From Gerris lacustris (lineage: Eukaryota; Arthropoda; Insecta; Hemiptera; Gerridae): DNA of 64,000 bases. The DNA lies in contig OX578276.1 of NCBI GenBank assembly GCA_951217055.1, positions 69,758,144-69,822,143 on the forward strand. The letters run 5' to 3'. Every line of letters begins with the position of its first letter. The stretch's first letter is position 1. Under the pieces are notes generated by a model. It was not told the DNA's origin. It made no database searches and saw nothing but the letters and a program-made list of their open reading frames with translations. The position numbers and the translations under genes are program-made. This document shows positions 1 through 64,000 of this stretch, one piece after another.

Positions 1-444
1 GAGAACATTTTTGGTCTGTCTGTCGCCCAATTTGTGTAAACCAACATATCTTAAAAGCTACACTTGTCCGATTTGATTGAAATTTGGATGGTAGGTCATA
101 ATTAGCCCATTGTTGGTGCTATATAAGTTTCTACCTTAAGCAACCATTTGTTTCTCTTCCACATGCACCCAAACTTACATTTATTTACACATGTATCTTC
201 AAAAGTACTTATCTGATGTTTATGAAATTTTAATGGTTCGTCGAAAGTAGCCCCAGATTATTATCAACCGTCTGCGCTCCTTACATTTTGCTAAATTGAT
301 TCTTTAATAATGTAAAAAATCAAAATAATGTTGAGAGTTTTAAAAAAGGGGTGAAAATGTAATAACTTGTATAATATTAGGATAAAATTTAAATTAAATT
401 TTACGACATATGACGTGAGGAAGCTATGTGCCACACTAATTGGA
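1..444 (+). repeat. Rep1 interspersed repeat, copy a (cut by window edge)
   Basis: This is a member of the most abundant dispersed repeat in the window. The plus orientation runs from an outer end that reads like GCTTACCGAAGGTAACGG to an inner end that reads like GGAAGCTATGTGCCACACT followed by AATTGG. This copy begins inside the family, at the stretch rich in GTCTGTCTGTCG, and reaches the inner end at 419-444. Other copies lie near 1.1, 4.9, 7.0, 11.4, 15.7, 24.3-26.1, 30, 39.1, 45.3 and 52.6 kb, in both orientations. No coding potential is visible. It is probably a non-autonomous DNA element whose halves often occur as inverted pairs. Confidence 0.75.
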
Positions 445-762
445 ATAGTACATTACGCATCGAGTGCGGAAAGTAGCATTTTGCATGCGAGTGTGGAGTT
501 TGCACCCAAGCGACAGCGAGGGTAGTAAAACCAGACGAGCAATGCAAAGTGCCGTTTTCGCACGAGTTGCGTTCCGTACTTTATCTACGATTGTTAGATT
601 TAAATAATAAATACAGAAACAAATAAACTTGCTATATGTAAGTTCGTATCTCTCTCTTGATAAAGATGGCATTAATTCATTAGTTGTATTTTTTGCCGAA
701 TTAATTATTTCTGGAGGATTATTATTCTCCACATTTTCGTCAAAGTCACTTGATTCACTCAT
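436..762 (-). pseudogene. Duplicated short ORF, copy 1 (108 codons; tyrosine-recombinase-like N-terminus?)
   Basis: The ORF starts MSESSDFDENVENNN and is nearly identical over its first ~65 residues to a plus-strand ORF at 41447. The segment around residues 30-47 (ELMPSLSRERYELTYSKF) resembles the start of the helical N-terminal domain of Crypton/DIRS-type tyrosine recombinases, but this is pattern recognition only. After about residue 68 the two copies go into different frames through a one-base difference, so the downstream half is probably not protein. It may be a first exon followed by intron-like sequence. Upstream, on the same strand, lie a 36-bp palindrome and an NRF1-like site that also accompany copy 2. 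The block ends abruptly against the inner end of Rep1 at about 437-444. No catalytic domain is present. Confidence 0.45.
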
Positions 763-862
763 TATTTTTCACTAAAAACTCGATATAAACAGTTACTTTA
801 ATAAAAGAACACCAAATTAGTTTTGTTAAATGTAAACAAACTCACTAATCGTGCCTAAAAAT

Positions 863-914
863 GAAGAATTCCTCTTCTTTACCGCACTAGTGCGGTAAAG
901 AAGAGGTATTCTTC
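863..914. promoter_or_regulatory. 36-bp perfect palindrome (52 bp with one mismatched pair)
   Basis: CCTCTTCTTTACCGCACT followed by its exact reverse complement occupies 871-906. The flanks GAAGAAT and ATTCTTC extend the symmetry to 863-914 with one mismatched pair. It lies about 110 bp upstream of the minus-strand ATG at 762 and recurs at the same relative place in the second copy near 41.3 kb. It could be a dimer-binding operator or a transposase-binding site. Confidence 0.8.
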
Positions 915-927
915 AGAACTATGAGAC

Positions 928-937
928 GCGCATGCGC
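928..937. promoter_or_regulatory. NRF1/Ewg-type palindromic site GCGCATGCGC
   Basis: The 10-mer GCGCATGCGC matches the NRF1 consensus, a promoter-proximal element of animal housekeeping genes. It lies upstream of the minus-strand ORF and is conserved with it in the second copy at 41280-41289. This suggests that the duplicated block carries a promoter. Function is inferred. Confidence 0.5.
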
Positions 938-1071
938 AATGAATACAAGTACGTAAAGAATCACTTTCTACGCATCTAAACAGAGATACAATGTTTATAT
1001 TTCGTATCAATCGTAGATAAAAGTATTTACATGTATTAAAGTGTCAATTATCAGCGCACTATTAAAAATGC

Positions 1072-1326
1072 GTAGCATCAAAAGAGCGCAGACGGTTGAA
1101 AATAATCTGGGGCTATAAGCTACTATCGACAAACCATTCAATATTTCATAAAAATCAGCTAAGTACTTTTAAAGATATAGGTTCGTCTCGTAGCCGGCGC
1201 AAGCGACGGTGCTTTGTATATTCCAGGTACTTGTAAAAATTAGATAAGTACTTTTGATGATATATGTGTAAATAAAGGTATGATTATGCATATGATGAAG
1301 AGAAACAAATTGGCGCAGAAGTTGTA
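1072..1326 (-). repeat. Rep1 copy b, inverted and truncated
   Basis: The sequence AGCGCAGACGGTTGAAAATA, followed by ATCTGGGGCTA, is the reverse complement of 241-290. The body continues to the GAAGAGAAACAAATTGGCG segment near 1320. Together with copy a it forms an inverted pair around the promoter-plus-ORF block at 445-945. An odd GC-richer interruption (CGTAGCCGGCGCAAGCGACG) lies at about 1190-1210. Confidence 0.65.
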
Positions 1327-1371
1327 AAAAATTATTAATTATTTTATTTATTTATTTCTTAATTTTTTAAG

Positions 1372-1374
<3 letters not shown>

Positions 1375-1409
<35 letters not shown>
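1375..1409. repeat. Poly(T) tract, 35 bp
   Basis: A run of 35 T follows the truncated Rep1 copy. It could be the A-tail of a minus-strand retroposed sequence or simple slippage. Nothing adjacent decides this. Confidence 0.9.
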
Positions 1410-1709
1410 CATTTTTTATAATATATCTGAGGTAATCGATTAATTGAGTAAAGAAAAATGGTCGGTAAATTTCGGCGCCTCTATGTTGTTATCTGCTGTA
1501 TGAAAATGAAAAAGAAAATATTTAGATTGGATAAAATAGAGACCAACAAATCTTTTAAAACTTAAAATTTGAGTTATCTTTAGCAATATTTTATTACAAC
1601 CAGTTAATTTGCAAAATCGATTAACATGGGTCTTAATTTTTTTGTCCAAACTTTGCACGAGCTAAATGGATAAGCCTCTAATTTAGAAGATCTGGTTTTA
1701 TTCATGAAC

Positions 1710-1935
1710 GACGTAGCACCACCACATGTTGCTGTTGCTGTTAGCGAGTGTTTTACATTTGGGTTTTACTGCACGACGCATGACAAGAGTGTTCCAGCTA
1801 TATTATGGCCTCTGATGTCACTTGATTTGAGCTTCGTGAACTAAATTATACGCCCCACTATTACTCTTGTGGGAATACGTCAACGAATCGAAAGAGGTTG
1901 CTAAAAATTCGACAAATGCCCAGACTTCTTGATGA
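1710..1935 (+). pseudogene. Mariner/Tc1-type (IS630 superfamily) DDE transposase remnant
   Basis: Conceptual translation from 1710 gives DVAPPHVAVAVSECF, then LWPLMSLDLS. These correspond to the DGAPPH and WPPRSPDL blocks around the second and third catalytic acidic residues of insect IS630-Tc1-mariner-like transposases. In intact members the block continues with PLDFFLWGYVK; here a stop follows at 1842-1844. The nucleotide relic GTGGGAATACGTCAAC (about 1870-1885) still shows the WGYVN part in another frame. The fragment therefore covers the C-terminal third of the catalytic domain and has frameshifts and stops. No terminal repeats were found around it. It is non-functional. Confidence 0.55.
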
Positions 1936-2063
1936 CAACTGAAATGATTTTTTTCGGAGGTTTAATGTGTGTTGAAGACGAGGGAAGGTATTCGAACATA
2001 TTCTTTTGCTTCACAAATGTTTATTAATAGGATCCCTCCTCCCATTCTCAGGAATTTTCTGAT

Positions 2064-3060
2064 TTTACTACGTTTTTATTAGCTTGCTTTCTTGTTTGTT
2101 TGTCCAGTACAAATTTTAACTAACTTCCCGAGTAGCTAGACATTTGAAACTTTTAGAATAGCTTAGAACACAATGACAATGCATTATTTTAATACTTTTA
2201 GCCATCTTTCAGCATATTTTAATTCGTTTTCAGCAAATTTTGCTGTAAGGAAAGTTAGTTCGGAAAAAATCCGCATGTTATTTTATTTTATTTTTTTTTT
2301 GCCATATCCCATATTTACAATCTTCATTTTGACGAGTGTCAAATTTGTGATTTTTATAAATAAGAGATAAACATTGAATGACAGCAAAACAGGAAATATA
2401 TCGATTATATTTTTTTAAATATATCGATGGCACGGTTTAGATTTGGTGTTGGGGAGATCCGTTGTACAAAGATTTGTCCTTTTATAGGTTTAAGATCAGC
2501 TCTCTAGATGGTTGTCATTTATGTGAAGTAAATAAATTCGGAACTATTTTTTTTTCACTAACATTATTATATAACAATTTGTTTTGACAAGTCCCATATT
2601 TATAATCTTCATTTTGACGTGTTTCAAATTTATGATTTTTCATTAAGAAATTACCATTGAATGACAGCGAAAAAGGAAAAGTAAACAAAGAAATAAATAA
2701 AAAGACGTGTGACAACCAAGTTTGTTTACAAGAGTGTCCTAGGTATCGGTTTAATTTTTCTGCATCTGTACTTCTTTAATTGTCCACATTTTTATTTTTC
2801 TTCTTTTACTGTCCCTCCACGGGGGCATATCAATGGCACGGTTTAGATTCGGTGTTGGCGAGATCCGTTGTACAAAGATTTGTCCATTTATAGGTTTATG
2901 ATTAGCTTTCTTGATAGTTGTCATTTATGTGAAGTAAATAAATTCGGAACTATTTTTTTTTTCACTAACATTATATTATAACAATGACAATCATTAAAAG
3001 CAGATTTTGTAATTATCAACATTACATATGATTCAACAGAAAATTTAAAAACGTAGTAAA
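2064..3060 (+). mobile_element. Rep2 TIR element, copy 1 (~1 kb)
   Basis: The ends read TTTACTACGTTTTTA at 2064-2078 and TAAAAACGTAGTAAA at 3046-3060, a 15-bp perfect terminal inverted repeat. The interior starts with TTAGCTTGCTTTC and GTTTGTTTGTCC. It holds a block (ATGGCACGGTTTAGATT through AAATAAATTCGGAACTA) that occurs twice, at about 2425-2560 and 2832-2975. Further copies lie at 50494-51094 (plus) and 54528-56385 (minus). An open frame at 2173-2370 is conserved in the other copies only because the DNA is; it resembles no known protein. No clear target-site duplication was seen. It is most likely a non-autonomous DNA transposon. Confidence 0.7.
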
Positions 3061-4906
3061 TAAAAAGGTTATTTTTATCTTGTAATTATATACTTATAAA
3101 GACAACTAGATGTCCACTAATTTTGTTTCTATCGTAACATCCTGAATAACATAGTGTTTAAGTTCTTCTGCGTATTTTATAAAAAAAATAATGAAAAGTA
3201 CTTTTAGTAATTTACTTTTTTACATTTCTGAGGAGATCTTCTGCAGTAACACTATTTACTATCTCTATAATAAAATATTTTAATTTTATAAAAAAAAAAA
3301 AGAAAAAAACTACGACTACTTTTGAGTGGGAAATATCTGATAACTAAAATGGAATTATTAAATTAATAAATATAATATCCTATATATCTATTAGGGTATA
3401 TATAAATTTATATATTTATAATTAGAGAGAGAGAGATTGAATAAAAAGTAATCATATCATCGACAAAATCTTGGTTTTTTAGTCATTGATTATTTCGTTT
3501 GTTGAAAATTCATAATAAATTCTCTATAGAATAAATGAAGTTAAATTAATGAAGTCAATTATAAGAAATTTACAGAGTAAGAGGTATCACCCAGCAAATT
3601 GAGGAAATTCAATAATATATAAGTGTGTGAGTGATGTGCATTTAGGAGAGGGTTGGTTGCTCTTTCTAAGGATAAGTTGGACAGGCTTGGAAGTTTTCTA
3701 GAGGTCGAGGCCGGGTCTTCTTCACTGATGTATATATACGAATGAGGGATCAGCGGCTCTTAAACTAGACCGACACAGAACTTCACTTAGCTTCAGTATT
3801 GGGGCAATTCTCTCTATCTCGCCTCTTTACTCGAGGGCCCCGAGCAACACTGTGAATCTCAACCTTCTCTTCTTCTCCCTTGCCTAAACTCGGTGGAAAA
3901 TTACTAAACAAAAAGAAACGGATGACAACTCTGCCGAATTCTCTGAAAACGGTTGGCAACCAAAATTTAAAACGAATACAATGTCGATCCTGATTGAAAA
4001 GGGCCAATGCAAATAGTTCTTTTTATATCCTTTTCCTCTTTTGTTGGTGGAACATTCCAACTGATTTCAATATCAAATTGACCTTATTTATTCTCTGTTT
4101 CGCATGAGAAAGCAATCTGTATCATTCAGTGCAAAGCAAAACAATTTAAAATGAAATAAAATGCCTATATTGATTATTTGAAAATATGTTAATCACATTT
4201 TGCTATTACAATAAAATAAATGTAATGGATTTGTGATCAAATTAGCATAAGTTTCTGAACAATACAAAAAAATCATCGAAAAGAACGGCTTACTATGAAA
4301 GACCAGCATACTGTCGAAATTATTTTTAATGAGGAATCTTTTATTGCAATTCGTTAAACTTTATCCTTGAAATTCCAACGGCATAATATATTTAAGCGGT
4401 CGAATATGTAAAATTATCAAAATAATTAGTTATGATTGTTATATTGAAAATTTCAATGTTTATCTTAACAAGCCTCTCAATATAATTTAGGTCACCCAAG
4501 GTATCGTGGGGTAACTTACGACCTGCTTACGATCCTGCCACCTGACCTAAGGATTCGCCTGACATCTTAGGTAAATTCCAAACCCTGTCCATAAACCAAA
4601 GTATACAGGATTAATCCGTAAATTAGGTTCCAGAGGAACTTCCTCCATAATTTACATGAATTAAGTTGTCAAATTTCACACTGTAGATCATCTACCTAGA
4701 GCCCCTATCCTCTATAATGTCCCAGTAACTACCCAATCTTGTTTGAGTTTGAAGATAGCTTAATTTTATGTGTCAAGACTGACATGAAAATTTGCTAATT
4801 AGCGTGAAGCCAAGCTCTTCATTTTATATTTCATGCTTAATGTAATATAATGCGGGTTAAAAAAAAAACATGATTAATGGTCATATTCGCCAATTAAACA
4901 AAATAG
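3061..4906. other. No gene seen
   Basis: AT-rich sequence with a short GA run at 3426-3435. Two GC-richer patches at about 3640-3990 and 4480-4750 carry no recognisable motif. Open frames here are under 80 codons and resemble nothing known. Confidence 0.6.
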
Positions 4907-5318
4907 AAGCTATTTTATCGTTCTGAAGAACGAAAATATTTTTTGTCTCCGATTTCAATAATTTCAAGACACAAATCCATTTCAGACATCAGAGAATATT
5001 TTTGGTTCCGTGACTGTCTGTCGCTCAATTTTTGCGAACCAACATATCTTAAAAACTACACTATCAGATGAGAACTTTTGAAGATATAGGTGTAAATAAA
5101 TGTATATTTGAGAACATCTGGAAGAAAAACAAACTTGTATGGGACCAATAATGGGGTAATTATGACCAACCATATGAATTTCATTAAAATAGGATAAAAT
5201 TGTTCCCTAAAGTCTATAACGTATTTCTTTTTTGGAATTTAAGAATTCGTAATCATAAAAAATGTTTTTTATTTAAAACTAGAACAATGTTTCCGTTACC
5301 TTCGACAAGTTTGGAAGC
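4907..5318. repeat. Rep1 copy c, short foldback form
   Basis: The sequence runs in plus Rep1 orientation from the GTTCTGAAGAACGAAA segment to about 5065 (AACATATCTTAAAAACTACA). It then switches to minus orientation, from AACTTTTGAAGATATAGGTG to a TTCCGTTACCTTCGACAAG outer end near 5315. The middle of the family is missing, so two outer ends lie back to back. This supports Rep1 being a long inverted-repeat element that can collapse to its arms. Confidence 0.6.
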
Positions 5319-7021
5319 AAAAACAAAACAATTTTTACAGATTTAAAGCTGTGTGCCTAATTGGTAGACTAATTTTAAAAATGTTCTTTTTTCTAAAATT
5401 AATTGGAGGTTAAATGAAAGTTCCAAGTAAGCATGGTGTAAGTTTAAAAGCAATTTTTAGATTTACCAATACAATTTTATCTCATAATACTCGTATAAAA
5501 TATACACATATATTTCCTATTATCTGTGGGAAATAGAATACAGAGAAGAAAGTTTCATCTAAACTTTATCTGAGAATGAGAATCCCTTGTGGAACAAGCT
5601 ACTTTATATCGAGACCTATTTACTATTGGAGCAAAGTCTTACAGTAATAACAGTAATGGCCCAAAAAATCTCTGATAGAGTTTAACAGTTAAAAATGAAA
5701 ATAAAAATAAAATTGTATTGAATGAAAAATAAAAATGTAAAAGCTGCAAATGATAAAAGCTCGAAAAAAGTTAAAAGAGAGATCATAAAAATATCAGGAT
5801 GTAGAATTTAAACGTTAGAATCCCGACCTTTAGCAGAGCAAATGTCACATCATTTGCTCTGCGTTTGTAGGGTAGCAATTTTAAGTGGCTGCGGGGATGC
5901 TACGTTTGCTATTTCCTCTATTGGTTTTCCTTGCCCTTTACTTTTCTTTTGCTTGAAGGGGAGGGCGTTTCTCGGACGCACACAAACGTAAAAATCTTAC
6001 TTCTAACCATATTTCCCTTGGGGGCTTACTTGGTCGAGGGAATCGTTTTATTCATTCCTCCTTGCCTTATTCACACACGCACGTTAGACACTCCCAAACC
6101 AGTTTCTGGGTCGGATAAGAAAAAGTTGAATTTTCCCTTCTTTCAATTTAAACATACTCCTCCCTACATATTTTTCTCTCTTTACTTCAGTCCATATAAT
6201 TATTTGTATCTGATATGTGCATACTAAATCTGTTGATTGTTTTTCCACTAAACCTTCGCGACTATTTTCTTGTTTCGTCTGTATTTTTCTCTCTTTTATT
6301 ATACCCGAACGATTCTTCGTTCCCTTTTTAACAAACGAGAGTTTAATCAAATTAAAAAGAAATATAAACCCTGAGAGAGCATATATTACCGTTAAATGAC
6401 ACGTTTAACCCCCTCGAACTCCCTAAGGCTTTTCAGCTTGATATGATGCGTGTGTATTTTTATTATGTATTTTACTTTCTCTGATATTAAGTGCACTAAA
6501 TTATATACGAAGTAATAAATATATAAAAAAAAATTCTAAAATTACATAAAAATAAAGTGTATAGAATGTGGTTATTTCTATAAATTATCTGAGCTAAGTA
6601 TGCGTGAATAAGTGAGGAATATATAATAGAGGAATTTAAGTTAAAAAAAAAAGTTGAAAATAAACAAAAAAGCATATGTTGTTCGATTTCTCGGAAGCTT
6701 GCTTAAGCCTTTTGTTTCTGCATCGACTTATTGTTAGTATTTACATTGACTTAATTTTAATTCATGATGTAACACCGGGAATACGTTATTTGGAACTTTT
6801 ACTGTCAGAAAAACATGTTGGCACTAATCTTCAATACAAAATGAAACGATATAGATCCTTAACTTATCTAGTTTATAGCAAGATAAGGTAACCTAATTTT
6901 CTTAAAATAAATATTGTAGAAAACAGTTAAAAAGGGGTTTCTATTTTGTCTAGTTATTACTCATTCCTTGAAAAGTATCTCTACCTATAATTAGCTGGTG
7001 AAAGATTATGAAATATTAAAT
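5319..7021. other. Interval between two Rep1 ends; no gene recognised
   Basis: A Rep1-like inner end (GCTGTGTGCCTAATTGGTAG, about 5349-5368) faces an inverted one at 7022-7060 (TCTACCAATTAGTGTGG). The intervening ~1.65 kb may therefore be the inside of one element. It holds overlapping open frames of 60-98 codons at 5931-6399 on both strands. These have pyrimidine-rich, low-complexity composition and no known motif, so I do not call them genes. Confidence 0.45.
5833..5862. repeat. 12-bp-stem hairpin
   Basis: GCAGAGCAAATG and CATTTGCTCTGC are separated by TCACAT. The perfect stem is G+C-richer than its surroundings. No T-run follows immediately. Confidence 0.75.
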
Positions 7022-7505
7022 AAATTAGTCTACCAATTAGTGTGGCAATAGCTTCCTCGCGTCCTGTAGTGTGTAATTTAATTTTTATGATTTTACAACC
7101 CATTATTGTCATATTCATTTCATTTTACCCCTTTTTGAAATTATATTTTTCTTTTTACACGAATAAAAGTAAATTAATCTGAGGCTATCTGCGGGTCATT
7201 TTCAAAAAACCATCTAAACTTCTTTAAAATCATATGAGTTCTTTTGAAGATATAGGTGTAAATAAATGTGTGTTTGTGCGCTTGTTGAAGAGAAACAAAA
7301 TGGACGCAAAAGTTTGAAACTTATATGTGCCCAATAATAGACTAATTATGGCCTACCACATAAATTCATATGTGACAGACACGGGACCAAAATTTTCCCT
7401 GATGTCTAAAACGGATTTCTGTCTTGGAACTTTTGTTTTATGCCGTCAAGGGCATAAAACATTTTCGTGTTTTAGAACCATCGCATACAGCTTCCGTTGC
7501 GTTTT
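7022..7505 (-). repeat. Rep1 copy d, near full length, inverted
   Basis: It begins at the inner end CCAATTAGTGTGGCAATAGC and runs through ATCTGAGGCTATCTGCGGG, TTTTGAAGATATAGGTGTAA, CCCTGATGTCTAAAACGGAT and GAACCATCGCATACAGCTTC, ending CGTTGC. The order is the reverse complement of copy h (24862-25430). A local palindrome, TTTTATGCCGTC then AAGGGCATAAAA, lies at 7436-7459. Confidence 0.7.
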
Positions 7506-10500
7506 TTTGTATCAAATTTAAACTTTAATTTGCCAAAACTATATACTATTCCTTTCTACTCTTTTTATTAGCTTTTTATATATACATTTACATAATATTA
7601 ATTTAAAATTCAAAATGTTATGTCATCCTTGAAAGTTATATTCTAAAAAAAGTTTTTTGTATACTCTATGTCTCTACGTTCAGCGTCTATCTATATTATT
7701 TTATTGAAATGGAATATTTAAATATTTTTCTCATTACTATAATATCATGAAATAACATTGAATTAATAATAATCGGTGAAAACTGTCACTAGGCATCTTG
7801 GGAGTTTATTCAAATTGGTTGATAAGGTTTGTTTGGTATCTGAAGTACAGATGTAGTTTTGCTAAGAATGTTGCAATTCTTGAATGTTTAAATGCCAGAA
7901 CTATTAAATTTTAACGAATTGAGTCTTTCCAATAGAGTCGAAGATTTAATGCTATATACTCTTTAGAGAAATACTTTCATAGCCATCCAAACGTTGTGTG
8001 TGTAATGTTTTCTTTGTTAGCAGTGAATAAACACGTTAAAACAAGGTTATAAAATTTTAGAGCGATAGCAAGTAATGCTTCTGTTTAGTATGTGAAGAAC
8101 AATGATTGTCTATTGTTATGTTTAGCATTACAAGACTAAAAAAGAGAATGAAATAATATTTCTCTTTCATTGGCAGCCACATTTTTTATTTCAAGAAAAG
8201 TGAGTTTGAGTAGTCTAATTCCATTTAGTCGCTGTAACCTCGGAAAAGAAAATAAAAGTGTAATGGAATCGGAGAGTTGTTTTTCAGATGGGTAGAAAAA
8301 GAGCAAGGTAGGTTCTGTAAGGAATAAATCTTTGCTGAGAGTCGGTTTTAAGGCTACGGCTGTAGGGTCGGACTAATACAGCTGAAGGGTTGGAAGAGAT
8401 GGGAGAATTTCCTCTTGCCTGGATGCCTCTCGCCAGGCTGAACCCGCTACACAGGCAAGGTTAAATGGAGTATAAGCAGGTCGATCCACTCTCCTGAACC
8501 ACAGGCCCCGACAAAACTCCACAGACCGTAAAAATACAGGGCGGAACAAGGGAATCCAGTTTGATTAGAGTAAAATGAACTCAATATATAGAACAGTGGA
8601 GAAGAGTGGAACCAACTTCTGATAGATTTGAAGTGATCTCAAGGGTTAAGTATGATTACTCTTTTATACTTCTATACAATAAGAAGGACTCAGATAAAAT
8701 ATGATGTAATTCAGAGTAGGCATAGATAGGGATAGAATTGAACAAAAAAAGTTGCTCACTTTTTATAAATTGGAACTCGCCGTTTTCTTCTTTCTCTCAA
8801 ATGTTGAAGATATTTTTTATAATAAGCTTTGTGATAAGACTGAAAACTTTGAAGTTTGAACTATATTTTTTATTTTATGTAATCACCCGACCTTGTCTCA
8901 CGAAGAGGTTGTGTAAACCACGCTCCTGGTCACGTATTAGGGGCCGATCAGACAGGGTAGCCGGATGGTCATTCCATCCGAATTAAGATTGATAGAAAGG
9001 ACTTCACTGAAGATAGGACACTTTACTCAATGAAGTGACAGTATAATTCTCTTTGTCAGATTCCGTAAGGAAAAGCCCGAGACTTTTTGGCTGGATAGAA
9101 TCTTAACGGGCCATGTAAACGCCCTGACGAGTAGTCAGGAGACCGGAGCAAGGGAAACCCGGAATAGGTAACAGGGCCAGGACCTGGTGGTGGGAACGGT
9201 TCGTCTAATCACCCCTATAATCTGTTATAGGTTTTTATCTGGCCTGATTGTTGAGCATATTTTCCATAATTTTATTATGAGGGTTAAAAAAATTAGATAA
9301 ATTGACTTTTAGGAAGTTGTTGTAATAATATAAGAGTTACATAAAATCATGTTTCAATTCCAAGTATAGATTAAATTTGTTCTTGAGATTAGCTCGAAAG
9401 TTATGCAGTAGATTGAGGAAGTCAATAGACACGTTTAAACATATTTAAAAATAAATTAATCTAGTTAAATTTTGAGATAGGTAGTAAAGAAACAGAAATT
9501 ATTTTTATTTTTATGCTTTGCATGTATTATAGTAAGACTTTAAACAGACTGTAAATTCTTAGTTTCCAAGTTAGCGACAACGCATTAGAGTAAAAACTTT
9601 ACCTGGATCTCCTATATATTGTTGTAATTTACGGACTTTTATTTATATAAATCTAGTTTAGTCTGCAAGATTTCTCATTAACGAATTACTTCTAATTACA
9701 AAAAAGGGTACGATAAGGAAAATAAGATTTTTTTCCCCCTCTTGGACCTCTATTTGAATACAAATTGTATAAAATGAGGTCAAAAGAAAATTAGCTGGCC
9801 CCTAAGATTCTAATCTCTCTCATTTAAATTGTGCCAGGTTAGCCTACTAAGGGACCCAAATATATTTCAGGAGTAATTAATGCCTACCAAGTTTTTGTCC
9901 TGGGAAGATTGGCCACACCCCTCTTCTCTTCTTATAAACCTTGTCCAACAAGTTCTCTTAAGTGCCATTCTCCCTGTGTAATTAGAACAAAAACCTTTAA
10001 ATCGATGTTTAATGAAAATGATTCTGACTTTGCGTCATAGACTGTAAATTTTGATGTGTTTACTGATAAAATGTAATATTCTGGAATGCTTCATGCTTAC
10101 ATAAACCTCATTTAATAAAATTAAAATATATTGTAATAAAAACCAATGAATACAAGTGATAGTGTTTCTTTTTACGCCCTTGCTTGCTTAACGTTAAAAA
10201 ATAATTTATTATTACGATAGTATAACAGTTCTCCCAAAATTATGGTTTTGAGACTTGCTCTTAGTTCCTGTCATAAAGTCCTACCGGAATAGGGTGAACT
10301 GGTCATTCCCCCTTCCACGGGGATCCCTTCGGCTTCAATTATGAACGTATTTCCATCTCGGAAATGGCCAATTCTCTTCTATCAGTATTCCGAGGGAGTG
10401 CAAGCCTCCGCTATTTTCCCAAGCCATCGACGACGTTCTAAATTCGAAATCTTATTCAATTTTCCGATCTTATACGTTGTCTTAGCTTAGAGGTTTCTTA

Positions 10501-11360
10501 ATATTGCAATTTCAAACTAAATAGATTATAGTGAGCATTGAGTATTAAATCATGCAAAAGAGAATATTTTGCAAAATACTATCTCCCAAAAAAATAATGT
10601 AAATACCATAAATTTCTATTATGCATTCATTTTTAAAATAAACTGAATCCTCGAAAAAATTAAACAATATTATATAAATGAAATTTTCTTCTGATTCATT
10701 AATTGGAAAATATTTTTACTATTTACAAAAATTAAAAGCTTAATATACACTGTAGTTATATTCATTAGCCATCAGTAACCTATTTCACGAGTCTGCAAAA
10801 AATTTTATACCTATCATCTTTAATTACATTTGATTAATTTTGGTAGTGAACTTTTTTTATTCCTTAATAAATAATAGGACTTCTGAAGCAAAGGTGTCAG
10901 GATGAAAAAGTAAAGGTTATTCTAGAAGGTAAAAATTAATTCATTTATTTTACTTTTAGTATTCTAAAAAAAAGAATTTGGTAATTTTACTTTGCACCAA
11001 GATAAAATGCAGTCTTTTGATGTGTTGGGCTCGGAAGCAGTATCTAGATTTTGCGGAATGTCATTAGCTTTCCTCCCGGATTTCTATCTGATACATTTTA
11101 TCTAGATTATCATGTCACTGTCGCTCTCTTTTTATGTTTCTTCCTATCCCATCCTTTCATAACCACGTCGTTTACACCCGTATCTCTAGAGTTAGATCTC
11201 TTTCCTAACCAAACGAGGACTTCATATAAGTCATCTGACCCTTCTAAAGTTGCCAACCGTCTGTCCCTTTCTCGTACTCCGCTTATCTTTTTATCGGAAT
11301 CTGAAGTGATCTTTATGTCCTTGGAACAGTTTTAACTTCTTTTTTCCACTTGTTTATTTT
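7506..11360. other. No gene seen; GC-richer unidentified blocks
   Basis: Mostly AT-rich sequence without recognisable coding. Two GC-richer blocks at about 8325-8540 and 8885-9205 stand out. They contain many short purine-rich words (GACCGGAGCAAGGGAAACCC, AACAGGGCCAGGACCTGG), have no open frame worth naming and match no RNA I recognise. Another such block is at 10240-10440. They may be LTR or UTR pieces of unidentified elements. Confidence 0.5.
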
Positions 11361-11550
11361 TGGTTCTAAGCTTACCGTAGGTAACAGAAGCTTCTTACTG
11401 AAAAATGAAATTTGGATAGTAGGTCATAATTAGCCAATTGCTGGGCCCTGATTAAAGTCAACCTTCTGCGTCCATTGATTTTTTCCGCAGCGCGCAAACT
11501 TTTTATATTAACACCTATATTGCTAGCACACCTAATCCGATTTTAAAGAA
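11361..11550 (+). repeat. Rep1 copy e, internally deleted
   Basis: It starts with the outer end TTCTAAGCTTACCGTAGGTA, jumps to GAAATTTGGATAGTAGGTCA, and continues with CAACCTTCTGCGTCCATTG to the TTATATTAACACCTATATTG segment. The middle and the inner end are missing. Confidence 0.6.
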
Positions 11551-11742
11551 ATATAGAGCATTCCATCGTATGTATTGCTAATTATAATATTTGAATAATT
11601 TAAATTATATTTATTTAATATATTACACCAATATTACATCATTTTTTCCTCTTCAATAATTACTCTTGTTGTTGATTGCAAGTCAGCAAAAAGTTGTGGA
11701 TCCTTTCGGGTGTTCGAGTTGCCTCTTAACTCTTTTCTTTTT

Positions 11743-12412
11743 AGGGTCCGTAGGCAAAACCAAGGACCCTTATATTTTCCTGCGTGTGTCTGTCCGTCCG
11801 TCCTCTCGCGTGCTCTCACGGCTACACCTTTCGTCCGATCACTTTGAAATTGGGCATGTATGTGTCTTGTACCTGCCCACATATTTTAAAAATATAGCGA
11901 CTTAAAAAAAATATTTTTCAAAAAAAATTAGGGTAAAAAAACTTAAGGGTTAAAATTTTTTTTTTTTTTTCGACACCGTGAGGGGTATCATATGAAAGGG
12001 TACGTCGAGCTGATTGCAAAAATATATAATTCTTTGGTTATAACTTTGATAGGGCGAGCGTAGGCGAGTTTGAAACGTGTCCCCCCCTTCTATCTCGCTT
12101 ATGTGAAGTGCAAAAAATCTGAAAAAAATTCCTGAACATTCTTCGACCAAAAGTAAAGATACCACTTTTTGGAAATTTCGAAAAAAATATTATTTAATTT
12201 TTTATTGACAAAATACGTTTTTTTATAATTATGGTCTTTTCGATGTATTTATATGGTTGTAGTCCGGTTCAGTGGCAAAAAAATACTTTATCAGAGTGTG
12301 TTTTGAGAAAATCAGACCCTTAGAATGGTTCAAAGTAAGCTTTTTAGCATTTTAAAAAACACTGTTTATACACTTTACAGTTAAACACTATGTAGTGTGG
12401 CCTACGGACCCT
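11743..12412. mobile_element. Short-TIR element with AGGGTCCGTAGGC ends
   Basis: AGGGTCCGTAGGC at 11743-11755 is mirrored exactly by GCCTACGGACCCT at 12400-12412. Just inside the left end, AAGGACCCTTATA and a GTCTGTCCGTCCGTC run follow. This layout recalls the insect GGGTTCCGTA / CGGAACCCTTAT repeats followed by CTGTCTGTC-type sequence. The 670-bp interior has no coding potential. No target duplication was evident. The class is uncertain. Confidence 0.6.
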
Positions 12413-12517
12413 CGCTGTGTGCTGACTAGCACACACTTGACCTGTTTATTTATATTTATAATGTTGACATAACTGACAATAAAATTAACATAAATAAACC
12501 CCCACAACGACTATCTT

Positions 12518-13215
12518 TCATCTACACTCCATACTATATGTGCCATCTCCGCACTTCTTTTTTGTTAGTATCATTTGCGATAATTTCATCTTACTCCTTT
12601 CAATCCTCCTCTGATTGATTGCTTTTCTAAGTGTCCCTTTCTCTGTGAATATAATCCATTTATAATTACCGGTAGAACACACGTGTTCCAAAGTTTTCTC
12701 TTTGATTCCATACAAACGTCGGATCTGAATAAATGTCTGTATCAATTATAAGCTTGTTATCCTACGACTAACTTATTTTTTTTGCTCGTCTTTCTCGGAG
12801 CTTATCAGTGAACCTAAGTACATATATTCTTTAGTCATATAGAACTCATCTATTCCCACACTGATTTTTTATTTCTTCGCATATACGTTGACTGTTATTA
12901 TTTTTATCTCTTTTGCTGCTGATATAGCTTCTATTATCATTTTTTCGGCCTCTCCTATATATTTGGCGGCACTCTTTTAGTTTGGTACCCCCCACTTGGG
13001 TACCAAACTAAAAGAGTACCTTTTTGGCGATCAGCAATATGTCGTCCATAAATTTAAGTATGTTGAGCCATTCTAACATTCTTAACATTCTAACATTCTT
13101 CTTTTCTAACTCATCCCATTTTAGATTCCATGCTTATTCTACAACGTGTAGGAAAATCTGAGGGAATGCCCCCTTGCCTTACTCCTCTGTCGACCTTAAT
13201 CGTAATAGCGATTTT
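12518..13215 (-). pseudogene. RTE-clade LINE reverse-transcriptase remnant
   Basis: Reading the minus strand in broken frames gives IKVDRGVRQGG (13215-13165 region), the RT motif usually written KRGVRQGD. It then gives LNILKFMDDILLIAK (about 13056-13016), the catalytic FADD-type motif with FMDD in place of FADD. Next come EYMYLGSLIS and SRRITSL (about 12810-12760), matching the YIYLGQ and RRI of RTE elements. The last readable part is ERSKMKLSQMIL (about 12620-12580), matching the MERSMLGI segment. Stops, frameshifts and a 47-bp hairpin interrupt it. The order and spacing of the blocks support one decayed RTE copy. It is not functional. Confidence 0.6.
12971..13017. repeat. 20-bp-arm perfect hairpin inside the RTE remnant
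   Basis: ACTCTTTTAGTTTGGTACCC and its exact reverse complement are separated by CCCACTT. It interrupts the reverse-transcriptase frame just after the FMDD block, so it is either an insertion or a fold-back duplication. Confidence 0.85.
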
Positions 13216-13276
13216 TAATTTATTTTCATGTTAGCACCGTCATACCTATATGTATTTTAGTATTTTACGATTCATG

Positions 13277-13477
13277 TTATATTCCTATAAGTTCGACGCC
13301 ATCTAATACAGATTTTCTGTAATAAAAGGCTTTTTTACGAAAATAATGAAGCAGTAACTTGTATTGTCTTGTTATGTCAGTACGTTTTGTTTTTGAGTGG
13401 TGTTGCCAAGTAAGACGTTTGTCAAGGATAAGGCCAAGGTATAGCATTGAGGAATAGAAAATTCCATTGAATATCAA
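13277..13477 (-). pseudogene. Jockey-like LINE fragment (RT C-terminal region)
   Basis: Translation contains LYLGLILDKRLTWQHH and TKRTDITRQYKLL. This matches the KYLGVxLDxxLTWxxHI block that follows the catalytic motif in Jockey-group reverse transcriptases. About 40 codons are recognisable. The N-terminal residues and the last eight (GVELIGI end) are unrelated. It sits immediately upstream, on the same strand, of the RTE remnant but belongs to a different clade, so the two are separate insertions. Confidence 0.55.
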
Positions 13478-15506
13478 ATTCCTCGGCCCAATTTATTAAC
13501 TGCTTGATTGCGAATATATTATTCTCAAAAAGTCGACTAGTTTTTGTCGACTGTGATATACTTTTCTGTATACTCCGTTCTATGTTTATGTCTACATTTC
13601 CTTCTATTCTTTAATGATACCTACACGGTCAATCATACAGTTTGATCAAAGGGGATGGAACCTTTGGCATACAAACAAACGAAAATATTGTCTTAATATA
13701 TATCTACCCTTAATATCTAATCTACTAATTTTCTAATATATCTACTAATATAGAGTATATATATTGTATAGAGAATTCAGAAAATAGTATGTATATACTC
13801 TATTCCTGCAGTATAGTATAGGACTTTTGGAATTGTCTTTTTAATTTCTCTATTATTGAATTATAAATTTTAATATATTGCTATATATGTTAAGGACTGT
13901 GATCATTCTAAATAACGATTGCTTTGACTTCAAATTCCAAACTCCCTCAACCAAGAATATTTTCAGACACCAATGACTATTTTTATACTATATAAATATA
14001 ACTTTTATATGAATTTTGAAAACTAGTGACTTATTTTGATGAAACTTGTGTGTCCAATATTAATTGGTGATAATATCATTAATTATCAAAGTGGTCAAAT
14101 ATTAATTGCTACCTTCTGCCACTACTTAATTTTGGTTCACTCACGTATATAGAAATCAATCTTCTACACATTATTTTTATTCTAAAGTGACTTGTGACTT
14201 ATATTTATTAATTAGTTATTATTAATTGATGTTGTTCTTCTTCTTTAGTAAAAAAAAACAAAAAAAAAAAACAATTTATGTATTTTTTTTATAAGAAATA
14301 GTTATTTATGCACCTAGGGAGTAAAGTAAGCCATTGTTCCCTGAGCGAAAAAAGTTGGTTCTTGAGGCGAAGCCGAAGGAATTAGTCTCCTTAATTCCCG
14401 AGGCGCAGCCGAGGGAGATAATTATCGCTAGGGGAATAATGGCACTTTACTCATAAGCTACCTACAATATTTGATCTCCAGTAGGAAGAAAATCCATATT
14501 TTATTAGCACTTTTAATAGCAGATATAAGAGATTCGATATTAAAAACAAATAAGAATTGGGATTAAACTCAAATAGAATGTTATTTAGATTCAGGTTATA
14601 AACAAAGATAAACATGGTCAAAAAAGCGCAGTGCCGCCAACCTGATTTCAACAACTTCATTACAGGAGCCATTCATTTTCTACTATTTATAAAATAATTA
14701 AGTTGCAATCTTTACTTTTTTGCCCTACTTTACTTTTTCGCCCTACTTTTACTTTTTTCCCTACTTTTTGAGTTCAGTGATGAAAAGACCTGTTTTGGTC
14801 CCTCTAAACTTATTCAAAATCATAACTTTTTGTCCCTACAGGAGATAAAAAATATTAAATTGTTTTAATAATTTACCTAATAAAAATTTAAACAAGAGAT
14901 TTATAGTTTATTTTTAATTCTGAGTTTTTTCGTTTTAATTTAAAGAAAAATTGAAAAGAATAGATTAAAGAAATAAATAAATATCATTCCCGGGAATCCC
15001 GCTGGAATACTAAGAGGATTTCCACTTTCTTAGAAGTCTGTGAAAAGTGAAGCTTCTGTCAAGAAAATAAGCCCGTTTTCCTCATCTCAGAGATACACTT
15101 GTCATCTGACTGATTGTTTGGTTTCTCCTCCGCCAGTTTCCATAAAAAATTCAACAAAACAAAACAAACTAAAATAAAAAAGAAAAGGAAATAAAGAGAC
15201 ATGGAATATGAAAACTTCTTATTGTTCTTACCATTCCATAACATTTGGTTTTAAGGGAACATGGAAAATAGTCCACAGAAAAACGGAAACCTTATCTTCA
15301 ACTATATAAACTTTCCTATCTTCCCCTCTTTACCATTTTTTTAAGTAAAAGAAATAACAGATATTTTTATAAGTGAAAGCAAAAATGTTCCTTATTCTTC
15401 TTGTCTTTTATAAACTTTTATAGATGTCATGTTTAGACTAAAATTAACCTGTTTTATTCAAAACTACCTTATTTCACACAGAGACCTTGTTTTCAGAAAA
15501 AAAATC
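13478..15506. other. No gene seen
   Basis: AT-rich sequence with short TATA-rich segments near 13690-13800. A run of related pyrimidine words (CCTACTTTTACTTTTTT) lies at 14720-14765. A small foldback at 14321-14450 is listed separately. Confidence 0.55.
14321..14450. mobile_element. 130-bp foldback element
   Basis: The left arm GTAAAGTAAGCCATTGTTCC, then CTGAGCG, is mirrored imperfectly by CGCTAGGGGAATAATGGCAC, then TTTAC, at 14426-14450. The centre holds two variants of GAGGCGAAGCCGAAGGA and GAGGCGCAGCCGAGGGA. It is too small to encode anything and is compatible with a MITE. Confidence 0.55.
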
Positions 15507-15706
15507 GCTCCAATACAACTCAGACAAACTTTCTTATATTCGAGTTCATAATTACTTACCCAGTATTTTCCATTTATTAGTTTTCGAATTTTTGTAAGTA
15601 CGCTTAATTATTCTTGTAAATTCCAATTTCATCAAATTTAATTCCCTCTTTTCGCGCCATCACAATACTTTCTCGTTATAGTGAGAAAGCAAACAATGGT
15701 AATTTG
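15507..15706. repeat. Rep4 copy 1 (internally deleted)
   Basis: The left part (ACTCAGACAAACTTTC and the following GAGTTCATAATTA) and the right part (TTCGCGCCATCACAATACTT and GAGAAAGC) match the two ends of the longer copy at 62912-63489. About 380 bp of the middle, including the tRNA-like segment, is absent here. Confidence 0.6.
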
Positions 15707-15714
15707 AATAGACG

Positions 15715-15880
15715 TTAAAATTTGAATGGCTGGTTTCTCTTCCACATGGGCACTTTTTTTAAATGTATTGATCTAATTTTTTAGAAATTTGGTTTCTTTG
15801 CAGCATGTAGCCCACAGATTTTTGTTCTTATTAATTTTTGTTACATTGGTACTTTTATTCAAGTAAGAAATCAAAAATAA
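15715..15880 (+). repeat. Rep1 copy f, degenerate
   Basis: Recognisable words are TTTCTCTTCCACATGGGC, GTAGCCCACAGAT and TTGGTACTTTTATTCAAGTA, in plus Rep1 order. It leads into a Rep1 inner end at 15903-15910 that is split by the Harbinger-like MITE. Confidence 0.45.
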
Positions 15881-15910
15881 TTGTCACATTTCAAAAGAAT
15901 CTGTCAATTA

Positions 15911-16455
15911 AGGCCCGTTTACACGGTGATAGTTGCGGTCATGACAGCAACTATCGCATCGACTATCACCGTGTAGACTACGTGATAGATTTTGTCGCGA
16001 TAGAACTATCTGCCATCACACTATCTCGTCTGACGAGATAGTTGAGTGTTTTATCACAGCAGTCAGAGTACTCACGCGGATGATATTAGAACTACCACGC
16101 TAGATACTAGACGCTGATTGGCTTATACTTTTTTATCAACTGATAACAGATTAACAGATTTAAAGGCACCAAATATGAGCTTCACATTAGATATCAGATT
16201 TTGTTTTTTTCGACAATATGAATATATTCTTTTGGCTGTGTGTGTGTTATAATTTAACATTATAATATATTTAATGCTTTATTTCCGTATCCTAGTCAAA
16301 AATGTATTATATAGATGTAACATTGAGTGCAAGACAACAAGTTTTGACGTATTTTAACTCTCACCGTGTAAACTGCACACCTTGGCGATAGTTGTATGAC
16401 GTAGACTGACATGATAGTTCTATCGTGGAAGAACTATCACCGTGTAAACGGGCCT
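15911..16455. mobile_element. PIF/Harbinger-like MITE with TTA target duplication
   Basis: The ends are AGGCCCGTTTACACGGTGAT (15911-15930) and the inverted copy ATCACCGTGTAAACGGGCCT (16436-16455), continuing as GATAGTT/AACTATC. TTA lies directly outside both ends (15908-15910 and 16456-16458), the 3-bp duplication typical of PIF/Harbinger elements. The 545-bp interior has no transposase. It is full of short inverted motifs (GATAGTT/AACTATC, ACTATCTCGTC/GACGAGATAGT). Removing the element and one TTA restores CAATTAGTGTGGCA, a Rep1 inner end, so it jumped into a Rep1 copy. Confidence 0.85.
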
Positions 16456-16720
16456 TTAGTGTGGCAAATAGCATCCTCGAGTCCGACTGTCATACTTTAA
16501 TGATGTTTTGCTGATAATAAAAAGGAGAAAATTATAATTTATTTAATTTCCTCACTTGGATTTTTGGATTCCGCAATTGGATTTCGTTACATAAATAAAA
16601 TAAAAATGGGGAGAAAATGTAAATAAATCAGGCAATAATGGGCCACAAAAAGCAAAATACTAGTAAGGTACGCGATATGGCGCGGGGAAGTTTTGTGCCA
16701 ATTGGAAGACCATTTTATAT
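16456..16720. repeat. Rep1 ends in inverted arrangement
   Basis: The left end reads TTAGTGTGGCAAATAGCATC (minus inner end). The right end, 16595-16712, reads GGGGAGAAAATGT, CAGGCAATAATGGGCC and GGGGAAGTTTTGTGCCAATT (plus inner end). So two inner ends face each other about 250 bp apart, like terminal inverted repeats. Confidence 0.5.
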
Positions 16721-17997
16721 TATTTTTATCTACTTTATATATATATAAGATTTATGTAGCTATGTACTCATATTTTCTTTTTATAATCATTTCTTCTATA
16801 AATATTTTGCGTCCAGTATAAAATTTGTTTTATGTGTAATAATATTTAATATCATATAATGTGCCATATTATCGATAAAACAATATAATATTAAAGTTAT
16901 AATAATAATAACATAAAAATAAGGGTGTTAAAAGAATGGTAGTTTAACAGGGATAAATAGAGTTTAAATCCGCGTCCTATGAAAATCTAACTCGAGACTT
17001 AACTTTATATTTTATTTATATTTATTGCTATTACCCAAGTAGACATTTATTGGGAGAACCCGCATCGAATTACTGCTCATGAACTTATTTTAAATGTATT
17101 ATTCGAGGTCGAAAAAAAGCGTTATTTTCCTTTCTGTTGAGGGAAAAGGATTTTTTAGTGGTGAAAGCTGTTAAAGGCTGAATGTAGCGCTAAGTCAGAA
17201 TTGCTCTGCGTACAGGTTTTACATGGATCAGTTGGGAAATGCTTTCAACCTTTCACCGCTTAATAAATCACCATTTTACCAGGAGGGGAAAACTTGGTGA
17301 GGTGAGGTCGGTTCCTCTCTTAGCTCCAGTCTGTAACGACGTCGATGAAACTTTAACTTACTTTACTCAAGTTTTGGATCGTGTAGAGTGCGGGCCTCGA
17401 GTACGGTGGGAAAGCGAGCACTGTCAGAACTCGAGCCAGCTTCCAAAACACAGTGTCAAATTCAATTATTCTCGACTTAAAATTAGCACTGAGACACTTG
17501 ATCTTATTTAAATGTTGTATATCCTAAGAAGTTGATAATTATTCAGGGTAATATGATGCTAGAACCCAACTTTTATTTATATGATACTACAAGAATGAAA
17601 CAAATATTTTCCTTTTTTTTCCAAACAGATTATTATAACATACCATTCGATTATTTTTAAGAACATTCTCACATACTTAATCATACATCGAGAGAAATTA
17701 TTCTAGTAGCGCGAAAATTCTTCTTTTTTAAAGAAATGTGGGTTTTACAAAATATTATGTCTGTAGTCTATGCACACTCGTGAAGGCTATACACTGGGCT
17801 GGTTTTGATTAAGTTTTGGATACATGTCCGGAAAATACACACTTCGGGTAAAATGATAAAAATTATTTTTAGCTCTAAATTTGAGGGCACTATAGCTACA
17901 AACACTAAATAAACCTGCATAAAAAATATTTCTCGAAAAAGGTTCTAACGATTTTGATTAAATAATTCTACAATGTAGTCAATTTAAATACTGATCT
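16721..17997. other. No gene recognised
   Basis: It contains one 90-codon open frame at 17239-17511 in a GC-richer patch (17160-17470). The predicted peptide has no recognisable domain or signal, no upstream element supports it, and I do not call it a gene. Confidence 0.5.
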
Positions 17998-18662
17998 AAT
18001 CTGACCAAAAACCACTTGTGTGGTAAAGAAACACCCCGCCAAATCTGTGATCCAAAAAAGTTGCGAAATCATCTTTCTGTCCCGCCAAGTGATGTTGGCA
18101 CTTCCTCCTGACCCAACACTATCAACTTAGATACTTATCAGCTTCTTCCCCTTGGCGGCGCGGCATGCCTTGCCATTTCCTGAAACTGGAATTTTAATAT
18201 TCTTCAAATACCAATACAATTTCTTGTTTCACCTTCATGTTTGCCACATGAGGTTTGTGTGGAAAGATAGTTGTTCACCTCATAGTCTTAGTTCTAGATT
18301 CTAGACAACTAGTACTAATATATGCACGCGCATATTGGAGAGGAAAGCCTTTTAACAGTGTTGTTGAAGGCTCTTGCTGTAAATCTTTCCCATTATCTAA
18401 AAGCAAATAAAGTAGAAATAAATAATATACAAATTAAGCTTTCAAGGAATGACCCCATGCAACTACTACTTTCATTGCAGAGGATGCGTGGAATACAACC
18501 AATTAACTTTTGGTAGTACTGCAGGCACACCGCCAAGGAGAAGAAGCTGATAAGTATCTAAATTGACAGTGTTGGGTCAGGAGAAAGTGCCAACATCACT
18601 TGGCGGGACAGAAAGTTGATTTCACAACTTTTTTACCACACAAGTGGTTTTTGGTCAGATTG
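17998..18662. mobile_element. Long-TIR DNA element (~135-160-bp arms)
   Basis: The left arm starts AATCTGACCAAAAACCACTT and runs to CCTTGGCGG near 18158. The right arm is its reverse complement from CCGCCAAGG (about 18530) to AAGTGGTTTTTGGTCAGATT (18643-18662). The left arm has an extra ~25 bp near 18029. Shared inner words include GTCCCGCCAAGTGATGTTGG and GATACTTATCAGCTTCTTC. The interior holds a 64-codon frame at 18322-18516 of unknown nature. No target duplication was recognised. Class unknown; a Mutator- or foldback-type MITE is possible. Confidence 0.75.
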
Positions 18663-18744
18663 CATGACTTTTTGTACGGTTCCTAACAAAGAATTCTCTA
18701 AAATGTTTATTCCCACACATTAGAGACAAATAAAAGTGAAGTTC

Positions 18745-19030
18745 CTCATTCAGCGTAGGAATGAGTTGAGGGGTTGTAGGGGGGGAGGGAATGCACTAGA
18801 GCCCTAGACGAATCCAAAAAGCCCTCCTTCATTAAAATCGGTTCAGTAGTTTGGTTCGTCAACGTTAAAGTGACTGTTCCGCTAGCTTGGTTTCTCGCTC
18901 CGTGTTCAGCGTAGGAATAAGTTATCTAAATTTGTTGGATCTAGGAATGCACTAGGGCCCTAGACGAATCCAAAAAGCCCTCATTCATTTAAATCGATTT
19001 AGTAGTTTAGGCTGTAGGTGCATCAACGTA
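18745..19030 (+). repeat. Two-copy tandem duplication (~150-bp unit)
   Basis: AATGCACTAGAGCCCTAGAC then GAATCCAAAAAGCCCTCCTT recurs ~160 bp later as AATGCACTAGGGCCCTAGAC then GAATCCAAAAAGCCCTCATT. Both copies are preceded by TTCAGCGTAGGAAT and followed by AAATCG and AGTAGTTT. The TTCATTAAAATCGGTTCAGT word is the kind of phrase found in many arthropod repeats. Confidence 0.7.
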
Positions 19031-22000
19031 AAATGAAGGAAGAATAAGAAGAATCATCAAAACTACCATTAATAAAACTTAATAAAACAAATTATTTATT
19101 TAAAAAATATCAACAAAAAAACAGACAAGATATACAACTAGCCATAACAAAAAAAAGTACCTAAGCAATATAAATAATAATATTAAATTAAACAATACAT
19201 TTTTTTCTCTAAACACTAACATTACAATGAGAGTATAAATATGGCTACACAAGTACTATATAAAATGAAATAGTGCATAAAAAATAGTATAAATCAACAA
19301 CTATCAAAATAAACATCAAACAAACCAACAAGCAAATGCAAGGAGATCACCTGGTGACTTGTCTTCTTTTCGAGTGTCAGAAAACAACAAAAGCTTCATA
19401 TACTATTGAAATACCTCTTCTGTTTAAGTTTCTTCTACTGTATATTCAAATTTAATACTTCATTACACACTAGAATAATTTATTAAGAATACAATTCTTT
19501 GTCACTTACTTACTTGATATACCGTTAGAGTAATTCACGTTCTACTTTTTTGTAGATTGTCAAATCTTCAAATAATGTGGCTTTAAATAAATTAAAGGAT
19601 TTTGCACGAACTTAACTAAATAGTAATCAATATTGTCGTCAACGAAAATGAAATAGAAATGCAGTTGCCTGTCGTTGTTGATTTTTATTGTTTTGAAATT
19701 AAATGCTAATTTATTAGTTTATTGTTCTTCTGCAGTGAAGCTGTGCCCAACTTTACCCAGTTTGTTTTGAATAGCTCCCCAGTCTAATGAATATTCATTT
19801 AGATTTCTGATAATGTGCAGTTTGTACTGTATGTTTTATAATTATGTTAATTGTCTCATACACGCTCTTTGTAAACATGAACGATTACTAACATGCTAGA
19901 GCTACCCCCGAGGGTTTAGTTCTCTAACTATTTTCGATTAAAAAAATGTTTATGCATTACTCGATAACAGGTATTAGTTTTTTAGTTAATTCTTTTTACA
20001 ATCTTTTCAGTATGTATTTTTTAGTATTTTTATATGATCTAATGTACTATCTTTGTAATGTGATCTAATGTACTATCTTTGTAATGTGATCTAATGTACG
20101 TACTATCACAAACTAAACGAATAAATGTAGAACATAGAATATACGAATATTCTATATCTATAGGTATAGGCTATATTCATTTTTTAAACTAAATTTTTAA
20201 GCAAAAAAAGTCAAAATATACCGTCGGAATAACCTCGTTACAACACAATTTATGTCTTTTTCCAATAAGGACCATTTATTACCATTCAGTTCCGAAGGAA
20301 GTTTATAAATACCATGTGTATCCCTGCACTTTAATTGCTTGAGAAAAACAGAAAATTGAGCATTACGTTTGATGAACATGATTATTAAGGTCACAACTAT
20401 CGCACTACCTTCACGTCACTTAGCTCATGGTGCTGCCACAGGACCTCACGTCACACACTAAGTGAGTCTTTATACTATTTCAGCATAGAGACTCCACTGA
20501 AGTCACTTTATAATGCGTTAACTTACGTGACGTGGCCGTAGTGTGTTTTCCCCCTTAAATCTTACATTAAATCTTAGCCATTAATATTAATACGCATAAA
20601 TATATTTTTTCAAGATTAACAAAAATAAATTTGGGTTAGTTTACCGTTTTATGCACTTTAACTACTTGTAGAAAAACAATATTTAAATCCTCCCAAAAAA
20701 ACATCAATGGAAAAATTAAGCTTCCAGTATCATTTTCTGCAATATCTTGAGCCTCTCAACTACTGAACCCCCTTCCTGTTCAAAATGTAAATCCAGTTTA
20801 AACGGATTTTACATTTCGCTTGTTGGAATCGAATCCTTCGCCCTTGCTGATAAGATTATCATAATTTACCGAACCCCCGAAACATTGCCTGCTCTTAGAC
20901 CCTCAGATCCTTTCTCTTTACCGGCCAATATCCGTCAGTCTAAAAAATAAATTTCAGTTTCTCTCTTTTTCACAGTTTTTTACTTATAAGTTTTATCCCG
21001 CATTTTTGCAAAGACCAGGCTGGAACACAAAAAACATCCAGTGTGCTTATTACTCCTTTTCATTAGTGTTTACTCGTTTTATAAGTATATGTTTATTAAT
21101 TCCTTGTATCAACATTCAAATAAAAATCCGTTGTTTTTTTTTGTAAAGAAATATATTTACCTTACGTTCAAACAAAATATAAAAATAAGAATTTATTTAT
21201 GAAATTGAGGAGCATTCTTCGTTTTACAGCACTTTTTTCTGTTCCTTTTACCTCCCGATCAACCACATGGCTATACGATCCCCTATTTAAGTGGGAATAG
21301 AGAAATATGTTGATTATTTGATAATCTATTTGAAAAGATCTTGATGAGGCAATGAGGGAAAATTAATTTTAATTTATAAATGGTGTTTAAATCAATGCTA
21401 AGTGCATCTTAGTGTGGTAAAAAACCAATAGACTATTATGGTATTAGTTAGCTCCTTTATGTGTGAGATCAAAATTTAAATCAATGGACACATTCATTGC
21501 AAGCCAAAATGCAAAGAAAAGGAGGCAGAGTCATTTTCCCATCACTTGCGGGTAATACTCTTCTGTTTATCTTCTCATATATGAAGTATACCTATATAAA
21601 GAGAAAGTATTATAATGACACTAATGTCGACTTTGAGGTTTCATTGAGGTTCATTGAAATTTGGCGCACATGTACCGAAAAATTATTGCCCAAGGCGATA
21701 TTGACAAATAAATCTTAGCTCTAAATTTAGTGTAAACGGTCCATTTAACGGTCTATTTATAAAAAGTCAATTTAAATTAAAATCTAACCGTATAAGTCGT
21801 TTTCGAAATATTGATGAAAATAAATCTGATTTTTGAAAATCGAAAACGAGATTTAAACAATTCACTTAATTATTATGTAATATAAATTTAGTATCACTAT
21901 GTATATGTGAACGAGGTGTTCGAGTATGTCTGACCTATTTATATATGTTTAAACACGGGCATAAACATTTATTGTTAGTGTTAGGTAAAAAAAAAGTAGC

Positions 22001-22149
22001 ATACTTAGTTAAATGAAAATTAACAATCTTGGAAGAGCGTATTCAAGGGATAACACATTAGCTTGAAACTACTGTCACCAAAATATAATATGGTTTAATC
22101 CTTAGAGAGGTGGTCCCCATTTCACATTTATGACTACATATGCCAATTT
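19031..22149. other. No gene recognised
   Basis: AT-rich sequence; open frames are at most 73 codons and none is recognisable. A patch at 20390-20560 repeats the word ACGTCAC several times (CACGTCACTTAG, CTCACGTCACACAC and the inverse ACGTGACGTGG). It may be a small decayed inverted-repeat element. Confidence 0.5.
20036..20100 (+). repeat. 26-bp tandem repeat, about 2.5 copies
   Basis: The unit GATCTAATGTACTATCTTTG plus TAATGT is repeated twice exactly, followed by a partial copy ending in GTACG. Confidence 0.9.
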
Positions 22150-22765
22150 GACAATTTCCTTAAAAGAAAGTAGAAATCCCCAACAAAAACCTAACCGTGA
22201 AAAGTTCCAGACCCTCACCCAAAAAAGTCAGCCTATCAAAAAGTGCTATAAACATTGTGGCAAAGTCTGCTCTTTCTTTAGTCCATATAAACTCATTTCA
22301 CTCCTACTTTCATGAGCAAGACTGCTCTTTTATTTTTATTGCTTAACACTTGGTCAGTATCTGAATGATGCTTAAAACAGACTTAGCCACAATGTAGATA
22401 TAACTACTTTAATAGACTGATTTATTTGGAAGCGTGTCTGGAAGCGAGTTCTGGCGTGTGAAAGAAATAATTATTTTCTTCTGAGTTTGAGTTCTCTCAC
22501 CCCATTACCCACGTAACTAATGTGACTACACCATTATTTTGACGTTTTACGCCTCATTCAGAAACTGACCGTCTAAGCAATATAAGTAATAGAGAAGTCT
22601 TGCTCATTAAAGTAGAAGCGAAGGGTTATGGACTGAAGAAAGAGCAGACTTAGCCACAAGGTAGATATCACTACTTTACATGCCGAATTTTTTTGGGAGA
22701 GGGTTTGGAAAGAGGCCTTTTGTTCACGGTTAGGTTTTTGTAGGGGATATCATTCCTTTTTGCTG
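22150..22765. mobile_element. Imperfect foldback element
   Basis: The left arm words CCCCAACAAAAACCTAACCG, GCAAAGTCTGCTCTTTCTT and ATGAGCAAGACTGC reappear inverted on the right as GTCTTGCTCATTAAAGTAG, AAGAAAGAGCAGACTTAGCC and CGGTTAGGTTTTTGTAGGGG. A third partial copy (ACAGACTTAGCCACAATGTA) lies at 22377-22396. Arms are about 170 bp and diverged; there is no coding potential. Confidence 0.6.
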
Positions 22766-23369
22766 GCTTCAGCATGGTGGGCGTCGTCTTGGATCTTTAC
22801 GAGGCACTGGAGGGAGCAGGACCACTGCATTTTCCCCTTATATACATTAAACCGACGTAGAAAAACACGGGTATAGAGTATCTATGATGATATTATTATA
22901 CATTATTATGATATAATTATTATAATATATGGTATTTTATGATATGAAGTAAAGATACTCTGACATGCTTGCTGGAACTTGGCCTGGAGCACTGCCTTAT
23001 TATTATATTATTCCGATACAAATCAGTAAAAAAAAAAAGTACCTACATGTACCAAATTTAAAATAAATAAATAAATAAAAAATAAAAAAATACTTGGCCC
23101 TAATGTACAAATTGAGGTCTTTCAAATGATATGCAACAAAACACAATGACAAATTTGAAAATAGAGGTCACGTGGTTCTCAGCAAATAGGACGAATTTAT
23201 GAAATGTTAAATACTCGATTTACAGAGCACTAGTGAGAGATTTAAGCCCCCCCCCCCCAATCCGAAATAAATCGGTTAATATATTAATTAAATGTAGCTC
23301 CAACTGAGGTACAACCGATGGATGTGCGAGCAAAAGTCATCAATCAAACTTGCAGATCTTTCAAAATCA

Positions 23370-23393
23370 TTTGCTTTTGTGCACAAAAGCAAA
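23370..23393. repeat. 24-bp perfect palindrome
   Basis: TTTGCTTTTGTG is followed directly by its exact reverse complement CACAAAAGCAAA. It lies 17 bp from the next palindrome. Confidence 0.9.
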
Positions 23394-23410
23394 GTCAAGT
23401 CAAGTTTATC

Positions 23411-23448
23411 AAGTTTTTTTGTGCGGTTGCAACCGCACAAAAAAACTT
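23411..23448. repeat. 38-bp perfect palindrome
   Basis: AAGTTTTTTTGTGCGGTTG (23411-23429) is followed without spacer by its exact reverse complement (23430-23448). The GTGCGGTTGCAACCGCAC core is GC-rich against an AT-rich background. Together with the 24-bp palindrome it makes a two-hairpin array of unknown role. Confidence 0.9.
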
Positions 23449-24337
23449 TAACGTTGCCTCCACCATTCTTAATTTTTTGGGGGGTGAAAATAAAAAAAAA
23501 AAACTTTTTGGAATTTTCCTGTCGGGCCAAATAGCCATAAGTGTTCCAAATTTCAAGCTATTCTGAAAGTCACTTAAAATTTTGATGATAAGTGAGTCAG
23601 TAACAAAATGGCAACCATTGAAACTCTCCCTTTTTAAAAATGATTTGTATTAAGGGTTCATTTCATTACAGTGTCCTAAGCTACTCAATCTTAAGAGGAA
23701 GCTGAGATATGAGGATGGGAAAACCCGGGTGAATTGGTTCAAGTAAAAAGTTACGAGTACACTGCATGCTAACTGGAATGCACATGCGGCTCTCCTGTGC
23801 TCTTAATAATTATAATTTAAAGCTGAACTAATTAACTTATTATGGTTAATGTGACTATTACTCTGTTAAGTGATGCCTTTACATAATGTCATACTGATAC
23901 TGGTGTAAGAAATAGTGTTTTTAAGACAAAAAATATAATAAATATCAATGGACGTAACTTAATTTAAAACAAATCAGACTTAAACGTTTGATATAATACT
24001 TCATTACATATAATTAACAATAATAATTCAAGTTACAACAGTGATAGTGACGTCAAGTACACATAGCTTGTTGTTAAATGCAAATCTGGGGCTCTCAATG
24101 CCATTAGTGCTGGACCCATCGTAGTGGGACAGTCTACTCTGCAGGAAATGACCCTTTCAGCGTTGTTTACATCACTGAAACCCTTCTAAATCACTGCATG
24201 TGACACTGTTTGTATTCCACTTAATCTAAAATGATGATCCCATTGTTATATAAATAATTAGGTGTAAATTTCCACTATAATCTTAGCGAATGTATAAGAG
24301 GTAGGCGTATTTTACTTTTTCACCAATCCTTCTCTTT

Positions 24338-24707
24338 TTGCTTCCAAGCTTACCGAAGGTAACGGGGGAATTTTGATAGTTCTGAAGAACGAAATTTTCA
24401 AAAAATCCTGGACGTAAATCCGTTTCAGACATCAGGGAAAATGTTTGGTCTCGTGAATGTCGGTCTATCAGTCGGTCGGTATATCCACAATTTTTGCAAA
24501 CCACCAACCACCATGTCTTAAAAACTACTCGTCTGATTATGATAAAATGTGGATGGGTGATCACAATTACCCCAATGCTGGTCCCGATGAATAAAAGTAT
24601 CACTTTAGCAATAGTGGAAGATTGCTAAATTGATACTTTTATTCGTGTAAAAAAAATTTTTTTTTGGCAGAACAAAAAAAAAGAGCACATTTGTTTGCAT
24701 TTGTTTG

Positions 24708-24757
<50 letters not shown>

Positions 24758-24853
24758 TGAAAATTAAATAAAGAAGACCCTAAGGGTTTGTAAAAGCATA
24801 ATATCATAGTATGCGGTAGTACGTAAGGACGCTTTGTGCTACACTAATAGGCA
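24338..24853 (+). repeat. Rep1 copy g
   Basis: Starts TTGCTTCCAAGCTTACCGAA and continues with CGTTTCAGACATCAGGGAAA, CATGTCTTAAAAACTACTCG and GCTAAATTGATACTTTTATT. It ends with TTTGTGCTACACTAATAGGC, a variant inner end. A 45-bp poly(T) (24711-24755) has expanded inside it. The next copy starts immediately, head to tail. Confidence 0.7.
24711..24755. repeat. Poly(T) tract, 45 bp
   Basis: Uninterrupted T run following a duplicated TTTGTTTGCA word inside Rep1 copy g. Confidence 0.9.
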
Positions 24854-24861
24854 GATTATTA

Positions 24862-25430
24862 CTTCCGACCTTACCGAAGGAAGGTAACGGAAGCTGCGTG
24901 ATCGTTCGGAAGAACAAAAACAATTTAGGTCTCGGATTTAAAAAAATTCCAAGACAGAAATCCGTTTCCGACATCAGGGAAAATTTTTGATACCAAGTCT
25001 GTCTGTCGGTCTGTCGTTCAATTTTTGCGAACCAGCATATCTTAAAAACTACACGTCCGATGTTTATTGGTCCCATATAAGTTTCAACCTTCTGCGCTCA
25101 TTTGTTTCTCTTCCACGTGTGCACAAACATACTTTTATTTACACCTATAGCTTCAAAAGTACTTATCTGATTGGTATCAAACTTTTATAGCTTATCAAAA
25201 GCAGCCCGCAGATAGCTCCAGATTAATTTGAACCGTCTGCAGTCTTTAACTTTTGCTAAATAGATACTTGAATTTAAGTAAAAGAAAAAAAAATTGACAA
25301 ATTAAATAAACGGGGAAAAATGTTTTTTAAAAAATCCCAATTAGACAATAATGGCTTGTAAATGCATAAAATCAATAAAGTACGTGGATAGGATGCGAGG
25401 AAGCTATGTGACACACCAATTGGCAGTCTA
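24862..25430 (+). repeat. Rep1 copy h (best full-length example)
   Basis: In order it contains CCTTACCGAAGGAAGGTAAC, CCGTTTCCGACATCAGGGAA, GTCTGTCTGTCGGTCTGTCG, CAGCATATCTTAAAAACTAC, TCATTTGTTTCTCTTCCACG, AGCCCGCAGATAGCTCCAGA, AACCGTCTGCAGTC and the inner end GAGGAAGCTATGTGACACAC. At about 570 bp it serves as the reference for the other copies. There is no coding region. Confidence 0.75.
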
Positions 25431-26130
25431 TTTTTTAAATCTGTCAATTTTTTACATGAATAAAAGTATATATAAGTATTTAGCAAAACTTACTAGACCC
25501 ACACGGTTGAAATTAATATTGGACTATCTGTGGGCTACATTCGACCTATCATCCAAAAATCTAAAAAATCAGATCAATGCTTTGAAACATATTATAGGTG
25601 TTAATATAGAAACCTTAGTGCGCATGTGGAAGAGAAACAAATGGTATATGTATAATTCCCCCTGCATAAGCTCTTCAATACTGTAGTATGCCCATGTAGC
25701 TAAGTATTATTTTAAACTAATTTAAAATATTTTTGAAGTGGAACATAGTTTAATAAAGGCTGTTAATCTGTTATAACAGACCAGCAATGTTGTAGGGAGA
25801 TAACCTGTACATAGTTGTCCTACACTTTATAATGGGTACAGGTAGTCTTTGTGCCTTGTGTTTATGTTATGCGTGTCACTACTAACACAAACTAATTACT
25901 AATAGTTTTGCGAATTGTGACCTACCATGCAAATTTCATTGAAATCAGATGGTTCCCAATAATTATGCGACATACCGATACAAACCAAAAAGCTCCCTGA
26001 TGTCTGATACGGATTCCCGTCCAGGAATTTTAAAAGTGGAGACTTAAAAAAAGTTCGTTCTTCAAAAAGATCACATACATACCTTCCCAAAAAGATTCTC
26101 ATAAGCTCGGAAGCTAAAAGAGTCAACAAT
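25431..26130 (-). repeat. Rep1 copy i, inverted partner of copy h
   Basis: Directly after the inner end of copy h the family continues in reverse: ACATGAATAAAAGTATATAT, CACACGGTTGAAATTAATAT, GTGCGCATGTGGAAGAGAAA and CTCCCTGATGTCTGATACGG, finishing TCATAAGCTCGGAAGC. Insertions of unrelated AT-rich DNA interrupt it (about 25690-25895). Copies h and i form a large foldback. Confidence 0.6.
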
Positions 26131-26186
26131 TAAATGAATTAGACTATACTGGTATGTAAAAGCATAACATTATCAAAGTACGAAAG

Positions 26187-26219
26187 ATACTTATTATGCT
26201 TTTTATGCATAATAAGTAT
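26187..26219. repeat. 13-bp-stem hairpin
   Basis: ATACTTATTATGC and GCATAATAAGTAT flank a TTTTTAT loop. The word GATACTTATTATGCG recurs just downstream at about 26230-26244. Confidence 0.8.
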
Positions 26220-26514
26220 TTTATAATAATGATACTTATTATGCGCCACATTATGCTTTTTATCCTTTCCTAAATACAATTTTTATTATTTTAGGATACA
26301 TTTTTTAACTTATAATAATAATGCTGTTTTTTATAATCTTAGATTTTGCTTGAAGAGAAGTTAGAACGAGGTCATTATAATGTTACATATATACGTAGAT
26401 AGTATATATATTGTGTGTGTTATAAAAACATTGCATTTACTACTTTATTAATGTTACTTAAGCTTGAAGAGTTATAAAACGTACAAAAGAGATCATGCTG
26501 TGAAACACCCTCTT

Positions 26515-26541
26515 TTACGCTACATTTTCAATGTAGCGTAA
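26515..26541. repeat. 12-bp-stem hairpin
   Basis: TTACGCTACATT and AATGTAGCGTAA are separated by TTC. It is followed by TTTTGCTTC. No gene end is recognisable for it to terminate. Confidence 0.8.
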
Positions 26542-29782
<3,241 letters not shown>

Positions 29783-29910
29783 AATACCTTTATTGAACAA
29801 AACATCTTAATACATAAATAATATTTTAGTACATCAATTTATATATTTTATTGATTTTACATTTTAGCACTACGTAAGGTTATCTCTCCACTTGAGAACA
29901 TGGTATATTT
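29783..29910 (-). mobile_element. 3' end of a LINE (same family as 49.5-51.6 kb)
   Basis: ACCTTTATTGAACAAAACAT, then TACATAAATAATATTTTAGT and TACATCAATTTAT, match 49546-49605 closely. CACTTGAGAACATGG matches the flank at 49656-49670. On the minus strand this ends with an AATAAA-type polyadenylation signal (TTCAATAAAGGT), as expected for a 5'-truncated LINE tail. Confidence 0.6.
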
Positions 29911-29940
29911 TTATTAAATTTAACCAAAATTACGCTTTAA

Positions 29941-30138
29941 CTTGTTAAAATATTCTACAAATTTGTGTGGCTCGTAGCTTCCTCACATTCTATTATTGGA
30001 CGAATGGTCACATGATATTTGGAACTTTTTCGACTCCACTGGGAATCGAAAAAGTTCCAAATATCATGTGACTATTTGTCCAATAATAGAATGTGAGGAA
30101 GCTATGAGCCACACAAATTGGTAGAATATTTTAATAAG
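29941..30138. repeat. 93-bp-arm hairpin made of two Rep1 inner ends
   Basis: The arms are 29941-30033 and 30046-30138 with a 12-bp loop (CTCCACTGGGAA); only a few mismatches are present. Each arm contains a Rep1 inner end (GAGGAAGCTATGAGCCACAC in the right arm). Between that end and the loop is TGTGACTATTTGTCCAATAA and CGAAAAAGTTCCAAATATCA. It would extrude as a cruciform or fold as a long RNA hairpin. Confidence 0.85.
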
Positions 30139-30189
30139 TTGAAGCTTAATAATTTAGGTTAAATTATTATCACATTAATAACAAAAACA

Positions 30190-30372
30190 ACGGTGGGCTA
30201 ATTGTAATCTGAAAAATTGTTTAAAGATACGATAGTTCACAAACATCGAGACAAAAAAGTTTTCCGATATCGGAAACGGATTTCTGTCCAGGAATTTTTG
30301 AATTCAGACACAAAAAAATTGTTTTTCAGAATTATCACTATGCTTCCATTACCTTAATTAAGCTCGAAAGCA
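30190..30372 (-). repeat. Rep1 fragment, outer part, inverted
   Basis: GATATCGGAAACGGATTTCT then GTCCAGGAATTTTTGAATTC is the reverse complement of the outer segment in copy h. It ends with CTTCCATTACCTTAATTAAG and CTCGAAAGC, the degenerate outer end. It follows the inner-end hairpin at 29941-30138 directly. Confidence 0.55.
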
Positions 30373-32280
<1,908 letters not shown>

Positions 32281-34026
32281 CTTCGGTCAGAGAGATACGG
32301 TATAATTAAAATATTATTGGTTAGATTTTTACCCACTAACTGTCGTATGATTTGATTCATTGCTAAAGAAATAGAAGGATGGTTTATTATGCAATAGTAA
32401 TTTTTTACATATATATAAATATATTATGCAGGATTTTCCATTTCAAGTAGATCAAACGGCTATAACTTTAAACTAGGAAAAACAAAGTAAAAGCCCTCAC
32501 AAGTAAGGCCCTTTGAAGAACGTGGTTTCCTCGTGGATCTCTATTTTTGTTTTTTTTTCTTAACATTTCACTAAAGAGCATGAAAAAAAATGTTTATTAC
32601 ATTTTTGTATTTCTTTCATAGTCTAAGCAGAAATAGCTTTCAATGCGTTGACTACTTTAGCAGGCGGTTGTTACGGCGGAAATTCCTTTAATTTTTAAGT
32701 GAGAGTGGAACCTCATTCACATACACAAGCTTAAAATAGAAAAAATAACATTTAAAAGTAGTAAAAATAATTATTGTTGTTCCTTTGATGGGCGGAATCA
32801 ATTTTATTCTTTTTGTTTCATTAAACTTCGCCTAAAGAACTACAACTTTTACTTAAAACATTTTTCTTAATTTTTCCTAGATTAAATTTTATAGTCGTTT
32901 GATCCACTTGAAATGGGACACCCTGTATATATATATAACTCAATTTCATTGCATTTTACAAACTTATTTTTAAATCATTGTTTTAATTATATTATTTTCT
33001 TACTGATATAAACTACTTTCATGGTAGATTGGTTTGAAAAATTAAAGAGAAAGGAGATTGGGAAAGGATATCGATTGATTTGGCGACAGTTTGGATACAT
33101 ATTCGATATTGATGTGAATTCTGTTGAAATTCTAATCGTTTCCATCAATTTTATATCGGAACCGTAAGCATGCAAGCAGGTGCATTGACCTATTTCACCT
33201 CGTTACTACTACGTCTAAACCCTTGCATTAATTATTAGCTGGGCTAGGTCTTATCCAAACATCACTACCTATTGGTTATTTACTGTCATCTTGATTAATT
33301 ACAATAACCATCGTAAACGAGAGTAGGGTTATTTATATGTTTGTATAACTGTATGCAATAGGTTTCAAAGATAAGGTAATTTGATATATTTGTATTATTA
33401 TTATATTTATGAGTTTTGAACTCAATGTATTTTATAATTAAACTATTTGATATGTCGATACCATTTAGAAATATTGTTTCGCAGCCTGGTTAAAAATTGT
33501 ATTGCATGTTGCATGTAATTATAAATATTTATAAATAAACGTCATAGTGTTTACGTTAACATAAGCATTTACTTTGCTATAGGTCCAAGAAAAGGTTTTG
33601 GGCATAAGTCACCTTTCGATTTAATATTATGATAGGTTTGATAACTCAACCCTAGAGGACTCTCTAAGTTAGGGTTTGGAGTATATTGATAGTTATAGGT
33701 ATTAACTCATATTATTAAGGAATAAAATATTGAAACTTTTTACTACAAATATCTTACTCAGAATAAACATTTAAATAGTTATAGTTAAGTTTTTATCCCA
33801 CAATAATCAGATTTTAAATAAAACTGATTATCAACGCTTTCAGATAATGATCATGTAAATAATCATCACTTATTCACTATTAATGTCTGTTTACAGTGTA
33901 AAATTTTATATTGATGATTGTCCATAAATTATTTGTTTAGTTTTTAAATTCATTCAAAATGAAATATAATCAATCTCCTTTTAACGATATCTGGACCAAC
34001 TCATAAATTCTAAATATATATATATA
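32281..34026. other. No gene seen
   Basis: AT-rich sequence. The word GATCAAACGGCTATAACTTT near 32452 and the related TCGTTTGATCCACTTGAAAT near 32895 are in opposite orientation about 430 bp apart. Together with TTTCCATTTCAAGTAGATC they suggest a decayed inverted-repeat element at about 32430-32930. Confidence 0.4.
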
Positions 34027-35541
34027 TCTATATATATAAAATCCAAATACCACTCACTCACTGACTCACTGACTCAATGACACATCACGATATCTCTGAA
34101 ACCACTGGACCTACGACCATGAAATTTTTTAGGTGTGTTCCTCTTACCTCCTAGGTGCTCGCTAAGAAATATTTTAAAAATCCGCTTTCTTGATTCAAGA
34201 TGGCGGCCATTTATATACAAAATTCGACAAGACGATATCTCGGGAACCAATTGTGCTAGAACCTTGAAATTCAGAAGTTGGCTTCCTTTTATGAAATTAG
34301 TAACTTTTGATAAATAGTTTACCAATCGGCAATCGGGCATGTTGATTCAAGATGGCGGCCATACATATATAAAAGTCAACATGTGTGCATGTTCTTTATA
34401 CAAATCTACAGTTTTAGTCCGATCTCGATGAAAATTTGCACACTTGACCTTCAAAGCAAGGGGAAAATCACTGTCTACATGAATATTCCAAATTTTAATT
34501 TTGGTTCACAGGGGTACGGGGTACAAATGTTAAAGTAATGAACATCCTTCATAATGCATATCGTTGAAAAGCTCTTTAAGAGGACAGTAATTGTGGTTAT
34601 GTACAGTTTTATCATATTTTCACTTAGGAGGGGGGTATAATTAAAAATACTATTATAATCTTATAATTAAATATAATCTTATAATTAAATTAAAAAATAC
34701 AGCTATATCTTATATAAAAAGAAGTGTATCCGTATGAGGGTATGTCTTTTATCCTAATTTGATAAATATTTACACACTTTTTCTTCAAAACAAGATGAAG
34801 GTAACTGCCTACATGAGATTACAAAATTAAAATTTTGGTACACAGGGGTACGGGGTACAAGTGATGAATACCCTTCATCTTCATGATGCATATCGTTGAA
34901 ATGCTCTTTAAGAGTACAGTAATTGTTGTTATGTGTACGGGGTACAAATGACAAAGTAATGGATACCCTTCATGATACAAATCGTTGAAAAGCTGTTTAA
35001 GAGAAAAGTAATTGTTCTTAAGTACAGTTTTGTCTTATTTTCATTTAGAAGGGGGAGAGGTAAAATGGAAAATTATATCTATATCTATATATGTATATAA
35101 AAGTCAACATATGTGTGTACATATGCATGTTCTTTTTTACAAATCTGCAGTTTTATTCCGATCTCGATGAAAATTTGCACACTTGACCTTCAAAGCAAGG
35201 GGAAGGTAACTGTTTACATGAATTTTCGAACTATAACTTTTGGTTCAAAGGGGTACGGGGTACAAGTAATGAATACCCTTTATCTTCATGATGCATATCG
35301 TTGAAATGCTCTTTAAGAGTACAGTAATTGTTGTTATGTGTACAGTTTTGTCATATTTTCATTTAGGAGGGGGTAAATTTAGGATATTTGCAAATGATCT
35401 TATCAAAGAGGTGGGGCATATAACTAGGAGGGATAGAATCTAGATATTCTCGCATAGTAAAATAATTTGTATGCTTTCCTGGTAGTTTATAAACTTATCA
35501 AATTTAAAACACTCCATAGCGAAGCACGGGTATCCAGCTAG
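34027..35541 (+). mobile_element. Non-autonomous Helitron, copy 1
   Basis: The 5' end is TCTATATATATAAAATCC, a typical insect Helitron start. The 3' end is GCGAAGCACGGGTATCCAGC followed by TAG, i.e. a CTAG terminus at 35538-35541. The insertion lies between A (34026) and T (35542), with no target duplication, as Helitrons do. There is no Rep or helicase ORF. The 1.5-kb interior includes two AAGATGGCGGCCAT words and several tandemly arranged, diverged copies of a ~270-bp segment (see next entry). A second copy lies at 43424-44254. Confidence 0.85.
34371..35370 (+). repeat. Diverged internal tandem repeats in the Helitron
   Basis: The sequence TCGATGAAAATTTGCACACT, CTTGACCTTCAAAGCAAGGG, GGGGTACGGGGTACAA, CATATCGTTGAAA and AGTACAGTAATTGTTGTTAT occurs, complete or partial, at about 34360-34640, 34750-34935, 34936-35060 and 35097-35370. 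Copies differ by small indels, so expansion happened within the element. Confidence 0.75.
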
Positions 35542-37684
35542 TAATTTATAATTTCATATAAAAATATGAATATAAATTAAATATTTAGAAAATTCATATT
35601 ATTAACTATTTTGGAAACTGGTCATCAGCATCTGGTATGTTTCGGTTGAAATATAATAATATAGATCTATAACCCTGGGTCATTCTAATCCTTTTTTAAG
35701 ATTATTACACTCCAATTATCCAGTTTAATCCAGTGATGTAATTTACTCATTAATATCAAACATTAATTTATTCAATATTTAGATGTTTGATGTAATATCG
35801 GACAAGGACTCACATCTTTAGTAACATTGAAACACGTATTTGGTATCATTAAACTACATTTTAACTGCTACCTCATTTTTGTTACAGGTTTTTATTTAAC
35901 TTGGTTTGCTTTTTGTTTCCAACTCTTGTAACCTAATTTTGACCCACGTCACGACTAACTAGAATGCAGAAAAGTTGTACAGATTATGTATTTCAGATGT
36001 CTTTAGTTTTACAAAATTACAAAATCTTGTTCGTGATATGTTTATCTTATCAGTTTTAATTATATATGATCTACTATGACAAGTTTATTAGGTTTGTGTA
36101 AATTAAATTTGGAAGATTATGTAATATTGTTAGTTATCGAATTTAACCATTTGTTACTTATTTGACTTTAAGCATGTTTTTTTTTCATTTAAATAAACAC
36201 TACCTTGAAAAATGTAATCCGTGAATCTTGCCTTCTGATCCACTTTTTATATTAAATTTATTTACCTTATTTTTCCCCCTTTTTGTATATTGACTTGGGA
36301 GGATTTGTTGGCTTTATAGAAAGTTTTTTTCTCAGAGCACGCTGTTATGGCTCAAGTTTTATGTATCAGTAGACGAAACAAAGCCCGCCATGTAATATAG
36401 AGGTCTCTCCGTTGTTTTTATGATTTTTCATTTCGGGAAGGTCCTAAAGCTAGGCAGGGAGATTTGAAACCCTTGGTTTAGAAATGTTCAACGCTTTTGG
36501 CTTCATGCCATGAATGAAATCTTATTCAATCCGATAAATTACATCAGTCACATTTATCCTTATCCTCGACTCCATCCTACCTATAATTCAAGTTTTTTTT
36601 TGTATTTTTTTCAGTTTAACGAATCCCAGTTATTTTAATTTTCAAATAAAATTTTTAAACCTTTTTGGGACTTCTAAATTGTTAGTACTATACTTATATC
36701 AAATAACAATACTTTCATACTTAACTAATAAAAAAATTATTAGAATTATACAATTTACAGCACAACGGTGGTCAAGTTTATCGAATTTTGTATTTATAAC
36801 TAAGGTTATTAGTCTCATTTCAGAACACCCAAAGCTTTTCCAATGAGGGTAAGAAATTTAAGATTATTCAATTTAGCATCTTTTCTAAATTTCCTACTAA
36901 ACCTTTATAGAAAGATGTATAATTTGAATAAATTTTTATATGAGGAGTGCCTTTTTACAGTCACTCGCATTTGTATTATAAATGTAGATAGCTTGTTAGC
37001 TTCACTAGAATTACGACTTTTGGAAAACACTAGTAAAACGGGAGTAGCACAACTCCCACGAATCCTAATTACTTATTTATTTATTACTAATTGGTCATAT
37101 GTAATTACTACTGGGAACTTTGCCTCATTCAGACTAGTTGTCAGGTCTGTGAACTAATGGATTGAACTTAAACACAACACCAGTTGCTTCGTAATCAATT
37201 AAAGCTTAATTCAACCGTCTATATTTACATAAAATAAAATCACGTCCAGTCTTCACAAATAATTGAAATTTTACTACTCATTAGGATACAAATAAAAAAC
37301 GCTTTGAATATCTTATTCTTATAAAAATTAAAACAACTACATCTTTAAACTATATATTATTTTTAATAAAGTGGTTTTGTGTGTAATTTAATTAATCATA
37401 CATAGCTAATGGTAATTCTTACGAGAAACAACCAATATATTTTTCTGCATTCTAAATTAATACTTTCATCAGTTCTTTCCAATTCAACATTTTCAATTTT
37501 AGGTGTCTTGTTCTTATAATCCTAATGGGACGAATCCCTCCTTTTTACAACTTCCCCAAATTCCCTCTCGTTCAACACACTTAAAGAAATCCTTTATCTA
37601 TACTAGCTTACATCGTGCAAATCATTCAAATGTCAATTTCTTGGGAGCAGAGATTGGATTTGTTTTTATACTCCCGGAAGGGTT
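35542..37684. other. No gene recognised
   Basis: AT-rich sequence. A 104-codon frame at 36843-37157 has no recognisable features and average local composition, so it is treated as chance. Confidence 0.5.
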
Positions 37685-37705
37685 GGGGGGGGGGGGGGGG
37701 GGGGG
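37685..37705. repeat. Poly(G) tract, 21 bp
   Basis: 21 consecutive G in an AT-rich region, G-rich on the plus strand. It could form an intermolecular G-quadruplex. Length is likely variable or uncertain in the assembly. Confidence 0.9.
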
Positions 37706-37803
37706 CAAAAGAAGGCTCAAATCCAACCCAAAGAGGGGAACCTTTTTTACACTCAAATTTTAAAAAAGCCATGCGTAGTAGGTGCTTGCGCTTTAAAAAG
37801 AAT

Positions 37804-37806
<3 letters not shown>

Positions 37807-37880
<74 letters not shown>
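37807..37880. repeat. (TA)n array, left of hammerhead repeat
   Basis: About 73 bp of pure TA directly abutting the hammerhead-bearing repeat. Confidence 0.95.
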
Positions 37881-37883
<3 letters not shown>

Positions 37884-37982
37884 TTTGCCAGCCAAGCAAG
37901 AATGGCGGTATGAGAGCACCCTCGTCTCTGATAAGTCCTATATCTGATCTTCTTGATGTAGTATAGGTCCAGAGTTGGGTGG

Positions 37983-38025
37983 GCATCGTCGGGCCCCTGA
38001 TGAGTCGGACGCGACGAAACGATGC
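37983..38025 (+). ncRNA. Hammerhead ribozyme (type-III-like permutation), copy 1
   Basis: All core parts are present in order. The stem III strand GCATCG plus U16.1 and C17 occupies 37983-37990, with predicted cleavage after 37990. Then come a six-base GGGCCC, the core CUGAUGA (37997-38003), and a stem II GTCG/CGAC with a GACG loop. GAAA (38016-38019) and CGATGC (38020-38025) follow. A15.1-U16.1 plus CGATGC/GCATCG make a 7-bp stem III. The odd part is stem I: GGGCCC is self-complementary but has no loop, so the monomer could form at most a strained two-pair stem. Two molecules could pair their GGGCCC and make a double hammerhead. Cleavage activity is inferred from the motif. Confidence 0.8.
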
Positions 38026-38090
38026 AGGACATGGCATAATGCCGAGCCAACATCTTAATGACGTCAAGTCTGAGGTTGGAACAGTTCCTA

Positions 38091-38112
38091 TGTGTCACGC
38101 TTGCGTGGCACA
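38091..38112 (+). ncRNA. Conserved hairpin downstream of the hammerhead
   Basis: TGTGTCACG and CGTGGCACA pair over 9 bp (one G-U) around CTTG. The same hairpin is at 49994-50015 in copy 2. Confidence 0.6.
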
Positions 38113-38134
38113 TCCCTTGGTGTCTCTCGCAAAT

Positions 38135-38136
<2 letters not shown>

Positions 38137-38201
<65 letters not shown>
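38137..38201. repeat. (TA)n array, right of hammerhead repeat
   Basis: About 63 bp of TA immediately after the ATTGTG end of the hammerhead repeat. Confidence 0.95.
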
Positions 38202-38208
<7 letters not shown>

Positions 38209-38539
38209 AAACTAAATTAAGTCATATTTTATAATAGTAACTGGTTTTTTAACATATTTTATGAATCTAAGTGAAACATAATAGGTTTTACTTGGATTCA
38301 GATCGAATTTGCCATTATATATTATACTAAAAACATATTTAATATATTTTTTCTTACTGCTTAAATTCTATTTTGTAAAAACTCGGGTATTAATATTTTT
38401 TTCAAAGACAGTCTTGACATGGAGTAAATTGAAACTGTCAAATAAAATTTTATAAGATGGCTGGAGTGGAAAGTTGAAGCGATAGAAGAGGAATTTAATA
38501 TTATAGCTGCCTCCTAATTTTTTTTTGTTTAATCTACCT

Positions 38540-38861
<322 letters not shown>

Positions 38862-38928
<67 letters not shown>
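38862..38928. repeat. (TA)n array
   Basis: About 66 bp of TA on the right side of the foldback element. Confidence 0.95.
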
Positions 38929-38934
<6 letters not shown>

Positions 38935-39055
38935 ATGAGCAGTAAAGTTATAGCTTTAAAGGTAATACGCCATTAAGCTAGATGTCTCAGATATACAAGT
39001 TTTTTCGAACAATTTGTGTGACGAAAGCAGGATTAATTAAGCAATATTAAATTTC

Positions 39056-39145
39056 TGCTGACGGTTAAAATAAATATGAGATCAGTGGGCTACTTTTGAC
39101 AACCATCCTAATTTCATTAAAATCGGTGAACATCAAGTAAAAATG
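39056..39145 (-). repeat. Rep1 fragment
   Basis: CTGACGGTTAAAATAAATAT, GTGGGCTACTTTTGAC and TAATTTCATTAAAATCGGTG correspond to the reverse complement of the central Rep1 segment (pseudo-consensus AACCGTCTGC...AGCCC). Confidence 0.45.
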
Positions 39146-39334
39146 TAACTATATATTATTACTATTTTCCAATGTAACATTATTATTAGAAGATTTCGGT
39201 CCCTAACTCGGGTTTGATGTATGGGCCCCCCTAAGTGGCCTGCGTCTTCGGGTATAAAAGCACCCGGAATAAAAAAAAAAATCTATATTATTAGAGAAAT
39301 AAATTGGGTACGGGGTACCTCTTTTCCTACCTTA

Positions 39335-39395
39335 GGAGGCCACCAAAGTGGCCTCCGAAGCAGCATTGGGCATGGTCAGTACTTGGATGGGTGTC
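39335..39395 (+). pseudogene. 5S rRNA-like fragment preceded by a hairpin
   Basis: GCATTGGGCATGGTCAGTAC followed by TTGGATGGGTG (39363-39393) matches the 3' half of the 5S rRNA internal control region. The normal gene reads GTCGGGCGCGGTTAGTAC then TTGGATGGGTGACC. After GGGTG the similarity stops. Upstream is a perfect 9-bp hairpin GGAGGCCAC / GTGGCCTCC at 39335-39356 instead of the 5' half of 5S. It is either a 5S pseudogene fragment or the head of a 5S-derived SINE (SINE3 type). Confidence 0.55.
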
Positions 39396-40682
<1,287 letters not shown>

Positions 40683-41279
40683 CACGTCGGCAAGAATAGT
40701 GTTCTAACTCAAAAAACGTCGTTTTTGAGTTAAGGCCACCACGATGTAGAGAAAATTTTTCTCTACAAGTCAGCAACACCGTCGTAAGTCTAGTACATTC
40801 CAATACCACAGGGAGCGCGAAGTACGTTATTCCATTAAGTGAATAGTGAGGGTATGCCATCGAGAATATAGTTCTAAGTTAGTTGGTACCAAGAATTGGA
40901 GAAAAAAGATCACGCTCCGGTGAGTCAACACTGTACTATTTTGACTTGGAACTGTATTTCTGATTGTTTTACTGTTTTTTTTTTTAGTTGCTACAACGTT
41001 TTTTGACATGTAACTTTATTCATGAATGGATGTTTTCTGTGATGTTAGTTAGTCATTCAATTTTTGGATGATACGTTATTCATGAATAAAAGTAGTACAT
41101 TATTTTTAGTTATCCCTTATGTACATTATAAAGTACCAATACTGTAAACAGCTTGACAAAAATAAAAAGTTTGCTCAGCCATACAATACTTTCCCGCTTA
41201 AAGCCAAACAAAAGATTTTTTAAAGTAAGCCACATATAACATTTAACTCGACGTCATATAACGAGAAAAAATATTCATT

Positions 41280-41289
41280 GCGCATGCGC
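41280..41289. promoter_or_regulatory. NRF1/Ewg-type site, copy 2
   Basis: The perfect 10-mer GCGCATGCGC lies 158 bp upstream of the ATG at 41447, in the same arrangement as copy 1. Confidence 0.5.
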
Positions 41290-41302
41290 GTCTCATAGTT
41301 CT

Positions 41303-41354
41303 GAATAATTCCTCTTCTTTACCACACTAGTGCGGTAAAGAAGAGGAATTCTTC
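41303..41354. promoter_or_regulatory. Palindrome, copy 2
   Basis: The same palindrome as at 863-914, with one changed base in the left arm (ACCACACTAGTGCGGT). This copy completes the outer symmetry on the other side (AATTCCTC / GAGGAATT). Confidence 0.75.
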
Positions 41355-41446
41355 AGCTTTACGCACGATTAGTGAGTTTGTTTACATTTAACAAAACTAA
41401 TTTGCTGTTCTAGTAACTGTTTATATCGAGTTTTTAGTGAAAAACA

Positions 41447-41755
41447 ATGAGTGAATCAAGTGACTTTGACGAAAATGTGGAGAATAATAATCCTCCAGAA
41501 ATAATTAATTCGGCAAAAAATACAACTAATGAATTAATGCCATCTTTATCAAGAGAGAGATACGAACTTACATACAGCAAGTGTATTTGTTTCTGTATTT
41601 ATTATTTAAATCTAACAATCGTAGATAAAGTACGGTACGCAACTCGTGCGAAACGGCATTTTGCATTGCTCTTGTGGTTTTACCACCCTCGCTGTCGCTC
41701 GGGTGCAAACTCCACACTCGCATGCAAAATGCTACTTTCCGCACTCGACGCGTAA
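41447..41755 (+). CDS. Duplicated short ORF, copy 2
   Basis: It encodes the same MSESSDFDENVENNN start as the minus-strand ORF at 762, with two visible differences over the first ~65 residues. The acidic, Asn-rich N-terminus is followed by ELMPSLSRERYELTYSK, which resembles the start of Crypton-type tyrosine-recombinase core-binding domains (family known to me, assignment tentative). The part after about residue 46 lies in a region with an imperfect inverted repeat (about 41636-41756, GCATTTTGCAT / ATGCAAAATGC). It may be intron rather than protein: GTGTATTTGTTT at 41581 and TACTATTGCAG at 41758-41768 could be splice sites. If so, the frame of the join is not resolved. It lies within the 2.5-kb TIR element. 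Confidence 0.4.
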   Translation: MSESSDFDENVENNNPPEIINSAKNTTNELMPSLSRERYELTYSKCICFCIYYLNLTIVDKVRYATRAKRHFALLLWFYHPRCRSGANSTLACKMLLSALDA

Positions 41756-41768
41756 TGTACTATTGCAG

Positions 41769-41990
41769 GTGGCTCTTGATGAGCACTTGGCACCAACTCC
41801 AACAACCCAAAACACGATTCCTTTGTCGTTTGTTGCAAGAAACAGAATAGACTCAGGCGATATTTGGAAAGGATTGCCCTTTGAAATTGAATACGGAAGT
41901 GTTAAGGACTTGATTAACATGACATTTTTAAACACTCTTACAACAATATTACATCTAGACGAATCTGACCCCAACAACATAAATAACTAA
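41769..41990 (+). CDS. Exon-like ORF, unknown protein
   Basis: Directly after TACTATTGCAG, 73 codons read VALDEHLAPTPTTQNTIPLS through LHLDESDPNNINN to a stop at 41988-41990. Composition looks protein-like rather than random: balanced residues, no low complexity, start at an acceptor-like site. A downstream AATAAAG lies at 42006-42012, a candidate polyadenylation signal. The frame is open upstream to about 41646, but there it overlaps the inverted repeat. I do not recognise the family. It is absent from copy 1 at 0.4 kb, where homology stops 6 bases before the acceptor. Confidence 0.4.
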   Translation: MALDEHLAPTPTTQNTIPLSFVARNRIDSGDIWKGLPFEIEYGSVKDLINMTFLNTLTTILHLDESDPNNINN

Positions 41991-42047
41991 CATCTGATTA
42001 GCCAAAATAAAGTTATAGATGGCGCGGCGACTCAGAAGCTTCCTTAA

Positions 42048-42191
42048 ATAACAATAATCACCGTAAAACCGGGATGCAAAAATAATTGTCGCACAAAATG
42101 TACTGCAACATTTTCAGAAGAAGAAAGACAGATATTTTTTTAAAAAAAATATTGGTCATTGGGTAAATTATCTAAAGGGAATTTGTTGTAA
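42048..42191 (+). pseudogene. Cys-rich N-terminal fragment of an arthropod transposon protein
   Basis: Translation gives PGCKNNCRTKCTATFSEEER then QIFF, one TAA stop, then KKYWSLGKLSKG. The pattern C-x3-C-x3-C, followed by SEEERQ-IF and W-x-LG, is one I know from the N-terminal region of many uncharacterised insect transposon-encoded proteins. The single stop in a T-run suggests simple decay. No downstream catalytic part was found; beyond 42191 only a short VTKIVPK stretch in another frame continues the likeness. Confidence 0.45.
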
Positions 42192-43423
42192 ATCATGTAA
42201 CTAAAATAGTTCCAAAATACCTCGACTGCAATTTTTAATTTTTTTTAATTAAGTAAGCTATAATTTAGATATTATTATATTATGTATCTCAGATTCAATT
42301 TAACGGGTGTTATGAAAATATTGTTTTTCCCTCTACGACTGTGAATTAGTATTTTATTTTTTATTTTATTTTTTATTTTATAATTATATTTATTTATTTA
42401 TTTTTTTTTTTCAATTATTTAATTAAGTAATCTATTATTTAGATAATAATATTATATGGATCTCAGATTTATTTCATAATGTTGCCGACACAATAAAAAT
42501 TACGTTTTCTACATTCGTTTTTTCCATTTTTACTCCTTTTTATCAGTAATTATTTGATTAATTAAATGTTACTAATATTACCATCGATTAATGGTTTAAA
42601 TGCACAGAATTTATTAAGTCTCCCAAATCTCAACTTAAAAATAAATATTACTTTTTTGAGTTAATAAGTTGTATTGATAAAATTTATTTATACTTATTAA
42701 GTGATGAGCCCACCAAGAATAGTGTATTAACTCTTAGATATCCTAGTCATAGAGTCACATTAGAGTATAAACTATTATCAAGCAATCAAGTATAAGGTAC
42801 CAAGTCTAAATCGCTTGGGGATATAGAGTTCCATCTTAGGTAATAGGAAATCACCGCAGCAAGAATACAGTCACAACTCAGAAGGCATTAGGGCATTATA
42901 GTTCTTTCTAAAAAAAAGTGTTCCAACTATTTATTCTATACCGTCATATCTAAAAACTTTTTTTTTTTAAATTTGTAAAAAATACTTATTTATATTTAAA
43001 AACCTACGGGTTACGCTGTAATGATTCACAACAACCTAGAAAACCTTTAGGGGTATCTATAATTATTAATAACTTATTTGCTACTTGTATATTATTTTTC
43101 AAATCTTATTTTTGCATTTCCCAAAAGTAGGAGATTTTGAGTTAGAACAGTATTCTTCCCGAGGTGCGATATATATACATATATATATACATTGATATAT
43201 TTAAATGTAACACATTCTCTGCCATTTGTAAGTTTCTTGGGTTAACATTTTATATTGACAAATTAATTGAAAAAAAAAAAATAATAATAATAATGCAATT
43301 CAGACTTTTTTCCGATGCCCAACTAACTTAAGCTTTACCAAACTAGTCCGAAATAATATTTTACACACTTCATTGTCGATTTTTTTAAAATATTAACTGT
43401 TCGTTTATACTTTCAGTTTTTAA

Positions 43424-44254
43424 TCATAAAAATCCAAATACCATTCATCAAGAATACACCTGGAACCACTAGACTTAAACCTAACCCCTAGGTGCTCGCT
43501 AAGACATTTTTTTTTCAAATTCCGGCATCTTGATTCAAGATGGTAACAATTTATATGCGAAATTTGACTATTTCTCCTTAACTAATTGTCCTAGAACCTT
43601 AAAATTTAGATATTAGCTTCCTTTTATGACAAAAGCAACTTTTGTAAAAGGGTTTTTAAATGAAGGTGGCGTCCGTTTGCCTAGGAATATATACTTGGCC
43701 GTACAGTTGAAAAATTACTAATGACTAACAAATAACTATACTAGAATATTGAAATCTTGCTACCTTTTATAATAAAAATCTCAATAAAAAGGTTTTCTTC
43801 TCAAGACAGCAAAATTAAGCATTGCTTAACTGTTTTTAGGCTGAAAAAGTACAATTTCGCTAATTTGTCATTAAAATATTATAAACAGGCAGGAAAGTAA
43901 TTGAAACAGTCAGGGAAATATTATATTATTATATTATAGGCAGGGAAATATTATTATTATGCAATGATATATTATTAATATATTAATGTGTTTACCTAAG
44001 ATAGGTTTTTTATCTAAATAGTGTGAGTAGATAAAATACGAGTATTGTATGCAACAAGGCAGCAAAGAAAACATTTCTGCCTCGTGTATTGATTGCCTGC
44101 CTCGGCAGTTAATTTTCACAGCCTGCCCTCGAAGATATTCTCGCTTAGTAAAATTATTTTAATACTTCTTAGCAGTAGTCTTTTATAAATCCATCAAATT
44201 CAAAAATACATTAAAAATAACGCACTCTGTAGCAAAGCACGAGAATCCAGCTAG
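43424..44254 (+). mobile_element. Non-autonomous Helitron, copy 2
   Basis: It starts TCATAAAAATCCAAATACCA, like copy 1 at 34027, and shares CCTAGGTGCTCGCTAAGA, TCTTGATTCAAGATGG and CTTCCTTTTATGA. It ends GTAGCAAAGCACGAGAATCC then AGCTAG, with T following (44255). The tandem-repeat middle of copy 1 is absent. The fragment CTCGCTTAGTAAAATTATTT near the 3' end matches copy 1 at about 35449-35468. Confidence 0.75.
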
Positions 44255-44443
44255 TTATATAAATTTATCTAATCAAGGAAACTCATTTTTAGAGACAGGG
44301 CACTAACCTAAATCTCCCTATTCTGTCCCTCTGATTGATCCCCCCCCCCCCATGGTCCTCCATAATTTTTGAATTTTTGGAGCCGTATAAAAAAAATATT
44401 CTCAAACCATTTTTACTTTTGCTGTCCCCTTTATATTTAATAA

Positions 44444-45075
44444 TGCTGTATTTTAACTTAGGTCTTCAGGGGTTATAAAAACACTTTTTATACATAAAAA
44501 AGGTGATATTTCATCCCTTAATTGGGATATCTTCAAACCTGCAAAAAGTTTATTTAATTATTAGCTATAGTCATTTTTTTATATAACAAATATCAATTAC
44601 ATATAACATATAATTAACAACTAATTAAAATTAATCAATTAAAATTAATTAATTAAAATAAATTAATTAAAATTAATTAATCAAAAAGAAATCAATTAAA
44701 AAATTAAAAATACCTTATGATGAAATTAACAATTAATTAAAATTAAGATTATTTTATGTGTGGTCTTATCTTTAAAAGTCATTTTTATAAATAAACTTTT
44801 TAATAGTTTTTAAATTAAAAGAATTAAATAAATAAAATTAAATTTAATAGAAATTAATATTTTAATTAATTAATTTTAATTGATTAATTTTAATTAGTTG
44901 TTAATTATATGTTATATGTAATTGATATTTGTTATATAAAAAAATGACTATAGCTAATAATTAAATAAACTTTTTGCAGGTTTGAAGATATCCCAATTAA
45001 GGGATGAAATATCACCTTTTTTATGTATAAAAAGTGTTTTTATAACCCCTGAAGACCTAAGTTAAAATACAGCAA
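44444..45075. mobile_element. Foldback element with ~217-bp near-perfect arms
   Basis: The left arm 44444-44660 (TGCTGTATTTTAACTTAGGT, CTTCAGGGGTTATAAAAACA, AATTGGGATATCTTCAAACC) is the reverse complement of 44858-45075 with almost no differences. The ~197-bp centre is built from AATTAATT words. There is no coding potential. Arm identity suggests recent origin or gene conversion. No target duplication was recognised, though ATATTCTCAAA occurs on both sides (about 44396 and 45077). Confidence 0.85.
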
Positions 45076-45275
45076 TATTCTCAAAGATTTTAGGCGTGAT
45101 TGTTCCCAAATTTAGAGCTAAAATTGGCTTTATAATATCTTCTCCTGCTATGACATTATAGACAACTACAGATAGACGTAAACATCCTTGGTAATGATAT
45201 TTTAAATATTGCTTGTATATAAAATAAAACCTATCTTAAACACAACTAAAAATTAATCTAATAGAAAAATGTCTG

Positions 45276-45306
45276 ACAATTAGAGTGGCACAAAGCTTTC
45301 TTGAGT
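45276..45306 (-). repeat. Rep1 inner end, isolated
   Basis: CAATTAGAGTGGCACAAAGC then TTTCTTGAG matches the inverted inner end of Rep1. It is followed by ATGGTCACATAAG, as in the 30-kb hairpin. Confidence 0.5.
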
Positions 45307-45839
45307 CTTATTACTGTATATGGTCACATAAGTATTTTTTAATATAGTACAAAGAGATAGAAATAGAAAAAAGTAGTTACGCACTATCATGTGAACATTA
45401 TAAAAATGCCATAAACATATTGTGATGTGAAAGGTGATTGATTTTGGATCATTTTCGATGTCAAGTGGGGTGACATTTATTTTGGATCTATATTAAATGT
45501 ACGCAGAAAATAGAATAAGACTAGGACCATCTTTGGGCTAATTTTGACGAAGAGATATAGGAGTTTACATATATTACGGACAGAAGAAGCCCGATGTATA
45601 GGGCGAAATATTGCTGAAAATAAAAGTTGAAGCTGTGGAGAAAAACTGTGTCTTAACTACGTCTTAATTGATTCTACAAATAATATAACCCTGAAAAGAA
45701 AGATACATATTATGAAAGAAGAATATACATTTTAGTGTTTCATTATGCAAATTATTATTAATATAAAAGGGTTCAAGAACTAATGAAAATTATAAAACGC
45801 TGAGGTACAGTTAAAAAAAAAACTAGAATTCATGATCTT

Positions 45840-46250
45840 ACCTTTTTCAGAAATATAGAACATTTTGGACCGAGCGGAGAGCGAGGTTTATGTTTAAACT
45901 TTTCATCTCCATTTCGTCTGTGTTTGTTACGCAGTCACGACCAAACGCGATTTTCGACTATCTTCAATTTGGCATGGATAGTCCTTGAAGTCATAAAAAT
46001 CTACTCATACGGATTTTGTACATTAATTTTTTTTATAAATTTTAAATTTGAAAAAAAAAAACATAATTGAAAATAATCTTACGGATTTTCATTTCATCCT
46101 TAAGAAAAAATATAGTTGAATATCGTATTGAAGAGATAGATGAAGGCAATTTTATATGGCTTTCAAAAACTAATAGGAACGCGTGAATATGTGTTTGCCA
46201 ATTCCTCTTTTGAATTATTTCCCTGGCGAAGCCGGGCAAACCAACTGTAG
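45840..46250 (+). mobile_element. Possible Helitron 3' fragment
   Basis: The right end CCCTGGCGAAGCCGGGCAAA then CCAACTGTAG resembles the GGCGAAGCCGGG hairpin and CTAG-type terminus of insect Helitrons, but the terminus is altered. The word TGTTACGCAGTCACGACCAA inside is also typical of Helitron interiors. No 5' end was found. Confidence 0.35.
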
Positions 46251-46332
46251 ATAAATTTAATATCCAACATTATTATCTTATTATATTCCCTCTGATTATG
46301 TCATATTTATTGTTAGTTAAACTACTGCAGAG

Positions 46333-46437
46333 AAAATATCTCAATTAGAAAAACTAATTCTTGAAAACGAAAAGAGAAAAGAAATATATATATTTAAGAA
46401 TAATTTAAAACAATTTAATATATTGGATAAAATATAA
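46333..46437 (+). pseudogene. Coiled-coil-like C-terminal peptide fragment
   Basis: After a possible splice acceptor (AACTACTGCAG, 46320-46330), 34 codons read KISQLEKLILENEKRKEIYI then FKNNLKQFNILDKI and a stop. The Glu/Lys/Leu heptad-like pattern resembles the C-terminal tail of Myb/SANT-like accessory proteins of Harbinger-type transposons. It is too short to assign. Local sequence on both sides is non-coding. Confidence 0.3.
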
Positions 46438-49400
46438 TAATTGCTCGAAATTAAAAGCGATATCAAATGTTATGCATTTGTTATTATAGAGATGTGAGAG
46501 TTTGCGAAACTCAATGATTGGATTTTGAAGGCTGCTTTAGGTGGTCCCACGAGCCTTAAAGGGTACTCCCTTGGGGGCCCTCGCCAGTGTTTGTCCTTTG
46601 AAGGCAAATTGAACCTTAGGGGCTCCCCCCCCCCCCTTCCTACTACATGTTATAAACTAGTTTGGGGCTGAAACGAGAGGGGCTAAGAGAGAAGGAGCCC
46701 TTGAAATTCTATTACTTTGAAGTGGCTTCAGGAACAGTGTTGCCTTTACACCCAATCGACTTCTCTTCTTGAAGCTGTGTAGCCAACGCAACAAGGAGAA
46801 CATAAATAAATTCTCAACTTAACTAAGCGGATAAAAATTCAAAATTCAAAATAAAGTGAAATCCTAAACATGACTTCACTTGGTTCCGTCGAACAAGATT
46901 GATTTTTAATTTATGGAATTAGGTTTTTGTAGTCCAATCATAAAATTGCTCTTGTAGCTGAAGGGTAGACACAGGAAATATTTTCTTAAGCCGAATGAAC
47001 GAAAATAAATTCACATTTATCAGGACTATTTTGAAGACTTAAGGCATTTCAGACCGGCAGAAAATGTCGTATTAAATAATATTATTTATTATAAATAATT
47101 TTAACACATTCAAAAAAAGAAATAAAGTGTATCTATTAAATCAGATATTATTAAAATAAAATAATTTAAATTAGTAAAATAAAAAAATTAAGAGGTATAA
47201 GAAAATGTAACTAAGTGTTAAGAAATAAAAAGAATAATTTTAATAAATAATAAAAAATGTGAAATAGTATTTTAGAGACGGGGCTCTCTCTCTCTAGGTG
47301 TTAGAACACTTACTCAGATGGCCCTCACTTTCTTGAAATATAAAAACTATAAACTTTTTTACTATGGTGGAAATATTTATTATTACTTAAGTGAAGAAAT
47401 CGAGCTTTATATTTTATTGATTTTAAAGAAATAAGCACGAGATTAGAACATTTCTTGCTTATAACATAATAAATCCCTTTAGAGTCAATAGAATTTAACA
47501 ATCACCTAGTATTTTATTTTTATTTTTTTTTTTTTTTTTAGTAGAGATTTCGTTGGTTAGCGGTAAGACGATTTTTTGGGAATAACTTATTTTAATGTCT
47601 AATGTAGTAGAAGTTGGTGTGGAGTTAGTGTTGTATCGACTAGGGTTTGACCCCTGCTAAGCAGTCAAGACTTGTACGTTTTGTAGGAGTCTAGCGCTTG
47701 CGCCTCGCCTCTCTTTAATTCCCCCTACAGGGCCATTTCCTAGCTGTCTGACCTCTCACTGGTTCGACCTCAGCAATAAAAATAAATTTTATTTCTCTCT
47801 TTCTGCCTTCACTTGAAGATTTGAAACAGATTATTGTTTTATAGAATTACATTTATTGTAAATTATTTTTGTGTACTCGATTATACGCTCGAAATATAAT
47901 AACTAGTCATGTGCCGCATATGATATGGCTACCGGGAAAGGGTTTTTTGGGGGAAAACTTACATATTAATAATCTATCTGAAAAGAGCTTTAAAATTACA
48001 TGTAACATGGCGTATAAGTAAAAACATATTTTAACCCCCTTATGTCGGCCATATTGTTTTTAAAAATGAAGTTAAAATATGAAATTTATGTAACAATAGT
48101 CACACATTCCTTTTCTACTTTTCAAGGCCTTATAAAACAACGAATAACATGTCCTACTGACCACAAACTTTATCTTTAGCCGTCCACTCTATTGGCCACC
48201 ATCTTGAAGTATTAAATTAAAAATTTAATAATTACATATTTTTTCCTACTCTTCAAGACCTTTAAAACGATGTATAAATGACATGCAGACAAAAATCTTT
48301 TTCTTATCGTCCACAAAATTTTTTGCCATTTAAAAAATATTATGTGTGGAATTTCCAAAAACTATAGGTACTGTTCCGCAAATTCCCTTCAAATTTGTTA
48401 ATTTGTAAGTTATCCTTTGACAAATAACTACACAACCTTTTTAAGCCCAAGTCTCTGAAAAGCAGAACTCATCACGCTCGTTCAATAAAAATACAGATAT
48501 AAACACAATCTTTTCTCCCCCAATAAATCGATCCACTATGATGTGATGCGGTCCACAAAGAACACGCGTAGAATTATGTGCTCTTATGTCGGTCATAATA
48601 AGTTTTCAATATGACTACCAGGATAATTTTCCTGACATATTCTAATCAACTTGAAAAGAGTTTTATAATTATTTTATGTAACAATGCCATATAATTGTAA
48701 TAATGATATATTTTTTAGAAATTTTTTACAGGCTCAACTGTTTCTAAAACAATTTGTAGACTATCTTTATTTAATAAAAATATTCAATGTGAAATTTTAA
48801 TTGTTATTTACTCTATTTACACTCTTGAATTCCTTTATTAATAAAGCTTTTTCCTAATTGGTCCTTCTAATTAGTCGCCATCTTGAAAATATTCAATGTA
48901 AAATTTTATTTACTCTTTGCCTACTCCTAAATAACTTTAAAACGATGTCTGACTTGTCATGCTGACTATAACTTTTTGTTTGGTCGTCCACCATATTCGC
49001 CTCTATCTTGAAATATTTAGTGGAAAATTTTCAAAAACTTTACATGTATGAGATGCACTTGTTTTGAGAATCTCGTTTAAGTCAATCAATTTTTACGCCA
49101 GTAAACACATAAACTTTTCAAAGTCCGAGTCTCTGAAATAAAGAACCCACATACGCTCGTTCAATTACAGCGGTATTTTTATATTGTAGTTTATAATATT
49201 TCTAATATAATGTTCTAAATTAAAAAATTGTTATACTCGTATTTTGGGAAAAAGGTTATTTTTAATAGCCATATTATCAAAAATGTTGAGCTAAATATAA
49301 TATACTTGCTGGTAAAATTTCGTCTAAAATATTTTCTGCCACTTTTATTTCTCTTCTGTTTCTCTCAATTTTGCGTAATTATAAATTTTTTTTTATAATT

Positions 49401-49537
49401 GATAATAACCATTTATGACTATGTTTACTAAATTAAACTTTTTTTTAATTAATAACTATATTAAAAATATATATACATTTATTATTTATTCTGGATATTT
49501 TATAATAACCAGAAGTTATTCATTTCATTTATCATTT
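46438..49537. other. No gene recognised
   Basis: AT-rich sequence. About 47550-47780 has a GC-richer patch with a possible A-box-like GGTTAGCGGTAAGACG and, 87 bp further, a B-box-like GGTTTGACCCC. The segments at 48000-49160 repeat words such as GGCCACCATCTTGAA and CTACTCTTCAAGACCTTTAA several times in diverged form, so a decayed tandem array is likely there. Confidence 0.45.
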
Positions 49538-49781
49538 TTTAAATACCTTTATTGAATAAAACCTATTAATACATAAATAACATTTAGTACATCAATTTAT
49601 CTAATTCTATGAGTAGTGTTTTCAAATTTTACCTTTTACCGCTAGAGATCTCCACTAGAGAACATGGAGTCCTGAGCTATTTTAGAGTTTACTTATATCT
49701 ATTTTTACAATAATTATTTTTAATAGAATTAATTAGTTACCTTATTGCAGTGTGCAAAAACACGGTATTACATTGCTGATT

Positions 49782-50048
49782 TGTTTTGCCAGCCAAGCAA
49801 GAATGGCGGTGTGAGAGCACGCTCGTCTCTGATAAAGCCTATTTACCTGATCTTCTTGAGTTGGTATAGGTCCAGAGTTGGGTGGGCATCGTCGGGCCCC
49901 TGATGAGTCGGACGCGACGAAACGATGCAGGACATGGCGTAATGCCAAGCCAACATCTTTGTGACATATAGTCTAATGTTGGAACCGTTCCTATGTGTCA
50001 CGCTTGCGTGGCACATCCCTTGGTGTCTCTCACTACACAAATTGTGTA
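49782..50048 (+). mobile_element. Hammerhead-bearing dispersed repeat, copy 2
   Basis: It matches 37881-38140 along its whole length with scattered differences. Examples are GGCGTAATGCCAAGCC against GGCATAATGCCGAGCC, and ACTACACAAATTGTGTA at the end. It lies inside the 3' UTR region of the minus-strand LINE, while its hammerhead is on the plus strand. No (TA)n touches this copy; the nearest array starts 95 bp downstream. Confidence 0.75.
49886..49928 (+). ncRNA. Hammerhead ribozyme, copy 2
   Basis: The 43 bases are identical to copy 1 while the flanks differ. Stem III is GCATCG(U)/(A)CGATGC, C17 is at 49893, GGGCCC follows, CUGAUGA is at 49900-49906, stem II is GTCG-GACG-CGAC, and GAAA is at 49919-49922. 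Retention of the full core in both copies suggests that cleavage mattered for the element, or that the copies are young. Confidence 0.8.
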
Positions 50049-50136
50049 ATTAGTTATTTTATATAATTATATTTATTTAGTTTTTATTGATTTATTTATT
50101 TATAGTAATAATGATGAATATATACATTATATACAC

Positions 50137-50142
<6 letters not shown>

Positions 50143-50221
<79 letters not shown>
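50143..50221. repeat. (TA)n array
   Basis: About 79 bp of TA within the LINE 3' region. Confidence 0.95.
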
Positions 50222-50223
<2 letters not shown>

Positions 50224-50493
50224 TTATATATATTTTTATTTATAATTATAGTATATTTATAAATTTAATGTATGTCAGAGCAATATATTTCCTTCTTTAA
50301 GTTTTAAATAGTTCCAAAGATTTTATATTTTTAAGTTCATTAGGTAATTGATTGAATAGTATTAATGCGCAATAAGTCCAGTGTCTTTGGGCCATAGAGG
50401 TACTGAGTAATTACGTAATATTAGAGTAATTACTGAGTAATTACGTAATTACCTCAGATTAGACCTCTAGTAATTATTGCAAGGTCTATTCTT

Positions 50494-51094
50494 TTTACAA
50501 CGTTTTTATTAGCTTGCTTTCATATTTGTTTGTTTGTTTGTTTGTCCGGTACAAATCTGGCAATCGATTTCTAACTAACTTCCCGAATAGCTAGACATTT
50601 GAAACTTTTAGCATAGCTCAGAACATAATGACAATGCATTATTTCAATACTTTTAGCCATCTTTCAGCAGAATTTTATTGGATTTCAGCAAGTTTTGCTG
50701 TATGGAAAGTTAGTTCGGAAAAAATCCGCAAGTTATTTTATTTTATTTTTTTTTTGCCATATCCCATATTTACAATCTTCATTTTGACGAGTGTCAAATT
50801 TGTGATGATTATAAATAAGAGATAAACATTGAATGACAGCAAAACAGGAAATATATCGATTATATTTTTTTAAATATATCGATGGCACGGTTTAGATTTG
50901 GTGTTGGGGAGATCCGTTGTACAAAGATTTGTCCTTTTATAGGTTTAAGATCAGCTCTCTAGATGGTTGTCATTTATGTGAAGTAAATAAATTCGGAACT
51001 ATTTTTTTTTCACTAACATTATATATTATATAACAATAACAATTATATTATCAACATTACATACGATTCAACAGAAAATTTAAATACGTAGTAT
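50494..51094 (+). mobile_element. Rep2 TIR element, copy 2 (inserted in LINE)
   Basis: The ends are TTTACAACGTTTTTA and TAAATACGTAGTA. The interior matches Rep2 copy 1 but has only one of the two ATGGCACGGTTTAGATT blocks, giving 601 bp. It separates the reverse-transcriptase part of the LINE from its C-terminal part, so it inserted after the LINE. Confidence 0.75.
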
Positions 51095-52317
51095 ATAAAA
51101 TGTTCTTTTTATCTTGAAATTATTATGTTATGTTTCCCTTCCTGGAGATAGGTTATACATATATTTTGATACAATTGTTTAATAGTCAATATCGAGAACT
51201 GTTTAAATAGTGGTTTTGAATGTTCTATACGTCTTTTATTTAATATTATTCTTAAAACTGCTTTTTGCTTTAGAAATATTGTTTCTTTGATAGTGTCACA
51301 AGCTGATCCCCATGAGAGTAGTCCATACTGTATTATGGAGTCAACAATTCCATAATATAAGACTCTCAGCTATGAGATACTTAGATACATTTTTTGTTTC
51401 AAAAAAATAAATGTTAGCACCCGTAGTTTTATATTCAACTTATTAATATGAGCCTTCCAATTTAATTAGTTATCGATAGTAAATCCAAAATATTTAACTG
51501 TGGGAACCCACTCAATACGTGGGCACTGGGCAGTGCGGTAATTGGTAATTTTTATTATGTACTATCAATTTTTGGATTTGTGGCAAGGTACTTTGATGTA
51601 ACTAGTAGTTCTGTGAACAGTAGACCTCGCGACGTCCAAAAATGAAAAATCCTTTATATACGTCTCTAGTAATGACTTCAAGGATAATTCCTCCCAAATT
51701 CGGAATTGAGTCAAATTTAGGCTATAAAATTTGACGGCAAACAGAACACAAACAAATTGATTAATAATTATTTAATAGTTAATAATTTGATTTGCTAATT
51801 AATTAATAGTTAACAAATGAATTAACTAATGACTGATTATTGTATTGTAGCCAGTATTAAATAATTTGTGAAAGGTTCGGCATTCTAAATAGTCGGGTTG
51901 GTTACATTTAGTTTCCACGATTAGGAGACAAATAAAACAAATAATCTTAACAATTATGAAGTATACATACATATTCTCGTCGACGAAAGTCAAAATAGAC
52001 TTGTAGGTAATGAACAGTAATCAATTAAAAAAGAAAAATGGGGATGTGTATTGTAAAATAATAAATAATGTGTTGAAAATTTGAAGAAAATCGAACAAAG
52101 CGTTTGGTCGTAAGCGCGTAACAAACATTTTCAAACGAAATGCAAAAACGGTCCAGTACCTGGGCAAGACCAGGGAAGAAAAATTTAAAACATAGAGTAA
52201 GCCATTGCACATTTTTTTTTTGTTACATTTACAGTTTATTCATACAGTTCAAACCATTTTTTTATACGTAGCAGGTCATTTTGAATAAGTGTTGCAATTT
52301 GTATATATTGTTCAGTC

Positions 52318-52405
52318 TCACATAGCAACAGGCCCCAATTTGTTAATGGGCTAACTGGGCTATAGCCCAGGGCGCTAGATTTTGGGGGACGCAAAATTTT
52401 CGCAG
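52318..52405 (+). mobile_element. Possible hAT element 5' terminal region
   Basis: TTGTTAATGGGCTAACTGGG then CTATAGCCCAGGGCGCTAGA and TTTTGGGGGACGC resembles the GC-rich subterminal sequence (GGGCCAACTGGGCC...GCCCAGGGCGCC) of ZMYM-related hAT elements in animals. It lies upstream of, and on the same strand as, the hAT transposase remnant, which supports the reading. Confidence 0.35.
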
Positions 52406-52562
52406 ACAACTTTTTTACAAGCATTAAATAAAAATAATAGTATGTATAATATTGTGTCGCCCTACTGTAATATGATTTCCACTCTCAAGGCAAATGTCAA
52501 AAATTAAATCTCATTATCAACAGACAACAGTATAGTTTTATACTGTTTTTATATTATCTGTA

Positions 52563-52775
52563 TAGTACGACACTTTTATAGTTTATCGAAAGTAACCCGC
52601 AGATAGCCCCAGATTATTGATTCATGTAAAAGATCAAAACATTTGACAGATTAAAAAAAACGGTGGGGAACAATACAACAAATAAGACAATAATGGCTTT
52701 TTAAAGCATAAAATCAAAAAGTAGGTACGTAATAGGATGCGAGGAAGCTATGTGCCTCACCAATTGGCAGTATAT
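52563..52775 (+). repeat. Rep1 copy n
   Basis: It runs from TTTATCGAAAGTAACCCGCA through GATAGCCCCAGATTATTGAT to the inner end GAGGAAGCTATGTGCCTCAC plus CAATTGGCAG. It ends a few bases before the hAT transposase remnant starts, so it has inserted into, or replaced, the upstream part of that element. Confidence 0.7.
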
Positions 52776-52776
52776 T

Positions 52777-53510
52777 TTTCTCTGTGTCAACTTACAGATG
52801 GGAAATGTTAAAAGAGCATTTGGACAAAAATCATAAGACCTGTGGTAAAATCTCTATCTGATACCCAGGTGGTCCGCTAGAGCAGATGCCCTGAAAGCTG
52901 TAGTAAGTATAAGGAAATCCAAATTTATCTGAGGGCGTTACCTGAAGATCCCTCAGTAAAACCTGGAGCTCGATTGGAAGCACAAGATCTTGAAAAACAA
53001 TTTCGAAGTTTTGAAATTGCTTTTCTATGTATTCTAAGGAATGACATCCTAGAAAGATTTCACAAGTGTAGTAACAACCTACAGATGCAAACCATGCATC
53101 TTGCAGCGGCTACTAAACAGCTCCACACTTTAGAAGGCTATGTCAACGAAAAAAGAGTCGAGTTTGAGAAGTATGAACAATCTACGACTGCTGTTTATGG
53201 ATGTGAAACTCCTATTTATTTGCAGGGTTAGGAAACGCAAAATATTTGCAGATGAAACCAGTGAGAATGAAGTAGCACTTAATGGAGGATCAGCTTTTAG
53301 AACCGGAGTTTTTCTTAAAGTAATTGATTCGTTAATATCGAACTTGCTAAAAGAAAAAAGGCATATGCAATGTTGGCCAATCGCTTTGAAGTGTTGTCGC
53401 TTGTTGTGTCGAAGGAGTCTTCAAATGAAGCTATTGTGAAAGCTGCAGTGAAATTGCCAAACTGTTATCCAGATCCAGAGGACATCAGTACAGAATTTGT
53501 CAATGAGTGA
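52777..53510 (+). pseudogene. hAT-superfamily (ZMYM1-like) transposase pseudogene
   Basis: In shifting frames the strand reads FSVSTYRWEMLKEHL and KSLSDT (52777-52866), then RWSARADALKAVV. It continues KEIQIYLRALPEDPSVKPGA, QDLEKQFRSFEIAFLCILRN, DILERFHKCSNNLQM and EGYVNEKRVEFEKYE. It ends with RKRKIFADET, FRTGVFLKVIDSLISNLL, AYAMLANRFEVLSLVVSKES, CYPDPEDISTEFVNE and a stop at about 53508-53510. RW(S)AR, the LEAQ segment and the FR-x-FLP/K-x-IDSLI block are hallmarks of the hAT transposases related to zinc-finger MYM-type 1 proteins. At least three frameshifts break it (near 52866, 52910 and 53355), and 53225 has another frame change. The N-terminal DUF4371-like part and the C-terminal dimerisation domain are missing. 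Confidence 0.7.
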
Positions 53511-54527
53511 TCTCACTTCAAGATGTACGTTTAAATGGAATTATGATCGAATGACAATTCTATTTAAAACTAAAAAATATAATAAAAGAGTGTCCTCTTA
53601 GGTCGAATCTCTTTTAGTAGAGATTTGTATTATGTGTAATTAAAAACTTTTTTTACTGTTTTCCTGCTAGGGAGCAAGTGTCAAGAGGAAGGTACCTAAA
53701 TTTAATTATAGTGCCCGAATATACAGGCAAAGAGGTAGGGAGACAACCGGCCTTTCCCATTGTATTTTTCCGGAGAGTAGGGGGGAGAGGGCCACTTTAT
53801 GAGTAAATTTCAGGTCGAAAGTAAGAGAGGAGCAATAATAGCCGAGAGAGGCCAAAAAAATGGAAAGTATAGCCGGACTGGAACTCAGTTTCCTAATTAA
53901 TAGTAGGGCGAGAAAGCGTGAAAACAGGTAAAGCCGACGAGACAAAGAATTCAAACCAAATACAAAAGCACCTCTATCGGGGCCCCGCCCTTAACCGATT
54001 CATATTTAAATGAGAAGCGCCAAACCCGCCTTTCGCAATACAGTTCTACCAACCAGGCTCCGTTATCGAACAAATAAATTTACCTTTCTTTTTTTTCCCA
54101 TGGTATCTAAACCTTGCTATCTCTGCAGGTAGAAAAAGATTTAACTATGCCCCCCCCCCCCCTTCCCTTTTTCTTTTCACAAAAGAAAAAAGCAAGTAAA
54201 TAAAAAGAAAAAACGTAAAAGCAGTTTGAATTAAAATGTCTGTTGCTAAATGTACTTTTTTAAATGATAGTACAATAAGAGTAATATTTTATTTTTAGAC
54301 TTTTATGTGGTTAAAAGAAGGAATAAAAACTAGGTCATTGAGAGGGAGAGAGAGAGGGCAAACAGCATGCGATCAAAAGAGTCATAATAATATGTTCTCT
54401 CTAAGGGCCAAAATGATTTTTCCCCCCTTGAGACAGTCTACTTGCATTTGTTTCTCTAGTTAAAGTCCTTGAATGACTTCATTAATAAATAATTTTACAA
54501 GATAAAAAGTACTTTTTATATACGACG
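53511..54527. other. No gene recognised
   Basis: A purine-rich, GC-richer patch lies at 53680-54010 and a C-run of 12 at about 54150-54162. A GAGAGAGAGAGAGGGC run lies at about 54342-54358. Open frames are short. Confidence 0.5.
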
Positions 54528-54676
54528 TTTTTAATTTTTCTGTTGAATCATATGTAGTATTGATAATAATATACTTGTTATTGTTATAAATGTTAGTGAA
54601 AAATAATTAATATAAAAATGCCATTTTTCAAAACTGGTCTTATTTTTTTTTTTTTTTTTTTTTTATTTTTTTTTTT

Positions 54677-55085
54677 CTGTATTGTTCACCTTAGTTGTAT
54701 CTATGTGCAAAATTTGGGGAAGATTAAATGAAGGTAAGTGGTTCAACATTGGGGTAATAGGTCTGCGATGAAACTTGAAAAGCAAATAAATTTGACGCCA
54801 TTTTTTTTTTTTTTTTTTTGGTTTCTGTATTCTTCACCTTAGTTGTATCTATGTGCAAAATTTGGGGAAGATTGAATGACGGTAAGTGATGCAAAAATGG
54901 GGTAATAGGTGTGCGATGAAACTTGAAAAGCAAATAAATTTGACGCTATTTTTAATTTTTATTTTTGGTTTCTGTATTCTTCACCTTAGTTGTATCTATG
55001 TGCAAAATTTGGGAAAGATTGAATGACGGTAAGTCGTTCAAAATTGGGGTAATAGGTGTGCGATGAAACTTACAAAGCAAAGTAA
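54677..55085 (+). repeat. Tandem repeat, ~147-bp period, 2.8 copies
   Basis: CTGTATT starts at 54677, 54825 and 54972. Each copy contains CACCTTAGTTGTATCTATGT, GCAAAATTTGGG, GGGGTAATAGGT and GATGAAACTT. A variable T-run separates copies. The last copy ends where the Rep2 sequence resumes. Confidence 0.85.
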
Positions 55086-55433
55086 TATAAGACCAGTAAA
55101 AAAGTTCCGAATTTATTTACTTCATATAAATGACAACCAACTAGACAGCTGATCTTAAACCTATAAAAGGACAAATCTTTGTACAACGGATCTCGCCAAC
55201 ACCGAATCTAAACCGTGCCATCGATATGCCCCCGTGTAGGGGACGGTAAGAAAAGAAAAATGAGTACACGTAAAGAAGTACAGATGCAGAAAAATAAATC
55301 CGATACCTAGGATACAATACAAGTGTAAGCAAACCTGGTTGTCGCACACGTCAATTAATTTATTTCTTTGTTTACTTTTCCTGTTTCGCTGTCATTCAAT
55401 GCTGCCATCTGTTTAAAATACAATTAGTTTTTA

Positions 55434-55995
55434 CCTCAGAGCAAGGAAGGTGTAGAATACTATAGAATCTGGGTCTCAAAAAGTGGACATAATGCTACAC
55501 CCCTATACTAAACCTCCCAAGCAGCAGTTTGGTTAAACAGTATCGATATCTCGATAAAAACTCGAAATTTATCTAAAAATATTAATCTAATATATATTAA
55601 TTAATGATATCAGCTGATAAGAATAAGTGATATTTTTTTACGACATTTAATATTTTTATTTTTAATACAGTTTTCTTTATAAATATGTACTTTAATGTTT
55701 GTTGTTAACCTTATTAATTATCTAAAGGCAGTAACAACGTGTAACAATTCTCAGATAACTAATAGCAATCTTCTTTGAGTGGGGTATTAAATAAATGCTA
55801 CTGATAAGGATTTGTTGACAAGCGTCTGTGGGGACGGAAGGACAAGAAATAGACCAATAAGACAAGGACCAGTGACCACGTGATCACTTTAGTTCGGATT
55901 GAGCTCGCTTGGGAGGTTTAGTATAGGGGTTAGGGGTGCATAATGAACCACTTTAAAAATCGCATTGCTCCCTCTACCCCTCCCTTGCTCTGAGG
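55434..55995. mobile_element. TIR element nested in Rep2, with 6-bp direct repeats
   Basis: Imperfect 88-bp TIRs lie at 55434-55521 (CCTCAGAGCAAGGAAGGTGT ... CCTATACTAAACCTCCCAAG) and 55908-55995. TTTTTA directly flanks both sides (55428-55433 and 55996-56001), a candidate target duplication. The 562-bp element has no coding region. The internal TIR boundary carries the conserved GGAGGTTTAGTATAGGGGT. The superfamily is not assigned. Confidence 0.8.
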
Positions 55996-56569
55996 TTTTT
56001 ACATAACAAAAAGGCCTAATATAATCATTCTTAACAAATATCAGCCATACTAGGTACTAAAATAAAAAATCATAAATTTGAAACCCGTCAAAATGAAGAT
56101 CGTAAATATGGGTCATGTCAAAACAAATAATATATAACTCGCGGATTTTTTCCGAACTAACTTTCCATACAGCAAAATTTGCGGAAGACGAATTAAAATC
56201 TGCTGAAAGATGGCTAAAAGTATTAAAATAATGCATTGTCATCGTGTTCTGAGCTATTCTAAAAGTTTAAAATGTCTAGCTACTCGGGAAGTTAGTTAAG
56301 AATCGATTGCAATATTTGAACTGGACACACAAACAAACATACAAATCAACAAACAAGAAAGCAAGCTAATAAAAACGTAGTGAAATAACTTTTCACTTTT
56401 GAAAAAGAAGTAGGCACTGGAAATAGAAAGCGAAGCATAAAAAAAGTAATTTTAACTGTACAGCAATTTTAAACTTAGAAATATTGTGACAGTGATTAAA
56501 TTAGCTGGTATTTTCCTATAAAATTATATTTTAAACATAATAAAAAAAATGAGGCATTGTTTTAGGCAT

Positions 56570-56830
56570 TAAGGTATGTCCCCAGTATCTCATTTCTATC
56601 GACTGCACTTCTAACGCAGAACGCACTTCGATTCCCGACTCCGGCGAGGGGGTCCGCGTTCAATGTTAACCCAGCATCGCCATATAAATGGGGTAGTCGC
56701 TTAAGTGAAGGGACTTATGCCAATTAAAGGGTTTACACAGCTGACAGGACTGGGTACAACACCGACTTATAGGTGGGTGGGTAACCCAGTAAATTAGGTG
56801 CCATGTGGCAAACATTTACCTCGTTATCTC
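56570..56830 (+). repeat. Possible tRNA-derived SINE (tRNA-Arg-like 3' half)
   Basis: CTGCACTTCTAACGCAG (about 56606-56622) can form an anticodon arm with loop CTTCTAA (UCU, Arg). It is followed after a short variable part by TTCGATTCCCG, a B-box-like T-arm (GGTTCGATTCC type, weakened). No good A box lies upstream, so the 5' half is decayed. The GC-richer body continues to about 56830 with GTAACCCAGTAAATTAGGTG. Alternative: chance resemblance within an unknown repeat. Confidence 0.35.
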
Positions 56831-56923
56831 CCTATATTTGTTATTTACCCTTCCTTAAAAATAATTATTTATTATAACTATTAAGACAAAGGGATATTAA
56901 GTCCAAAGAACTTTGGGTCAAAT

Positions 56924-56985
56924 AAGTGATATTGATAATATCACTTATAGCCAGTTGGCAGGCCAAAGACTGCCAACTGGCTATA
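56924..56985. repeat. Two adjacent perfect hairpins
   Basis: The first is AAGTGATATT-GAT-AATATCACTT (56924-56946). The second, TATAGCCAGTTGGCAG / CTGCCAACTGGCTATA, has 16-bp arms at 56946-56961 and 56970-56985 with loop GCCAAAGA. The second is GC-rich. They share a base and would form a cruciform pair. Confidence 0.85.
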
Positions 56986-57046
56986 AGGCTTACACATGGA
57001 TTAATATCCATTCATTGAGTTTAATGGGAGGTAAATTCAGAATTTT

Positions 57047-58615
57047 GTTTATAATAATAATAATAATAATAATAAAACTTTATTGAATAAACATATAAAT
57101 ATTAATAAATTACATAAATAAATATAAATAATTTTCGGGTGACTAATACTCCCAGTTTCGAGCTTCTAATAAGCTCTTTCCTTGGGGAAATAATAGTAAT
57201 TTAGAGCATTAGTTTATGTTTATGTGACAACTAGTAAGAGTTAGGGAAAAAAGTTACAACAAAAACCATAGACACAAAGTTTCAAACAGTGATTAAAATC
57301 TTATGACTAGATAAAAATATACAGGAAAACAAAACAAAAACAAGATAAATAAATAGCATACGTTTAATAATAACATTAAATATTTGGTAACTAGGTACTG
57401 ATTAAATAAAATTACTAGATAATTTTAACTTTGGACTAGATTATTATTTATTTTTACTGAGGTGTTTTATAGCAAAATATGTTTCAGTCTTTTATGTTTG
57501 TACTTTTTTTATTTTAATTTCAAGGTGTTAAGGTCGTAATTACCTATTTCATTTATTAAAGGATTGATGTCACTATTTCGACAACTTTCAAAAAATATTT
57601 TGTAAGATTTATAGTAATTTGTTTTATATATGGAATCTTGAGAGTTGTGTGCATTTCTGTTATTCTAGTGTATCGATTGTAATTTCCTGTGATGCGACAA
57701 CATTTATTCTGAAAGACTTGAAGTTATTTAAAATTTGAATCGGACATGGAACTCCAGACTGGGCAAGCGTATAATAAAATCGGTCTAATAAACTGCTTAT
57801 AAATCAGTAACTTGTTGTTTTTATTTAGTGACGACCTAGTATTAAAGACGGGATATAAGCTGAAAAGGGTGGAATTTACTTTATTAATTTGAGATTTAGT
57901 GTGGCAAGTGAAATTTAGTTTACTGTCGAGAATAAGGCCTAAATATTTTAAACTGTCCGTCCATTCGATTCGGGACTCACCTAAACTTAAAGCATTTGGA
58001 AGCCTGGGTCGACGCTTGGTAAACATTATCGCCTCTGTTTTTGAAGGATTTAATTTATTACGCCAATTATTAAAGTATCGTTTTATTCGGAGGAATCCAT
58101 TAGTTAGTCTGTTAACAATCGTATCCAGTCTCCAAGAGCTTGTATAGAGAGCTGTGTCATCAGCGAATACTGATAACTCGACGTCTGCGATTTTAGGCAT
58201 TCCAGACATAAGGATATTAAATAACAAGGGTCCTAAAATTGATCCTGGGGGTACTCCAGCTGAAACTGAGTAGACTTTTGAATTGCTTAGCTGGTTTGAA
58301 ACAAAAAAAGTTCGTTTCTTGAAATAAGATATAAGTACTAATATTAAATATCTGGGTAGGTCTAATTGTATAATTAGTTTAAAAATTAATCCGTTATGCC
58401 ATACGCAATCGAAAGCCTTTTCGACATCAAGAACTATCATACCAGTAAACTTGTTCAGGTTGAATTTATCAGTGACATAATCAGTTAAGCGAGCCAGTTG
58501 TGTGACGGCGGAATGACCCGGCGCCGGCGGAGAATTTTGTTTCTCCTCTCTTATAAGTATTGAATAGACGACATTATTTAATATATTTACAAATTTTTTT
58601 TTACAAATTTTTCTT
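57047..58615 (-). mobile_element. 5'-truncated Jockey-group LINE
   Basis: On the minus strand it begins with an open frame at about 58615, carries the reverse-transcriptase region, reaches a natural-looking ORF end at about 57509, and then has a ~430-bp 3' UTR. The 3' end reads TTCAATAAAG then TTTTATTATTATTATTA: an AATAAA signal followed by a (TTA)n tail (57051-57075), as in many arthropod LINEs. It is truncated upstream of RT motif 3. No target duplication was resolved. Confidence 0.75.
57509..58615 (-). pseudogene. LINE ORF2 reverse transcriptase (C-terminal two thirds of RT), inactivated
   Basis: The longest open stretch with an ATG is 58440-57724 (238 codons), but the frame continues upstream as PGHSAVTQLARLTDYVTDKF. 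RT blocks in order are MIVLDVEKAFDCVWH (motif A, catalytic D), AGVPPGSILGPLLFN (motif B, usually GVPQGS, here GVPPGS), LSVFADDTALY (motif C, catalytic DD), LNPSKTEAIMF (motif D), SLKYLGLILDSKLNF (motif E) and LLYACPVWS. The stop at 57724 falls within SNFK*LQVFQNKCCRI and looks like a nonsense change. One frameshift later the frame ends with DINPLINEIGNYDLNTLKLK and a stop at 57509-57511. All catalytic aspartates remain. The endonuclease domain is absent. Confidence 0.8.
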
Positions 58616-59775
58616 CATAGTGTAGTAGAGACTCTAAACATTCTTTTTTTATGCGCTAACAAAGAGTCTAACACTTCAACACGGGATGTGAAAGACTTGC
58701 TCTATTTCCTGTTCTACTTGAAAGCTATATAAACGTGCTTTCGGATTTATTTGTACCTACTAGTTCGTTAACAATAAAATGGGGCGTGAAATTATGTGCG
58801 CTCAAAGAGGAAAAAGAATAAAGGGTGCTGAAGAAAAAAATATGTTTTCCAAAAAAGAAATACCTTATATCTTCCCTTATTATAGGGATATGCGTACACA
58901 AAGAATTGAGTTTTTTTCTTATATATAGATCCTTGGCTAAGGCACTACTGATTCCTTCTGCTTGCACTGTTTATTTGATTTCTATTCTTTTTTTTTCCTT
59001 TTACGCTTGTTTGAGAGAAACAAGTTTTTTCCCCATCTAGAGAGACTTCTTAAAATAAAAAAAAAGAAGAGAATTCTTTTCTATTCTATTGGCTAAATCA
59101 GTATCGCTGACAGCCAATTAGAAAAAGTCACACTTCATAACAATCTTGTGATATAAAAATATTTGACGTCAACATTGTACATTTGCTGTGAACAGCAAAA
59201 CCCTTTATCATGATTCCAAATTGACGACACTTCTATAAGACAAGGGATGATTTGATGTAGCCTGGAACAATATCTTAACTGGAATTGTACAAACTCTTCT
59301 TAGATGACAAGTTTTTATTTAACATGTAATCATACCCTAGTTTTAAAACACATGTTTATCTACCTCTTTATACCAAGACTGTTAATTACTTCTTTCTACA
59401 AAAAAAAAGTATTTATTTTTATTATCATACTTCGTCTACGTGAAATTGAACTTCATTTTTAAGAGGCTCTTTTATATGGTGTTAAAGGCCTATCCCGGTA
59501 AAATAGTTATTGTGTTTTTAATCGACCTAGCCAAGAGTACCTTAACCCCTATCAACGCTCCTGAAACAAAGGTTAAATACAAATCCTAGTTGTACAAAAT
59601 ATAAATGTATATTCACACGAATTCTATCAAAGAAATCACTCAATTCTATTTAGGTTTTTGCTTACGGTTCACTATTTATTTTATTTTATAAATTGATCTT
59701 CAATTATGCCACTCACTTTATTAATTTCATATAACTTGTCTTAGTGTTAAAATCGTTGTTTTTATATTATTTTAT
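58616..59775. other. No gene seen
   Basis: AT-rich sequence with frames of at most 80 codons, none recognisable. Confidence 0.5.
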
Positions 59776-59982
59776 AATTCAATTTTTTTATTTTTTTAAG
59801 TTTTTGGTAGTTTTCATACTACGGAAAGTTAAATTTTAATTTAAATCAAATTATAATTATTATTAACTACGGGAAACAGACAGTGAAAAATACACTCCTG
59901 TGCCGGGATTTGAACCACGGGCCTCTATATTTCCAGTATAGCGCTCTTCCATCTAAGCTACGCAGGAGAATGATTTTTCACT
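59776..59982. repeat. Direct repeat, left copy, with tRNA-like unit
   Basis: These 207 bp are virtually identical to 60134-60340 (offset 358). They carry one arm of the inverted repeat (TAACTACGGGAAACAGACAG) and the tRNA-like sequence. After TTTTTCACT the copy continues with unrelated DNA, so its right arm is missing. Confidence 0.9.
59896..59967 (-). pseudogene. tRNA-like sequence, copy 1 (anticodon position GGA)
   Basis: On the minus strand the parts are acceptor TCCTGCG/CACAGGA (one mismatch), a D arm with A box TAGCTTAGATGG, anticodon arm CTATA-CTGGAAA-TATAG, variable loop AGGCC, and a T arm with B box GGTTCAAATCC. GGA would read serine codons, but the long variable arm of tRNA-Ser is absent and the T stem has two mismatches. 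It is therefore a tRNA-like or SINE-like Pol III unit rather than a working tRNA. Confidence 0.65.
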
Positions 59983-60133
59983 ACCGTAATCGATAACTAG
60001 TCCCGAATCCAAGCTTTCAATATTCATATACATTTAGACAGTCAAATTTTATGACATTAGAACTAAATCAAGAATTAACGCTTATAATTATAAAGTACTC
60101 AATTAGTACCTGTACCTTGTACAATCAATTCGA

Positions 60134-60387
60134 AATTCAATTTTTTTATTTTTTTAAGTTTTTGGTAGTTTTCATACTACGGAAAGTTAAATTTTAATTT
60201 AAATCAAATTATAATTATTATTAACTACGGGAAACAGACAGTGAAAAATACACTCCTGTGCCGGGATTTGAACCACGGGCCTCTATATTTCCAGTATAGC
60301 GCTCTTCCATCTAAGCTACGCAGGAGAATGATTTTTCACTGTCTGTTTCCCGTAGTTAATAATAATTATAATTTGATTTAAATTAAA
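60134..60387. mobile_element. Foldback element enclosing a tRNA-like unit
   Basis: A 57-bp perfect inverted repeat (60193-60249 and 60331-60387; words TTTAATTTAAATCAAATTAT, AACTACGGGAAACAGACAGT, GAAAAAT) encloses 81 bp that contain the tRNA-like sequence. The left part (60134-60340) duplicates 59776-59982. A transcript from either strand would fold into one long hairpin with a cloverleaf at its tip. Confidence 0.85.
60254..60325 (-). pseudogene. tRNA-like sequence, copy 2 (in the foldback)
   Basis: This is identical in sequence and structure to the copy at 59896. The A box is at 60307-60318 and the B box at 60264-60274, both on the minus strand with ordinary tRNA spacing. No TTTT terminator follows within the inverted arm (GTGTATTTTTCACTGTC gives five T on the minus strand just past the acceptor, a possible weak terminator). 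Pol III transcription is plausible but unproven. Confidence 0.65.
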
Positions 60388-60801
60388 TATTATTTTATAT
60401 TGTATTTAACTTGTTTTATGCTCTAATGAGGCTAATATATTCAGCAAAAACATAAATACTGTGTTTTACTTTAAAAAATCTCACTAACCCTCTCATTGCG
60501 CCTAAAATTATAATACTTCTTTGCTCTATTGTACAAGTTTAATTCGAATGAACAAATATTTTTACTTTTTCCATTCAGTCTGTAGGGATAGTTAAAAATA
60601 CAATAATATTTTTAATTCATTATTAGAATTACTGTATTTCGCCCATACCTGGCTACTTTAAGCCTTCATCTGAGTTATAAATCGCAAAGAAATGACAATT
60701 CCTGAGTGCATTTGCATTTAAAAACATAGTATAAAAGGTATATATATATATTATACCTATATATATACCTATATATAGCAACTATAAAATCATACTACCA
60801 C

Positions 60802-61552
60802 AAGGAATAAAACTAACTCTCTCTCCATGTACATTGAAATGACTTTAATATCAAAGCAGCTTTCAGCCTTCAAAAGGCCGTCATCAGTGCCTACGAACAA
60901 ACAAGAAAGGTCGAACTAAGCAAAAACTCCCATAACAATTAAAACTAACAAACATTAAGTCGAGTGAAGGGGTCTTCATCACTGATAAAGACAATGGCTT
61001 TAATTCCTGATCGAATCAGTCTAACTTCGATATCCGACATGAAGTAGACTCATCTCAATAAATATTTTTATTAATGTAACTTATTTTCTTCCGCGCAGTA
61101 GGTAGGCTTTCTTATATTAACTAATTTATGTTACATTTGTATTTATTCCCATTTATTCATTTTTCGCATTTATTATTGCATTTCGTAATTTTATTTATTT
61201 AATTAATTGGTTTTTATTGTCTCATTTATTATTTTAGTTTTATTAATTTATTTATACGCACTTATATAATAATTTTTTTAATTTAACAGATGTAAAAAAA
61301 CAACATTTTTTATACGTTTATTTATTTTAGTTATTTGATCTTTTTGTTTTTGTACAATCTTTTGCCATGTTAATTGCCTATTTTAATTTGTTAATCGTTT
61401 AATTTTTTTAATTATTGTTTCAGTTTTTGCTTACTTTAAAATTTCCTGTTTGTTCTTAGGCACTGATGATAGCCTTTTAAAGACAGAAAGATGCTTTGTT
61501 GTTAAAATAATTACAATTTTACCTGGAGAGTCAGTTTGTGTAATTCCTTTAA
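60802..61552. mobile_element. Inverted-repeat element with CTGATGA / GAAAG arms
   Basis: The left arm 60802-60909 (AGCAGCTTTCAGCCTTCAAA, AGGCCGTCATCAGTGCCTAC, GAACAAACAAGAAAGG) is inverted at 61442-61552 (TTCCTGTTTGTTCTTAGGCA, CTGATGATAGCCTTTTAAAG, ACAGAAAGATGCTTTG). Arms are about 75 percent alike by eye. The hairpin-forming CTGATGA-GGCCTT-TTG-AAGGCT-GAAA order resembles a hammerhead core, but one extra base precedes stem II and no cleavage strand was found. Such palindromes also mark Penelope-like element ends. Confidence 0.5.
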
Positions 61553-61990
61553 AATTACCTCCATAGACGCCCCCACATCTAACAACTATCACAATTTATA
61601 CAATAATAAACAACAACCAGATTAATAACCAATATAAACAACAAACAGATTATAAACCACAAATTATAAAACAATAAAGTTTAAAAATAAAAGGGATTAA
61701 ATAAAATAGAAAAAATAAAAATATGTGGTTACTGTCAATTTCTTATTGGGTCAAAGAGCTGTGTTAGTATTTAACGCCTGTTAATACTACTAATAGAGTT
61801 ATCATATTAACTAAGTTATATTAGCAAGCATAATATGCTTGCTTTCAATACCTTTAGTCTATGCCAAGAAAATAAATAATTAAAACAAGGATACCCTTAG
61901 CCCTGGTTATCCTTGGACAAGGAAGTACTTGAATATAGAAAAAATATTTCTAGCATCTTAACATTAATTAGCATAGATATAATACTGTCT

Positions 61991-62122
<132 letters not shown>

Positions 62123-62911
62123 TGTGATTATATTTTACAAAAATAGCAGGAAAATTTCAATTAAAAGTTAGTTATACTGAAGGGAGAAAAAGAAAAAAAT
62201 TGATTGGCCCTGAGTAAATATATTATACATGTATACATTTAGTTAAATATTTAAGTAAAGAAAAAAGTGCTTTATCTTTTTAATCAAATAAATTGGACGT
62301 CCAATTAATTAAAAATGGAATATTATCCATAGAATAAACCACAAAGGTTCTTCATTATTAAATTTATTTAATAAAATAATAAAGATAAATATGCTAAAAA
62401 ATACTGCTTTATTTTCAGAACTACTAAGTAAAAACACAATTGTTTTAATAATACATAGTTTTGTTTCTATTAGGATATTCATACAATGGCCTGTTTTTGT
62501 TTCTTTATTATTTTATTAGAACGATATTACTCTTTATTGGCTAAATATTTATAAAATAGATGCTTTTAAATGCAATAGAACTAAATAAAAAACCTTAAGG
62601 AGTATAAACAGTTGGGGAATATATAATATATATGCTGCATTGTTCTTTTATCCTCCCCCCCCCCTGCCCCCTCCCTTTTCAATTATTCTCTTGTTTTGTA
62701 AAATATACTATTAAGGAATAGATTATTTATAATTTGTTTTTACGATGATTAATGCCACGTTTCGATGTATATTCCGATGCACATCAGACAAAGACAAGGG
62801 ACCTGCAGAACAATCTAGAAAAGATTTGAATTAATTTTCAACAAAAGTGAAGGATATTTCAGCATATCAAAGAAATAAAAAGAAACTAGAACAGAAATAA
62901 TTGTATTAAAA

Positions 62912-63489
62912 AATCGGTCCGAGACAACTCAGACAAACTTTCTCATATACGAGTTCATAATTATTTAGCCCAGTGTTTTCCATTTATTAGATTTCGTATG
63001 TAAATTTAATTATTCTTGAGCATTTAATTAAAATTTATCACAAAAAATAACTTCTCTCGGGCGGGGAATCGAACCCGGGCTCTCTCGGTCCGCGTTTTAA
63101 GCTTTTTTCTCAGGAACTAGATTTTTCCCGGAAAAACGGCTTATATCGTTGGATTCGTATTGAAATGGACTATATTTTAGAATTTTTTAATCAAAATCGT
63201 CGGAACCGTTTTCGAGAAATATTTTTTTTTCACGTTTTCTCAGAGTTTTTGGGGGGTAGCGCCCCTAAATTTGAAGCTAAAATTCATTTCTCGATTTCGC
63301 CTCGGGGTATGATTTTTCTGAACATGTATGCCAAGTTTAGGCTCTAGGCGTCTGCACAGACGACAGACAGACATTTTTTAAAAACCACTTTTTTGGACTC
63401 AGGGGACCTCAAAACGTGTAAATCCATCAAAATCTCAAAATCGAATTTTCGCGCCATCACAATACTTTCTCTTTATATGAGAAAGTAAA
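62912..63489. repeat. Rep4 copy 2, with tRNA-like segment
   Basis: It starts ATCGGTCCGAGACAACTCAG and ends TTCGCGCCATCACAATACTT, TCTCTTTATATGAGAAAGT. On the minus strand, 63105-63057 contains ACGCGGACCGAGAGAGCCCG then GGTTCGATTCCCCGCCCGAG, the 3' half of a tRNA with a perfect B box (63065-63075). The rest includes CGTCTGCACAGACGACAGAC and GGGGGGTAGCGCCCC. It is probably a SINE or SINE-bearing repeat. A shortened copy lies at 15507-15706. Confidence 0.6.
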
Positions 63490-64000
63490 AAAATACAAAA
63501 AAAGAATAGATTTTAATAAACAATAAGAATAAGAAAACTCTGAAATCTAATGATAAAGAATGTTTAAAAACATTTCCAGGGATAGTCTTATCAGTGTGGG
63601 GAATTTAGACCAATCCCATTATGGGGGGAAAAAAGAGGTGCTCCCTTTCGGAACTATGAACTTTCGCACTCTTTTAGAGGAAATTAGAGTGGAAGAAGTA
63701 GAGCTGGCTTTAATAGACTTGGATATAGAAATGTTGGACTAATAGAAGTTATAAAAATGAAGAAAGGTAATAGAGAGAAAGAATGTGGTTATGTTGTTAC
63801 ATGGTGCAGCTGAACATGGCAGAAACCGAGTGGGTTTTATTGTTTAAAAAAAATACCCGGAAGCAAGGTATTTGAGTTTAAAGGTTGTTTTACAATAGCG
63901 GTAATGGGACCGGTCACGGTCAATCCCCGGTCTTGCATTTTCTCTTTAACTCCCTGCCAATCTCTTTTTCATTTTTTTTTCATTTAATTGAAGGGCAGTA
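63490..64000. other. No gene recognised at window end
   Basis: A 60-codon frame at 63560-63742 (ending EEVELALIDLDIEMLD-like acidic residues) has a protein-like composition. It lacks a recognisable domain and could be part of an exon continuing outside its open frame. Evidence is insufficient to call it. Confidence 0.35.

Follow-up and report, generated by a model that had tools for sequence, protein, structure and literature searches.

What can a hammerhead ribozyme do when its stem I is a bare palindrome with no loop? This question is raised by a 43-base motif in the water strider Gerris lacustris, which was found in a 64,000-nucleotide stretch of genomic DNA (the window). Is the motif a ribozyme at all? 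If it is, does it act as one RNA or as two? Here, the motif, the repeat that carries it and the predicted folding of one and of two copies are discussed and compared with hammerheads already described.

The motif and its resemblance to hammerheads

The original prediction described the parts of a type III hammerhead with a 7-bp stem III and a loopless, palindromic GGGCCC where stem I is expected, and both the sequence and the positions given for it were correct (Table 1). The motif reads GCATCGTC-GGGCCC-CTGATGA-GTCGGACGCGAC-GAAA-CGATGC, which is the type III order, and a second 43-mer with the same letters lies on the same strand. All seven pairs of stem III, the U37989-A38019 pair included, and all four pairs of stem II are Watson-Crick, so that the core and helices II and III are perfect in both copies. 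The core agrees with the consensus (CUGANGA, GAA, the A15.1-U16.1 pair and an H17 that is not G), and an open stem III of 7 bp is combined with a stem II of 4 bp in type III order. Cleavage is predicted after C37990, since the known hammerhead mechanism places the cut 3' of H17. A stem I hairpin within one molecule is absent, the six nucleotides GGGCCC allowing one pair at most. By inspection, the motif is without a loop I and hence without a loop I/loop II tertiary contact.

Table 1. Positions of the hammerhead motif, its parts and its host repeat within the window.
Feature	Position	Strand	Remarks
Repeat copy 1, SINE-like, dispersed	37881..38140	+	260 bp; (TA)n on both sides
Block without inter-copy difference	37961..38035	+	75 columns; covers the motif
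Hammerhead motif, copy 1	37983..38025	+	type III order; Rfam and folding
Stem III, 5' strand GCATCGT	37983..37989	+	U16.1 is the final base
Competing hairpin UCGUCGG-GCCC-CUGAUGA	37986..38003	+	-6.5 kcal/mol alone; buries core box; common to both copies
H17 (C), predicted cleavage 3' of C	37990 (copy 2: 49893)	+	position from hammerhead mechanism
GGGCCC in the place of stem I	37991..37996 (copy 2: 49894-49899)	+	palindrome, loopless
Core box CUGAUGA	37997..38003	+	
Stem-loop II GTCG-GACG-CGAC	38004..38015	+	4 bp, loop GACG
Core box GAA	38016..38018	+	A15.1 (38019) pairs with U 37989
Stem III, 3' strand ACGATGC	38019..38025	+	A + CGATGC
Repeat 3' hairpin	38090..38113	+	10 bp; inside second clean block, 44 columns
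Repeat copy 2	49782..50048	+	267 bp; same strand as copy 1
Hammerhead motif, copy 2	49886..49928	+	identical to copy 1 motif

In a permissive scan, the Rfam model Hammerhead_3 (RF00008) was aligned to each copy over model positions 1-54 of 54 with a score of 42.6 bits. The E-value was 2.7e-6 per copy over 28,001 bases, and 5.9e-8 for copy 1 over 601 bases. In the alignment of copy 1, the stem I region is short of seven consensus positions, and four positions of loop II are deleted. The default Rfam scan of the window listed no hammerhead because the curated gathering score, 48.5 bits, is higher than this. The original prediction had agreed to be judged by this threshold, and both copies formally fall short of it; the E-value, on the other side, makes a chance match hard to defend. 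The motif should not be classed as an ordinary type III hammerhead, since the stem I hairpin and the loop contact are absent and the score is under the gathering score.

Could the resemblance have arisen by chance inside the repeat? That the score stays under the RF00008 gathering score would agree with such an origin. A descriptor that required at least 7 pairs in stem III and at least 4 in stem II was matched twice in the window and never in 200 first-order Markov windows. Looser descriptors gave Markov means of 0.005 per window (at least 6 and at least 4 pairs) and 0.075 (at least 5 and at least 3). Together with the E-value and the identity of the motif in two copies, which do not count as independent of each other, the controls leave chance as a barely credible account of the locus. 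The motif is real and its origin by chance is unlikely. The palindrome alone is weak evidence, as 64 of the 4096 possible hexamers are perfect palindromes. GGGCCC occurs eight times in the window, which is 31% GC, and two of these occurrences belong to the motif copies. The others are found at 3835, 11443, 18955, 39223, 46575 and 53980, in contexts that are unrelated by eye.

When positions 1-37000 and 36000-64000 were scanned permissively with Rfam (E up to 0.5), no further convincing hammerhead copies came up. A blastn search across the window returned no third convincing copy, the best other match being 30 bases at an E-value of 0.045. An inverted pair of CTGATGA-hairpin-GAAA strings, about 600 bases apart, is present at 60861-60887 (minus strand) and 61463-61489 (plus strand). 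The pair is superficially hammerhead-like; G and not C follows the GAAA, and no Rfam hammerhead match was obtained there.

Other architectures were considered for the letters of the repeat. A type I reading inside one repeat was rejected on inspection, because another UH site that has a stem III hairpin was not seen downstream. A discontinuous stem I with distant partners was rejected as well, the distance from the cleavage site to CUGAUGA being six bases only. Near 37929, the repeat contains another core (CUGAUAA), which was discarded because, on inspection, GAAA is missing after its hairpin.

The repeat that carries the motif

The original prediction overlooked that the motif is part of a dispersed repeat. 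The two copies are identical at 241 of 267 columns, and the 26 differing columns correspond to 21 events. Both repeat ends are common to the two copies, as in the short dispersed copies with fixed ends that characterize SINEs, and the repeat has a GC content of 51% against 31% for the window. Tandem arrays of the repeat were not found within the window, where 11,903 bases separate one predicted cleavage site from the other. No target site duplication was evident by eye in the flanks, which in copy 1 consist of (TA)n. Around copy 1, Rfam gave 23 weak matches with E-values of up to 10, and none of them was to a tRNA, 5S or 7SL RNA. The term SINE-like is used here as a description of form only.

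The differences between the copies are not spread evenly, and the motif lies in the longer of the blocks listed in Table 1. When the differences were shuffled (permutation), a clean stretch of 43 columns was obtained with P 0.020 and a clean run of 75 columns with P 0.012. The motif is conserved, but it is not the sole conserved part of the repeat, and two copies cannot firmly separate selection from chance. Covariation is absent, there being just two copies with identical motif letters.

How might a loopless stem I have come about? One serious possibility is that the source element had an ancestral stem I of the GGGC...GCCC type whose loop was deleted, and that the repeat then spread with an inactive or near-inactive ribozyme. 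A deletion of this kind would leave the palindrome automatically, and an uncleaved transcript would presumably suit a retroposon. The loopless state is common to both copies and is therefore older than their split. Against such a fossil stands the state of the rest of the motif. Neither copy has any decay in the core or the helices despite the 26 of 267 differing columns (P about 0.02), and no looped copy was found within the window.

The relatives of the repeat were searched for in prokaryote, viral, phage and plasmid collections, which say little on eukaryotic repeats. Exact pieces of the repeat had 0 matches in the viral contig and prokaryote genome contig collections, and blastn with copy 2 as the query gave no match among phages and plasmids. 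The architecture was also searched for by itself. A scan for a six-base linker gave at least 120 viral stretches; none of the 120 matches listed combined a 3-of-3 palindrome with a stem III of at least 5 and a stem II of at least 4 pairs, wobble pairs being allowed. A linker made of G and C only was found at 2 viral loci (L023, one of these, is also among the 120 listed) and 13 prokaryote loci, and 0 of these 15 had all three features. Rfam at the gathering score gave no hammerhead on 14 of the 120 listed viral loci.

The window is rich in other repeats. Dispersed repeats of about 500 bp with 91-95% identity pair 2063-2578 with 50493-51037 and 441-945 with 41767-41272, and a tandem repeat with a period of 148 and 2.9 copies is located at 54653-55081. 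Just downstream of repeat copy 1, a long palindromic repeat (38693-38848) lies between two (TA)n arrays; miRNA precursor families match both of its strands below threshold, as would be expected if it were a MITE-like hairpin. The match to MIR6140 at 29932-30147 (84.3 bits, gathering 140) is perhaps a MITE-like hairpin too. A 207-bp unit occurs twice with 100% identity, at 59776-59982 and 60134-60340. Each unit holds a 73-nt tRNA-like gene on the minus strand that is read as tRNA-Ser(GGA) and is without a long variable arm, which serine tRNAs usually have. At 57724-58614 (minus strand) lies a reverse transcriptase fragment (Pfam RVT_1 only, E 1.6e-20), which we take to be probably from a non-LTR retrotransposon, its open reading frame looking jockey-like and arthropod-like.

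Folding of one copy and of two

Can one RNA fold into the hammerhead? In ViennaRNA, which does not score the magnesium-bound core and in which gaps of a few kcal/mol are not decisive, the minimum free energy (MFE) structure of the 43-mer is not the hammerhead (-13.7 kcal/mol versus -11.4 for stems II and III). In the monomer, stem I can contain at most one G-C pair, G37991-C37996 over GGCC, and in the 43-mer this pair costs 2.2 kcal/mol relative to no stem I. The forced cis hammerhead without stem I lies above the MFE by 2.3 kcal/mol in the 43-mer, 4.9 in copy 1 and 2.7 in copy 2. In the full repeat, stem III is formed in cis with a probability of about 0.02 in copy 1 and 0.19-0.29 in copy 2 (first six pairs). 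A competing hairpin, also overlooked by the original prediction, has a probability of 0.50-0.57 in the full-length fold of copy 1 and 0.32-0.40 in that of copy 2. Such a hairpin would be finished before stems II and III are transcribed. A single RNA that cannot make stem I, with a core that is buried in the full-length folds, is also what would be expected had the source element lost its loop and with it most or all activity.

A further possibility is slow cleavage by the monomer at high magnesium, in which helix I would consist of one pair that closes GGCC, or transiently of two pairs. We regard this as improbable. Stems II and III are complete and an N1.1-N2.1 pair is possible over a four-base loop; natural hammerheads with a very short stem II are reported in passages of PMC3088659. 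The forced cis fold and the single pair both carry the energetic costs given above, however, and a loop-loop contact is impossible. In addition, the passages on hammerheads that the literature search returned describe no natural hammerhead whose stem I is loopless.

What can two copies do? For two isolated 43-mers, the MFE structure is the complete double hammerhead, at -39.1 kcal/mol versus -27.4 for two monomers (2 x -13.7). It contains six GGGCCC/GGGCCC pairs, both stems II and, between the strands, both stems III, with 0 crossing pairs. The double hammerhead is topologically and energetically feasible for the isolated motif. The exchange of stem III is obligatory because the G37991 and C37996 of each strand sit at opposite ends of the shared helix. 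By the same reasoning, a kissing dimer with both stems III in cis was rejected, as its core cannot close. The two-copy form would be a domain-swapped dimer and not the product of dimerization via stem I alone. The original prediction of a dimer with a shared 6-bp stem I is borne out in its topology and in the energy of the bare motif, and it has to be amended in that the stems III are exchanged too.

The dimer claim is weaker in the context of the full repeat. In a full-length tandem, the forced double hammerhead costs 5.3 (copy 1) and 1.2 (copy 2) kcal/mol relative to the tandem MFE. The cost is 8.7 kcal/mol in an 84-base fragment and 2.2 when two bare 43-mers are fused; for a 53-base fragment (5 flanking bases per side) it is 0.0, the tandem MFE being equal to the double-hammerhead energy. 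The probability of the dimer stem I pairs in the full-length tandem is 0.002 for copy 1 and 0.012 for copy 2, and it is 0.002 for two separate copy 1 strands. In a two-strand model of 84 bases, the probability goes up to 0.075 for the stem I pairs and is 0.000 for the exchanged stems III. Two separate full-length strands have unforced MFEs of -191.5 and -197.1, and for copy 1 their pair probabilities are without the double hammerhead. A short self-complementary helix able to give a dimeric hammerhead is found in the bare 43-mers, then, and is not preferred at full length.

The reading that we favor, if tentatively, is that of a hammerhead-like element in a SINE-like repeat that would cleave poorly or not at all as a single RNA and whose activity, if there is any, would be that of a domain-swapped dimer. 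A dispersed repeat of about 260 bp would carry, in the middle of the element, a hammerhead of type III order whose helix I has been reduced to the palindrome GGGCCC. The partners would be two separate transcripts, or two copies on one multimeric transcript, which would swap strands and build a double hammerhead in which a single 6-bp helix I is shared and both 7-bp helices III are exchanged. Cuts would follow C37990 and its counterpart at 49893, and cleavage would put 5'-OH RNA ends at GGGCCCCUGAUGA. The data show the sequence, its symmetry, its conservation in the two copies and the feasibility of the dimer for the bare motif, whereas transcription of the repeat, dimer formation in the cell and cleavage are inferred. 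The spread of a repeat with an inactive or near-inactive, loop-deleted ribozyme is the main rival of the dimer and comes close behind it.

Might the RNA of the repeat instead cut other RNAs with GCATCGTC-GGGCCC-like sites? According to passages of PMC6155905, most trans-cleaving hammerhead constructs are of type III without a helix I loop, which is the form seen here. The sole matching target that was seen is the repeat itself, however, and trans cleavage is hence the same as the dimer model. As a separate explanation it is very unlikely.

Comparison with known systems

The motif resembles the type III hammerheads of RF00008 (sTRSV, plant retrozymes) in the order of its boxes, the core nucleotides, the open stem III and the short stem II, and differs from them in being without a stem I hairpin and loop I and in scoring under the gathering score. 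Other box orders of the hammerhead exist, type III being the order SCG, as here (passages of PMC10085705). Type III motifs are described in parts of PMC6155905 as cleaving well as monomers. In a construct designed from sTRSV, a type III hammerhead with a discontinuous stem 1 still cleaves in trans at low magnesium because the loop contact is kept, and minimal ribozymes without the loop contact need much more magnesium (passages of PMC1199579).

How does the repeat compare with mobile elements that carry hammerheads? Plant retrozymes are treated in passages of PMC4918200. In plant LTR retrozymes, type III hammerheads lie in direct repeats of about 350 bp that are 600-1000 bp apart, whereas the copies here are 11.9 kb apart. 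Metazoan non-LTR retrozymes are similar in being short non-coding units (a few hundred bp) that contain a hammerhead, and the size of the repeat fits their range of 150-450 bp. According to passages of PMC7229834 and PMC7761336, these retrozymes are of type I, in tandem and with a GC content below 45-50%; the repeat described here differs in its type III order, in being present in the window as single copies and in its GC content of 0.51. The Schistosoma Sm-alpha SINE-like repeat is likewise a short repeat with an internal hammerhead; by its description in passages of PMC8490949, to which the comparison is limited, its hammerhead is of type I, unlike the one here.

Does the spread of a repeat need the type I architecture? 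Passages of PMC3088659 state that the vast majority of eukaryotic repeat-associated hammerheads are of type I and ask whether propagation depends on it. A dispersed repeat with a motif of type III order is relevant to this question. The type III order alone is not new, since passages of PMC7761336, which place metazoan retrozymes in type I and in tandem, already mention insect elements with type III hammerheads, without details.

Among hammerheads of type I, those with a weak helix III (Penelope-like, newt, axolotl, Aedes, ASBVd) act, or are suggested to act, as double hammerheads. These resemble the motif in having a helix that is too short in the monomer and is closed by dimer pairing. Dimeric Penelope-like hammerheads have reportedly been treated by Lunse et al. 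in 2017. In the type I hammerheads, the short helix is helix III, whereas the motif has a short helix I, type III order and a 7-bp stem III.

Precedents for a dimer are found in passages of PMC3088659, PMC6155905, PMC7229834 and PMC6466107, which describe monomer-weak animal and viroid hammerheads whose working form is, or has been proposed to be, a double hammerhead closed by a palindromic stem III. For instance, 4 of 18 hammerheads tested in PMC3088659 were inactive, and dimers were perhaps needed for two of these, from Aedes and Nematostella; a palindromic stem/loop III is described there in Figure S8. Axolotl type I motifs cut better as dimeric constructs (PMC7229834, in part), and the type I motifs of newt and ASBVd use an elongated helix III (PMC6155905, in part). 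By analogy, the domain-swapped dimer would be like the double hammerheads of newt and ASBVd, except that helices I and III trade places. Double hammerheads go with a short stem III and, in eukaryotes, with tandem arrangement, according to passages of PMC6466107; the repeat is present in the window as two single copies. No paper on dimerization via helix I stood out in the open-licence literature, judged by titles and the starts of abstracts, and a search with sequence strings gave 0 papers.

A bolder and on balance unlikely extension of the dimer reading would be a natural ribozyme that is built only from two RNAs, by way of a palindromic helix I held in common and of exchanged helices III. 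Its cleavage would be tied to the concentration of the transcript or to a read-through RNA with two copies, and it could serve as a brake on the copy number or the expression of a retroposon. If this were true, either outer helix of the hammerhead could be passed to a partner molecule, and a simple RNA could sense the amount of its own transcript. The motif would then be the helix I counterpart of the double hammerhead built on helix III.
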